A stretch of DNA of 46,077 nucleotides from Candidatus Zixiibacteriota bacterium. GTDB taxonomy: Bacteria; Zixibacteria; MSB-5A5; DG-27. Shown one piece after another: positions 1 to 46,077 of the stretch. Position 1 is the first letter of the stretch. Every line of letters begins with the position of its first letter. The DNA lies in NCBI GenBank assembly GCA_030605835.1, contig JAUWHO010000047.1:1-46077 (forward strand). Direction: 5' to 3'. The position numbers and the translations under genes were made by a program. The notes below the pieces were generated by a model. That model had not been told where the DNA came from, did not search any database, and saw only the letters and a program-made list of their open reading frames with translations.

Positions 1-1067
1 GCATCTCGGAAAAATCTCTCCACCGGATACTCCTTCATGTATCCGTAACCGCCGAGAATCTGCACCGCCTGATTGGCGACCCAGTTGGCGGTCTCGGAGG
101 CGTAAAGCTTTGCCATGGAGGCTTCAAACCTGCACCCCTCCCCCTTGGACTTGAGCCAGGCGGCCTTGTAGACCAACAATCGGGCGGCATTTATCCTGGT
201 AGCCATGTCTGCCAGCTTGAACTGAATTGCCTGAAAATTGCAGATCGGCTGTCCGAACTGTTTTCTCTCCTTGGAATAGCTCACTGCCTCCTCGAATGCC
301 GCCTGCGCGATTCCCACCGCCTGTGCCGCCACCCCGATTCTGCCGTGCTCCAAGATGGAGAGGGCGATACTGAATCCCTGGTTCTCCTCCCCGAGGAGAT
401 TCTCCGCCGGCACCTTACAATCCTCCAAGATAATCTGGCGGGTATCGGAGGTTTTGATTCCCAGCTTTTTTTCTTTCGCCCCCAGAGTAAGTCCCGGGGT
501 GTCACGCTCCACTGCAAAGGCGGAGATTCCGTGGGAACCCTTCTCCCGATCGGTGGCGCAGAAGATTACGTAGATCCCCGCAATCCCGCCGGAGGTGACG
601 AAGGATTTGGTACCGTTCAGTGTATAGTAGCCGTCCTTTTCGACTGCGGTGGTTTTGATGTTGGCGGCGTCACTGCCCGCTTCGGGCTCGCTCAAACAGT
701 AAGCCCCGATCCACTCCCCGGAGGCCATTTTCGGCAGGTATTTCTCCTTGATGCTGTCCTTTCCATATTGCAGGATGGCTTGCCCCGCCAGAGAGTTGTG
801 AACCGACATGCAGATGGTGAGACCGGCATCGCCTCTGGCGATCTCCTCCAGGGCGGTGATGTAGGTGAGCTCATCCAGCTCCATGCCCCCGTATTTTTCC
901 GGGAATATCATCCCGAAGTATCCTAGCTCTCCGAGCTCCTTGTAGATCTCCGGTTCCAGCTCCTCCTTCTCGTCCCGTTCGGTGCGACCGGGGATGAGCC
1001 GCTTTTCCGTGAACTGCCGGGCGGCATCCTTGATCAGCTTCTGGTCTTCGGAAAGTTCAAATTCCAT
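1..1067 (-). CDS. acyl-CoA dehydrogenase, 3' end beyond window
   Basis: Flavin-dependent acyl-CoA dehydrogenase, which oxidises acyl-CoA to trans-2-enoyl-CoA and passes electrons to ETF. About 355 residues are visible, from MEFELSEDQKLIKDAARQF to the YGYMKEYPVERFFRDA region; the usual length is about 380. Visible signatures are the FAD-contacting CLSEPEAGSD block and KSFVTSGG in the middle domain, and RKQFGQPICNFQAIQFKLADM in the C-terminal helical domain (quoted in part). The catalytic glutamate of short-chain family members, in a YEGTSEIQ-like motif, would lie past the left edge. The ATG at 1065-1067 is preceded by AGGAGGGGAT. It is the last visible gene of a thiolase/hydroxyacyl-CoA dehydrogenase operon with only 12 bp to the gene upstream, which favours a butyryl/short-chain substrate. 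Exact chain length is inferred. Confidence 0.93.
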   Translation of the reverse strand, partial: MEFELSEDQKLIKDAARQFTEKRLIPGRTERDEKEELEPEIYKELGELGYFGMIFPEKYGGMELDELTYITALEEIARGDAGLTICMSVHNSLAGQAILQYGKDSIKEKYLPKMASGEWIGAYCLSEPEAGSDAANIKTTAVEKDGYYTLNGTKSFVTSGGIAGIYVIFCATDREKGSHGISAFAVERDTPGLTLGAKEKKLGIKTSDTRQIILEDCKVPAENLLGEENQGFSIALSILEHGRIGVAAQAVGIAQAAFEEAVSYSKERKQFGQPICNFQAIQFKLADMATRINAARLLVYKAAWLKSKGEGCRFEASMAKLYASETANWVANQAVQILGGYGYMKEYPVERFFRD

Positions 1068-1079
1068 CCTATCCCCTCC

Positions 1080-1934
1080 TTATTTGCTGTATTCGTAAAA
1101 ACCCTTGCCGGTCTTACGTCCCAGGTAATTTGCCTGAACCATCTTCCGCAAGAGCGGGCAGGGCCTGTATTTGGGGTCGGCATAACCCTCATACAGAACC
1201 TCCATGATCGCCAGGCAGACATCCAGCCCGATGAAGTCGGCCAGGGTGAGTGGCCCCATGGGATGATTCATTCCCAGCTTCATCACGGTATCGATCGCCT
1301 CCTTGTCGGCCACTCCCTCCATCAGGGCGAAGATGGCCTCGTTGATCATCGGCAAGAGTATCCGATTGGAGATGAAACCGGGGTAGTCCTTGACCTCCAC
1401 CGGGGTTTTGCCCAGCTTCTCCGAGAGCTCTCTGATTATGCCGAAGGTCTCATCGGAGGTGGCCAGCCCGCGAATCAGCTCCACCAATTTCATCATCGGC
1501 ACCGGGTTCATAAAGTGCATCCCGATCACCTTCTCGGGTCGCCCGGTTGCGGCCGCAACCTCGGTTATCGGCAAAGAGGAGGTGTTGCTGGCGAGGATCG
1601 TCTCCGGAGGGCAGAAACCATCAAGCTTCGTAAAGAGCTCCTTTTTCAACTCCATATCCTCGATGACGGCCTCAACCACCAACTGAGAGCTTTTCGCCTC
1701 CGAAAGCTCCATGGTCGGTTTGATGCGGGACAGCGCCGCCTCCTTGTCCTTCTCGGTGATGATCTCCTTTTTGATTTGCCGGTCCATGTTTTTGGAAATG
1801 ACGGCCAGGGCCCGGTCCAGAAACTCCTGCTTGACATCGCAAAGGACAACATTAAATCCCGACTGGGCGAACACGTGGGCAATACCATTGCCCATGGTGC
1901 CGGCTCCAACTACAGTAACATTGTTTATATCCAA
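1080..1934 (-). CDS. hbd: 3-hydroxyacyl-CoA (3-hydroxybutyryl-CoA) dehydrogenase
   Basis: NAD(P)-dependent 3-hydroxyacyl-CoA dehydrogenase interconverting acetoacetyl-CoA and 3-hydroxybutyryl-CoA. It has 284 residues, close to the usual 282 of the single-domain Hbd/PaaH family. The Rossmann [10 protein letters not shown] motif lies at about residues 11-20, the catalytic-His block is [15 protein letters not shown], and the C-terminal domain carries [10 protein letters not shown] and [16 protein letters not shown]. The start is TTG (1932-1934), preceded by GAGGTG at good spacing; no closer ATG fits. It lies between the thiolase gene upstream and acyl-CoA dehydrogenase downstream, which supports a role in short-chain beta-oxidation or reverse butyrate synthesis. 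No enoyl-CoA hydratase gene is visible, so that step must be encoded elsewhere or left of the window. Confidence 0.95.
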
Positions 1935-2023
1935 TTTCGCACCTCGCTTGTATCTGAAGTCAAAACGTTAAGCTTTGTCACAAATGCCGGTAACAGATCG
2001 GGAGTCTGCAACCTCCAATGGTC

Positions 2024-3217
2024 CTACAGCATCTCCACCGAGAGGGCGACCGCATTTCCACCACCCAAACACAGGGTGGCCAGACCGGTCTTGCCGCCTC
2101 TATCCTTCAAGGCATAAAGCAGAGTTGTCAGGACTCTGGCTCCGGAGGCTCCAATAGGATGCCCCAGAGCGACAGCGCCGCCGTGGACGTTCACTTTATT
2201 CCAGTCCCACCCAATCTCTTTGCCGTCCGCCAGAGCTTGAGCCGAAAAGGCCTCGTTGGCTTCGAAGAGATCGAAGTAATTGATGTCAACTCCCAGCTTT
2301 TCACAGAGTTTTCTCACCGCATAGATGGGGGCGTAGAAGAGCAGTTCCGGCTCGACTCCGGAGGCGGTGTAGCCGGTGATTTTCGCCAGCGGTTTGAGGT
2401 TGTTCTCTTCGGCGAACTTTCGGGAGCTGACCACCAGGGCGGAGGCACCATCGTTTAAACCCGGGGAGTTGCCGGCGGTGACGGTGCCCTCTTTCTGGAA
2501 GGCGGGTCTGAGTTTGGCTAATTTCTCGAGACTGGTATCGCGGCGTGGAGTTTCATCGGTGTCGAAGATCTTCGGATCCCCTTTCCTTTGGGGAATCTCA
2601 ACCGGCACTATCTCGGCTTTGAACTTTCCGGCATCTATTGCTGCTACGGCCTTCTGTTGGCTTCCCAGGGCGTATTTGTCCTGTTCCTCTCGGCTGATGC
2701 TGGACTTCTCCGCTGTCAGCTCAGCATTATTGCCCATATGGCGGTTGTTGAAGGAGTCCCAGAGACCGTCGAGAATGAGGACGTCGGTCATTTTACGGTC
2801 GCCGAACTTAAAACCGCCGCGGGCCCCGTGCACAACGTAAGGACAATTTGACATGCTCTCCATGCCGCCAGCGACAATACAGTCGGCGTCCCCGGCCTTG
2901 ATGGCCTGGCAGGCAATCATGACGGTTTTGAGTCCGGAGCCGCAGACTTTGTTTATGGTAGTGGAAGGGACGGTGGCGGGAACGCCGGCAAAAATAGCGG
3001 CCTGCCTCGCCGGAGCCTGCCCGATGCCGGCAGAGACGACGTTGCCCATCAGGACCTCGTCGATTTTGTCAACGGCAATTCCTGACCGTTTGATTGCCTC
3101 CTTGATGACGACGGCCCCCAATTGGGGAGCTGTAAAGCCCGAAAGGCTTCCCAGGAAAGCCCCGCTAGGGGTGCGACAGGCGGACAGAATCACAACTTCA
3201 GTGTTATCAGACATCAT
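2024..3217 (-). CDS. acetyl-CoA C-acetyltransferase (thiolase)
   Basis: Thiolase of the AtoB/ThlA type, joining two acetyl-CoA to acetoacetyl-CoA or cleaving 3-ketoacyl-CoA. It has 397 residues, the usual family length (about 390-395). The nucleophilic Cys is C92 in NKVCGSGLKTV; the catalytic His is H353 in GHPIGASGAR and the acid/base Cys is C383 in LCLGGGNA. Two adjacent ATGs (3217 and 3214) follow GGAGG. The second gives slightly better spacing, so the first methionine may not be used. It is the first gene of the thiolase-hbd-acyl-CoA dehydrogenase operon, read from a promoter at 3276-3304. A gap of 89 bp to hbd shows no obvious terminator. Confidence 0.96.
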   Translation of the reverse strand: MMSDNTEVVILSACRTPSGAFLGSLSGFTAPQLGAVVIKEAIKRSGIAVDKIDEVLMGNVVSAGIGQAPARQAAIFAGVPATVPSTTINKVCGSGLKTVMIACQAIKAGDADCIVAGGMESMSNCPYVVHGARGGFKFGDRKMTDVLILDGLWDSFNNRHMGNNAELTAEKSSISREEQDKYALGSQQKAVAAIDAGKFKAEIVPVEIPQRKGDPKIFDTDETPRRDTSLEKLAKLRPAFQKEGTVTAGNSPGLNDGASALVVSSRKFAEENNLKPLAKITGYTASGVEPELLFYAPIYAVRKLCEKLGVDINYFDLFEANEAFSAQALADGKEIGWDWNKVNVHGGAVALGHPIGASGARVLTTLLYALKDRGGKTGLATLCLGGGNAVALSVEML

Positions 3218-3275
3218 TCCTCCAGGCCGTTTGGGTAGAAGAAAGTTAGCGATTTATTTCACAAGCTTCGTCGAC

Positions 3276-3304
3276 ATTATAAGTGATTTCAACGGGGAAA
3301 ACAA
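3276..3304 (-). promoter_or_regulatory. candidate promoter of the thiolase operon
   Basis: On the minus strand the -10 box is a perfect TATAAT (3276-3281) and the -35 box is TTGTTT (3299-3304), 17 bp apart. The predicted start is about 3269, leaving a leader of about 50 nt before the thiolase start. Called by consensus match only. Confidence 0.55.
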
Positions 3305-3438
3305 ACAGTTTTTTAGAAGTAGGTAGAAAGCTCTATATCTGTTGAGCAAAAGAAAAACCGGGTTGGCCCAGTCTTTTTGAATCAATCACAAAAACGGGAA
3401 TGTGTGAGGGCTGAATCAGTGAAGATGGGTGCGCCCCC

Positions 3439-4860
3439 TCAGTTGGTGCTGCCCTCCCCCACGGCGCCGGTGAACAGCTTGCTCTTCAACTGGAAGAACC
3501 TCTGTCTCGGATTGCGCAACAGCTTCCCCAAAAGCCAGAGGTTGGCTTTGAAATTCTTAGGAGAGAGGCTAGACTGAATTAGCCAGCTTCTGTATATCTT
3601 CTTTTTCCACTTGATTAAGTCTTCGCGGGTGAGGTATTTCAGCTCCATATTGATGTTGGCGGTGTCTCGGTTCCTGGCGGTGTCGAACTCCTCGTAGCTG
3701 AGGTGCTTTTTCAGGATGCCTTCGCTTTTTGCCCAGTCGTAGATATGCTTGCCGGGCAGCGCGGTGCAGAAATACATATTGACCCGAGCCGGACGAATCC
3801 GCCTCATCAACTTGTAAGTCAGCTTTATGTCCTCGTGGGTCTCGTGGGGATGACCCAGCATCATGTATGCAATCGGGTTGATTCCCAGGCTGTGGCAGAT
3901 GTCGAAGGCTTTGATGGTCTGCTCCGGGGTGATCTCCTTCCGATAGAAATCTAGGATTCTCTGAGAGCCGCTCTCCACCCCGAAGTAGATGTCCACGCAG
4001 CCGGCCTCCTTCATCGCCGCCACGGTCTCATAGTCGACAGTATCAACTCGGGTCTGGCACATCCAGCAGACCTTGACCTTTCTTTCGTCGAGCTCACGCT
4101 TGAGTTCCCGGAACCACTCCGGCCCCTGAAGACTGATAGTGTCATCTTTGAAGAACAGCCTTATATTCTGGCCCCGCAGTTTCACCAGACCTTCAATCTC
4201 CTCCGCCACGTTCTTAGCGCCTCGCATCCGCAGCTGACCGAAGAGCTTGTCCTGAGCGGGCTTACAGAAGAGGCAATTGAATGGACATCCCCGGGAGCCG
4301 ACGATTCCGTAATCGGCGAGCCCGGCGGCTATATAGCTATCGTAGTCGTAAAGATCTCTGGCGGGGAAGGTGATCTCGTCTAAGTTCATGGTGAAGGACA
4401 TCCGGGGGTTCATTATGAATCTCCCGTTTCTCTTGTATGAAATCCCGCGGACTTTGGTCGGGTCTCCCTTCTTGTGAGCCTCCACGAAATCTTTGATGGT
4501 TCTCTCGCTCTCGCCCTGAAAGGCGTAGTCGAACCCGCCGTCTAAGGCATCCTCGGGCCAGAAGGTGGCGTGGGGTCCCCCGACGAGGTAGGTCGCTTTT
4601 GGATTCTTGGATCTCAGATAGGGAACTACCACCTCTTTAGTTCTCCCGAAGAGAATAGAGGAGCTGCTGATCCCGATGATATCGGCATCCTTTATCTGCT
4701 CGTCGATCTCGCTCAAGTCCTTGACGAAGGTGAGATCCACAAACAGAGGATCATAACCGACGTCCCGGAGAGCGGAGGCGATGTAACATATCCCCAAAGG
4801 CTCAGCCACCCCATTCCACATCCTCCTCCTGTAACGAGGATACATTAGGACGATCTTCAT
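3439..4860 (-). CDS. B12-binding-domain radical SAM protein
   Basis: Radical SAM enzyme of the cobalamin-binding type (BchE/HpnJ/P-methylase-like architecture). An N-terminal Rossmann-like B12-binding region (residues 1-130, with a PLGICYIASALR block) is followed by the radical SAM core. The 4Fe-4S cluster cysteines are C192, C196 and C199 in GSRGCPFNCLFC. Later motifs include KDDTISLQ, YFGVESGSQRILDFYRK and PIAYMMLGHPHET, typical of the SAM-binding barrel. The B12-binding DxHxxG signature is not obvious, so cobalamin use is uncertain. I start it at the ATG at 4858-4860, preceded by AGGAG at good spacing; a TTG 15 bp upstream (4875) is possible. It is monocistronic with its own promoter. The substrate is unknown; related proteins act on lipids, tetrapyrroles or hopanoids. 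Confidence 0.85.
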   Translation of the reverse strand: MKIVLMYPRYRRRMWNGVAEPLGICYIASALRDVGYDPLFVDLTFVKDLSEIDEQIKDADIIGISSSSILFGRTKEVVVPYLRSKNPKATYLVGGPHATFWPEDALDGGFDYAFQGESERTIKDFVEAHKKGDPTKVRGISYKRNGRFIMNPRMSFTMNLDEITFPARDLYDYDSYIAAGLADYGIVGSRGCPFNCLFCKPAQDKLFGQLRMRGAKNVAEEIEGLVKLRGQNIRLFFKDDTISLQGPEWFRELKRELDERKVKVCWMCQTRVDTVDYETVAAMKEAGCVDIYFGVESGSQRILDFYRKEITPEQTIKAFDICHSLGINPIAYMMLGHPHETHEDIKLTYKLMRRIRPARVNMYFCTALPGKHIYDWAKSEGILKKHLSYEEFDTARNRDTANINMELKYLTREDLIKWKKKIYRSWLIQSSLSPKNFKANLWLLGKLLRNPRQRFFQLKSKLFTGAVGEGSTN

Positions 4861-4994
4861 ATCATCTCCTGTCAATACAGCTTTCCACTCTCAAAGGTAT
4901 CTTCGGAAAGTCAAAATCTAAAATCAGGACGCACTTTCGGAGAGTTCTGATTCACTCTCGAAGAAACTGAAAGCGGCAGTTTTAGTTCCTATGT

Positions 4995-5022
4995 ATGATA
5001 AAAAACTAACCAGTTTTGTCAA
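4995..5022 (-). promoter_or_regulatory. candidate promoter of the radical SAM gene
   Basis: Minus strand: TTGACA (5017-5022), 16 bp, then TATCAT (4995-5000). The -35 is perfect and the -10 matches 5 of 6. The predicted start near 4988 gives a leader of about 130 nt before the gene at 4860. Confidence 0.65.
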
Positions 5023-5414
5023 GCTTTTTTGGGAAAAAATCATACAACCGTCCGCACTATCCAGCGAGTGTCCCGGAATCGGGCCTTGCCGCCAGAGGGT
5101 TTCCCCGTCGTAGCACCGCGATCCGCCTCCAGTCGGCGGGCTTTGAGCAAGGGGGAGAGCATCAGAACCGCCTCGCGATCGCCCGAGAGATGACCGAGAA
5201 GAACTCGGTGGCGAGCCTTCTCATCCCTGCTCAGACACCACGCTAAGAAGAGATTGATTTCCGCCGATAATGAGATGAGTTTACAAGAAGGGGGCGTTCG
5301 TCAGATCGACGACCTCAGTAAGATAAGAGTTCTGCGAAGTTGATCATTTAGCAGAAGCGGGGGCAAATCGCTTTCCAGTCGGTTATCTGTATCTAGGAAC
5401 AGGGGGGCAGGAAA
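5023..5414. other. intergenic stretch, no gene recognised
   Basis: Nearly 400 bp between the divergent radical SAM and GvpF/L-like genes. Short open frames exist (for example 5016-5246, plus) but none has a convincing ribosome binding site or a recognisable protein. No RNA gene or clear hairpin seen. It could be eroded coding sequence. Confidence 0.4.
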
Positions 5415-5837
5415 ATGATCGAAGACGGAGGGAACGCATTTGAGCAACTTTCAACCGGGCTCGAGGATAACGAAGAGTGGCAGGTAGAGATCTACGCTGA
5501 TCTAAAGCAGATCATGGATTCGATATCTACGACTATTCGGGGAACAAAGGCGGAGAGACTACTCCAGGTGGAGCTGGACAGTAAGCTCGACGACTACAAA
5601 GAAAAAAGCTTCGGGTGGATGGTGAAGCAGGCCCAGAAAGCGCAATTGAATGAAGTCCTCTGCAGGGAGCCCGATCAAAAGAGGCAGGATATGATCCTGA
5701 GTTCAACCTACCTGGTTTCCAAAGACGCGAGAGAGGATTTCACCACGGTTGTAAAGTTTCTGGAGAAGGAATACGAAAACAAGGGATTAGTCTTTGAGTG
5801 CACCGGACCCAGAGTGCCCAACGATTCTGTGTGGTAG
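5415..5837 (+). CDS. GvpF/GvpL-like gas vesicle protein, N-terminally truncated
   Basis: This 140-residue protein resembles the C-terminal two-thirds of GvpF/GvpL gas vesicle accessory proteins. The match starts at EEWQVEIYAD, which fits the family's DEWGVKVY-like strand. It continues through a helical stretch and ends with STYLVSKDAREDF (residues about 97-109), FLEKEYENKGLVFECTGP and a terminal PNDSVW, in place of the usual TGPWPPYSF ending. The family's N-terminal domain (about 90 residues) is missing and the conserved PPYSF end is altered to VPNDSV. The ATG at 5415 follows a purine-rich AGGGGGGCAGGA, so it could be translated. No gvpA or other gas vesicle gene is in the window, so it may be a decaying remnant or a repurposed domain. 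Family assignment is from pattern memory. Confidence 0.6.
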   Translation: MIEDGGNAFEQLSTGLEDNEEWQVEIYADLKQIMDSISTTIRGTKAERLLQVELDSKLDDYKEKSFGWMVKQAQKAQLNEVLCREPDQKRQDMILSSTYLVSKDAREDFTTVVKFLEKEYENKGLVFECTGPRVPNDSVW

Positions 5838-5857
5838 GAGTGAACTCTGAATGAAGA

Positions 5858-5888
5858 TGGCCAACGAGCCTTTGTAACTCATTGGCCA
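5858..5888. terminator. inverted repeat between convergent GvpF/L-like gene and tRNA-Arg
   Basis: TGGCCAACGAG (5858-5868) pairs with CTCATTGGCCA (5878-5888), with one mismatch and a 9-nt loop. It lies between the stop at 5837 and the tRNA 3' end at 5913. There is no T-run on either side, so a bidirectional terminator is plausible but unproven. Confidence 0.45.
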
Positions 5889-5912
5889 CTGGCGGGTTGA
5901 ACATGAACTTAA

Positions 5913-5986
<74 letters not shown>

Positions 5987-6232
5987 ATATCAACAACCTA
6001 AAAGATATCGACTCGTTCGCACCCGAGCAAGAGAAATCTTGGCTTTTTTCGCCGTAGTTCTGAAGAGCCACCCTGCATTCCCCATCGTCAAATCTCAGTG
6101 GATCCATGGGTATTTCCCCTTTTTCCTTCTTCGGCTTCCTGCTGGAAAGACCCGTAAGTTCTTAGTCCGTCAATACATACAGTCCTACACGGGGGGATTT
6201 CAGACGGTTGACCCAACAATCGGAAAAAAGAC
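5987..6232. other. intergenic stretch upstream of tRNA-Arg and rpsU
   Basis: The gap between the divergent tRNA-Arg and rpsU genes. A weak tRNA promoter may be present on the minus strand (TTGCTC, 17 bp, TATCTT), but the -35 match is poor. Short open frames look spurious. Confidence 0.4.
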
Positions 6233-6260
6233 TTGACTATCGAAAAAAAGTTGTTATTAT
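6233..6260 (+). promoter_or_regulatory. candidate rpsU-operon promoter
   Basis: TTGACT (6233-6238), 16 bp, TATTAT (6255-6260); each box matches 5 of 6. The region is A-rich. The predicted start near 6267 gives a leader of about 50 nt before rpsU. Confidence 0.65.
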
Positions 6261-6318
6261 ATGAGATTAAATTGATGTGGTGTAACTTTTACATACTTGA
6301 AAGGTGGATTGATATGTA

Positions 6319-6516
6319 ATGACTCAGGTGCGAGTGAGGGAAGACGAATCCTTCGAAAGAGCTTTAAGACGTTTCACCAAATCGTGTGAGAAATCGGGTC
6401 TGATAGCCGATATCAGAAAGCATCAGAGGTTTGAGAAACCTTCTGAAAGAAAAAAGAGAAAGCTCAGTGCTGCCCGAAGAAAACTCCGCCGTCTTATGAG
6501 CACCAGGTCTCTATGA
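6319..6516 (+). CDS. rpsU: 30S ribosomal protein S21
   Basis: Small basic ribosomal protein of the 30S subunit, needed near the anti-Shine-Dalgarno end of 16S rRNA during initiation. It has 65 residues. The family signature runs through VREDESFERALRRFTKSCEKSG and an Arg/Lys-rich C-terminal half (KKRKLSAARRKLRRL; quoted in part). The ATG follows GGTGG at a rather long spacing. It overlaps the next gene by 4 bp (ATGA), so the two are translationally coupled. It heads the rpsU-yqeY-cvpA run that leads on to mutS2 and dnaG, a relative of the classic macromolecular synthesis operon (rpsU-dnaG-rpoD). No rpoD follows dnaG here. Confidence 0.97.
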   Translation: MTQVRVREDESFERALRRFTKSCEKSGLIADIRKHQRFEKPSERKKRKLSAARRKLRRLMSTRSL

Positions 6517-6962
6517 CCTTAAAAGACAGAATCTCTGAGGACCTCAAGGGAGCCATCAAATCTGGCGACAAGCCGAGGCTGTCTGTTGTCAGGCTTCTGA
6601 AATCTGAGATTATAAACAAGGAGATCCAAAAGGGGGGAGAGCTTGAGGAGGACGAGATTTTCGGCCTCCTTTCGAGCATGATCAGGAAGAGGAAAGAGGC
6701 CACAGAACAGTTTAAGTCCGCCGATCGTCAAGACTTAGTCGATAGGGAGACAAAAGAGCTCGAGATCCTTCGTGGTTATCAACCCGCTCAGCTGAGCGAA
6801 ACGGAACTGCAACAGTTCATTGACGAAACCATAAAGGAGATCGGAGCCGACGATATCTCTGTTTTGGGCGAGGTGATGAAGACAGTGATGCCCAAACTCA
6901 GAGGGCGTGCCGAGGGAGCTTTGATCAGGGATATGGTCGCTAAATGCCTCAAGTCGGCCTGA
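6513..6962 (+). CDS. yqeY: GatB/YqeY domain protein
   Basis: A stand-alone YqeY domain protein of 149 residues (family usual length about 147-150), related to the tail domain of the GatB amidotransferase subunit. Visible signatures are the N-terminal helix with KSGDKPRLSVVRLLKSEI, then SSMIRKRKEATEQF and YQPAQLSETEL, and a C-terminal GEVMKTVMPKLRGRAEGALI block. A role in tRNA-dependent amidation or tRNA binding is suggested for the family but unproven. The ATG overlaps the rpsU stop (ATGA), and cvpA follows after 9 bp. Confidence 0.93.
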   Translation: MTLKDRISEDLKGAIKSGDKPRLSVVRLLKSEIINKEIQKGGELEEDEIFGLLSSMIRKRKEATEQFKSADRQDLVDRETKELEILRGYQPAQLSETELQQFIDETIKEIGADDISVLGEVMKTVMPKLRGRAEGALIRDMVAKCLKSA

Positions 6963-6971
6963 GGTCTTTAG

Positions 6972-7640
6972 TTGTATTTGTTAGACATATTCATAGTAAT
7001 CGCCTTGGCCCTGTTTCTTTTCTCCGGCATCAAGAGGGGCTTTTTTTGTGAGATCGCAGGCCTGGTGGGCATTGTGGTGGGGGCACTTCTGGCCATTAAC
7101 TTCTCCGACGGTCTCACCCGCTTTCTGCAAGGCTATATCAACATCGCCTCCAGTTTGCTTTTCGTCATAAGCATCTTTTTGATCTTCATCCTCTGTTTGC
7201 TGGGATCCAGATTCCTGGCCTGGGGTCTGACAAAGGTGGTCAAATCCACCCCCCTCTCCTCAATGAATCGTCTGGCAGGGGGGATTTTTTCTCTCTTCAA
7301 GGGGATAGTCATAATAAGCTTGGTGCTTCTGCTGGTGCTTCTTCTGAAACCCTTCCTCGATCTGAACAGTTATGTCGAGGATTCAAGTTTGGGCCCACCG
7401 TTGAGAAGTGTCATCCCCAATCTTTTCGCCTACACCTCATTTTTGCACCCCGACACCGAAGACATCTTCGAGAAGGTCAAATCTGCCATCAAGATGAAGG
7501 AGGTAGTCGAAAAAGAAGTGGTCAAACCAGCGGAGGAGATCGCCGAAAAGGCCAAGAGGATAAAGGTACCGGAGTTCCCCCAGGACGAAAAGTTGCTGGA
7601 GGGCCTCAAGGAGCTGTTCTCTCGGAAAGAGAAAGACTGA
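6972..7640 (+). CDS. cvpA: CvpA family membrane protein
   Basis: A CvpA/colicin V production-type inner-membrane protein of 222 residues. It shows four hydrophobic segments: about residues 2-19, 25-45, 60-85 and 100-125. The characteristic GIKRGFFCEIAGLVGIVVGA follows the first segment. The C-terminal 80 residues are soluble and charged, with Lys/Glu-rich predicted coil (KMKEVVEKEVVKPAEEIAEK). The start is TTG, 7 bp after GAGG. The family is linked to biofilm and envelope stress; its molecular role is not settled. In many bacteria cvpA sits next to mutS2, as it does here with one gene inserted between. Confidence 0.85.
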   Translation: MYLLDIFIVIALALFLFSGIKRGFFCEIAGLVGIVVGALLAINFSDGLTRFLQGYINIASSLLFVISIFLIFILCLLGSRFLAWGLTKVVKSTPLSSMNRLAGGIFSLFKGIVIISLVLLLVLLLKPFLDLNSYVEDSSLGPPLRSVIPNLFAYTSFLHPDTEDIFEKVKSAIKMKEVVEKEVVKPAEEIAEKAKRIKVPEFPQDEKLLEGLKELFSRKEKD

Positions 7641-7697
7641 CACTAATTTCACCGGGAGTGAGAGCTAGATCTCCATCCCTCTAACGACGCAGCTCAG

Positions 7698-9704
7698 ATG
7701 CGGTTCAAACAACATCTCCTGACAGCCGTTTTTCTCGGCTTCTTAACAGGGTTCTATTTTCTACTTTTCGGTTCTGCAGCTTATCTAGCATCCTCCTGCT
7801 ATCCGAGTTCTTCCGGCTGCGACCGTCTCTTCGTCTTCAAGTTGCAGCTTTTCGCCAACATCCCTCTGTTTGTAATCATCGGGATCATCGTCGCGGTTCT
7901 CTTTTCCCTTCTGTCGAGGAGATTTAACTTCTCCAAAAGCGAAGGTGGAAGCATTTACCTTTTTTTCTTTTCGGGGCTTTCGATCTATCTCCAGTTCAAG
8001 CTCTTCTCCGGGAGTTACGTGGTGTCAGGCCTGCCGCCAGCCTTGAAGATTCTGATATATCCTTCGGCGGCTGTCGCGGTGATTCTTTTCATCAGCCTCC
8101 CTTACTTCCTGATGAGGAGAACGTTGGCCAAAGAGGATTCAGAGAATCGCCTGTTGGCTCTGGAGGGGATACTGGCGGGTCTACTTCTCCTTATGATCAT
8201 TTTGGGTCTAGTCAAACCGACCGCCTCCTGGTCAGCTCTGAGTCGCCGAACAGGGGAAGGCGGCAACATCCTCCTCATCACCGTTGATACATTGAGGGAC
8301 GACCATCTCTCTTACCGCGGTTATTCCCGAAGGACCTCCCCGAATATCGACAGTCTGGCCTCGGAAGGGGTGGTGTTCGAGAACGCTTACACCGCGGTTC
8401 CTCGCACCTTCCCCTCCTTGTGCTCCTTTCTGACCGGCAAATATGCTCACCGCCACGGAGCCAGAAATAACTTCCACCACGCCCTTCCGGATTTCAATCT
8501 CACCCTGCCGGAAATCCTCAAAGGGGAGGGTTACCTCACCGGGGCGGTGGTCACCAATCTGATGCTTCAGGCTCACAGGAAGCTCAGCCGGGGATTCGAC
8601 TACTACTTGGAGACGGATCACCAGAACTTCCAGGCTCAAAAGGTGCCGGCACTGCGGCTGCTGGATTTTTTGGGCTTGAGCTACCCCTTGCGCAGTTTCT
8701 GGGATAATCAAGCGCGACGAACAAAATCGGAGGCTCTGAAGTTCATCAAACAGAATAGGGACAGACAATTCTTTCTCTGGATACATTTCTTCGATCCCCA
8801 CATGGACTATAATCCCCCTAAAAAGTTCGCCGGTTTTTTCGACAAAGACTATGAAGGAAGATACTTAAATCACTTCCACTACGGGAAGATTCCTGCGGAG
8901 AGGATGATCTTTGAATGCCCCCTGAATGCGAGCGAGATTGAGCACGCAATCGCTTTATACAATGGAGAGATCCTCCACACCGACAACGAAATCGGGAGGC
9001 TTTTGGGTAAGCTCAAAGAATGGGGACTGTTCGAAAACAGCTTGATCATATTCTCCGCGGACCACGGCGAGAGTCTGGGGGAACACGGCTACTTTTTCGC
9101 TCACGGGGATCTGATCTATAACCCCTGTATGCACATTCCTCTCCTAATTAGATTCCCTGGCGGAGTGGTGAGAAAAAGAATTTCCACCCCGGTCTCCAGT
9201 GTGGACTTGATGCCGACCATACTTGATTTCTTAGGTGTGGAACCTCCTCAAGGGATCGATGGAGTTTCGCTTTTGCCGATTATCTTCGGAGGGGCTGAAC
9301 CGAGAAGGGGAATCTTCGGCGAATCCGGAATCTCGATTTTATCCTCTTCCAATCCCAGGATGAGAATCAAGCTCGCTCCTCAGAGACCGCCGGCTGTACC
9401 GCCGGAAGAATGGTTTAACCTCTGGGAGGAGGTGTTCAACCGCGCCAAATTCCGGATGATAGTCGAGGGTGACTGGAAGTTAATTTACACTCCCGACGGC
9501 GGATCCGGCTCTTTCGAACTCTATGATCTGGCTTCCGACCCCGCCGAGGAGACGAACCTATATGAGGAAGAAGCAGAGATTGCCGAGAGGATGCGGGGGA
9601 GACTCATGAACTGGGTGAAAGGGGATACTCTCCGAAATATCGAAGCGATATCGTACGATCGAGAGATGATCTCCAATCTGCAGAGTATAGGGTACCTTCG
9701 ATGA
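7698..9704 (+). CDS. membrane-anchored sulfatase-fold (alkaline phosphatase superfamily) enzyme
   Basis: 668 residues. About five transmembrane segments lie in the first 170 residues, followed by a periplasmic alkaline-phosphatase-superfamily domain of the sulfatase type. Metal-binding D197 is in LLITVDTLRDDHLSYRGY, and D455-H456 in SADHGESLGEHG. The nucleophile position is Thr (T237 in PRTFPSLCSFLTG). Formylglycine sulfatases need Cys or Ser there with an Arg two after Pro. A Thr nucleophile is known in phosphoglycerol and phosphoethanolamine transferases (LtaS, EptA), so a phosphotransferase or phosphatase role is more likely than sulfate ester cleavage. The C-terminus has YDLASDPAEETNLY and ends LQSIGYLR, as in many such proteins. 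A second relative is at 31957. The ribosome binding site is weak. Confidence 0.85.
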   Translation: MRFKQHLLTAVFLGFLTGFYFLLFGSAAYLASSCYPSSSGCDRLFVFKLQLFANIPLFVIIGIIVAVLFSLLSRRFNFSKSEGGSIYLFFFSGLSIYLQFKLFSGSYVVSGLPPALKILIYPSAAVAVILFISLPYFLMRRTLAKEDSENRLLALEGILAGLLLLMIILGLVKPTASWSALSRRTGEGGNILLITVDTLRDDHLSYRGYSRRTSPNIDSLASEGVVFENAYTAVPRTFPSLCSFLTGKYAHRHGARNNFHHALPDFNLTLPEILKGEGYLTGAVVTNLMLQAHRKLSRGFDYYLETDHQNFQAQKVPALRLLDFLGLSYPLRSFWDNQARRTKSEALKFIKQNRDRQFFLWIHFFDPHMDYNPPKKFAGFFDKDYEGRYLNHFHYGKIPAERMIFECPLNASEIEHAIALYNGEILHTDNEIGRLLGKLKEWGLFENSLIIFSADHGESLGEHGYFFAHGDLIYNPCMHIPLLIRFPGGVVRKRISTPVSSVDLMPTILDFLGVEPPQGIDGVSLLPIIFGGAEPRRGIFGESGISILSSSNPRMRIKLAPQRPPAVPPEEWFNLWEEVFNRAKFRMIVEGDWKLIYTPDGGSGSFELYDLASDPAEETNLYEEEAEIAERMRGRLMNWVKGDTLRNIEAISYDREMISNLQSIGYLR

Positions 9705-9715
9705 TACCTCGAAGG
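9695..9715 (+). other. hairpin across the sulfatase stop codon
   Basis: CCTTCGA (9695-9701) pairs perfectly with TCGAAGG (9709-9715) across the TGA stop at 9702-9704. There is no T-run, so it is not a standard terminator. It lies 26 bp before the mutS2 start. Confidence 0.5.
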
Positions 9716-9741
9716 GGGAGAATCCGCTATATTGAGCTGTC

Positions 9742-12108
9742 GTGGATGAACGCACCTTACAGGTCTTAGAATACGATAAGATCAGGGAGATCGTAGCCTC
9801 CTACGCCCTCTCCGACCCGGGAAGGGAAAAGGCGGCCTCCCTTCGGCCCTTAACCGACCCCTCATTGATTCTCTCCCAGCTCAAGGAGACCAGCGAGCTC
9901 AAGGAGGCGATAGAGAGTCAGGTGGGTCTTGCCTGGAGGTCGTTCAAGGAAGTTCGGCCCTATCTGCTCAAGGCCCAGCCTGAAGGCAGTCTTTTGCAGC
10001 CGGCAGAACTCCTGGCCATCGCGGATGTCATCTCTCTGTCTCAGGCGATCCTGAGATTCTTCAAGAAGAGAGGGGAGAGCTTCCCGGCGCTTCAGAAGAT
10101 AATTAGACCTCTCTCCCCCTTGGAGGAGCTTCGCTCTCTTATCGAGCAGTGTCTGGATTCGACCGGCGAGGTGAAGGATTCCGCCTCCAGGGAGCTGCGT
10201 TCCATAAGGAAAAGGTTGCGCCTCATCAAAGACCGCCTGTCGGAGAAACTCAAATCGCTGATCAGCTCGCCGCAGATACAGAAGATCCTGGCGGACAACA
10301 TCGTCACCTTCCGTCAGGACCGTTACGTCATTCCGGTCAGGGCTGAATCTCAGCACCTCTTGAAGGGCATTGTCCATGACCACAGCAGTTCCGGGGCGAC
10401 GGTCTTTATAGAGCCGATGGTGACGGTGGAGATGAACAACTCCCTGGGAGAGTTGGTCACCGAGGAGAAACGGGAGGTGGAGCGGATTCTAAAGAGGATT
10501 ACCTCGGTGGTGCGGGAGGATTTCGAAGCTTTGAAAGAGAACTCAGAGATTCTGGCGCGCCTCGACCTGATTTACGCCAAGGCCCGGTTTTCCCTCGAAT
10601 ACGGCGGGGTGGAGCCTTTGATGGAGGGTGATGCTCCCTTAACACTGGCAGAGGCTCGACATCCTCTGCTCTTGAAGGCGACGAAGGAGCTGGAGAAACA
10701 GGAGGTCGTGCCTCTCACCCTGAAGTTAGGGGAGAGGTTCAGAACTCTAGTCATAACCGGTCCCAACACCGGCGGCAAAACCGTTGCTCTCAAGACGGTG
10801 GGGCTGCTCTCCCTTATGGCCCAATCGGGGATGCATATTCCCGCCAAGGAGGGGACGAGACTGCCGGTATTTGAGAAGGTCTTCGCTGATGTCGGTGACG
10901 AGCAGTCGATTGAAGCCTCTCTGTCAACCTTCTCCTCCCACGTCAGACAGATCTCCAAAGCGCTGTCGGAGGCCGGGAAGGGGAGTCTGATTCTCTTGGA
11001 CGAGGTCGGAGTCGGCACCGACCCCGAAGAGGGAGCGGCTTTGGCGGAGGCGGTGGTCGAGTATCTCACCGGCTCGGGAGCGCTGACGATCGTCACCACC
11101 CATTACGGAGCTTTAAAAACTCTGGCGACGAAGATCCCCGGGGTGGAGAATGGCTCCATGGAGTTCGATTCGGAGAATTTCAAGCCCACCTTCAGATTTA
11201 TTTCCGGAATTCCGGGTTCAAGCTACGCCCTGGAGGTGGCCTCCAACTTAGGGATGTCAAAAGAGGTTTTGGGCCGAGCTTGGGATTTGGTGGGAGGTGA
11301 ACATCGGGACTTGAGCAAGCTTTTAGTGGAACTTCGCGAAAACCTCCAGGAGCTCTCCGCCGAGAGGAAGGAGCTGTCTGGCAGCCGGGAGGCGATCGAG
11401 GATTTGCAGAAGCTTTACAAGGACCGCCTCCAGAAAGTGAGGGCGGCGGAGAAAGAATTGAAAGGGAAAACTCTGAAGGAATCCAGGGAGGTTGTTGAGG
11501 CCACCAGGCGTCAGATGGAGACACTTCTCAGAGAAATCCAGAAGACTCAAGCGGAGAAAAAATCTGTAAAACGCTCCAGAGAAGCGTTGCAGGAGAAGCG
11601 GAGGGAATTGGAGGAGAAGCTGGAGGAATTTCAGGAAAAGCTTCCCGAAAAGGTTGAGCAATTCGTTCCCGGAGAGAGAGTGGAGATAAAGAGCTTAAAG
11701 ATTCCCGGGGAGGTGATATCCGAGCCAGATGCGAAAGGTCATGTTCGGGTACGCACTGCCAACTTGGTGGTGAGAGTGCCGGTGGCGGATTTAGCCAAAA
11801 AGCCCCCAGCAGAGGTTGGAACCAAGTATCCGGGCAAATCGAGCTACGACACCCCGGAGCGCGTCGGAACGGAGGCGGATTTGCGGGGCATGACCTTCGA
11901 GGAGGCCCAGCCAGTGATCGACAGATATCTGGACGAGGCGTTGCTTGTGGGGGTGGAGCAAGTATATATTATCCATGGCAAAGGAACGGGAGCGCTGCGG
12001 GAGAAGGTGCGGAAATACCTTTCCCGTTGTCCCCAGGTGGAATCACACCGCCTCGGCGCCTGGAATGAAGGTGGAGATGGGGTGACCATCGTTACTCTGA
12101 AAAAGTAG
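9742..12108 (+). CDS. mutS2: endonuclease MutS2
   Basis: MutS2 is a MutS-family ATPase with a C-terminal Smr nuclease domain. It suppresses homologous recombination and, in Bacillus subtilis, rescues collided ribosomes. The protein has 788 residues, the usual length. Core and lever domains occupy roughly 1-300; Walker A is GPNTGGKT (340-347), Walker B is LLDEVGVGTDPEEG, and the trans-acting HTTHYG-like block is IVTTHYGALK. A charged coiled coil (about 520-640) follows. The Smr domain begins with DLRGMTFEEA (about 713) and ends with the HGKGTGALREKVRKYL motif. The start is GTG; a nearby ATG is out of frame. Confidence 0.97.
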   Translation: MDERTLQVLEYDKIREIVASYALSDPGREKAASLRPLTDPSLILSQLKETSELKEAIESQVGLAWRSFKEVRPYLLKAQPEGSLLQPAELLAIADVISLSQAILRFFKKRGESFPALQKIIRPLSPLEELRSLIEQCLDSTGEVKDSASRELRSIRKRLRLIKDRLSEKLKSLISSPQIQKILADNIVTFRQDRYVIPVRAESQHLLKGIVHDHSSSGATVFIEPMVTVEMNNSLGELVTEEKREVERILKRITSVVREDFEALKENSEILARLDLIYAKARFSLEYGGVEPLMEGDAPLTLAEARHPLLLKATKELEKQEVVPLTLKLGERFRTLVITGPNTGGKTVALKTVGLLSLMAQSGMHIPAKEGTRLPVFEKVFADVGDEQSIEASLSTFSSHVRQISKALSEAGKGSLILLDEVGVGTDPEEGAALAEAVVEYLTGSGALTIVTTHYGALKTLATKIPGVENGSMEFDSENFKPTFRFISGIPGSSYALEVASNLGMSKEVLGRAWDLVGGEHRDLSKLLVELRENLQELSAERKELSGSREAIEDLQKLYKDRLQKVRAAEKELKGKTLKESREVVEATRRQMETLLREIQKTQAEKKSVKRSREALQEKRRELEEKLEEFQEKLPEKVEQFVPGERVEIKSLKIPGEVISEPDAKGHVRVRTANLVVRVPVADLAKKPPAEVGTKYPGKSSYDTPERVGTEADLRGMTFEEAQPVIDRYLDEALLVGVEQVYIIHGKGTGALREKVRKYLSRCPQVESHRLGAWNEGGDGVTIVTLKK

Positions 12109-12170
12109 ATGGGTGCAGGGGTACAACCCGTGCACCAGCAGATAATAATAGACCTGTATGCTCTCTGAAG

Positions 12171-12355
12171 GGCAGCCCGGGGCCTCTGCCCCGGAGGAAT
12201 TGGCCGTGCCGCCAGATGCCCACATCTGGCGGACAAGCAACTGTAGAATGTGGGCATTCGACAGGACAGAGAACATCGAGCGATGGAAGGGTAGCCTGGG
12301 GCCTCTGCCCCGGGAGGTACCTGCAGGTGTGCCAGAGGTCCACATCTGACACAAG
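12171..12355. repeat. two copies of a double-hairpin repeat element
   Basis: Two imperfect copies about 118 bp apart (12171-12240 and 12289-12355) in the mutS2-dnaG gap. Each has a G+C-rich hairpin, then a second hairpin, then ACAAGC. In copy 1 CCGGGGC-CTCT-GCCCCGG (12177-12194) is followed by CCGCCAGATG-CCCA-CATCTGGCGG (12209-12232, a perfect 10-bp stem). Copy 2 keeps the first hairpin with one G-U pair (12295-12314) and a decayed second hairpin (12328-12353). It looks like a REP-like or non-autonomous mobile element. No terminator T-run is present. Confidence 0.75.
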
Positions 12356-12404
12356 CCAATAACGAAATCGCAATGAATCCCTCAAGGTAATAGCGTAAAC
12401 TGAT

Positions 12405-14183
12405 ATGCCTATCCCTCCTGACATTGTCGCCAGGGTGAGAGAGGCCTCCGACATCGTGGAGGTGATCTCTCGCTTCGTCCCATTGAAGAAACAGGGGAAA
12501 AGATTTGTGGCTCTCTGTCCTTTTCACAGCGAGAAGGCCCCCTCCTTCTCGGTTTCGCCCGACAAACAGCTCTATTACTGTTTCGGATGTCAGGCCGGCG
12601 GCAACGTCATAAGCTTCCTTATGGCTCACGAGAAGATGGAGTTCACCGAGGCCGTCAAATACCTGGCGGATTTGGCCGGAATAAAGATTCCGGAAAAGAG
12701 AGAAACTCAGAAGGAAACTGAAAGAAAAGCGGAGCTGTGGCAGGCAAACAACCTGGCCCTCGACTATTTTTCCCGCTGCCTCAGGAACGAAGGAGTCGGG
12801 AAGCCCGCCAGAAGCTATCTTGCCAAACGAGGTATCGACAAGAAAACTGTCGACACCTTCAGCATTGGCTATGCCCCAGATATGTGGGACGGACTGATAA
12901 AATATGCCAGGAGCAAGAAATTCGATTTGAAGATCTTAGAGGAGGCTCATCTTCTCCAGAGAAGTGAGAAGAGCGGTGACCTGTTCGACTTCTTCCGAGG
13001 ACGCCTCATCTTTCCGATACACGCCATCTCCGGGAAGATTCTGGGCTTCGGCGGGCGGGCGTTGAAGGATGACCAACAGCCCAAATATTTGAACTCCCCG
13101 GAATCTCCGATATATCAAAAAAGAACAGTCCTCTATGGGCTTTTCCAGACCAAGGATAGTATTGAAAAGAAAAGGGCAGCGATTCTGGTGGAGGGTTACA
13201 CTGATCTTGTATCCATTTACCAGAACGGGTTCGATAATGTCGCCGCCGTCTCCGGGACCGCTTTTACACTGGAACAGGCAAGGCTCCTCTCTCGGTTCGC
13301 AGATGAGGTTTTCGTCCTCTTCGACAGCGACCAGGCCGGAAGCTCTGCGGCTTTAAGGTCTGTCGAGCATCTTTTCGCTGCCGGCTTAGAGGTGAAGCTC
13401 ATTGCCCTTCCTGCCGGGGAGGACCCGGATTCTCTTATACGGGGAAGAGGACCAAAAGCCCTCGAGGAGCTATTAGCAGCACCGCTCTCGTTCTTCGAGT
13501 TCAAAGAGAGACAATTCGGCAAGCCCTTTCCGGAGCTGACTATGCGGGAGCAGGAGGAGTTCTTAAGGGAGATGGCGGATCTGGCCTCTCAGATTGGCGG
13601 CCTAGATCGTCGCTCCCTCTTCGTGGAGAGCCTGGTTCAGCATTTCAAACTGCGAGACGAGACGGTGAGAGGTTTCCTCAAGAGAAGGAAGTCCACCAAG
13701 GAGAAGGCAGAAGAAAAGATAAGCGAACGCGGGGAGGAATCTATCGAGGTGGAGTTTTTGAACCTGCTCATCACCCGCAAGGATTTCATCCCAGAGGCAA
13801 AAAAGACCATATCCCCGGAGACCTTCCAGGAGCCTGGTTGTCGAGAGGTTTTAGGTTCCATATACGAAGCTTCTGAAGAGGAGGGAGAGATTTCGTTTCA
13901 GGATATCTTTGAGCTGGCCTCTGACCAGAGGGCCAAAGATGCTATTTTGAGGAGCGCTCACGTCGATTTCGGAGAGGTTTCCCCGGAGTTGCTGTTCGAG
14001 GATTATCTGAGAAAATTCAAGTCCCGGGAGATTTCGGCTCGCCTTCGCAAGTTGAAGAGAGCTGTGGAAGTGGCGGAAAAATCCGGCGACGCAGTGAAGA
14101 CCAACCAGCTTCTGCGACAGTATCAAAAGCTTAAAACTGATATGGCGGGCTGGAAACCTGATCAGGGCGTCTCCGGGAGTTGA
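12405..14183 (+). CDS. dnaG: DNA primase
   Basis: DnaG makes the RNA primers for replication and binds the replicative helicase through its C-terminal domain. It has 592 residues, the usual length. The CHC2-type zinc site is C38, H41, C59, C62 (CPFHSEKAPSF, YYCFGCQAGG). The Toprim core follows, with FGGRALKDD, the catalytic Glu in AILVEGYTDLVS and the acidic FVLFDSDQAGS. From about residue 430 the protein is charged and helical and serves as the helicase-binding domain. The start codon is ATG without an obvious strong ribosome binding site. There is no rpoD downstream, unlike the classical rpsU-dnaG-rpoD operon. Confidence 0.97.
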   Translation: MPIPPDIVARVREASDIVEVISRFVPLKKQGKRFVALCPFHSEKAPSFSVSPDKQLYYCFGCQAGGNVISFLMAHEKMEFTEAVKYLADLAGIKIPEKRETQKETERKAELWQANNLALDYFSRCLRNEGVGKPARSYLAKRGIDKKTVDTFSIGYAPDMWDGLIKYARSKKFDLKILEEAHLLQRSEKSGDLFDFFRGRLIFPIHAISGKILGFGGRALKDDQQPKYLNSPESPIYQKRTVLYGLFQTKDSIEKKRAAILVEGYTDLVSIYQNGFDNVAAVSGTAFTLEQARLLSRFADEVFVLFDSDQAGSSAALRSVEHLFAAGLEVKLIALPAGEDPDSLIRGRGPKALEELLAAPLSFFEFKERQFGKPFPELTMREQEEFLREMADLASQIGGLDRRSLFVESLVQHFKLRDETVRGFLKRRKSTKEKAEEKISERGEESIEVEFLNLLITRKDFIPEAKKTISPETFQEPGCREVLGSIYEASEEEGEISFQDIFELASDQRAKDAILRSAHVDFGEVSPELLFEDYLRKFKSREISARLRKLKRAVEVAEKSGDAVKTNQLLRQYQKLKTDMAGWKPDQGVSGS

Positions 14184-14198
14184 TGGTGTTTGCTCGCC

Positions 14199-14219
14199 CC
14201 GCCCGGGAGTGACGGGCGG
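14199..14219 (+). other. G+C-rich hairpin downstream of dnaG
   Basis: CCGCCCG (14199-14205) and CGGGCGG (14213-14219) with a 7-nt loop, 15 bp after the dnaG stop. There is no T-run; it may end the operon or stabilise the mRNA. Confidence 0.45.
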
Positions 14220-14369
14220 TGGTGAGATTGAATTCCTCTCTGAGCCAAGCGTCAGTGCAGGGCCTCCCCCTTTGGCGGTCGGAACTCCTGCTCCGGGAAA
14301 CAGTTTTCCCGAAGGGACATCTCCCACGGGCTATCTCGAATCCGATATGCCGGCAATGCCAATTATGTC

Positions 14370-14398
14370 TTGATATTGAACATTTGCAGTGTTATTTT
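14370..14398 (+). promoter_or_regulatory. candidate promoter of the alcohol dehydrogenase gene
   Basis: TTGATA (14370-14375), 17 bp, TATTTT (14393-14398). The -10 hexamer is the same as in the candidate promoters at 21166 and 45066. The predicted start at about 14405 leaves a leader of about 24 nt. Confidence 0.5.
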
Positions 14399-14428
14399 CG
14401 AAGAGCACTGGCAGATTTGGAGAGAAAG

Positions 14429-15622
14429 ATGCATAATTTTGAGTTCATCCTTCCAACCAAAATAGTATTCGGCGTCGGCGAGATTAACAGGGTCGGAAAA
14501 GAGGCCGAAAAGCTGGGGAGAAGACCGCTTCTGGTCACTGGCAAGACCTCCATGCAGAGATTGGGGATCTTGGATAAGGTGACGTCCCTTCTAAACAAAG
14601 AGGGATTGGAGGTTGTCCTCTACGACAAGATTGAACCAAATCCCCGAGTGACTACGGTGGACGAGGGCGGAGAGTTGGCCAAATCCAAAAAGTGTGACTT
14701 CGTCATCGGGCTGGGAGGCGGAAGCCCCATGGACGCCGCCAAGGCCATCGCCGTCAGGGCTTGCGTCGATGATACCATCTGGAATTACATTTACCACGGG
14801 CAGGGTGAGACTTTCAGAGAGGTGGAGAGGGCTTTGCCGATAATGACGCTTCCCACCATCGCCGCCACCGGCTCGGAGGCCGACCCTGGTGGGGTAATCA
14901 CCAACTGGGAAACCCACGAGAAGGCGGTGATCTTCTCTCCTCATCTTTTCCCCAGGGTCTCCATCGTCGACCCGGAGCTGACCGTGAGCACTTCCCCGGA
15001 GATCACCTCCGACGGGGCCGTCGATATCATCTGCCACGTCATTGAGAGTTACTTCACCGCCACCTCCCCGGCACCTTTGCAGGACCGCCTCTCCGAGGGG
15101 ATCATAAAGACGGTGATGGACAGTTTAGAAAGAGCCTTGAGCGATCCGGAAAGCTTAGAGGCCAGAAGCAATCTATCCTGGTGTTCTTCGTTGGCCCTCT
15201 CCGGACTGATCAATTCCGGTCGTGGTGGGGGCATGCCGATGCACGCCATCGAACACGCTATCAGCGGACATTACGACATCTCGCACGGGCGCGGCTTAGC
15301 CTTAATCCTACCACCGATCATGGACTACACTCACGAATACCGTCCGGAGAAATATGCGCAGCTAGCCAAGAACGTCTTCGAGATTGACACTATCGGCTTG
15401 CCGATTATAGAAGGGGCTAAGTTGGGGGTTAAGGCTATGAGGGACTGGCTGAAATCCGTGGAGATGTACACAACGTTTTCATCTCTGGGGATCACGAGCC
15501 CCAAATACGAGCAGATGGCGGAAGATACTATCCGAGTTTACGGGGGCGACAGAGGTTTTCTCGTTAATCCTCGAAAACTGCACCGTGAGGACATAATAAA
15601 CCTCTTGAAGATGGCAGAATAA
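14429..15622 (+). CDS. iron-containing alcohol dehydrogenase
   Basis: NAD(P)H-dependent, iron-containing alcohol dehydrogenase of the BdhA/YqhD/DhaT group, reducing aldehydes such as butyraldehyde or related carbonyls. It has 397 residues from the chosen ATG (MHNFEFILPTKIVFGVG), typical of the family. The NAD-binding region has IGLGGGSPMDAAKAIAV. Metal ligands are in the D-x3-H pattern SDGAVDIICHVIESY and the MHAIEHAISGHYDISHGRG region. The start is placed at 14429, after GGAGAG; the open frame continues upstream to 14219 but without family similarity. It is followed 13 bp later by a UbiA-family gene, so the four genes to 18043 may be one module. The substrate is not known. Confidence 0.9.
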   Translation: MHNFEFILPTKIVFGVGEINRVGKEAEKLGRRPLLVTGKTSMQRLGILDKVTSLLNKEGLEVVLYDKIEPNPRVTTVDEGGELAKSKKCDFVIGLGGGSPMDAAKAIAVRACVDDTIWNYIYHGQGETFREVERALPIMTLPTIAATGSEADPGGVITNWETHEKAVIFSPHLFPRVSIVDPELTVSTSPEITSDGAVDIICHVIESYFTATSPAPLQDRLSEGIIKTVMDSLERALSDPESLEARSNLSWCSSLALSGLINSGRGGGMPMHAIEHAISGHYDISHGRGLALILPPIMDYTHEYRPEKYAQLAKNVFEIDTIGLPIIEGAKLGVKAMRDWLKSVEMYTTFSSLGITSPKYEQMAEDTIRVYGGDRGFLVNPRKLHREDIINLLKMAE

Positions 15623-15635
15623 GTCGGGAGAGCTG

Positions 15636-16508
15636 ATGCTTAAGGACCTAATCGAGATTGCCCGCCCCCATCAATGGGTGAAGAATTCTCTCCTGTTCGC
15701 CAGCTTGGTATTCTCGCAGAGCTTCACGAATGTGTTCATGGTAGAGAGAGCGGTTTTGGGGTTTATCCTCTTTTGTGCCCTCTCCAGCGCGGTATACATA
15801 ATAAACGACATCACCGACAGAGGTGCCGACCGAGTCCATCCCGAAAAGAGAAACCGGCCCCTTGCCGCGGGAAGGTTGTCGGTGAGCGTGGCCTTAGTCT
15901 TGGCCTCATTTCTCTTAGCGTTCTCGCTTCTCGGGAGCTTCTGGCTCCGGACCAGTTTTGGCTATTGCGCCTTAGGATACCTCGGACTGAATCTGGCATA
16001 TTCGTTTCTCCTAAAACATGTCGTCATCATCGACGTCATGACGGTGGCCCTGGGATTCGTGCTCAGGGCGGTCGCCGGGGCGTATGCCATCAACGTGAGA
16101 ATCTCCTCCTGGCTGATCGTCTGCACCATCCTTTTGGCGCTTTTCTTGGCCTTTGGAAAGAGACGCCACGAACTGATCAGCCTCCCGGAAAAGGCAGTTG
16201 AGCACCGCAGGATCTTAAGCCAATACAGTGTCAGCTTCCTAGACCAGATGATGGGGGTGGCGACGGCCTGCACTGTAATTGCATACACCTTCTATACTCT
16301 GTCTCCAGAGGTGAAGGCAAAATTCGGGGGAGCGAGTCTGGAGTTGACGATTCCCTTCGTCCTCTATGGGATTTTCCGCTATCAGTATCTGATTTATCAA
16401 AAGGACTCCGGTGGGAATCCCACGAAATCGCTGCTGAGCGATCTGCCGATTCTGATAAACATCTTTCTGTGGTTAGCCGCGTTTGTAGCTTTGGTGCTTT
16501 TGAGGTGA
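15636..16508 (+). CDS. UbiA-family prenyl-phosphate phosphoribosyltransferase (DPPR synthase-like)
   Basis: An integral membrane enzyme of the UbiA superfamily, closest by pattern to decaprenyl-phosphate phosphoribosyltransferase, which joins PRPP to decaprenyl phosphate. It has 290 residues and about nine membrane helices. The first Asp-rich metal site is N57-D58-x2-D61-x3-D65, followed by PEKRNRPLAAG. The N-terminal PHQWVKNSLLFASLVFSQ is typical of this subgroup. In mycobacteria the product feeds arabinan synthesis; the role in other phyla is not settled. It overlaps no gene but is spaced 13 bp from the dehydrogenase and 3 bp from the DUF362 gene, so a common transcript is likely. Ribosome binding site: GGGAG. 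Confidence 0.88.
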   Translation: MLKDLIEIARPHQWVKNSLLFASLVFSQSFTNVFMVERAVLGFILFCALSSAVYIINDITDRGADRVHPEKRNRPLAAGRLSVSVALVLASFLLAFSLLGSFWLRTSFGYCALGYLGLNLAYSFLLKHVVIIDVMTVALGFVLRAVAGAYAINVRISSWLIVCTILLALFLAFGKRRHELISLPEKAVEHRRILSQYSVSFLDQMMGVATACTVIAYTFYTLSPEVKAKFGGASLELTIPFVLYGIFRYQYLIYQKDSGGNPTKSLLSDLPILINIFLWLAAFVALVLLR

Positions 16509-16511
16509 AGA

Positions 16512-17597
16512 ATGGGGAACTCGAAGGTTGCAGTCCTTGAAACCTCTCCGGAGACTGTCCTCGAAGATTACAAGAGATTGGCGGAGCTGGCGGAGATGGA
16601 CAAATATCTCCAGAGGGGGAGAACGACTATCCTGAAGGACAATATCTCCTGGCACCTCCTTTATCCTTCCGCGAATAGCACCCCCTGGCAACTCGAGGGA
16701 ACGATTCTGGCTCTGAAGGATAAGGGGTACGATGACATCGTCGACGTCCACAACGACACCGTGGTGACCAATCCCCACAAAGGTGAGAAGTTCAACAAAT
16801 ACGACCTCGTTTACAAGAAATACGATATTCCGGTCCGCTTCAACTGCGTCCCCGGAGATTTGAATTGGATCCCCTATCAGCCCAAAGGGGAGATGTTGGT
16901 GCTGAAGAAGATCTATAACGAGGGGATAAGAATCCCGGAATTCTTCATCGGCAAAAACATCGTTCATCTGCCGACGGTGAAGACCCACATTTATACCACC
17001 ACCACCGGCAGCATGAAAAACGCCTTCGGGGGACTCCTAAACACTAAAAGACACTATACCCATTCGGTCATCCACCAGACCCTGGTCGACCTTCTGACCA
17101 TCCAGAAGGAGATCCACACCGGGATTTTCACCTTCATGGACGGCACCACCGCTGGCAGCGGTCCGGGGCCGAGGACCATGACCCCCCACGAGAAGGATGT
17201 CATCTTGGCCTCCGGGGATCCGGTGGCGATTGACGCCATCGCCGCCAAAATGATGGGCTTTGATCCCCTGAGCCTCCCCTACATAAGGATGGCACACGAG
17301 AGGGGATTGGGGGTCGGTGATCCCCGAGATATTGAAGTCGTGGGCGAGGATGTCTCCAACGTTAACTGGAACTTCACCGTCGGAGACAATTTCGCCAGCA
17401 AGTTCGGGGACCTTTTCTGGTTTTCCCCCTTGAAGGTTTTTCAGAGGCTTCTGTTTCACACCCCTCTGGTCTATCTTTTCGTTTTCGCCTCCGCTTTCTA
17501 CCACGATTATCTGTGGTATCCTCTTAAAGGAAAGCCGGTCGTCGAAAAATGGAAAGAGGAGAGCAAATGGGGGAGGCTCTTTGAGAGCTACAAGTAG
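16512..17597 (+). CDS. DUF362 domain-containing protein
   Basis: 361 residues with the DUF362 (COG2006) layout: HLPTVKTHIYTTTTGSMKNAFGG (quoted in part), then FTFMDGTTAGSGPGPRTM and ILASGDPVAIDAIAAKMMG. Many members carry a 4Fe-4S ferredoxin module; none is present here (no CxxCxxC). A hydrophobic segment lies near the C-terminus (about 310-335, LVYLFVFASAFYHDY), so it may be membrane-associated. Biochemical function is unknown. It starts 3 bp after the UbiA-family gene, with GAGGTGAAG as ribosome binding site, and so probably shares its pathway. Confidence 0.85.
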   Translation: MGNSKVAVLETSPETVLEDYKRLAELAEMDKYLQRGRTTILKDNISWHLLYPSANSTPWQLEGTILALKDKGYDDIVDVHNDTVVTNPHKGEKFNKYDLVYKKYDIPVRFNCVPGDLNWIPYQPKGEMLVLKKIYNEGIRIPEFFIGKNIVHLPTVKTHIYTTTTGSMKNAFGGLLNTKRHYTHSVIHQTLVDLLTIQKEIHTGIFTFMDGTTAGSGPGPRTMTPHEKDVILASGDPVAIDAIAAKMMGFDPLSLPYIRMAHERGLGVGDPRDIEVVGEDVSNVNWNFTVGDNFASKFGDLFWFSPLKVFQRLLFHTPLVYLFVFASAFYHDYLWYPLKGKPVVEKWKEESKWGRLFESYK

Positions 17598-17683
17598 TGA
17601 CGCGTTGTCTCAAGAATCTCACTAAATAGCTGTTACCCTCGTTGAAAAAAAGAGTCAAATCAGATTATTAGAGGAGCGAGAAA

Positions 17684-18043
17684 TTGACCTTAATTTTGAT
17701 GATGTTTGGTGCCATCGCCTTGAATGTGTGCGGCCACAGTTTCCTAAAGGCGGGAATGAACCGCATCGGGGCTATCAACCCCTTAGAAGTTATCACTAAC
17801 TTTACACATGTCGTCCTTTCACCGTTTATAATTTTGGGCTTGGCCTCCTACGTTGCCAGCGTCGCTCTATACATTGTGGTGCTCTCCCGAACCGACCTGT
17901 CGTATGCATATCCACTCCTGATGAGCGTCGGATATGTTCTGATCGTGCTGGTCTCCTTCCTCATATTCAGAGAGTCTTTCTCCGCCTATAAGTGGGCGGG
18001 GATACTGTTGATACTGGTCGGAGTGATATTGGTGGGGAAGTAG
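17684..18043 (+). CDS. four-TM EamA/ArnE-like small transporter
   Basis: 119 residues and four predicted membrane helices (about 1-20, 42-66, 72-92, 97-117). The layout matches SMR/EamA half-size proteins, especially ArnE/ArnF subunits that flip undecaprenyl-phosphate-linked aminoarabinose. Supporting blocks are ALYIVVLSRTDLSYAYPLL and WAGILLILVGVILVG. The start is TTG, 7 bp after GAGGAG. The neighbouring DPPR synthase-like gene suggests a flippase for a lipid-linked sugar, which is inference. A multidrug SMR role is less likely because the catalytic Glu of EmrE is not at its usual place in helix 1. Confidence 0.75.
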   Translation: MTLILMMFGAIALNVCGHSFLKAGMNRIGAINPLEVITNFTHVVLSPFIILGLASYVASVALYIVVLSRTDLSYAYPLLMSVGYVLIVLVSFLIFRESFSAYKWAGILLILVGVILVGK

Positions 18044-18109
18044 CTCAGGTTGAGACTACTCAGGTTGAGACTACTCAGGTTGAGGCGACTCAGGTTGAGA
18101 CAACCTGAG
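18044..18109. repeat. four tandem 15-bp repeats ending in a hairpin
   Basis: CTCAGGTTGAGACTA occurs four times: 18044-18058 and 18059-18073 identical, 18074-18088 and 18089-18103 with small changes. Each unit holds the mini-palindrome CTCA-GGT-TGAG. The last unit extends into a 9-bp hairpin, CTCAGGTTG-AGA-CAACCTGAG (18089-18109). The array lies between convergent genes (stops at 18043 and 18121) and probably ends both transcripts, though a T-run is lacking. Confidence 0.9.
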
Positions 18110-18120
18110 CTGCGAGGGTT

Positions 18121-20907
18121 TTACATAGAGGTGTACTCGCTCTTGCCGACGGCGGCTTGAGCCGCGGCCAACCGGGCAATCGGCACCCGGAAGGGGCTGC
18201 AGGAGATATAATCCAAACCCAGTTGATGGCAGAAGTATATCGAAGCGGGGTCTCCGGCGTGTTCACCGCATATCCCGATTTTCAGATTCGGCTTGACGGC
18301 GCGAGCCTTCTCCACCGCTGTTTTCATCAGTTGACCGACACCGGGGAGATCGATGCTGGTATAGGGGTCTTTGGCCAGGATTCCTTTGTCCAGGTAGTAG
18401 TTGAGGAACTTGCCGCAATCATCTCTTGAGAAGCCGAAGACCATCTGGGTGAGGTCATTGGTGCCGAAGGAGAAGAAGTCCGCTTCGAGGGCGATCTCGC
18501 CGGCGGTCAGAGCTCCCCTGGGGATTTCAATCATCGTCCCCACCAAATACCTCACTTGGATCTTCCGCTCCTGCATCACCTCTTCTGCGACCCGGTTGAC
18601 GATCTCCTTCTGGTGTCTGAATTCATTGACATGTCCAACCAGCGGGATCATAATCTCCGGCATGACCGGCTTGCCGGTTTTGGCGACCGCGCAGGCGGCT
18701 TCAAATATGGCGCGCACCTGCATCTCGGTTATCTCCGGATACATTATCCCCACTCGACAACCCCTCTGCCCTAGCATGGGATTGAACTCGTGCAGCTCCT
18801 TCACCCGGTTGAAGAGTGCTCCCTTGGCCTCGATCTCCTCGAAGCTCTCCTTCTTTGCCCGGAGGATGGCGATCTCTACCATCAGATCCTCTAAGTTGGG
18901 CAGAAACTCGTGCAGCGGGGGATCTATGGTTCTAATGGTGACCGGATGACCCCGCATCTCCTCAAACAGCTCAATGAAGTCCTTCTTCTGCAGGGGGAGG
19001 AGTTTGTGGAGGGCTTCGGCTCTTTTCTGCTCGTCCTCCGCCAATATCATATCCTGGACAATGGGAAGGCGCTCCTCCGCGAAGAACATATGTTCGGTTC
19101 GGCACAGTCCGATCCCCTCCGCTCCGAATCTCCTCGCGACGATGGCATCCTTGCCCATGTCGGCGTTGGCGCGGACTTTGAGTTTTGCAAACTCATCCGC
19201 CCAGCCGATGAACTCCCCGAACTCGCCGGTGAGCTCCGGCTCAATGGTCGGCACCTCTCCCAACATCACCTCTCCGGTGGAGCCGTTGAGGGTAACGATA
19301 TCCCCCTCTCTGACGACGTGATCCTTGACGATGAAGTGCTTCTGGTGCTCGAAGACCTTTATGGCCTCGCAGCCGGCGACACAGGATTTTCCCATGCCCC
19401 TTGCCACCACCGCCGCGTGGGAGGTCATTCCCCCCCGGGAGGTGAGGATTCCCTGAGCGACGTTGATTCCCTCGATATCGTCGGGATTGGTCTCCTTCCT
19501 GACCAGAATGACGGTCTCGCCGTCTTGAGCGTAGCGAACGGCATCATCGGCGGTGAAAACCACCATGCCGGAGGCGGCTCCCGGGGAGGCCGCCAGGCCC
19601 TTTGCCACTACCTCAACCGAGGCGGAGGGATCAATCATGCGGTGCAAGAGTTGATTCAACTGTTCTGGCTCCACGCGGGAGAGAGCTTCCCTTCTGGGGA
19701 GCAACCTCTCCTTGGCCATCTCGACGGCAATCCTAACGGCGGCATGGGCAGTCCTTTTGCCGGTGCGGGTTTGAAGCATGTAAAGCTTGTCCTGCTGGAT
19801 GGTGAATTCGTAGTCCTGAAGGTCACGGTAGTGCTTCTCCAGCTTCTCGGCGATCCTCTTGAGTCGTCTGTAAACCCTGGGCATCTCCTTTTCTAGCTCG
19901 GAGATGTGTTTGGGGGTTCTCACTCCGGAAACGACGTCCTCCCCCTGGGCGTTGGTCAAATACTCCCCGTAGAACTCCTTGGCTCCGGTGGAGGGGTTTC
20001 GGGTAAAGCCAACCCCGGTGGCGGAGCTCTCCCCCATGTTTCCAAAGACCATCGCCTGGATATTGACCGCAGTCCCCAGGTCTCCAGGAATGCGGTGCAT
20101 TCTGCGGTAGCTGATAGCTCGGGGATTATTCCAGGATTTGAACACCGCATCCCTGGCCATGCGGAGTTGTTCTCTGGGATCGCCGGGGAAATACTCCCCG
20201 GTCTTTCTCTTGATCAACTCTTTGAACTTGGCGATTATGTTTCTCAAATCCTCTACCGACAAAGCGGCGTCGAGCTTGATCCGTTCCCTCTCCTTCCTTC
20301 TGGTGATTATCTTCTCGAAGGCCTCCTTGTCCACCCCCATGACGACGCTGCCGAACATCTGAATCAGGCGGCGATAACTGTCGTAGGCGAAGCGCTCGTC
20401 TTTGGTCTTCCCCACTAGGCCCTTGAGGGTCTCCTCGTTGAGCCCCAGGTTTAAGACTGTATCCATCATTCCGGGCATGGAGAATTTGGAGCCACTGCGG
20501 ACCGACAAGAGAAGGGGGTCTTTAGGATCGCCGAACTTCGTTCCGGTTATCTTCTCCATTCTCGAGAGGTATTGGAACATCTCCTGGTCGATAGCTTTCG
20601 GAAACTGCAGCTTGTTCTTATAGAAAAGGCTGCAGGCCTCGGTGGTAATTGTGAATCCGGGCGGAACCGGCACACCGGCGTTGGTCATCTCCGCCAAACC
20701 GGCCCCCTTTCCGCCGAGGAGCTCGTTCATCTTGCCCTTGCCCTCGGCCTTCCCGCCCCCGAAGAAATAGACGTATTTCCTCTTGGGGGGAGCTTTTGTC
20801 TTCTTTACTTTGGCCAATTTGACCTTGCTGGTCTGCTTCTTCTTAGCTTTCTTGGCGCTCTTTTTCCCCGCGGTTTTAGTGGTGCGCTTCTTTTTTCTGG
20901 TAACCAT
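18121..20907 (-). CDS. ppdK: pyruvate, phosphate dikinase with basic N-terminal tail
   Basis: PPDK interconverts pyruvate + ATP + Pi and PEP + AMP + PPi in the cytoplasm, useful for gluconeogenesis or PPi-linked glycolysis. It has 928 residues against the usual 875-890. The extra N-terminal 42-45 residues are almost all Lys, Thr, Ala and Pro, before the normal start KYVYFFGGGKAEGK. The ATP-grasp region has GGKGAGLAEM and SMPGMMDTVLNLGLN. The phospho-histidine is H497 in GGMTSHAAVVARG, and the pyruvate-site Cys is C880 in CGEHAGDPAS. The offset of H497 from the Clostridium enzyme's H455 equals the tail length. The ATG follows GGAGG at 6 bp, so the tail is really translated. It is monocistronic. 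Confidence 0.96.
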   Translation of the reverse strand: MVTRKKKRTTKTAGKKSAKKAKKKQTSKVKLAKVKKTKAPPKRKYVYFFGGGKAEGKGKMNELLGGKGAGLAEMTNAGVPVPPGFTITTEACSLFYKNKLQFPKAIDQEMFQYLSRMEKITGTKFGDPKDPLLLSVRSGSKFSMPGMMDTVLNLGLNEETLKGLVGKTKDERFAYDSYRRLIQMFGSVVMGVDKEAFEKIITRRKERERIKLDAALSVEDLRNIIAKFKELIKRKTGEYFPGDPREQLRMARDAVFKSWNNPRAISYRRMHRIPGDLGTAVNIQAMVFGNMGESSATGVGFTRNPSTGAKEFYGEYLTNAQGEDVVSGVRTPKHISELEKEMPRVYRRLKRIAEKLEKHYRDLQDYEFTIQQDKLYMLQTRTGKRTAHAAVRIAVEMAKERLLPRREALSRVEPEQLNQLLHRMIDPSASVEVVAKGLAASPGAASGMVVFTADDAVRYAQDGETVILVRKETNPDDIEGINVAQGILTSRGGMTSHAAVVARGMGKSCVAGCEAIKVFEHQKHFIVKDHVVREGDIVTLNGSTGEVMLGEVPTIEPELTGEFGEFIGWADEFAKLKVRANADMGKDAIVARRFGAEGIGLCRTEHMFFAEERLPIVQDMILAEDEQKRAEALHKLLPLQKKDFIELFEEMRGHPVTIRTIDPPLHEFLPNLEDLMVEIAILRAKKESFEEIEAKGALFNRVKELHEFNPMLGQRGCRVGIMYPEITEMQVRAIFEAACAVAKTGKPVMPEIMIPLVGHVNEFRHQKEIVNRVAEEVMQERKIQVRYLVGTMIEIPRGALTAGEIALEADFFSFGTNDLTQMVFGFSRDDCGKFLNYYLDKGILAKDPYTSIDLPGVGQLMKTAVEKARAVKPNLKIGICGEHAGDPASIYFCHQLGLDYISCSPFRVPIARLAAAQAAVGKSEYTSM

Positions 20908-21165
20908 ACAAAGCCTCCGGCACGTTCCCGAACTCTACTTGTAATCTCTTGTGTAGCAAACGATTATTTGAGCTGGTCGTTCCCACATTCTATCGGTATT
21001 TTTCGGGGGGTAATAAACGCAATTGAACCAGAAAAGCAAGAAGAAATTTAAGGGACAGCCGAAGTCTTCCTTCGGTTTGAGGGAGGTCGCAAAACCACCG
21101 AGGAGATTAGCCCAGAACCTCTGCGGTCGATCTTGGCACTCCGCCTACTTGCGCTCAAGGAGCTC
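20908..21165. other. ppdK upstream region
   Basis: A gap of about 260 bp between divergent genes. A TAGAAT-like -10 may serve ppdK on the minus strand but lacks a good -35. A small hairpin CCGAAG-TCTTC-CTTCGG (21059-21075) is seen. No gene. Confidence 0.35.
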
Positions 21166-21194
21166 TTGACATTTTGCTTGAGCCTGGATATTTT
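21166..21194 (+). promoter_or_regulatory. candidate promoter of the zinc-ribbon gene
   Basis: Perfect TTGACA (21166-21171), 17 bp, TATTTT (21189-21194). The predicted start near 21201 gives a leader of about 70 nt. Confidence 0.65.
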
Positions 21195-21270
21195 GTCTGG
21201 AGCGAACAGAGGTAAAACCTGGTTTCGGGTAGAGAGCGTCAAGATGGAGTCCTGGGAAGTGGGAGGAAAA

Positions 21271-21459
21271 ATGCAGAACTTTCCTGATTGTCAGAAGTGT
21301 TCGGTGGGGGTGCTTTTACCTCTTTCCGATTACGGCCGAGATGGGGCTTCGATTCTGTATAAGGCCTGGGTCTGCTCAAACCCCAATTGCGGTTTTTCTA
21401 TCAGGATCGATAACGGGGAGATCTCTTTCGGGAGGAGTATCGGCTACTCTGAGAAATGA
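21271..21459 (+). CDS. small zinc-ribbon protein
   Basis: 62 residues from the ATG at 21271, which follows GGAGG at 4-bp spacing; the same frame is open further upstream but without support. The CQKC pair near the N-terminus and the C-x4-C pair (VCSNPNCGF) would form a zinc ribbon. The central LLPLSDYGRDGASILYKAWV block is the most conserved-looking part. I know similar short proteins from many environmental bacteria, annotated only as hypothetical. Nucleic-acid binding would be a guess. It has its own promoter. Confidence 0.7.
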   Translation: MQNFPDCQKCSVGVLLPLSDYGRDGASILYKAWVCSNPNCGFSIRIDNGEISFGRSIGYSEK

Positions 21460-21684
21460 GATCAATTCACCAGCCGGGTGTCCACCACGGCGGACCGGGC
21501 TGACTCCCCGGTGGCCACAAGCTCGAGCTCCTACGTTCTAAGAGAGGTGCAGAGTTTCGGATTTACGACCGAGAGGGTAAGCTAGTGCTTTGCTCTTCAG
21601 GGTGGGATTTCAAATATCTTTATTATCTTTTGAGAGCTGTTCGATCGAAGCGCGGTAGAGGCGGGTCGAAATGTTCGGAGGTGT
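21460..21684. other. gap upstream of the A+T-rich orphan gene
   Basis: About 225 bp with no recognisable gene, RNA or strong hairpin. Base composition shifts from G+C-rich to A+T-rich near 21600. Confidence 0.35.
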
Positions 21685-21687
21685 ATG

Positions 21688-22365
21688 ATGAGACTTAAAA
21701 GAAGTGTTTTATTGTTAATCTGTACGATTTTAGTGGGGCATGTTTGGTTTATTCCTTGTGTATCAAAAGGAGGGACCACGCACGTTGGTGGGCAAGTTGT
21801 ATACAGGGAAATCTGCTATTCTCTTGATAGTTATCAATATACATTTTGTGGCGATTTTGGACAACAATTTCTTGATTTTACTCTTATTGGGCAGGATAGA
21901 GATATTAGTGAGTTTTGGATAGGTGCAAAATGGAGAGATAGCGAGGGGGATAGTTTGTTTTTCCATTGTCTTTTAAAGTATAAGGGAGCAGGAAGGTATT
22001 CTATAGATATTTCGTCAAGTGTGTTAAAGAGTAGTCGTAAATCACCATTGAGGGCAGAGAGCTTTGGTGCTCCGGTAGTAGATACGAATCTAGCAACATT
22101 TAAGGTAATAGAACTCCGTTCATCACCGACAGAATGTTTTTATGGAATCCATGTTTATTCTAGTGAACAGAAGATATTGTTTTCTATCCAAACGAAGAGA
22201 TTCAAAAGAATTCCTGATGTTATGGCGATTGGAGTAGCATGGAATGATAGAATGGGCAGGTCTTGTCGTTTTAAATATTCGATATCTTATCGAGGACGTG
22301 GAGATTGGAATGTCCTTGAAAAGATGTTTACTAAGTCAGCGCCATCGAGAAAGTGGATAAGATGA
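21688..22365 (+). CDS. secreted orphan protein, A+T-rich gene
   Basis: Unknown protein of 225 residues from the second ATG (21688, 6 bp after GGAGG); the ATG at 21685 is an alternative. It begins MRLKRS followed by a hydrophobic stretch (LLLICTILVGHVWFIP), a likely signal sequence. A Cys follows directly (IPC), but the lipobox is not canonical. The rest is rich in beta-strand-like segments and aromatic residues (GEICYS-type Cys pair, FWIGAKWRD, FSIQTKRF, YSISYRGRGDW). I do not recognise the family. The gene is clearly A+T-richer than its neighbours and uses many TTT, AAA and ATT codons, which suggests recent transfer. Confidence 0.65.
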   Translation: MRLKRSVLLLICTILVGHVWFIPCVSKGGTTHVGGQVVYREICYSLDSYQYTFCGDFGQQFLDFTLIGQDRDISEFWIGAKWRDSEGDSLFFHCLLKYKGAGRYSIDISSSVLKSSRKSPLRAESFGAPVVDTNLATFKVIELRSSPTECFYGIHVYSSEQKILFSIQTKRFKRIPDVMAIGVAWNDRMGRSCRFKYSISYRGRGDWNVLEKMFTKSAPSRKWIR

Positions 22366-22414
22366 AGCATACAGTTGTTTGTAGGGATGAGCTAAGCTAA
22401 TAGATGACTTCGGG

Positions 22415-22840
22415 ATGTGGGCGAAGATATTTGACAATTTGGGACTGAAGTTCGGGGCGCTAATCTTGGCGCTCCTTCTCTGGTTCTACACCGCCACCGA
22501 GAAGCAGTACGAGTGGAACTTCAGGGTGCCGGTCAGCCCAGCGGATGTTTTCGTCAGGCCGACCTGTCGGCTGGACGACTCCCCTCTTCCAGAGGTGGAG
22601 GTGCGCCTTCAAGCCAAGGGAAAGAGGCTTTTTCAACTGATGTTCTCCGAGCCTTTGAGAATCTGCATAGACGCGACCGCATACCGGCCCGGAGAGTTGG
22701 ATTACGCCCTTTCTCCCTCCAATGTGGTCCTCCCCAGAGAGCAGATGGCGACCGTCCTGGAGATTGTCGCCCCCAAGTTCCTGCGATTGAGGATTCTGCC
22801 CCGGGAGGTCGATTCCCCCTCCGGTGATACAGGTCCCTAG
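22415..22840 (+). CDS. YbbR-like domain protein
   Basis: 141 residues. The N-terminal NLGLKFGALILALLLWFYTATEK is the typical membrane anchor of YbbR/CdaR proteins (quoted across 23 positions as two blocks: NLGLKFGALILA and LLLWFYTATEK). One extracytoplasmic YbbR domain follows, with RVPVSPADVFV, PEVEVRLQAKG and the closing APKFLRLRILPREV. CdaR regulates the diadenylate cyclase CdaA where the two are adjacent, but no cdaA is seen in the window. It ends 3 bp before tsaD, so they are likely cotranscribed. The single-domain form is short compared with multi-domain CdaR. Confidence 0.8.
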   Translation: MWAKIFDNLGLKFGALILALLLWFYTATEKQYEWNFRVPVSPADVFVRPTCRLDDSPLPEVEVRLQAKGKRLFQLMFSEPLRICIDATAYRPGELDYALSPSNVVLPREQMATVLEIVAPKFLRLRILPREVDSPSGDTGP

Positions 22841-22843
22841 GAG

Positions 22844-23848
22844 ATGCTGATCCTGGGGATTGAGACCTCCTGTGATGAGACCGCCGCCGCCGTTGTCGCC
22901 GACGGCAGAACCATCCTCTCCGAGGTAACACTATCCCAAGACCTTCACAACCTTTACGGAGGAGTTGTCCCGGAGCTTGCCAGCCGGGAGCATACCAGGA
23001 CTTTAGTCCCGGTGGTGAGAGAGGCGATCTCTGAGGCCGAAATATCGTATGACGATCTGGAGGGGATTGCGGTCACCAACGGGCCCGGGCTGGTCGGAGC
23101 CTTGCTGGTCGGTCTCTCCTTCGCAAAGGCCCTGTCATATTCTCTGAATAAACCCCTGGTGGGCATAAACCACTTGGAGGCTCACATCTTTTCGGTTCTT
23201 CTGGAGCGCCCGGAGCTTGTGCCCCCCTTCCTTTGCCTGATAATTTCCGGAGGCCACTCCAATCTCTACCTTGTTGAGTCCTTGGGGAGGTATCGCTCCA
23301 TAGGGTCGACCAGAGACGATGCTGCCGGGGAGGCCTTCGACAAGGTGGCAAAGCTTCTGGGCCTCGGTTATCCTGGCGGACCGGCGATCGACGAGGTGGC
23401 AAAGTCGGGCAACCGCGACTTTATAAAATTCCCCAAGGCCAGAATGAAAAGCGGCGGCTATGATTTCTCCTTTTCGGGCTTAAAAACGGCGGTGGCGATC
23501 TACGTTTCCAAGCTGAACGAGAAGGAACTGCAAAAGAGGCGGGCCGACATCGCCGCCTCTTTTCAGGAGGCGGTGGTGGGAGCCCTGCTGGACAACACCA
23601 TCGCGGCTGCGGAGGAGCATCGCATGGCGAGAATCGCAGTCTGCGGTGGGGTCGCAAGCAACTCCAGATTGCGAGAGAGACTGAAAGCGTCTTCCGAAAC
23701 CCAGGGTCTTTTAGTCTTTTATCCCTCCTTAGAGCTCTGCACCGACAACGCCGCCATGGTGGCTGCCGCCGGGAATTTCAGACTGGAGAATTTTCCCCCG
23801 GATGATTTAGAGCTGGATGCATTTCCCTACCTCGAGCTCGGTGATTGA
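22844..23848 (+). CDS. tsaD: tRNA N6-adenosine threonylcarbamoyltransferase
   Basis: TsaD (Kae1/Qri7/YgjD) transfers the threonylcarbamoyl group to A37 of ANN-decoding tRNAs, working with TsaB, TsaE and TsaC. It has 334 residues, the normal length. It begins with GIETSCDETAAAVV; metal ligands H110 and H114 lie in INHLEAHIFS. The ASKHA nucleotide-binding motifs ISGGHSNLYLV, DDAAGEAFDKVAKLLGLGYPGG (in part), KSGGYDFSFSGLKTAV and AVCGGVASNSRLR are all present. The start is an ATG directly after TAGGAG. The last 72 codons recur 384 bp downstream as a headless copy. Confidence 0.97.
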   Translation: MLILGIETSCDETAAAVVADGRTILSEVTLSQDLHNLYGGVVPELASREHTRTLVPVVREAISEAEISYDDLEGIAVTNGPGLVGALLVGLSFAKALSYSLNKPLVGINHLEAHIFSVLLERPELVPPFLCLIISGGHSNLYLVESLGRYRSIGSTRDDAAGEAFDKVAKLLGLGYPGGPAIDEVAKSGNRDFIKFPKARMKSGGYDFSFSGLKTAVAIYVSKLNEKELQKRRADIAASFQEAVVGALLDNTIAAAEEHRMARIAVCGGVASNSRLRERLKASSETQGLLVFYPSLELCTDNAAMVAAAGNFRLENFPPDDLELDAFPYLELGD

Positions 23849-23963
23849 CTCCCGGTGTCGGAAGAGGGGGTAGACCTCACAGTCGGCTGAACTCTGACCA
23901 GTTACGCCAGGACCAGAGCGGAGCGAGTCTCATGCGGGCCGTATGGCTTGGCGGCTAGCATAA

Positions 23964-24008
23964 CGGTCAGGACACGTCCCGCCATAAGCGGGACTTCGGT
24001 CCTGACCG
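23964..24008. other. long interrupted hairpin, copy 1
   Basis: CGGTCAGGAC (23964-23973) pairs with GTCCTGACCG (23999-24008); inside it GTCCCGC (23976-23982) pairs with GCGGGAC (23988-23994). A T-run is lacking. It may end tsaD transcription or be part of a dispersed hairpin repeat. Confidence 0.75.
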
Positions 24009-24016
24009 AACCATGA

Positions 24017-24232
24017 ATCGCAGTCTGCGGTGGGGTCGCAAGCAACTCCAGATTGCGAGAGAGACTGAAAGCGTTTTCCGAAACCCAGGGTCTTGAAGTC
24101 TTCTATCCCTCCTTGGAGCTCTGCACCGACAACGCCGCTATGGTGGCCGCCGCCGGGAATTTTAGATTGGAGAATTTTCCCCCGGATGATTTAGAGCTGG
24201 ATGCATTTCCCTACCTCGAGCTGGGTGATTGA
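24017..24232 (+). pseudogene. headless tsaD 3' fragment
   Basis: 72 codons matching the end of tsaD from IAVCGGVASNSRLRERL to LELGD and the same stop. The frame is intact but there is no in-frame start codon or ribosome binding site; an ATG at 24013 is in another frame. Against the intact copy I count seven synonymous and two amino-acid-changing codons (Ser to Phe, Leu to Glu). Confidence 0.88.
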
Positions 24233-24329
24233 CTCCCGGTGTTGGAAGAGGGGGTAGACCTCACATTCGGCTGAACTCTGACCAGTTACGCCAGGACCGG
24301 AGCGGAGCGAGTCCTGGCGGATAGCATAA

Positions 24330-24379
24330 CGGTCAGGACACGTCCCGCCCGCCTTCGGCGGGGACTTCGGTCCTGACCG
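24330..24379. other. long interrupted hairpin, copy 2
   Basis: Same outer arms as copy 1 (24330-24339 with 24370-24379), but the inner part is longer and closes with a CCGCC-TTC-GGCGG tip that includes a C(TTCG)G loop (24349-24361). Confidence 0.75.
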
Positions 24380-24387
24380 AACCATGA

Positions 24388-24570
24388 CACCATTATTGAT
24401 AAGGAGGCTGTTGTTTTCTGTGAGAGGCAGCTGAACTTCAGTCTCCCTTCGTCTTGATTCATCTCCACAAAGATGCTGTGCCGACTTCATCTCGCTGATC
24501 GAGACAGAGCGGGCCGCCCCTCTGAATGATAGAAGGTGTAGTTTCGATTCAGTGATTATTAAAAAGGAGG
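24388..24570. other. gap downstream of rsmG
   Basis: About 180 bp after the duplicated region, reaching the rsmG stop (minus strand). No gene, RNA or clear terminator recognised. Confidence 0.35.
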
Positions 24571-25158
24571 TTATTCTTTAGTTTTCTCAATGATCTTGAA
24601 TCTCTTTTCACCCTCTGCCTGGGGATCGGCGTATATGATCAGCTTCCCCCCGGGCTTGAGCAAGGGGAGCGCTATCTCTTCGACCTTCTCGGGTTTTGCT
24701 ACCCCCCGAGCGGTTACGAAGTCGTAGTAGTCACGGTAGATCTCTTCTCTGGAGAGCTCTTCAGCCCTTTTGGGGATGACCGGCACCATCTCCAGTCCCG
24801 ATTTCTCCAGCACCTGCTGTAAGAAGCGGCATTTCTTCTTGGTCGATTCCAAGAGGTCAACTTTCAGATCTGGTTGGACGATCTTTATCGGAATACCCGG
24901 CAAACCCCCACCGGAACCGAGATCTAAAAGCCTGGATCCCTCCGGAAAGGATAAAACCTCGAAAATCGTGAGGCTGTCTAAGAGGTGCCTCTCGATGATC
25001 CGCTCCTCGTCCTTTCGGGAGATGAGATTTATCCTTTTGTTCCAGGCGAGGAGCTCCTGGTGATACAAGTAGAGCTTCTCCAGGCCAGTTCCATCCAGGT
25101 GCAGGCCCAACCTCTGGAGTCCAGTTTCGAGGAGCGCTTTCTTTTCCTTCGGTATCAT
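24571..25158 (-). CDS. rsmG: 16S rRNA (guanine527-N7)-methyltransferase
   Basis: RsmG (GidB) methylates G527 of 16S rRNA using S-adenosylmethionine. It has 195 residues, somewhat below the usual 205-240. Visible are the N-terminal YHQELLAWNKRINLIS and RHLLDSLT blocks, the SAM-binding LLDLGSGGGLPGIPI, the TKKKCRFLQQV helix, and the FVTARGVAKPEKVEEIALPL segment with the GGKLIIYAD strand. The start ATG lacks a strong ribosome binding site. No mnmG is adjacent; in many genomes rsmG follows it. Confidence 0.94.
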   Translation of the reverse strand: MIPKEKKALLETGLQRLGLHLDGTGLEKLYLYHQELLAWNKRINLISRKDEERIIERHLLDSLTIFEVLSFPEGSRLLDLGSGGGLPGIPIKIVQPDLKVDLLESTKKKCRFLQQVLEKSGLEMVPVIPKRAEELSREEIYRDYYDFVTARGVAKPEKVEEIALPLLKPGGKLIIYADPQAEGEKRFKIIEKTKE

Positions 25159-25365
25159 CTGATCTGTTCACTGACCACAAGCTCACCGGCAAGGAGGCCC
25201 CGGTCACAGCATTTCTCAGATTGGCAGAAGAAGCGGACTCCACCAACTGGCCACGAAGAGTTCCCCTCGTAGGAAAAAGCTGTGACCTCAAGAAAAGATA
25301 TTGCCAAAATCGGAGTAACTGACCGGATGTTTCTCTTCATCCTTTGCCTCAAAAGCAGAATGCGA

Positions 25366-25869
25366 TTATTCCATCTCTTTGAAGGCTCTGATTATCTCAT
25401 ACTCGGAGTTGGCTTCCAGAAGCCGGCGGCGGAAGTGTTCGAAGTGCAGAAGTTCTGCAAGGGATTTGAAGACCCGCAGGTAGAGTTGATCGTCGTAAGG
25501 GGGGGCCGCCATTACGAAGAACAGATGCGCCAACCCCCCATCCAGAGAGCCAAACTCATAGCCCTCCTTCGAACGAGCAAATCCCACCACGAAATCCGAT
25601 ACTTGCATGGTTCTGACGTGGGGGAGGGCAATCCCGTATCCGATGCCGGTGCTGGCCTTTTTCTCTCGATTATGGAGGTCGGCAAAAAGCCTCTTTCGGT
25701 TTTTCACCTTTCCAGATTTTTCCAGCAGTTCCACCAGCTCCCACAGGAGCTTCTCTTTGGTGAGGCGAGCCCACTTCTCCGGGTTCAGAGGCTCTTCGGG
25801 GTCTATGTAAACCTCCGTCTCCAGTTGCAGTCTTATCAGGTCTGTATTTAGAAAGCGAGAGATATTCAC
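25366..25869 (-). CDS. PTS EIIA type-2 domain protein (PtsN-like)
   Basis: 167 residues with a PTS EIIA type-2 (fructose/mannitol/nitrogen) domain. The phospho-acceptor is H84 in GIGYGIALPHVRT, the family hallmark. The C-terminal FFVMAAPPYDDQLYLRVFKSLAELL (in part) matches the helix that packs beside it. The N-terminal 35 residues are an extension without known motif. The start appears to be GTG (25867-25869). No HPr, EI or permease gene is in the window, so a regulatory role (as for EIIA-Ntr) is more likely than sugar uptake. This is inference from context. Confidence 0.85.
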   Translation of the reverse strand: MNISRFLNTDLIRLQLETEVYIDPEEPLNPEKWARLTKEKLLWELVELLEKSGKVKNRKRLFADLHNREKKASTGIGYGIALPHVRTMQVSDFVVGFARSKEGYEFGSLDGGLAHLFFVMAAPPYDDQLYLRVFKSLAELLHFEHFRRRLLEANSEYEIIRAFKEME

Positions 25870-25930
25870 TTTTTATTTTGGCGACCTTGTTCAAAAAAGT
25901 TTTGACCCTTAAGATATGGTTTTCGAGGGG

Positions 25931-25955
25931 GTTGTCGTCACTCAAGCGACAACCT
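25931..25955. other. hairpin upstream of the EIIA gene
   Basis: GGTTGTCG (25931-25938) and CGACAACC (25948-25955), 8 perfect pairs with a 9-nt loop. It lies 62 bp upstream of the EIIA start. It could be an operator, or a terminator for a transcript read on the plus strand. Confidence 0.45.
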
Positions 25956-26115
25956 TTACCTCCAATCCATTATAAGGAGGCCTTAAGGAATCGTCAAGGA
26001 TTATCGGAGGCGCCCCACAAACAGGATCAATTCCAAAACTTCAGACTAAACAATCTAGATAAACCTGAAAGACAACATTGACACCGGACTTGAGAGGGAC
26101 ACAGGTCATCCCATC

Positions 26116-26290
26116 TCCCTCCAGCCTGAAAAGCCTGGAGGTTTATCTCTAAGAACCTGGCGGGTAGGATTTCTCTTATGGTCTCGCTCCAGAGACTTGG
26201 GTCGATGAGGTCGGTGAGTCTCGATAGGGCTCCGCGGATGACCGCATCTGCGACCTCACCATCGGCGTCGACCTCCCTGTGAGTGGCCAT
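26116..26290 (-). pseudogene. remnant resembling the 2-oxoacid:ferredoxin oxidoreductase gamma subunit C-terminus
   Basis: The frame from 26290 reads VIRGALSRLTDLIDPSLWSE (about 26242-26183), then REILPARFLEINLQAFQAG, which resembles the C-terminal end of KorC/PorG-type gamma subunits (GAL..LTG...L..AL...P.RF.ELN..AF.AG). Only this tail is present; the N-terminal part of the family is absent and the frame then runs on into unrelated sequence. It is probably a decayed or transferred fragment. The assignment is from pattern memory and is tentative. Confidence 0.4.
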
Positions 26291-26412
26291 GTTTCTTGAG
26301 AAGCTAAGCGGCAAGAGTGCCAGCGTGGGAGGTGGCGACGTAAACCCCGGCTTCGTTACCGGAGAGGAATCGTTTCATGCGTTATTTGGAATATTGTTCA
26401 TTGGGAAGAGGT

Positions 26413-26435
26413 GGAAACCTGAAGGTTTCCGCTAC
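26413..26435. repeat. hairpin repeat GGAAACC-TGAA-GGTTTCC-GCTAC
   Basis: Seven-pair hairpin followed by GCTAC. A near-identical copy lies at 28825-28847 (GGAGACC-TAAA-GGTCTCC-GCTAC), and a half copy TTTCCGCTACGG at 26599. The compensating changes in the stems (AAACC/GGTTT against AGACC/GGTCT) keep pairing. Confidence 0.75.
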
Positions 26436-26463
26436 AGATTTTCGCCGCAGTCTCCCTCCTGTT

Positions 26464-26489
26464 GGTATCGGACGCCCCCGTCCGATACC
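26464..26489. repeat. perfect 11-bp-stem hairpin
   Basis: GGTATCGGACG (26464-26474), loop CCCC, CGTCCGATACC (26479-26489). It is the first of three consecutive inverted repeats in 26464-26593. Confidence 0.8.
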
Positions 26490-26494
26490 GTAAA

Positions 26495-26593
26495 GGTCAC
26501 GGATGAGGGCATCTCATGCGAGCCGTATGGCCGTGACCAATAGTAGTGATTTTTTGAGCACAAGAAATCATATCCATGCAGTCACACGGCTCG
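26495..26593. repeat. compound inverted repeats sharing a 19-bp core with the tsaD duplication
   Basis: GGTCACGG (26495-26502) pairs with CCGTGACC (26531-26538); inside it ATGAG (26503-26507) pairs with CTCAT (26513-26517). CGAGCCGT (26519-26526) also pairs with ACGGCTCG (26586-26593). The core TCTCATGCGAGCCGTATGG (26512-26530) is 18/19 identical to 23928-23946 in copy 1 of the tsaD duplication. Confidence 0.75.
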
Positions 26594-26605
26594 TAAGAGT
26601 TTCCG

Positions 26606-27421
26606 CTACGGTTTTTGGGGCCTTCTCTTGCTGTAGAACAAAAAGAGGTTGCCCAGGACAATCAGCGCAATTATCAGAAGGTGGCTTATTGACTGGGCAT
26701 CCATGCCGCTTGCGGCCTTTCCAGGTTGGCCCGACTGCAGGATCTCATATTCGGCGGCCCCCTTGAGTCCGGGAACCAGCGCGAAGAGCTGTCCGGAGTC
26801 CAACATCGGATAATAGGTTGTGGCCATAACCGCCGTCACCCCGGCGGCCATCTTCACGTGATAGCGGCTCCAGGCATAATCGATCCAATAGTCGGGCATG
26901 TTCCCGTCGGCAATGGAGATGACAAATTTCAGGTCGTTGTAATTCTTGATGTTCTCGAAGAGAACAAGCTCGCTGGTGCGATTGCCTCGCAAATCCTCGG
27001 GAAAGACCCTGGTCATATCCTCCCCCATTCCGAGTATGGCGGCATGATACTGAGGACGATAGCCGAGAAAAACGTAGTCTTCACCGTATTTCTTATCATA
27101 TTCGCTGGCGATGAGAGAGAGATTGTTGTCTCCGAGGGTGGCGCCTTCGGCCAGAAACGCGGTTCCAACCACCTTGACTCCCTTCGAGAAGAGGTGTCGG
27201 AGGATGGCGTGGGCCATGGGGACCAACTCCGGGATTGTGGAGGTCTCGTGATCGAAGCTCACCAGAACCACATCTCCTGACTCCAAAGATTCGATCCCAT
27301 CGTAAAGAGATTGCACTTCGGGGGTAATTGAAATCGGCAGGTTGAGCTTGAAGATCAACGGTAAAGCCACCGCCAGCGCTATCAGCACAAAGATTATCCG
27401 ACGGTCTAAGTCCAGTTTCAT
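26606..27421 (-). CDS. unknown membrane protein with extracytoplasmic domain
   Basis: 271 residues. One membrane helix at the N-terminus (about 9-26, IIFVLIALAVALPLIF) and one at the C-terminus (about 244-262, LLIIALIVLGNLFLFYS) flank a large soluble domain, probably outside the cytoplasm. Blocks that look conserved are GDVVLVSFDHETSTIPELVP, the GYRPQYHAAILGMGEDM region, NYNDLKFVISIADGNMPDYW, and TAVMATTYYPMLDSGQL before GLKGAAEYEIL. I have seen this type as an unnamed conserved protein in several candidate phyla, but give no function. It is monocistronic. The start lacks a strong ribosome binding site; an overlapping frame begins at a better-placed ATG but is short. Confidence 0.75.
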   Translation of the reverse strand: MKLDLDRRIIFVLIALAVALPLIFKLNLPISITPEVQSLYDGIESLESGDVVLVSFDHETSTIPELVPMAHAILRHLFSKGVKVVGTAFLAEGATLGDNNLSLIASEYDKKYGEDYVFLGYRPQYHAAILGMGEDMTRVFPEDLRGNRTSELVLFENIKNYNDLKFVISIADGNMPDYWIDYAWSRYHVKMAAGVTAVMATTYYPMLDSGQLFALVPGLKGAAEYEILQSGQPGKAASGMDAQSISHLLIIALIVLGNLFLFYSKRRPQKP

Positions 27422-27810
27422 TTCGACTCATAATATCTCCAAAGCCTCTTTCGGGCAAGTGCAAAGTTTTTCGGGTTCACAATCCAGAACAAGATATTCA
27501 TAATCTATTTCCTATCTACCAGTTCCTATTTCCTGTTGACGGATTTAACTTTTACACTATATTGAAGTTCAAGTCCAGATACAGATTTCACCTCTGGGCT
27601 CCTGATCTTTGGTGCGACTGAGGTTTTCATTTTTCAGGTTGGAGGAGATGAAGGAATCTTCCACGTTGCCAAGGAGGGGAGAGACTCCAGCGAGAGGGAG
27701 GCTGCTATTGGGGTTTATCTCTATCAGCTCAGCTGTGAACAATCGTTGAAGGGGAAGCGACGGTTGTGGTCCCCTTGAGAAGTTGGGGAGCCTCGCTGCT
27801 CAAGCAGAAG
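27422..27810. other. gap before holA with promoter and a small leader frame
   Basis: Almost 400 bp. It holds the holA promoter candidate (27536-27563) and a 33-codon frame at 27648-27749 (MKESSTLPRRGET...), whose ATG lies only 2 bp after GGAGG. That frame may be a leader peptide or chance. Confidence 0.35.
27536..27563 (+). promoter_or_regulatory. candidate holA promoter
   Basis: TTGACG (27536-27541), 16 bp, TATATT (27558-27563); both boxes match 5 of 6. A start near 27570 leaves a long leader of about 240 nt. Confidence 0.5.
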
Positions 27811-28797
27811 ATGGAAATTAACTTTCAGGCCCTGATCGCTAATCTCAGAAAGGGGAAGATCGATCCTCTTTATTTCTTCCACGGGCCTCAGGACTTTCTG
27901 AAAGAGGAGGCCTTATCTCTTCTAATCTCCAAGCTGGTCGACCCCAACCTCAGGAGCTTCAATCTGGACATCCTCTTTGGGCCCGACAGCAGCGCCGACG
28001 AGATTTTCAATCTTTCCTCTACGCTCCCGATTAACGCCGAGCGGCGATTGGTGATTGTCCGGGAGGCTCAGAGGCTACCGGTCCCAAGTAAAAACCGGCT
28101 TTTGAAGCTTCTGCCACATCAGTCCGATACCGCAACACTGGTTTTAGTCTGCACGGAGGTCAAATTCAACCAAAAATTCTATCAGGAGCTGAAAAAGCTG
28201 GCTACCGTCGTCAAATTTGGGAATCTCGCTTACGGAGAGGTCAGAAGGTGGCTCTCCTCCCGGGCGGGCAAATTGGGGAAAAAGCTTTCGCTGGAGGTGG
28301 TCAACTATCTTCTCGAGGCCGTCGGAGACAGTCTTTTCGATCTTGCCAACGAGCTGGAGAAGATGGCTTACTTCGTTGGGGAAAGAGCCCAGATCACTAC
28401 AGAGGACGTTCAGGCGGTTTTCGGACCGGGACATCCCAGCGAGATTTATGAGATCCTGGACCTGGTCGGCGAAAAGAGGATGGAGCCGGCTCTGAGGCTC
28501 TTAAGCAATCTTTTTGCCTATCGCAAAAGCCCCAGCTGGATCACCGCCAGCCTGCGCAAACATTACAGCAGGCTTTACCTGCTCAAGGCTGCGAATGGGA
28601 AGCGCTTTGGGGAGGTTGCCGGGGAGTTAGGAATCTGGGAATCCAAACGGGAGTCATATCGAAGACAGGTCTCTTCACACAGCTTAGACGAGCTCAAAGA
28701 GAAAATCTATCTTGTATACGATGCTGAACTCGATTTGCGCAGCACCCTCTCCAGGAAGCTGGTGTTGGAGCTTTTGATCTATAACCTCTGCCGCTGA
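27811..28797 (+). CDS. holA: DNA polymerase III subunit delta
   Basis: HolA is the clamp-loader subunit that opens the beta sliding clamp. It has 328 residues from the ATG at 27811 (MEINFQALIANLRKGKIDPLYFFHG, in part), within the usual 320-345. Visible are YFFHGPQDFLKEEALSLLI, the RRLVIVREAQRLP block that follows the Walker-like fold, and the C-terminal WITASLRKHYSRLYLLKAA collar-domain segment. A GTG at 27766 in the same frame would add 15 residues; the family usually starts near the ATG. It ends about 190 bp before atpI, with a separate promoter between them. Confidence 0.93.
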   Translation: MEINFQALIANLRKGKIDPLYFFHGPQDFLKEEALSLLISKLVDPNLRSFNLDILFGPDSSADEIFNLSSTLPINAERRLVIVREAQRLPVPSKNRLLKLLPHQSDTATLVLVCTEVKFNQKFYQELKKLATVVKFGNLAYGEVRRWLSSRAGKLGKKLSLEVVNYLLEAVGDSLFDLANELEKMAYFVGERAQITTEDVQAVFGPGHPSEIYEILDLVGEKRMEPALRLLSNLFAYRKSPSWITASLRKHYSRLYLLKAANGKRFGEVAGELGIWESKRESYRRQVSSHSLDELKEKIYLVYDAELDLRSTLSRKLVLELLIYNLCR

Positions 28798-28824
28798 AGA
28801 GGAGGTTGAGCTTTCCGCACAAAT

Positions 28825-28847
28825 GGAGACCTAAAGGTCTCCGCTAC
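28825..28847. repeat. hairpin repeat GGAGACC-TAAA-GGTCTCC-GCTAC
   Basis: Second copy of the repeat at 26413-26435, 28 bp after the holA stop. The stem has 7 pairs. Confidence 0.75.
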
Positions 28848-28886
28848 TGTTTGCCTCCGCTCGTGAAAGACTTCACAGATTAGTCC

Positions 28887-28916
28887 TTGACAACTAAGAA
28901 CGAAAATACTTATTTC
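28887..28916 (+). promoter_or_regulatory. candidate atp operon promoter
   Basis: Perfect TTGACA (28887-28892), then TTATTT at 17 bp or TATTTC at 18 bp (28911-28916). The predicted start near 28922 leaves a leader of about 60 nt before atpI. Confidence 0.5.
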
Positions 28917-28984
28917 GTATCTGTTTTCTCAAAGTGGGGGAGGGTTGGGGACCATGAACCATTAACCATGAACCTCGCGAAGCG

Positions 28985-29404
28985 ATGGGCCTTGAGTTCA
29001 TAACCAGAGTAATAAAAACCTCCGCCATTGTCTCTTTGATCCAGCTTCCCTTTGTGGCCATCTATTTCGATTACAGGTATGGCCTGGGAATACTACTTGG
29101 TTGCCTCTGGGGAGTAGTGAACCTCCATTTCCTGAGATCTGTGGTCGTCTGTTACACCAACTTGTCCGGAAGGAGCAAGCGTCAGCTGATGCTTTTGCTT
29201 CTTTTGAAATTCCCACTTCTCTATTTGGTGGGTTACCTGCTTTTAAAATGGAGCCTCTTTCCGGTTCTGAGCCTGGTGGTCGGTTTCACCCTCATATTCG
29301 CCGTCATTCTCCTGAAGGCATTGGGACGACTGCTTTTGTCCCTGGATGAATTCAAGACGGAAGGCTCGATTTTCGATAGGAAGGGCTCAGGAGGCGCGAG
29401 TTGA
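28985..29404 (+). CDS. atpI: ATP synthase subunit I-like protein
   Basis: 139 residues and four membrane segments (about 10-28, 32-50, 68-88, 90-112), the pattern of AtpI/UncI. AtpI helps assemble the c-ring and handle Mg2+ or Ca2+. The blocks YGLGILLGCLWGVVNLHFL and LLLKFPLLYLVGYLLLKW are typical in layout, though sequence is poorly conserved in the family. It overlaps the start of atpB by 4 bp (TTGA), which supports its identity. Confidence 0.8.
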   Translation: MGLEFITRVIKTSAIVSLIQLPFVAIYFDYRYGLGILLGCLWGVVNLHFLRSVVVCYTNLSGRSKRQLMLLLLLKFPLLYLVGYLLLKWSLFPVLSLVVGFTLIFAVILLKALGRLLLSLDEFKTEGSIFDRKGSGGAS

Positions 29405-30228
29405 GCAGACTTCTTCTCATTCGAGTTCTTACCGAGGTCGCCGAGCACGGTGGCGGAGGTGGGCACGAAGGGCGACCGGAGATCGCAAATTTCATTACGC
29501 TCCTCAATACCCTCTTTCATGGGGAGGGACTTGCCGGTATGCTTTTGCACTATCAGGCGGTGGTGTTCGCCTGGATGGTAGTCGGAATAATTGCTCTCTT
29601 CGCTTACCTGAGCTCCCGAAATCCCCGGTTGGTTCCGGGATCTCTACAGAATCTGGTTGAGATGGTGGTCGAAGGGCTTTACAACTTCTTCGTGGGGATA
29701 TTGGGGCCGCAGGGTGAGAAGCTCGTTCCCTTTCTGGGGACACTATTTGTGTACATTTTCATAATGAACATCTTCGGGCTGGTGCCGGGGATGTTCTCGT
29801 CGACCTCCAATTTGAACGTCACCCTGGCGCTGGCGATCTGCGTCTTCGTTTACGTCCAGTACACTGGCATCCGGAGAAATGGTCTATTGAAGTATCTCTG
29901 GCATATGGCCGGCAGTCCCACGTCTGTAGTTGAATGGGTGTTGGTGCCCTTGAATCTCCCCATACACATAATTGGGGAACTGGCTCGGCCGGTCAGTCTC
30001 TCCTTACGTCTCTTCGGCAACATAACCGGCGAGGATGTTCTGATAGCAGTCTTCATTGGATTGGGAATAGCGAGTCTGAGCTTTTTGAAATTGCCGGTGG
30101 GAGTGCCCTTACACGTTCCCTTCATCTTTCTCGCAATTCTCACCAGCCTGATTCAGGCGTTGGTGTTTGCGCTTCTTTCAACGGTATATTTGTCGCTAAT
30201 GCTGCCACACGAAGAGGGACACAACTAA
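29401..30228 (+). CDS. atpB: F0F1 ATP synthase subunit a
   Basis: Subunit a of the membrane F0 sector, forming the proton half-channels against the c-ring. It has 275 residues and about six helices. The essential Arg is R203 in SLSLRLFGNITGED, and GELARPVSLS just before it is typical. The start is TTG, 6 bp after AGGAGG. A His/Gly-rich tract (EHGGGGGHEG) follows near the N-terminus. The gene overlaps atpI by 4 bp and is followed by atpE after 69 bp. Confidence 0.96.
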   Translation: MSRLLLIRVLTEVAEHGGGGGHEGRPEIANFITLLNTLFHGEGLAGMLLHYQAVVFAWMVVGIIALFAYLSSRNPRLVPGSLQNLVEMVVEGLYNFFVGILGPQGEKLVPFLGTLFVYIFIMNIFGLVPGMFSSTSNLNVTLALAICVFVYVQYTGIRRNGLLKYLWHMAGSPTSVVEWVLVPLNLPIHIIGELARPVSLSLRLFGNITGEDVLIAVFIGLGIASLSFLKLPVGVPLHVPFIFLAILTSLIQALVFALLSTVYLSLMLPHEEGHN

Positions 30229-30297
30229 GCCAGTTGATGCAATTTGAAGATAGAATATGAGAGACGGTAAAGAGACAATTCGATAGAAGGAGGAGAG

Positions 30298-30531
30298 ATG
30301 CATTACACCACAGCCTTATCGTTTGCACTCCCGTTATCTCTTGGGATTGCTGCTTTTGGCTCCGCATTTGGCTTGGGGCGGGCGGTCTCGGCCGCGATGG
30401 ATTCTATGGGCCGCCAGCCGGAGGCTGCCGCCAAAATCCAGGTGGGGATGATTATCGGTTGCGCTCTGATCGAGGCTTTGACCATCTACGCTCTGGTGAC
30501 GGTATTCGTTCTTCAGGGAAAGATCGGCTGA
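30298..30531 (+). CDS. atpE: F0F1 ATP synthase subunit c
   Basis: Proteolipid subunit of the rotating c-ring, 77 residues with two helices and the polar loop GRQPEAA. The ion-binding carboxylate is E59 in GCALIEALTIY. The next residue is Ala and helix 1 lacks the Gln of sodium-binding rings (Q32 and E65-S66/T in Ilyobacter), so proton use is expected. The GRQPEAAAKIQ loop is the F1-contact site. A good GGAGGAG lies 5 bp before the ATG. Confidence 0.97.
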   Translation: MHYTTALSFALPLSLGIAAFGSAFGLGRAVSAAMDSMGRQPEAAAKIQVGMIIGCALIEALTIYALVTVFVLQGKIG

Positions 30532-30543
30532 GGCGTATTCACA

Positions 30544-30560
30544 GCCCGCCTCAGGCGGGC
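30544..30560 (+). other. intercistronic hairpin after atpE
   Basis: GCCCGCC-TCA-GGCGGGC, 7 perfect pairs with a 3-nt loop, 13 bp after the atpE stop. There is no T-run. Such hairpins can protect the upstream mRNA and raise c-subunit dosage over atpF. Confidence 0.65.
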
Positions 30561-30664
30561 AAGCAGATTAGGCGGATTCTTCGGTCTGTTAACATCTCGC
30601 TTCGTATATCAACGGTGAGTCGATTGCGGCCGGAGAGCGTCAGCCAGCTCACTGGAGAAACGCC

Positions 30665-31162
30665 ATGTTCGAAGCCTTAGGTCTGGAGCTGTCCCAGATC
30701 ATCACCAACATCATCGGGTTTTTGATCGCCCTCTGGCTTCTGAAGAAGTTCGCCTGGAAACCGCTTCTCTCCATTCTGGAGGAGAGGCGTCAGAAAATAA
30801 AATCTGATCTCGAATCCGCTGCGAACAGAAAAAAGGAGATGGAGGGGCTCTCCGCCGAGTTCGAGGACAAGCTCAAGGAGATTGACGGCATCGCCCGCAC
30901 CAGGATTCAAGAGGCGATCGCGGAGGGGAACAAAATTGCCGCCGAGATAAGGGAGAGTGGCCGCAAGGAGTCGCGGGAGATCGTGACCAAAGCCCGAGCC
31001 GACCTGGCCCGGGATATCGTCAAGGCTAAAGTGGAGTTCAGGGACGATATGGTGCAGATGGCCTTGACGGCAGCGGAAAAACTCATCCAGGAAAGACTGG
31101 ACGAGAAGAAACACCGGGAGTTGATTTACGACTTCCTGGGTGAACTTGAGACCTTGAAGTAG
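30665..31162 (+). CDS. atpF: F0F1 ATP synthase subunit b
   Basis: Peripheral-stalk subunit b, 165 residues. One N-terminal membrane helix (about 10-28, IITNIIGFLIALWLLKKFAW) carries the family's phenylalanine/leucine pattern, and a long charged coiled-coil (about 35-155) follows. It dimerises and links F0 to the delta subunit. The start ATG has GGAGAAACGCC just upstream. Confidence 0.95.
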   Translation: MFEALGLELSQIITNIIGFLIALWLLKKFAWKPLLSILEERRQKIKSDLESAANRKKEMEGLSAEFEDKLKEIDGIARTRIQEAIAEGNKIAAEIRESGRKESREIVTKARADLARDIVKAKVEFRDDMVQMALTAAEKLIQERLDEKKHRELIYDFLGELETLK

Positions 31163-31245
31163 GGACGGGGTTTATCCCCCTCCGTGGGGCGGTTGTCTCG
31201 GGGCATCGATAGTACGATGAGGGATTTGGTCTCTGACAAGCAAAG

Positions 31246-31794
31246 ATGTTAGCCCAACAGGTCGCAAGAAAATACGCCACCGCCTTATTCAGTCTCGCAA
31301 AGGAGAAAGCCATCCTGGAGCAGGTCTCTGAGGAGTTCAAAGATCTGAAACAACTGCTGGACGGGCACCCGCAGCTGATGCACTTTTTGACCGCGCCTCA
31401 GATTCTGGAGGACGATAAACAGAAAGCAGTTCGACAGATTTTCAGCGAACGCGTTTCGAGCGGCTTCTTGCAGTTTCTGCTCCTCATGGTGTCAAAGCAC
31501 CGGGTGCAGCACCTCGGTGTCACCGCCGATTATTTCGAAGGCTTGGTGCGGGAGGAGAAGGGGATTCTCAAGGCCAAGGTCATCACCGCAGTTCCCCTGA
31601 GCGAAGAGTTAAGACTTGGACTGAAAGAGAGGTTAGAGAGGCTATCCGGGAAACTGATCGTTCTCCATCCGGAAGTAGACCAAAGGATCATTGGTGGAAT
31701 CATAGTCATTCTCAAAGACCAGATAATCGATATGAGCATCAGGTTTCAGCTGGACAAACTGCGGGATGAGCTCCTGGCAGTGAAGGTGCATTAA
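31246..31794 (+). CDS. atpH: F0F1 ATP synthase subunit delta
   Basis: Delta subunit, which joins the b stalk to the top of F1. It has 182 residues, typical length. It begins QVARKYATALFSLAKEK and has the FLQFLLLMVSKHR helix; the C-terminal domain has KVITAVPLSEELR and DQRIIGGIIVILKDQIID, the family signature. It is the last atp gene here: alpha, gamma, beta and epsilon genes do not follow. Confidence 0.96.
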   Translation: MLAQQVARKYATALFSLAKEKAILEQVSEEFKDLKQLLDGHPQLMHFLTAPQILEDDKQKAVRQIFSERVSSGFLQFLLLMVSKHRVQHLGVTADYFEGLVREEKGILKAKVITAVPLSEELRLGLKERLERLSGKLIVLHPEVDQRIIGGIIVILKDQIIDMSIRFQLDKLRDELLAVKVH

Positions 31795-31831
31795 GCGATG
31801 AGATTCAGAGCGGATGGAGCAGATTGCGGTG

Positions 31832-31855
31832 CTGTCGGGAGTTTCCTCCCGACAG
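31832..31855 (+). terminator. hairpin downstream of atpH
   Basis: CTGTCGGGAG-TTTC-CTCCCGACAG (10 perfect pairs), followed by TCTTC. It lies 38 bp after atpH and likely ends the atp operon before the sulfatase-fold gene. The downstream T content is only moderate. Confidence 0.65.
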
Positions 31856-31956
31856 TCTTCCGTCACGTGGTCAGACGACCCGTGTGGGAAACACCTGACG
31901 GTACAGTTAAATTCCATCGCTCATCACTGATAATTTGAATCTGGAGGTTAATTCTC

Positions 31957-33855
31957 TTGAGCAAAGATAATGGGTTATCATTCTGGGGCCACATCGGGAC
32001 GGGATTTGCTGCCGGACTTTTCTCCGGCAGTCTGGTGGGATTCTCAGAGGCATTATATCTGGCCATCTTCGGCCCGGATCTGAAGGAGTTCTTCGTCTTC
32101 CCCTATGGAGTCGGGGTCTATGGTATCTGTTTTATGTTTCTCGGCATAGGCCTGGGTTTCTGTGGTTGGCTTCTCTGCAGGTTTTCAAGCAGAGATTTCA
32201 GCAGAGCCGCAAGCTTTGCAACTTACGGGGCGATTCTGTTCTCGGTGCTGGGGATCTTCATCGCCCAGTTCCGCATCGTCAGGGACCTCCGGGGTGAACA
32301 GCCGATACCGATGACTGGAAAGCTGCTTCTCCTTATCAGTTTGGTCGTAATCTTCCTTCTATACAGATTGATCTTCAAAGCTCTATCCCGGAGGGGGGTT
32401 CTCAAGTGGGTCCCGAGCTTCCCGGGGGGTGTTGTCTGGGTCGTCGGTTTGGTTGTGTTACTCTACATCATCTCCTCCGCCATCAGTGGTCCTTCCTACA
32501 CCATTGGACCTTTGCCCTCGCCGGAGGCGCAAGAGGCCTTGAAGGACCGACCCAATATCATCCTGATAATGATCGACACCCAGAGGGTGGATCGACTCTC
32601 CTGTTACGGTTACGAAAAGAATCGTACCCCACACATCGACAGTCTGGCTCTGGAGGGAGTGTTATTTAAGAGGGCCTTCGCTCAGTCTTCCTGGACTCGC
32701 CCCTCCATCGCGACTCTGATTACCTCTCTCTATGCCACTTCTCATCGTGCCATCAGAAAGCCGGACCGCTTGCCGGGTGTGGTTACCACCATCGCCGAGG
32801 TTTTAAACAGTCACGGCTATTACACCGGTGGGTTTGCCAACAACGCCAACGTCACCCCCTCTTTCAACTTTGACCAGGGTTACTCGGAGTATCATTATCT
32901 CGCTCCGAACTTTTTCTTCTTTGCCTCCGAGTCCGGTTCTTTCCTTACGTTATACAACCAGCTCCGCTTGGTCCGGGAGAGGTTCTTATCTCAGAGGAAA
33001 TACGTGAAATACTATTATCAGGATGCCGAGGTCGTCACCGAGGAGGCGAAGAAATTCATCGACCGGCACGCCTCCAAGAAATTCTTCCTTTTCCTGCACT
33101 ACATGGAGCCGCACGATCCTTATTTCGTTCACCCATACGACGGGGAAGGTTATGCCCGGGTCAGTCGACCTAACCCCCCAGCCGAGCTGGCGCCGAGATA
33201 CAGCGATGTTTACGATGGTGAGGTTTCCTATCTGGATGAGTGGATCGGGAATCTGGTGAGTTATTTGAAAAAGAGAGGGCTTTACCGGAACTGTCTGATA
33301 GTCTTCACCTCCGACCACGGAGAGGAGTTCTACGAACACAGCGGCTGGTGGCACGGCACCACCCTTTATGAGGAACAACTGCACGTTCCTCTGATAGTGA
33401 AGCTGCCGGAGAGCAGATTCGCCGGGGAGGTGCGCGATGAATTCGCCAGGCTGTTGGACGTCGCTCCCACTATTCTGACTTTGACTGGGTTTCCCAGGCC
33501 GGAGGAGATGCAGGGTCGAAACCTCTTCTCCGACCGGGAGACCCCTCAGTTCGTCTTCGCGGAGGAGGACCACGAGGGGAATATCCTTCAATCGGTCAGG
33601 ACCGAAGAGTGGAAACTCATTCTCGCCAACGAAGGAAACCCTCGAGGGGTGGAGCCGATTGAGCTTTACAATCTCGCAGAAGATCCCGAAGAGGCCAGAA
33701 ACCTTGTCGAGGAGAATCCTGAAGTAGTCAATCTTTTGCGGGGATTCATCGAACAGACGATCCTTTTCGCCGAGGGTAAAGCGGTGGAGGCCGAACAGAT
33801 CGAGATCGATGAAGCCACCCGGGAGAGGCTGAGAGCCTTAGGCTATGTGGAATAG
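31957..33855 (+). CDS. membrane-anchored sulfatase-fold enzyme, second copy
   Basis: 632 residues, with about five membrane helices in the first 190 residues and an alkaline-phosphatase-superfamily domain of the sulfatase type after. Metal ligand D207 is in LIMIDTQRVDRLSCYGY, and D453-H454 in TSDHGEEFYEHSGWWHG. The nucleophile position is Thr (T247 in SSWTRPSIATLITSLY), as in the relative at 7698, not the Cys/Ser of formylglycine sulfatases. The C-terminus has LYNLAEDPEEARNL and ends RLRALGYVE. The start is TTG, 9 bp after GGAGG. It is probably an envelope phosphotransferase, phosphatase or sulfatase; the substrate is unknown. It is separated from atpH by a terminator-like hairpin. Confidence 0.85.
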   Translation: MSKDNGLSFWGHIGTGFAAGLFSGSLVGFSEALYLAIFGPDLKEFFVFPYGVGVYGICFMFLGIGLGFCGWLLCRFSSRDFSRAASFATYGAILFSVLGIFIAQFRIVRDLRGEQPIPMTGKLLLLISLVVIFLLYRLIFKALSRRGVLKWVPSFPGGVVWVVGLVVLLYIISSAISGPSYTIGPLPSPEAQEALKDRPNIILIMIDTQRVDRLSCYGYEKNRTPHIDSLALEGVLFKRAFAQSSWTRPSIATLITSLYATSHRAIRKPDRLPGVVTTIAEVLNSHGYYTGGFANNANVTPSFNFDQGYSEYHYLAPNFFFFASESGSFLTLYNQLRLVRERFLSQRKYVKYYYQDAEVVTEEAKKFIDRHASKKFFLFLHYMEPHDPYFVHPYDGEGYARVSRPNPPAELAPRYSDVYDGEVSYLDEWIGNLVSYLKKRGLYRNCLIVFTSDHGEEFYEHSGWWHGTTLYEEQLHVPLIVKLPESRFAGEVRDEFARLLDVAPTILTLTGFPRPEEMQGRNLFSDRETPQFVFAEEDHEGNILQSVRTEEWKLILANEGNPRGVEPIELYNLAEDPEEARNLVEENPEVVNLLRGFIEQTILFAEGKAVEAEQIEIDEATRERLRALGYVE

Positions 33856-33856
33856 A

Positions 33857-33889
33857 GGGGATAGGGGTTAGTAGATAGGGATTAGGGGG
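33857..33889 (+). other. G-tract run with quadruplex potential
   Basis: Four G-tracts: GGGG (33857-33860), GGGG (33864-33867), GGG (33878-33880) and GGGGG (33885-33889), linked by ATA, TTAGTAGATA and ATTA. It follows the sulfatase-fold gene stop directly. Confidence 0.5.
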
Positions 33890-33990
33890 AAAGCAGTTTT
33901 CTTTGAATCGCTTCGATTAGAACCACCCACCTGAGGAGACCTTCTCGGTCCGACATTTGTTACCACTTTTAGGAGGGGAGATTTTTTTGC

Positions 33991-34019
33991 TTGACATTTG
34001 CACAAATGTGCGGTATACT
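33991..34019 (+). promoter_or_regulatory. lexA promoter
   Basis: TTGACA (33991-33996), 17 bp, TATACT (34014-34019). Near-consensus, with a start near 34026 and a short leader before the ATG at 34050. Confidence 0.8.
34000..34011. promoter_or_regulatory. candidate LexA operator
   Basis: Palindrome GCAC-AAAT-GTGC (extended TGCAC..GTGCG) set between the -35 and -10 of the lexA promoter. It has the spacing of the Gram-positive LexA box (CGAAC-N4-GTTCG) with altered half-sites. The position fits autorepression. Confidence 0.65.
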
Positions 34020-34049
34020 TTTCTCGTGATCTAACCGAGGGAAGAAAAG

Positions 34050-34661
34050 ATGAAAGAAAAGCTGACCACTAAACAACGCCGGGTGCTGGATTTCATTGGC
34101 GACTGCATCCAACGAAACGGAGCTCCTCCCACCATCCGGGAGATAGGCAAGAGATTCAAGATGAGCTCCACCAACTCCGTGAGGGATGTCCTGAATGCGT
34201 TAGTCAGAAAGGGTTATATCCACAGGAAGCCTCTGGTGTCCAGGGGAATTGAGCTGGTGAGAGACTGGGCCAGTTCTTTCGTGACCGTACCAGTAGTAGG
34301 GCGGATTGCCGCTGGCTTGCCAATCACCGCGGTTGAAAACATTGAGGGGAACGTTGCGGTGGATAGTTCTTTTGTCTCTGGCGAGGGGGTCTTCTCTCTA
34401 CGAGTCACAGGAGATTCGATGAAGGAGGCTGGCATCTTCGATGGCGATATGGTCCTGGTGCGACAGCAGTCGACCGCCGAGAGAGGCGAGATCGTCGTTG
34501 CCATCATTGGAGAGGAGGCCACGGTGAAAAGGTACTATCCTGAGAGAAAACGAGTCCGACTGGAGCCCGCCAACCCCGCCTATGAACCGATCCTCGTTGA
34601 GACGAAAGCGCCGGATTTCTTCATTGCCGGCAAGGTGATCGGACTTATGAGGAAGATGTAA
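34050..34661 (+). CDS. lexA: LexA repressor
   Basis: LexA represses SOS genes and self-cleaves when bound to RecA on single-stranded DNA. It has 203 residues. The winged-helix N-terminal domain runs over about 1-65; the recognition helix (SSTNSVRDVLNALVRKGY) differs from the usual SSxSTVHxHLxxLEKKGY, which suits a variant operator. The cleavage site is A88-G89 in GRIAAGLP. The catalytic dyad is S123 (VTGDSMKEAGI) and K160 (EEATVKRYYP). It sits convergent to the PIN/XRE-ImmA genes, 80 bp from the PIN gene's stop. Confidence 0.97.
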   Translation: MKEKLTTKQRRVLDFIGDCIQRNGAPPTIREIGKRFKMSSTNSVRDVLNALVRKGYIHRKPLVSRGIELVRDWASSFVTVPVVGRIAAGLPITAVENIEGNVAVDSSFVSGEGVFSLRVTGDSMKEAGIFDGDMVLVRQQSTAERGEIVVAIIGEEATVKRYYPERKRVRLEPANPAYEPILVETKAPDFFIAGKVIGLMRKM

Positions 34662-34741
34662 TACTCGACAATTCTCCGGATCGATGAGACATCGGGGATA
34701 TACCCATTCCCGCATGCGACGGGACCGCTTGCCAAGGTCAC

Positions 34742-35263
34742 TTAGATTCTTAACCCCAAACCTCTGACCTTGTACTCTTGGTAGACTCGCAGTTCCTTTT
34801 TGAACCTCTTCTCCGAAAGTTTGTTATGAACGGACCTCATGAGCCCCGATTGCTTTAAAGCCTCTTCGCACGATATTAGCCTATCGCCTAAATCAAGTAA
34901 CACCGTAGCCCACCAAGCTGTGCCATCGGCGGTACAGAATTTCATAGTAGGTGTTTTTTCCTTTTGCAGAATGGCAATAGCCTCAAGTTCCCCCGTGTGC
35001 AAGTACGGCGCCAGCACAGGGGCAAACTGATTCTGAACTGAGGCAACCTCAATCGCCGTTGCTTCTTTCTTAAGTATTCTTGCGGCTTTAAGGTCACTAC
35101 GCAAATTCGTTGGATGTATGCGACCTTTTTTGTTCCTATAACAATGGGCCTCCTCAAATACAGAGGAAGGAAGAGTAACTTGGTTGCAGGCAATGAACTT
35201 ATGCCAAATCCCCATTCTGTGGAGTTCGATTACTATATCTGCATCAAGCAGTAGTGAATTCAA
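34742..35263 (-). CDS. PIN-domain protein (probable toxin-like nuclease)
   Basis: 173 residues with a PIN-like nuclease pattern. Acidic residues are D7 and D9 in LLLDADIVIELHRMG, E92 and E94 in TGELEAIAIL, and D113 in CTADGTAWWAT. PIN proteins cleave RNA and are often toxins. The start is TTG at 35261-35263, inside the end of the XRE-ImmA gene (20-bp overlap), so translation is coupled. There is no separate small antitoxin; the upstream XRE-ImmA protein may play that part. Assignment rests on the motif spacing and context, and the fold was not checked. Confidence 0.7.
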   Translation of the reverse strand: MNSLLLDADIVIELHRMGIWHKFIACNQVTLPSSVFEEAHCYRNKKGRIHPTNLRSDLKAARILKKEATAIEVASVQNQFAPVLAPYLHTGELEAIAILQKEKTPTMKFCTADGTAWWATVLLDLGDRLISCEEALKQSGLMRSVHNKLSEKRFKKELRVYQEYKVRGLGLRI

Positions 35264-36395
35264 AGTTGTAGTACTCTTCCTCTGAGAGACCGTATTTGGT
35301 GAGAAAGTCGTCGAACAGACCGAGTTGGACGTGGAAAATCTCTGCCAGCTTGGCTCGGGAAACCCTACGGAGCATCATTGCTTTGAACCCCAGATAAACC
35401 AGGCGCCTTGAGAATTCAAGAGCTGTAACATATTTGCCCTTCCTGAGCGCCTTATCCAGTCTCTTGAAATCCGGTGACGCAATCACTTTATCTACGTGAT
35501 CCTTGTTAAGTAATTTCAAGTGAACCGCTCTCCACAAGACTGCTTCGGTTGAAACTTCGAACTCGATGGCTATTTGGACTATATCAAGCCAAGAAACTTT
35601 CTTATCCTCTATTCGCTTCTCCACCTCAGCTGTGAATATCTGCTTCGGGAGTAACAGGGCAGAAGCAAAGGCATCGGCAAATTTGTCAGCTTGGCTTTTC
35701 CCTTCCCTGTCATTGCTACAATGAACTTCCCCTGGTTCGAAAGTCTCCCAAGTAAGGATATGAAAGAACTCGTGAGCCAAGTCGTAGTTTCGACGCCAAG
35801 GGGCACTTCTTGTATTTAAGAGAATAGCTGGTCCAAAGTCACCCACCGTTGAGGCCGCTGAACCTGCGCCCCTAAGGTCCAAATAGATTATCTTGAAATA
35901 TAGCTGCTCTTCCAAAATCTTTGGAAGGGAAGTTGCTGGTCGGTTTCCCAGACTTAGCTCCGCACAGATTTCCCTGGCTTTTCCCTGAACCACCTCGTAA
36001 TTTAACTTTCTTTGTGAAATCCTCCATGGTTCAAAAGGTCTTTCGGAAACATCGCCAACTTTTCTCTCCAATAGGTGATAATTCCTACAGATGTTCAAAA
36101 ATCTTTTTTCGAGGTTCAATGCCTTCTTGTCATCCTCTTTTGATCGCCAAAGGACTGCAGGATCCCTCAGCATCTCCTTTTCCGGTGGAAAAAGGTCGGG
36201 AATGTCCTTATGGTAGAGTCTCAGCAACTTCACGAGCTCGGAGGCCTTCAATTCCCTCTTGCCACTCTCAATGTAGGAAACGATCTGATAGCTGGACAAC
36301 CCCAAGTGTTGTGCTACTTCCTCCTGAGTCAGCCCCAGCCCTTCTCTAACACCTCTGAGCTGTTGCCCCAATCGGTACTTGTCGCTTTTTGACAT
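35244..36395 (-). CDS. XRE-family regulator fused to an ImmA/IrrE metallopeptidase
   Basis: 383 residues. The N-terminal HTH_3 domain (about 8-62, LGQQLRGVREGLGLTQEEVA, then SSYQIVSYIESGKRELKA) is followed by an ImmA/IrrE (COG2856) zinc-peptidase domain. The zinc motif is H208-E-F-F-H212 (DLAHEFFHIL). The later SQADKFADAFASALLLP block is the third-ligand region, with Asp where Glu is more common. In ICEBs1 ImmA cuts the ImmR repressor; in Deinococcus IrrE cuts DdrO. Here both parts are one protein and the PIN gene follows by overlap. The ATG follows GAGGTGG. The gene is A+T-richer than its neighbours, and the promoter holds a palindrome like that of lexA. Confidence 0.9.
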   Translation of the reverse strand: MSKSDKYRLGQQLRGVREGLGLTQEEVAQHLGLSSYQIVSYIESGKRELKASELVKLLRLYHKDIPDLFPPEKEMLRDPAVLWRSKEDDKKALNLEKRFLNICRNYHLLERKVGDVSERPFEPWRISQRKLNYEVVQGKAREICAELSLGNRPATSLPKILEEQLYFKIIYLDLRGAGSAASTVGDFGPAILLNTRSAPWRRNYDLAHEFFHILTWETFEPGEVHCSNDREGKSQADKFADAFASALLLPKQIFTAEVEKRIEDKKVSWLDIVQIAIEFEVSTEAVLWRAVHLKLLNKDHVDKVIASPDFKRLDKALRKGKYVTALEFSRRLVYLGFKAMMLRRVSRAKLAEIFHVQLGLFDDFLTKYGLSEEEYYNFEFTTA

Positions 36396-36439
36396 AAGGT
36401 TTCCACCTCTTTTGCGTTTGTCGGCAGATCATATATAAT

Positions 36440-36470
36440 ATTATATTACATATTTCGACACATTTGTCAA
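36440..36470 (-). promoter_or_regulatory. promoter of the XRE-ImmA/PIN operon
   Basis: TTGACA (36465-36470, minus strand), then TATAAT (36440-36445) at 19 bp or TAATAT (36443-36448) at 16 bp. The region is very A+T-rich. The 36457-36468 palindrome overlaps the -35 box. Confidence 0.6.
36457..36468. promoter_or_regulatory. palindromic operator candidate
   Basis: GACA-CATT-TGTC on the plus strand (GACAAATGTGTC on the minus strand). It shares the core ACAAATGTG with the lexA operator. It overlaps the -35 box, as a repressor site would. Confidence 0.5.
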
Positions 36471-36569
36471 GCAATATAATGAAATATTACTCAGATTTGT
36501 AGAATTAGACGAATGAAAGCAAGCTGCTCAATTGCTCAACAAAAGTGGATTCCTAGGAACCTGAACGAC

Positions 36570-37100
36570 TTAAAGCTCTTCGATTACGATGTTGTCGTTG
36601 GTGTAGATGCAGATGGAGGCCGCTATCTCCATCGATTTGCGGACAATGCCCTTGGCGTCCAGATTCGAATACTCCTTCAGAGCTCTGGCGGCCGCCAGGG
36701 CGTATGCGCTGCCGGAGCCGATCGAGAGAATACCGTCATCCGGTTCGACCACATCACCGTTGCCAGAGATCATCAATCCGCAATCCTCATCCATCACCAC
36801 AAGAAGTGCTTCCAGCCTGCGAAGATATTTGTCGGTGCGCCAGTCCTTTGCCAGCTCCACCGCAGCTCTTTGAAGGTTACCGTTGAACTCGTTGAGCTTG
36901 GATTCGAAGCGCTCGAAGAGGGTGAAAGCATCGGCGGCGGCTCCGGCGAAGCCGGCCAGGATCTTATCATCGTAAAGCCTTCTGATTTTTTTGGCGCCAC
37001 TCTTGACGATGGTCTCCTCAATTGTGACCTGACCGTCACCCCCTATGGCGATTTTCCCTTTGTGTCTGATGCCTAAGATAGTTGTCGCTCGCAACACCAT
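36570..37100 (-). CDS. hslV: ATP-dependent protease proteolytic subunit HslV
   Basis: HslV (ClpQ) is the proteasome-like threonine peptidase of the HslUV complex. It has 176 residues from the chosen ATG at 37098-37100 (AGAGGTG upstream); the frame is open to 37154 but that would overrun most of the gap to xerC. The N-terminal Thr pair is T6-T7 ([20 protein letters not shown], in part), where family members have MTT. The [31 protein letters not shown] and [11 protein letters not shown] blocks are present. Its ATPase partner gene hslU, normally next, is missing; the accessory XRE-ImmA/PIN genes follow instead. It is the last gene of the yicC to hslV run. Confidence 0.95.
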
Positions 37101-37128
37101 TTCACCTCTGGTATATGTTAAGCACTTT

Positions 37129-38127
37129 TCATTGCGCTTGTGTGACCTTATCACGATTTGCAGTTTTATTCCTGTCGCCAGATCGTTTTTCCAGCGATTC
37201 TGAGATTTCCGCCAGAGGATGCGCCTGTTTGTATATCCGCTTCAAACGTTTGGTGGTGACGTGAGTATACTTCTGAGTGACCGACAGCGTTGAATGCCCC
37301 AGAAGCTCTTGGACCGCTTTAAGGTCGGCGCCGGCCTCCAGCATCGCAGTGGCGAAGGAGTGCCTCAACGTATGCGGTGAGACTCTCGGATTGTCTGAGA
37401 CTTTGCCTAAATGCTTTTTGACGAGGTTCCTCATGTTGCGGGTGGAAAGCCGCCTCCCGAAACGGTTCAGGAAGATGGCCCGAGGATCGGTTTCCTTGCC
37501 CGCCTCTCTGCTTTTCTCCAGATGCAGTTGCCGATAAGTATAGTAGTTCTTCAGTGACTTCAATGCTTTGCTGCCGATCGGCAGAATCCTGTATTTCCCT
37601 CCCTTGGCTCGAAATCTCACCGTCATCGCGGAAGAATCGACATCCTCCAGGTTCAGATTCGCAACCTCCGAGAGACGCATACCGGTGCTGTAGAAAACCT
37701 CCAGAAGGGCTTTGTCTCTTTTGCCCTGAAAGCTGTCGGGAAAATCTGACTCCAGAAGCTTCTCCAACTTGGAGTGGCTCAAGAAATCAGGCAGTCCCTT
37801 TTTGACCTTTACAGAGAAAAGAGATGTCAGAGGGTTTGTCTTCAAAATGCCCTGTTTCGTCAGGTAATTATAAAACGCTCTTACGGCAGATAACTTCCTG
37901 GCGATGGTGGTGGAGACATTTCCGTTGGACTGGAGCTCTGAGATGAAAGCTCTCATCTCCAGACGACCGATCGTTTTGTAGTCAGTCGAATCTAATCGCT
38001 CCCGGAGAAATCCGAAGAACTGTCGTAGATCCCGGCGATAGGCTAACACGGTGTTTTCGGAGTAGTTCCGCTCGGCTCTCAGGAAACCGATAAAGCTTTC
38101 TACCTCTGGGGGAACTTCAGACGACAT
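37129..38127 (-). CDS. xerC: XerC/XerD-type tyrosine recombinase
   Basis: Site-specific recombinase for chromosome dimer resolution at dif. It has 332 residues, slightly longer than usual (about 300) because of a charged C-terminal tail. The N-terminal SAM-like core-binding domain runs over 6-90. Catalytic residues are R151 (TGMRLSE), the Lys of AKGGKYR, H252 and R255 (HTLRHSFAT), H278 (LLGHSTL) and Y287 (QKYTHV). It lies between topA and hslV, as in many Firmicutes (topA-trmFO-xerC-hslVU), which supports XerC over an integrase. Confidence 0.92.
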
Positions 38128-38139
38128 CGGACAAAACCC

Positions 38140-40371
38140 CTAAACTGCGGCCTCCACCTCTTCCGGGGAAGTCAACTGATGCCCGCACTCAAGGCACTTT
38201 AAGTATTCACCTTTCGCTTTGCTGGATTTAGACACCATAAACCTGGCTTTGCAGCTCGGGCACTCTTGTGCCACCGGCTTGTCCCAGGTGGCGAAGTCAC
38301 ACTTGGGATAGGAGGTGCATCCGTAGAATAGCCTGCCTCTTTTGGAACGTCTCTCGGTGAGCTTCCCCTCACACCCCTCACGGGGGCAGGGGATTCCAAG
38401 GTGGTACGGTTTTGTCGTTTTGCATTCGGGATAGGCGGAGCAGGCCAGGAATCTCCCGTAGCGGCCGCCTTTCACCACCATTGGAGAACCACACTTCTCG
38501 CATTTCTCCTCAGTGGTGATTGCCTCTTCCTCCTGGAGCGGTTTGGTAAACTTGCACTCCGGGTAAGCGGAGCAGGAGATAAATCTCCCATTGCGGCCCC
38601 ACTTTATCACCAGCGGGGCTCCGCAGTCGGGGCAGCTCTCGTTGGTCTCCTCCTGAATCTGTTTTTTGATATCCTCCCGGTTAGCCTCCACTCTCTTCAA
38701 GCTTTTCGAGAAGGGTTCGTAGAAATCTCTCAAAACCTGTTGCCAGTCGTATTTCCCCTCTTCGATTTTGTCCAGTTCGGCCTCCATGGAGGCAGTGAAT
38801 TTGACATTGAAAATGTGCGGAAAGTTCTCGGTGACGATTTTGCTGACCACCTCGCCCAGTTCGGTGGAGAAAAACCTCCGCTTCTCCATCGAGACGTAGC
38901 GGCGGTCCTTTAGGGTCGAGATTATCTGAGCGTAGGTGGAGGGTCGACCAATTCCGTTGGCCTCCAGCTCCTTGACCAAGGAGGCCTCGCTGAAGCGGGG
39001 AGGAGGTTTGGTGAACAGCTGTTTCGGATGCAGCTTCAAGAGATGCAATCTTTCGTTAACCTCCAACTCTGGAAGTTTCGTCTTCTCCTCCTTCTCTCCG
39101 TTTTCCTCCTCGCTCTCCTGGTAGACCCGGAGGTAACCGTCGAAGAGGAGTTTGGCCTCTGTGGCTCTGAACAGAAATTCCCCGCCGGTTATCGAAACGG
39201 TGGTGTTCTCAAACAGGGCCGCACACATCTCGGAGGCAACCAGACGAGACCAGATTAGCTCATAAAGTTGGACTTGTTCTTTGCTCAGGAATCTCTTGAC
39301 ATCTTCGGGTCTCCTATCGATCCGGGTCGGTCGGATGGCTTCGTGGGCATCCTGAACCTTCCCCTTGGAGCGATATTTCCTCTCCGATTTCGTCAAATAA
39401 TCGTTCCCGAAGTTTTGAGCGATAAACGCCCAGGCGTCCTGCCTCGCCTCCTGGGAGATGCGAATCGAATCGGTGCGCATGTAAGTTATGAGACCAACCG
39501 AGCCCTCTTCACCCAACTCGATCCCCTCATATAGTTGCTGAGCCACCACCATTGTCTTTTTGGTGTTGAAGCCCAACCTTCGGGAAGCCTCCTGCTGAAG
39601 GGTGCTGGTGATGAAGGGGGGATTGGGGTGGCGTCTCTTCTTCTCTTTTTTGACCTCCGAGACCGAATAGCTCTCCTTCCTGGCTCCCCCCACGGCTTCT
39701 TCGGCCTGCTTGCGGTTGGAGATCTTGACAGGCTTGCCGCGAATGTGAGTCAGCTTCGCCCGGAAGATTTCGTCTTCGTCGGTTCTGAAATCGGCGCCTA
39801 TGTTCCAGTACTCCTGAGGCTCAAACTCCCGAATCGCCTTCTCGCGTTCGCATATGATCCGCAGAGCCACCGACTGCACCCTGCCGGCGGAGAGGCCCCC
39901 ATGGACGGTCTTCCACAGAATCGGGGAGACCTTGTAGCCGACTAAGCGATCCAGAATGCGGCGAGCTTGCTGAGCTTTCACCTTGTTTTCGTCGATCTTG
40001 CCAGCCTTGGCGACCCCCTCTCTGACGGCCCTTTCAGTTATCTCGTTGAAGGTGGCTCGGAGGATATTGCTGTTAGCCTTCCCGATGGTCTCGGCGATGT
40101 GCCAGGCGATGGCCTCCCCCTCCCGGTCGGGGTCGGGGGCAAGGTAGACCCGGTCGGCGGAGCTGGCCCCCTTGCGAAGCTGGGAGATTATCTTGCGCTT
40201 CTCGACGATGATTACATATTTCGGGCGGAAGCCGTCTTCGATGTCGACTCCCAATTCCTTTTTGGGAAGGTCCCGAATATGCCCCCTGGAGGCCATAATC
40301 TCAAATCCCCTCCCCAGGAATTTCTTCAGAGTCTTGGATTTGGTCGGCGATTCTACGATCAATAGATCCAT
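38140..40371 (-). CDS. topA: DNA topoisomerase I
   Basis: Type IA topoisomerase relaxing negative supercoils. It has 743 residues. The Toprim domain starts LLIVESPTKSKTLKKFLG, with the DPDREGEAIAWH motif. The catalytic Tyr is Y297 in GLITYMRTDSIRIS. Three four-cysteine zinc ribbons (SCPDCGAPLV, KCEKCGSPMVV, PCPREGCEGKL) and a fourth CPSCKARF unit near the end are visible. It lies 12 bp downstream of rpoZ and 12 bp upstream of xerC, so it is in the same operon. Confidence 0.97.
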   Translation of the reverse strand: MDLLIVESPTKSKTLKKFLGRGFEIMASRGHIRDLPKKELGVDIEDGFRPKYVIIVEKRKIISQLRKGASSADRVYLAPDPDREGEAIAWHIAETIGKANSNILRATFNEITERAVREGVAKAGKIDENKVKAQQARRILDRLVGYKVSPILWKTVHGGLSAGRVQSVALRIICEREKAIREFEPQEYWNIGADFRTDEDEIFRAKLTHIRGKPVKISNRKQAEEAVGGARKESYSVSEVKKEKKRRHPNPPFITSTLQQEASRRLGFNTKKTMVVAQQLYEGIELGEEGSVGLITYMRTDSIRISQEARQDAWAFIAQNFGNDYLTKSERKYRSKGKVQDAHEAIRPTRIDRRPEDVKRFLSKEQVQLYELIWSRLVASEMCAALFENTTVSITGGEFLFRATEAKLLFDGYLRVYQESEEENGEKEEKTKLPELEVNERLHLLKLHPKQLFTKPPPRFSEASLVKELEANGIGRPSTYAQIISTLKDRRYVSMEKRRFFSTELGEVVSKIVTENFPHIFNVKFTASMEAELDKIEEGKYDWQQVLRDFYEPFSKSLKRVEANREDIKKQIQEETNESCPDCGAPLVIKWGRNGRFISCSAYPECKFTKPLQEEEAITTEEKCEKCGSPMVVKGGRYGRFLACSAYPECKTTKPYHLGIPCPREGCEGKLTERRSKRGRLFYGCTSYPKCDFATWDKPVAQECPSCKARFMVSKSSKAKGEYLKCLECGHQLTSPEEVEAAV

Positions 40372-40383
40372 CTTGGCGCGCCC

Positions 40384-40635
40384 TTAAGCTGGGGATTTCC
40401 TCTGTCCCGAGGGCCTTTCAAACTTGATGGTCCCCTCCACCAGATCCTTTAGGGCGACCGAGGTCACCTTGGGTTCCGGGGGCTGGGGAACTTCCTCCTC
40501 GCTGAGTTCCTCTTTGGCTTTCCTCTCGGCGTTTAGTTTCCGAGACCACTTGGCCGCCAGGAGCACGGCTTCGTATCTGTTATCGGCGATCTTTTCAATC
40601 TCTTCCACGTCGTTTACCTCTTCGAGAGACTGCAT
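40384..40635 (-). CDS. rpoZ: RNA polymerase omega subunit
   Basis: Omega helps fold and assemble beta-prime. It has 83 residues; the family core NRYEAVLLAAKWSRKLN is clear (residues about 19-35), with the acidic, variable C-terminal half typical of the family. The start is ATG after GGAGG. It follows gmk by 56 bp, an order common in Firmicutes and many other bacteria. Confidence 0.92.
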   Translation of the reverse strand: MQSLEEVNDVEEIEKIADNRYEAVLLAAKWSRKLNAERKAKEELSEEEVPQPPEPKVTSVALKDLVEGTIKFERPSGQRKSPA

Positions 40636-40691
40636 GAAAACCTCCAGAGCAGAAACTGCCGGAAAGAGTGGATTGTTCCTTCAGGCGAAGT

Positions 40692-41303
40692 CTATGATCT
40701 TTCCAATTCCTTCAAGAGCTTGGGCTTTGTTTCCGGGACCACCTTACAACTTTCGGCAACGATGATGGCCTCGATCTTGGCCACCACCGAGTCGAGCTCA
40801 TCGTTGGTGACAACGTAATCATAGTTCGACCACAAATTGACCTCCTTTAGAGCTTCCCGAAAGCGTCCCTCCAACACCTCCGGACTATCGGTGCCCCGGG
40901 AGATTAGTCTCTTCTTCAATACCTCTAAAGAGGGAGGTGTAAGGAAAATCGTCACCGCTTGAGAGTAGCTTTCTTTCAGATTAGCCGCTCCGTTATAGTC
41001 GAGGTCGAAAAGGGTAATCCTTCCCTGCTCTAAATTCTCGTTCACCGTTCCCTTCAGAGTGCCATAGTGATGATTGTAAACTTTGGAGAATTCCACCAGC
41101 TCCCCGGCTTCGATCTTTTTTTGAAACTCATCCTCACCCAGGAAGATGTAATCGACTCCGTTTCTCTCGTTGGGGCGGGGGGGCCTGGTGGTGGCGGAGA
41201 CCGAATAGAGGTAGTCCGGATGTCGTCTCAACAGTTCCCGACAGATCGTGGTTTTCCCGCCCCCGGAGGGGGAGGAGAGTATCACTAAGAGGGATCTGGT
41301 CAC
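40692..41303 (-). CDS. gmk: guanylate kinase
   Basis: GMP + ATP to GDP + ADP. It has 203 residues. The P-loop is SSPSGGGKTT (about 10-19), followed by the GMP-binding SATTRPPRPNERNGVDY and the FVEFSKVY-like stretch (ELVEFSKVYNHHYGT). The start is GTG (41301-41303) with little Shine-Dalgarno match; no better in-frame alternative is seen. Lies between yicC and rpoZ. Confidence 0.96.
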   Translation of the reverse strand: MTRSLLVILSSPSGGGKTTICRELLRRHPDYLYSVSATTRPPRPNERNGVDYIFLGEDEFQKKIEAGELVEFSKVYNHHYGTLKGTVNENLEQGRITLFDLDYNGAANLKESYSQAVTIFLTPPSLEVLKKRLISRGTDSPEVLEGRFREALKEVNLWSNYDYVVTNDELDSVVAKIEAIIVAESCKVVPETKPKLLKELERS

Positions 41304-41516
41304 AGTCAGGCTTTTCCTTATCTTGCTCGACGCTTTTGGGTGGTGAAGTTTCGGAAAAAAGGCTCCAGCGGTTGAAAATAGAGAATAGTTAAGACTCCCG
41401 ACTTTGAGGTGAAGGAAAGTGGCTGTCTTTCCAACAAAAGCTAAATTCTCTCTTCCACCGTCCCTTTCAAACTCCGTGGCAACCGTCCGTCAGGAGGCAG
41501 ACAAAACCTCCAGTTT

Positions 41517-42395
41517 CTACTCGATGTTCTGAACCTGTTCCCGCATCTTCTCGAGCTCCTCCTTGATGGCGATCACCCTCCTGGATATCTCCAGATGGGA
41601 GGCTTTGGAGCCTACGGTGTTGATCTCTTTTAACATCTCCTGGAGCAGGAAGATGAGCCTTTTCCCTACCGGAGCCTGAGATCTCAAGGTTTGCCGGAAC
41701 TGCTGACAGTGGCTTCGGAGCCTGGTCACCTCTTCGGTGATATCAGACCTCTCGGCAAAGATCGCCGCCTCCTGGGCCAACCTCTCTTCAGAGAGAGGCC
41801 CCTCTCCCAACAGATCCCTTATCCGGTTTTTCAATCTGGTCATATACGCATCGACGTTTGCTTTGGCGTATCCTTTGATCTCCGTCAGAATCCGGGAGAT
41901 TTTTTTCTCCATCCCTCTCAAATCCCGAGAGAGGTTTTCCCCCTCCTTTTTGCGCATCCGCTCCAGAGCCTCAAGGGCCTTCAGGCTCGCCGATCTCAAG
42001 AGCCGCCACGTCTTTGTGGGGGCGACCTCCGGCGTTGTCGGCCTCATTATGTCTGGCAGCCCGGCAAAGTGGCTCGGCTGGATCTCCCCGGGGAGATTGT
42101 AGCGCTTTTTTATGGAGGTGAGAAGGCGGTAGTAAGTGTCCGCCACCGGCTCGTTGAGCTCCAGGGAGGGATATATATCTTCGGACTTGTCCCAGGCGAC
42201 ATTCAAGGTGATCTTGCCCCGAGAGATCTTCTGTCTGACCAGCTCCCGCAGATCATTTTCCAAACCGGAGAGGGTCTTGGGGAGCTTGATCTGCATTTCC
42301 AGATATCGATTGTTGAGGGAGTTAACTTCGACCAGCAGTCTCTCCTCTCCGCTTTTAGCCTCCCCGCTGCCATATCCGGTCATACTTTTGGGCAT
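41517..42395 (-). CDS. yicC: YicC family endoribonuclease-like protein
   Basis: YicC/YloC family protein of 292 residues (usual 285-295). It begins MTGYGSGE and carries LLVEVNSLNNRYLEMQIKLP (in part), and ends with a helical C-terminal region with FLLQEMLKEINTVGSKAS. The family has been linked to RNase activity in Escherichia coli and Bacillus. The start is ATG after GGAGAAAAG. It is the first gene of the run yicC-gmk-rpoZ-topA-xerC-hslV, directly behind a consensus promoter. Confidence 0.94.
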   Translation of the reverse strand: MPKSMTGYGSGEAKSGEERLLVEVNSLNNRYLEMQIKLPKTLSGLENDLRELVRQKISRGKITLNVAWDKSEDIYPSLELNEPVADTYYRLLTSIKKRYNLPGEIQPSHFAGLPDIMRPTTPEVAPTKTWRLLRSASLKALEALERMRKKEGENLSRDLRGMEKKISRILTEIKGYAKANVDAYMTRLKNRIRDLLGEGPLSEERLAQEAAIFAERSDITEEVTRLRSHCQQFRQTLRSQAPVGKRLIFLLQEMLKEINTVGSKASHLEISRRVIAIKEELEKMREQVQNIE

Positions 42396-42419
42396 CTCTT
42401 TTCTCCAGGATAAACCCCA

Positions 42420-42447
42420 ATTATAACGTCAGCCAATATTTTGTCAA
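42420..42447 (-). promoter_or_regulatory. strong promoter of the yicC-gmk-rpoZ-topA-xerC-hslV run
   Basis: Perfect TTGACA (42442-42447), 16 bp, perfect TATAAT (42420-42425) on the minus strand. The predicted start near 42413 gives a leader of only about 18 nt before yicC. Confidence 0.85.
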
Positions 42448-42506
42448 CTATTTTTGTCGCCTGGGATTCGTTTACCCGATGATTTCACAGAAGTGGGAAG
42501 CTGTCA

Positions 42507-42588
42507 CCCTAAGCCCTGGAGGCATGCCTGTCAGGGTTCAATCAAATCTCTTTCGACTACCTGGTTATGCTCGACGGCAAGGGCCGTC
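42507..42588. terminator. inverted repeats downstream of purL
   Basis: A nested repeat CCCTG..AGGCATGCCT..CAGGG in about 42513-42536 and GACGGC-AAGG-GCCGTC (42573-42588). Both lie in the region past the purL stop. T-runs are lacking, so the terminator call is weak. Coordinates of the first repeat are approximate. Confidence 0.4.
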
Positions 42589-42655
42589 AACTATTAGCTA
42601 CTAACTATGAACTACCAAGCACGGACTACTAGCCACTGACTATCAACCACTGCCG
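42589..42655. repeat. degenerate ACTA-type short tandem repeat
   Basis: A stretch of loosely repeated ACTATTAGCTACTAACTATG-type units directly after the purL stop. The motif has no clear function; similar short stretches (ACCATGAACC repeated) occur at 28950-28972. Confidence 0.45.
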
Positions 42656-42660
42656 GGCGT

Positions 42661-44886
42661 TCACCACTTTTCCATGAGATTGGGGATTGAACGGAAATAT
42701 GCCCGCTTCAACGAATCGAGATCGAGGCTCAAGAGGGTGTTTATCTTCAGAGCTTTGCCTCCGACGGTGCCGATCTTCTTCAAGGGGACCTGAAATCTTT
42801 TTGCCAGACGTTTTAGCCGGTCTGCGTTTTTCTGTTTGGCAGAGAGGATTATCCGGGATTGACTCTCGCTGAAGAGCAAGAAATCGGGTCGCATTTGGCT
42901 TTTTAGCTTTATGGCCGCTCCCAGATTGCTTTTTGAGGAGGCGATACAGCACTCCGCCAGAGCCACTGCCAGCCCCCCCTCGGAGGTGTCGTGAGCCGAA
43001 GCCACCAGACCCTCACGAATGGCTGTTAGACAGAATTCCTGGACTTTGAGCTCGAAGTCGAGGTTTATGCCGGGGATCTGTCCGGCGATCCTGTTATGGA
43101 TACTCTTCAGATATTCGCTGCCTCCGACTTCCGGGGTGTTTTCTCCCACCAAAAAGATCAAATCCCCGCGGTCTTTGAACCACTGGGTTGTCACCTGTTT
43201 CATATCTTCTATGAGCCCCACCATCCCGATCACCGGGGTGGGGTACACCGCTCTTTCGGGATCCTCGTTGTAGAAGCTGACGTTTCCTCCGGTTATGGGG
43301 GTTTTGAAGGCCCTGCAGGCCTCTCCCATTCCGGCCACACATTCTGCAAAGGTCCAGAACATCTCCGGCTTATACGGGTTTCCGAAGTTGAGGCAGTTGG
43401 TCACCCCCAGGGGCTTGGCTCCGGAGCAGATCAAGTTTCTGGCGGCCTCGGCGACGGCGATCTTGGCTCCCTCTTTCGGATTCAGGTAGCAATAACGTCC
43501 GTTGCAGTCGGTAGAAAACGCCAATCCCTTCTTGGTCTTGCGGATGCGCATCACGGCGGCATCCGAGCCCGGTCCCACGACGGTGCCGGTTCTCACCATG
43601 GTATCATACTGCTCGTAGACCCACGCCTTGCTGGTGATATTTGGTGAACAGAGGAGTTTTAGCAATGTCTCCCCCAAATCTTCGGGCAGTGGGAGAGAGT
43701 CGGGGTTGAATCTCCAGTGTTTACTCAGATGAGCAGGTCTCTTTCTCTCTCTTGTGTATACCGGAGTTCCCCCGCCGAGGGCCAAAGACACAGCCGGCAC
43801 CTCGGCGACCACCCGGCCATTGTTTTTGACTCGGAGCAGTCCGTCGTCGGTGACCTTCCCGATGATCGCCGAATGTAGTCCCCACTTTTTGAAGATTCTC
43901 TGAATCTCCTTTACCTTCCCCTTCTTGGCGACTACCAGCATCCGCTCCTGAGATTCGGAGAGCATTATCTCGTAAGGGGTCATCTTGGTTTCGCGCACCG
44001 GCACTTTGGAGAGTTCGATCTCCATGCCGCTTTCTCCCCGCGCCGACATCTCGGAGGTGGAACAGGTAATCCCGGCCGCCCCCATGTCCTGAATCCCCAC
44101 CACCAACCTCTCGCCGATAATCTCCAGGGTGGCTTCCAAGAGGAGCTTTTCCATAAAGGGGTCGCCGATCTGCACCGAGGGGCGCCTGGATTCGGATTTC
44201 TCCGACAGCTCTTCGGAGGCGAAGGTGGCTCCGTGGATGCCGTCTCTGCCGGTGGAGGCTCCCACAATCAGGACTGCATTCCCCTTCCCCTTAGCGGTGG
44301 CGCTGATTAAGTCTTCGTGTTTGGCCAATCCCACCGCCATGCAGTTGACGATCGGGTTGCCGGTGTAGTTCTTCTCGAAGTAGACCTCTCCGCCCACGGT
44401 GGGAACACCGAAGCAGTTCCCGTAATCGCCGATGCCCCTGACCACGCCGTCGAAGAGGTAGCGGACCCTCGGGTTTCTGAGTTCTCCGAAGTGGAGGGGA
44501 TCAAGACAGGCGATCGGCCTGGCCCCCATGGTGAAGATGTCGCGGAGAATGCCCCCGATGCCCGTAGCCGCCCCCTGATAAGGTTCCACCGCCGAAGGGT
44601 GATTGTGGCTCTCGATTTTGAAGACCACCGCCAGACCATCACCGATGTCCATGGCTCCGGCGTTTTCCTCCCCCGCTTTGGCCAGAAGGTGGGGGCTCTC
44701 CCGGGGAAGGGTCTTCAGAAGGGCGATGGAGTTCTTGTAGCTGCAGTGTTCCGACCACATCACGGAGTAGATTCCCAGCTCCGTGAAGGTGGGCGTCCGC
44801 CCCAGGATCTCCTTGATCCTCTTATACTCCTCTCGGGACAGAACGTGTGCCAACGCCAGCTTCTCTGTCACCTTTGGTTCTCTCAT
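42661..44886 (-). CDS. purL: phosphoribosylformylglycinamidine synthase subunit PurL
   Basis: PurL (small type) converts FGAR to FGAM with PurQ and PurS in purine synthesis. It has 741 residues from the ATG at 44884-44886 ([21 protein letters not shown], in part). The ATP-binding core carries [32 protein letters not shown] (in part) and TVGGEVYF; the second half repeats the layout with [11 protein letters not shown] and [15 protein letters not shown]. The GTG at 44976 would add 30 non-homologous residues and lies too close to the predicted transcription start. No purQ or purS is adjacent. Confidence 0.95.
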
Positions 44887-44992
44887 ATCTGAAGGTGGCT
44901 GTGGAGTCGATTCCTTCCTCTTGGAGATCTCAAGGTTTCTTTGTCGAAAGCCGAGTCTTTTTGTCCAGTGCCCCACCTCACGCTAACGGTCA

Positions 44993-45019
44993 ATTATCTC
45001 AAAGCTGGCGAAAAGTCAA
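44993..45019 (-). promoter_or_regulatory. candidate purL promoter
   Basis: TTGACT (45014-45019, minus strand), 15 bp, GATAAT (44993-44998). The spacing is short and the match is moderate. Confidence 0.45.
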
Positions 45020-45065
45020 GAAGAAACTCAGTTGCTCTAATCCGGCAGGAGGGCCCTTAATTTTG

Positions 45066-45094
45066 TTGACAATTAACTTGCGAAGAGATATTTT
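45066..45094 (+). promoter_or_regulatory. candidate ssb promoter
   Basis: Perfect TTGACA (45066-45071), 17 bp, TATTTT (45089-45094). The predicted start near 45101 gives a leader of about 44 nt. The -10 TATTTT recurs in two other candidate promoters here. Confidence 0.65.
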
Positions 45095-45144
45095 TTGAAA
45101 AAACCAACGGTTCGGAGAATCCTTTTGGGAGAGGAGGCTTGATC

Positions 45145-45561
45145 ATGGCTTCGGTGAATAAAGCAATTCTGATCGGCAATTTAGGAAAAGATCCAGAGTT
45201 ACGATATACCCCTGGGGGCCAGGCAGTGGCCAACTTTACGATTGCTACCGCTGAAAGGTGGAAGGACAAAGATGGCCAGCTCCAAGAGAGAACGGACTGG
45301 CACAGAATAGTGGCCTGGGGTAGGCAGGCCGAAGTTGCCAACGAATATCTGAAGAAGGGTTCTCCGGTATATATCGAGGGGAGAATCCAGACTCGTTCCT
45401 ACGAGGATAAAGACGGCAACAGAAGATATATAACTGAAATCGTCACCCAGAGACTGCAGCTTTTAGGCCGGCGCGGCCCCGAAGAGGGGGAAACCCCTTC
45501 TCCACCGGAGGCGGAGACTCCAGACAGCCCCGGAGGGGAAGATGATGATCTGCCGTTTTAG
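45145..45561 (+). CDS. ssb: single-stranded DNA-binding protein
   Basis: SSB binds single-stranded DNA and recruits repair and replication proteins through its acidic tip. It has 138 residues from the ATG at 45145 (7 bp after GGAGG). The OB-fold domain (about 1-108) has [39 protein letters not shown] and [21 protein letters not shown] Pro/Glu-rich linker follows, and the tip is DDDLPF. It sits alone, with its own promoter and a terminator 70 bp downstream. Confidence 0.97.
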
Positions 45562-45630
45562 CACCCATCTGAGATGAGCTCCGGTCTAACGTTCGGCAGC
45601 TCAACACCTCAATCATTTGATTTTGATATG

Positions 45631-45661
45631 GGACAGAGCGGATTGCGGCTCTGTCCTTTTT
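45631..45661 (+). terminator. intrinsic terminator of ssb
   Basis: GGACAGAGC (45631-45639) and GCTCTGTCC (45648-45656), 9 perfect pairs with an 8-nt loop, then TTTTT. This is the clearest terminator in the window. Confidence 0.9.
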
Positions 45662-45892
45662 CATTAGGTGCCGTCAGGCGAAGACGAGTATCTGGATTCC
45701 AATGGATCTAATTTCCTTCGGAGAACCATTGTGTCGACGGTTCGCGCGTCGAAACCTTTCATATCTTCTGTGCGATCATGTCAACTGCCAACGCTAGCCA
45801 TTCGAGGTTCTACAGAGAACAGGAGGAGGCCAATCTCCTTGACGGCAGTGCCGAGAGAGTCGTATCTTATTGCCCGAAAGGGATGACGCCGT
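45662..45892. other. intergenic stretch between the ssb terminator and galT
   Basis: About 230 bp. A frame at 45668-45886 is open but has no ribosome binding site or recognisable product. No riboswitch or RNA gene recognised. Confidence 0.35.
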
Positions 45893-46077
45893 ATGACTCT
45901 GAGACGCGACCCCATCACCGGACGCTGGATAGTAAACACCGAGCAGGCAGAGCAACCTCAAAAGGCTCAAGCCCTGAAGGAGGCTGAAACCTGTCCCTTC
46001 TGCGAGGGGTCTGAGGCTCTCACCCCTGCGGAGATTTTTGCCCTCCGCCCGAATAAGAGCAGGCCCGATTCCCCCGG
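45893..46077 (+). CDS. galT: galactose-1-phosphate uridylyltransferase, N-terminal part
   Basis: 61 residues are visible. The start LRRDPITGRWIV and the first zinc-type Cys pair in ETCPFCEGSEALTPAEIFAL fit the N-terminus of GalT, which exchanges UMP between UDP-glucose and galactose-1-phosphate in the Leloir pathway. The active HPH motif lies beyond the window. The ATG at 45893 follows AAGGG at long spacing, and an in-frame stop just upstream (45884) fixes the start. Confidence 0.88.
   Translation, partial: MTLRRDPITGRWIVNTEQAEQPQKAQALKEAETCPFCEGSEALTPAEIFALRPNKSRPDSP

Follow-up and report, generated by a model that had tools for sequence, protein, structure and literature searches.

LexA is a textbook regulator whose DNA word differs between bacterial groups. 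In Fibrobacter succinogenes this word is reportedly TGCNC-N4-GTGCA. The LexA protein of that species has been characterized, as mentioned in a passage of PMC3091678 that cites Mazon et al. 2004. According to a statement in a review (PMC9578287), the LexA word is monophyletic for phyla and classes, and Table 1 of that review gives CGAAC-N4-GTTCG as the Gram-positive box and TACTG(TA)5CAGTA as the SOS box of E. coli. Two remarks in a 2021 paper (PMC8565304) bear on the present case: lexA duplications often accompany changes of its DNA word, and recA is named among the core SOS genes across phyla.

The window analysed in this study, i.e. the whole stretch of 46,077 nucleotides from a Candidatus Zixiibacteriota bacterium (contig JAUWHO010000047.1 of assembly GCA_030605835.1), carries a lexA gene with a palindrome in its promoter. 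Below, this palindrome is compared with its counterparts in the same genome and in relatives of the same phylum.

The lexA gene and its promoter

A promoter scan of positions 33860-34760 revealed a single sigma-70-like site (11 of 12 matches, spacer of 17; 0.7 expected in shuffles), which reads TTGACA-TTTGCACAAATGTGCGG-TATACT at 33991-34019 and ends 30 bases before the lexA ATG. The palindrome GCACAAATGTGC, with the core GCACA-AA-TGTGC, lies wholly inside the 17-base spacer (Table 1), just as the preliminary description had placed it, between the -35 and -10 of lexA. The symmetry of the surrounding 14-mer, TGCAC-N4-GTGCG (33999-34012), is incomplete, since its outer T stands opposite G. Compared with the phylum consensus, ACTGCAC-N4-GTGCAGT, the full 18-base operator of the lexA copy, TTTGCAC-AAAT-GTGCGGT, shows 3 mismatches in 14 positions and is without the CTG/CAG outer bases.

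The product of the gene was identified as LexA by the equivalog TIGR00498 (216 bits, cut-off 110.95). Alignment to E. coli LexA chains located the residues for self-cleavage, as well as the recognition helix, SSTNSVRDVLNAL, whose sequence is as previously quoted.

Table 1. Coordinates of the lexA promoter, operator and gene within the window
Feature	Position	Strand	Basis
-35 hexamer TTGACA, lexA promoter	33991..33996	+	promoter scan
Full LexA operator (putative), 18 bases	33997..34014	+	comparison with phylum consensus
Core palindrome between -35 and -10	34000..34011	+	sequence, genome pattern counts
-10 hexamer TATACT	34014..34019	+	promoter scan
lexA, 203 aa; cleavage site A88-G89, catalytic pair S123/K160	34050..34661	+	TIGR00498, E. 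coli LexA alignment
Codons of recognition helix, residues 39-51	34164..34202	+	E. coli LexA alignment

Beside lexA, two genes of the minus strand (34742-36395) encode a protein with an HTH and an IrrE-like M78 protease domain (PF06114; RmrA-like in PADLOC, 3e-22) and a 173-aa protein without any match, which is PIN-like by eye. Together the two genes resemble a toxin-antitoxin or defence pair.

Occurrence of the box in the genome

Within the window, TGCAC-N4-GTGCG has one exact match, and 2 matches when one mismatch is allowed (1.37 expected). In the whole genome (2.68 Mb) the bare palindrome GCACANNTGTGC is present at 3 exact sites, one of them within a coding gene, with none in the backward-read control. 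As 2.6 sites per genome are expected by chance (equal base use, 2.68e6/4^10), the bare palindrome was rejected as evidence. For the complete arrangement of -35, box and -10 (TTGAC-N4-GCAC-N4-GTGC-N-GTAT, 17 fixed bases), 3 exact matches were likewise counted genome-wide, where about 0.0003 are expected; at up to 3 mismatches there are 7 matches versus 1 in the backward control. The exact arrangement precedes lexA, a small ORF followed by dinB, and a zinc-ribbon protein followed by a Hel308-like helicase. Thus, the presence before other SOS genes that is looked for in a LexA operator is found in this genome at the dinB operon and the helicase operon.

Two further matches, C12:1017 (2 mismatches) and C51:125989 (bare palindrome), were rejected as LexA sites, since both lie inside open frames. 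A 19-mer search at up to 3 mismatches gave 20 forward and 18 reverse matches versus 16 and 8 in the backward control, so that the search adds little to the three clear sites.

Conservation of the box across the phylum

The analysis was extended to 132 genomes of the class, and the phylum sample consists of the same 132. A lexA match at E<=0.001 was obtained in 114 of them, some of these matches being partial only. After exclusion of paralogs, fragments and roughly a dozen orthologs with lower scores, 90 lexA promoters from 17 families were compared. The box was detected in 87 of the 90, an equal score being reached in 1 of 1800 dinucleotide shuffles, with a box score built by eye on the very lexA loci to which it was then applied. 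A palindrome lying over the lexA promoter and kept in orthologs, as is typical of a LexA operator, is therefore found here, and its predicted conservation ahead of lexA in relatives is borne out. Among the three promoters below the threshold, that of G103 has a box approximately 570 bases upstream and the other two have weak boxes.

The strict pattern of -35, box and -10, with at most 2 mismatches, was present in 111 of the 132 genomes, and its backward-read control gave 0 in all 132. A looser pattern, applied to 18 chosen genomes, had matches in 16 of them, with 3 matches in the backward control, all from G131.

Two lexA promoters of family f10 (L049, L080) carry two tandem LexA-type boxes 18 bases apart. 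In G090:C7, G092:C41 and G093:C60 a second, divergent lexA is located directly before a second Y-family polymerase gene.

The dinB and zinc-ribbon/helicase targets

In the window's genome the box at C6:83674 lies upstream of an 82-aa ORF (L004:2073-2318; no Pfam match), which is followed by dinB, encoding a Y-family polymerase. A box was found at 17 of 30 dinB loci, and most of the others share the lexA box; in four relatives of family f12 the box stands before a dinB on a different contig from lexA.

The third site, C15:37767, is upstream of a gene for a 62-aa protein with two CxC/CxxC ribbons, followed by an SF2 helicase gene (L328:168-3124, i.e. G000:C15:37767-40723; relatives in L299-L327 and L376-L405). 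The helicase of this genome is divided between two overlapping frames, of 242 and 689 aa, while in relatives it is mostly a single frame of about 900 aa; the split reflects either an assembly frameshift or a broken gene. With lexA and other sites left out of the box lists, a box lies within 1600 bases upstream of at least 84 of the 97 helicase genes that have a visible start (median distance 333), and the remaining 13 have no box among the boxes listed; the helicase genes of G115 and G116 have further boxes beyond the 84. Across the phylum, no other target carries the box as regularly as the helicase.

Among 59 helicase loci scanned, positions could be assigned to both box and helicase in 42. 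An ORF for a zinc ribbon of the CPDC..C..C..C type lies between the two in 40 of them. The placed loci represent 37 different genomes, 35 of them with the ribbon (families f5 and f8). The two-ribbon form occurs in f2 relatives and in the window's genome, and the zinc-ribbon ORF is seemingly absent from the inspected loci of families f12 to f14. In one relative the ribbon shows similarity, far below the cut-off (1.5e-6), to the tail at the C-terminus of B12-dependent ribonucleotide reductase.

The best match of the helicase among solved structures is Hel308 (8e-55), with Brr2-type and PolQ helicases more distant. The helicase of one relative (L332) stays below the cut-offs of the Hel308 equivalog NF040935 (205 bits versus 1200) and of PRK02362 (294 versus 887). 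By these matches the enzyme is predicted to be a Hel308-like helicase and not Hel308 itself. HamB was rejected as its identity: the PADLOC match (5.5e-36) is weaker than that to Hel308 and was taken as reflecting shared helicase domains. No paper combining the SOS response, Hel308 and LexA was found in the literature searched, and the operon of zinc ribbon and helicase would add a new target to the SOS response.

At three loci of f8 relatives (L340, L346, L347) LexA-type boxes are present ahead of small genes. At L340 a protein fragment has a match to the SocA/Panacea antitoxin domain (PF13274), and the L346 and L347 proteins are alike by eye. SOS control of toxin-antitoxin pairs is possible in these f8 relatives.

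recA and uvrA

The box had also been expected before recA and uvrA, and in this genome it is absent from both: none was found in the 2.7 kb read upstream of recA, which is the fourth gene after cinA-, thpR- and HEPN-like genes (assigned by eye), or within 1500 bases upstream of uvrA. A box before these genes is a usual but not a defining feature, and its absence does not alter the classification as a LexA operator.

The recA upstream regions were scanned in 47 genomes (30 loci up to 500 bases, and 17 more that were fetched). By the scores used, 43 of the 47 have no box; the four positive cases are three of family f19, i.e. all f19 recA genes examined, and one f15 site. None of the 30 initial loci reaches a score of 11, the f15 locus (L230) being box-like by the simpler score only. 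The f19 boxes (G125, G127, G130) score 11-11.5, a level reached before recA in no other family scanned; they are of the GAAC/GTTC type (with one GCTC half in G127) and lie 170-200 bases before the recA match, without an overlapping -35/-10 (L261:2282; L262, minus strand, about 170 bases before recA; L263:1795). Two f18 recA upstream regions have no box. The f19 sites led us to reject the view that recA is outside the LexA regulon throughout the phylum. Most of the phylum seems either to depart from the rule of recA as a core SOS gene or to use recA control sites missed by our scans.

Operator consensus and box strength

In the lexA boxes of the phylum the outer bases are T in 79 of 87 and A in 85 of 87 (the score favoured the A). 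The mean number of mismatches to the consensus is 1.1 for helicase boxes (84 boxes) and 2.7 for lexA boxes (88 boxes), and when the two are paired by genome (67 genomes), the helicase box is nearer the consensus in 49, equal in 12 and farther in 6; the search pattern for the helicase boxes was itself close to the consensus, which favours them in this comparison. In the window's genome the dinB box has 0 mismatches, the helicase box 1 and the lexA box 3.

As a general rule, stated in a passage of PMC9578287, weaker LexA boxes are released sooner. Since the lexA copy departs from the consensus and the dinB copy matches it perfectly, we infer an order of induction in which lexA would lead and dinB would follow.

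Half-site switch and the recognition helix

In families f4, f18 and f19, all ten lexA boxes terminate in GTTC, not GTGC. Their helicase boxes read CTGAAC-N4-GTTCAGT in 3 of 5 genomes (G009, G124, G128), and the other two combine a left half of GAAC with a right half of GTAC (G123) or GAGC (G127). Mixed sites occur in f15, f16 and f17.

The recognition helix of the phylum mostly contains N42-G-V-R. Variants have H45 (f4), or E/D46 together with a usually small residue 47 (f18, f19), with M47 and H45 in G128. All 7 genomes with a small residue 47 have a helicase half-site of the A type, compared with 1 of the 62 others (Fisher p 7e-9, kinship ignored). On a tree of the C-terminal domain the GTTC type changes twice and the residue class four times, numbers with which an independent-pairs test of residue 47 against box type could not reach significance. 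As to the co-evolved specificity proposed in the preliminary description, box and helix types do switch together, but as only two to four independent changes underlie this pattern, co-evolution is graded as suggestive only. Residue 47 as the sole switch was rejected: f16 (V47 in G116) has GCAC/GTTC at the helicase, and G036 and f17 (G121) show GTTC.

Asn42, present in 90 of 90 LexA proteins of the phylum, accompanies the outer T/A. A record from outside the phylum (L114) combines Asn42 with a TGAAC-N4-GTTCA box, which fits such a pairing. The E. coli mutant LexA408, which has Ser at positions 41 and 42, is reported to recognize CCGT rather than CTGT, and this specificity would likewise fit a pairing of Asn42 with the outer base.

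On balance, and with some reserve, we favour the view that LexA recognition in the phylum spans a graded series from one known code to another. In this view the outer CTG/CAG (Asn42) is nearly fixed, the inner base switches between C and A along with residues 45-47, recA is mostly outside the regulon (f19 excepted), and the most regular target is a hitherto undescribed operon that encodes a zinc-ribbon micro-protein together with a Hel308/PolQ-like helicase. Within the phylum the word seems to shift by one base pair per half-site while the target genes remain the same, with mixed sites elsewhere. The stepwise change of a repressor code thereby becomes testable with a few helix substitutions and short DNA probes.

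Function of the palindrome

Judging from its place, the promoter geometry, its conservation and the co-occurring targets, all of which are read directly from the DNA, the palindrome very probably serves as the operator for autoregulation by LexA in this bacterium. The protein would bind sites of the ACTGCAC-N4-GTGCAGT type as a dimer, with one wing per half-site. On the lexA box it would cover the spacer between -35 and -10 and keep RNA polymerase off the promoter. Upon DNA damage, a RecA filament would trigger LexA self-cleavage, through the residues listed in Table 1, and the promoter would open. The dinB gene and the zinc-ribbon/helicase operon are predicted to be under the same arrangement.

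It is very unlikely that another repressor binds the palindrome and merely happens to control lexA, dinB and the helicase. The binding protein is deduced from sequence, and the predominance of helicase sites over lexA sites in nearness to the consensus would suit such a repressor; against it stand the autoregulatory position before lexA in nearly all promoters compared, the classical or plausible repair functions of the targets, which in f19 include recA, and the association of box type with LexA helix type described above.

Still less probable is an intrinsic terminator or attenuator formed by the stem-loop TTGCACAAATGTGCGG and the adjoining T-rich DNA. A terminator-like pattern does match at 33998-34013, but 2 such matches compare with 1.0 expected in shuffles, the structure lies upstream of the predicted transcription start, and its tail is the -10, TATACTTTTC. 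A functionless match due to chance or promoter composition, which the frequency of the bare 12-mer would allow, is scarcely credible, as position, promoter and half-sites recur in the lexA promoters of 17 families, a conservation that by itself contradicts chance, and the backward-read and shuffled controls are empty or nearly so.

Comparison with known LexA boxes

The operator preferred here, that of LexA, shares the 4-base gap and register of the Gram-positive box, and GAAC/GTTC half-sites of the Gram-positive kind are found in families f4, f18 and f19. The spacing had been likened to that of Gram-positive bacteria, with other half-sites, and this proved correct: in the window the half-sites are GCAC/GTGC, the inner base in the phylum is mostly C instead of A, and outer T/A prevail, not C/G. 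In upstream regions of mostly Bacillota lexA genes (73 of 78 loci; 249 site counts, some doubled) an outer T was found in 2 and an outer A in 3. The helix differs as well, as had been noted, being mostly NGVR versus the STVH of 69 of 75 mostly Bacillota LexA proteins; Ser occupies position 42 in 71 of these 75, whose boxes seldom have the outer T/A, and Asn is in this first position in all 90 proteins of the phylum.

The phylum consensus keeps CTG-N10-CAG of the E. coli SOS box, and the equivalent of E. coli N41 is Asn in the same 90 of 90 proteins. In contrast to E. coli, the inner bases are CAC-N4-GTG, not TAT-N4-ATA, and R45 replaces E44.

TGCAC-N4-GTGCA is an exact instance of the motif reported for Fibrobacter. 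In this genome the dinB box fits that motif in full, and the lexA and helicase boxes each differ from it at one position. The inner motif is probably the Fibrobacter-type box already reported. The box had been called a variant, which is right with respect to the Gram-positive half-sites, but less so in view of this probable precedent, and the operator is longer than was described. Two features are unlike the reported Fibrobacter motif: the consensus extends to ACTGCAC-N4-GTGCAGT, and the f4, f18 and f19 sites are of the GAAC/GTTC type. No earlier report of such a LexA box in this phylum was found in the literature searched; the phylum-wide mapping, the GTGC/GTTC switch and the zinc-ribbon/helicase SOS operon are apparently new. 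We class the site among the known kinds of LexA operator, from which a longer consensus, an internal switch and unusual targets set it apart.
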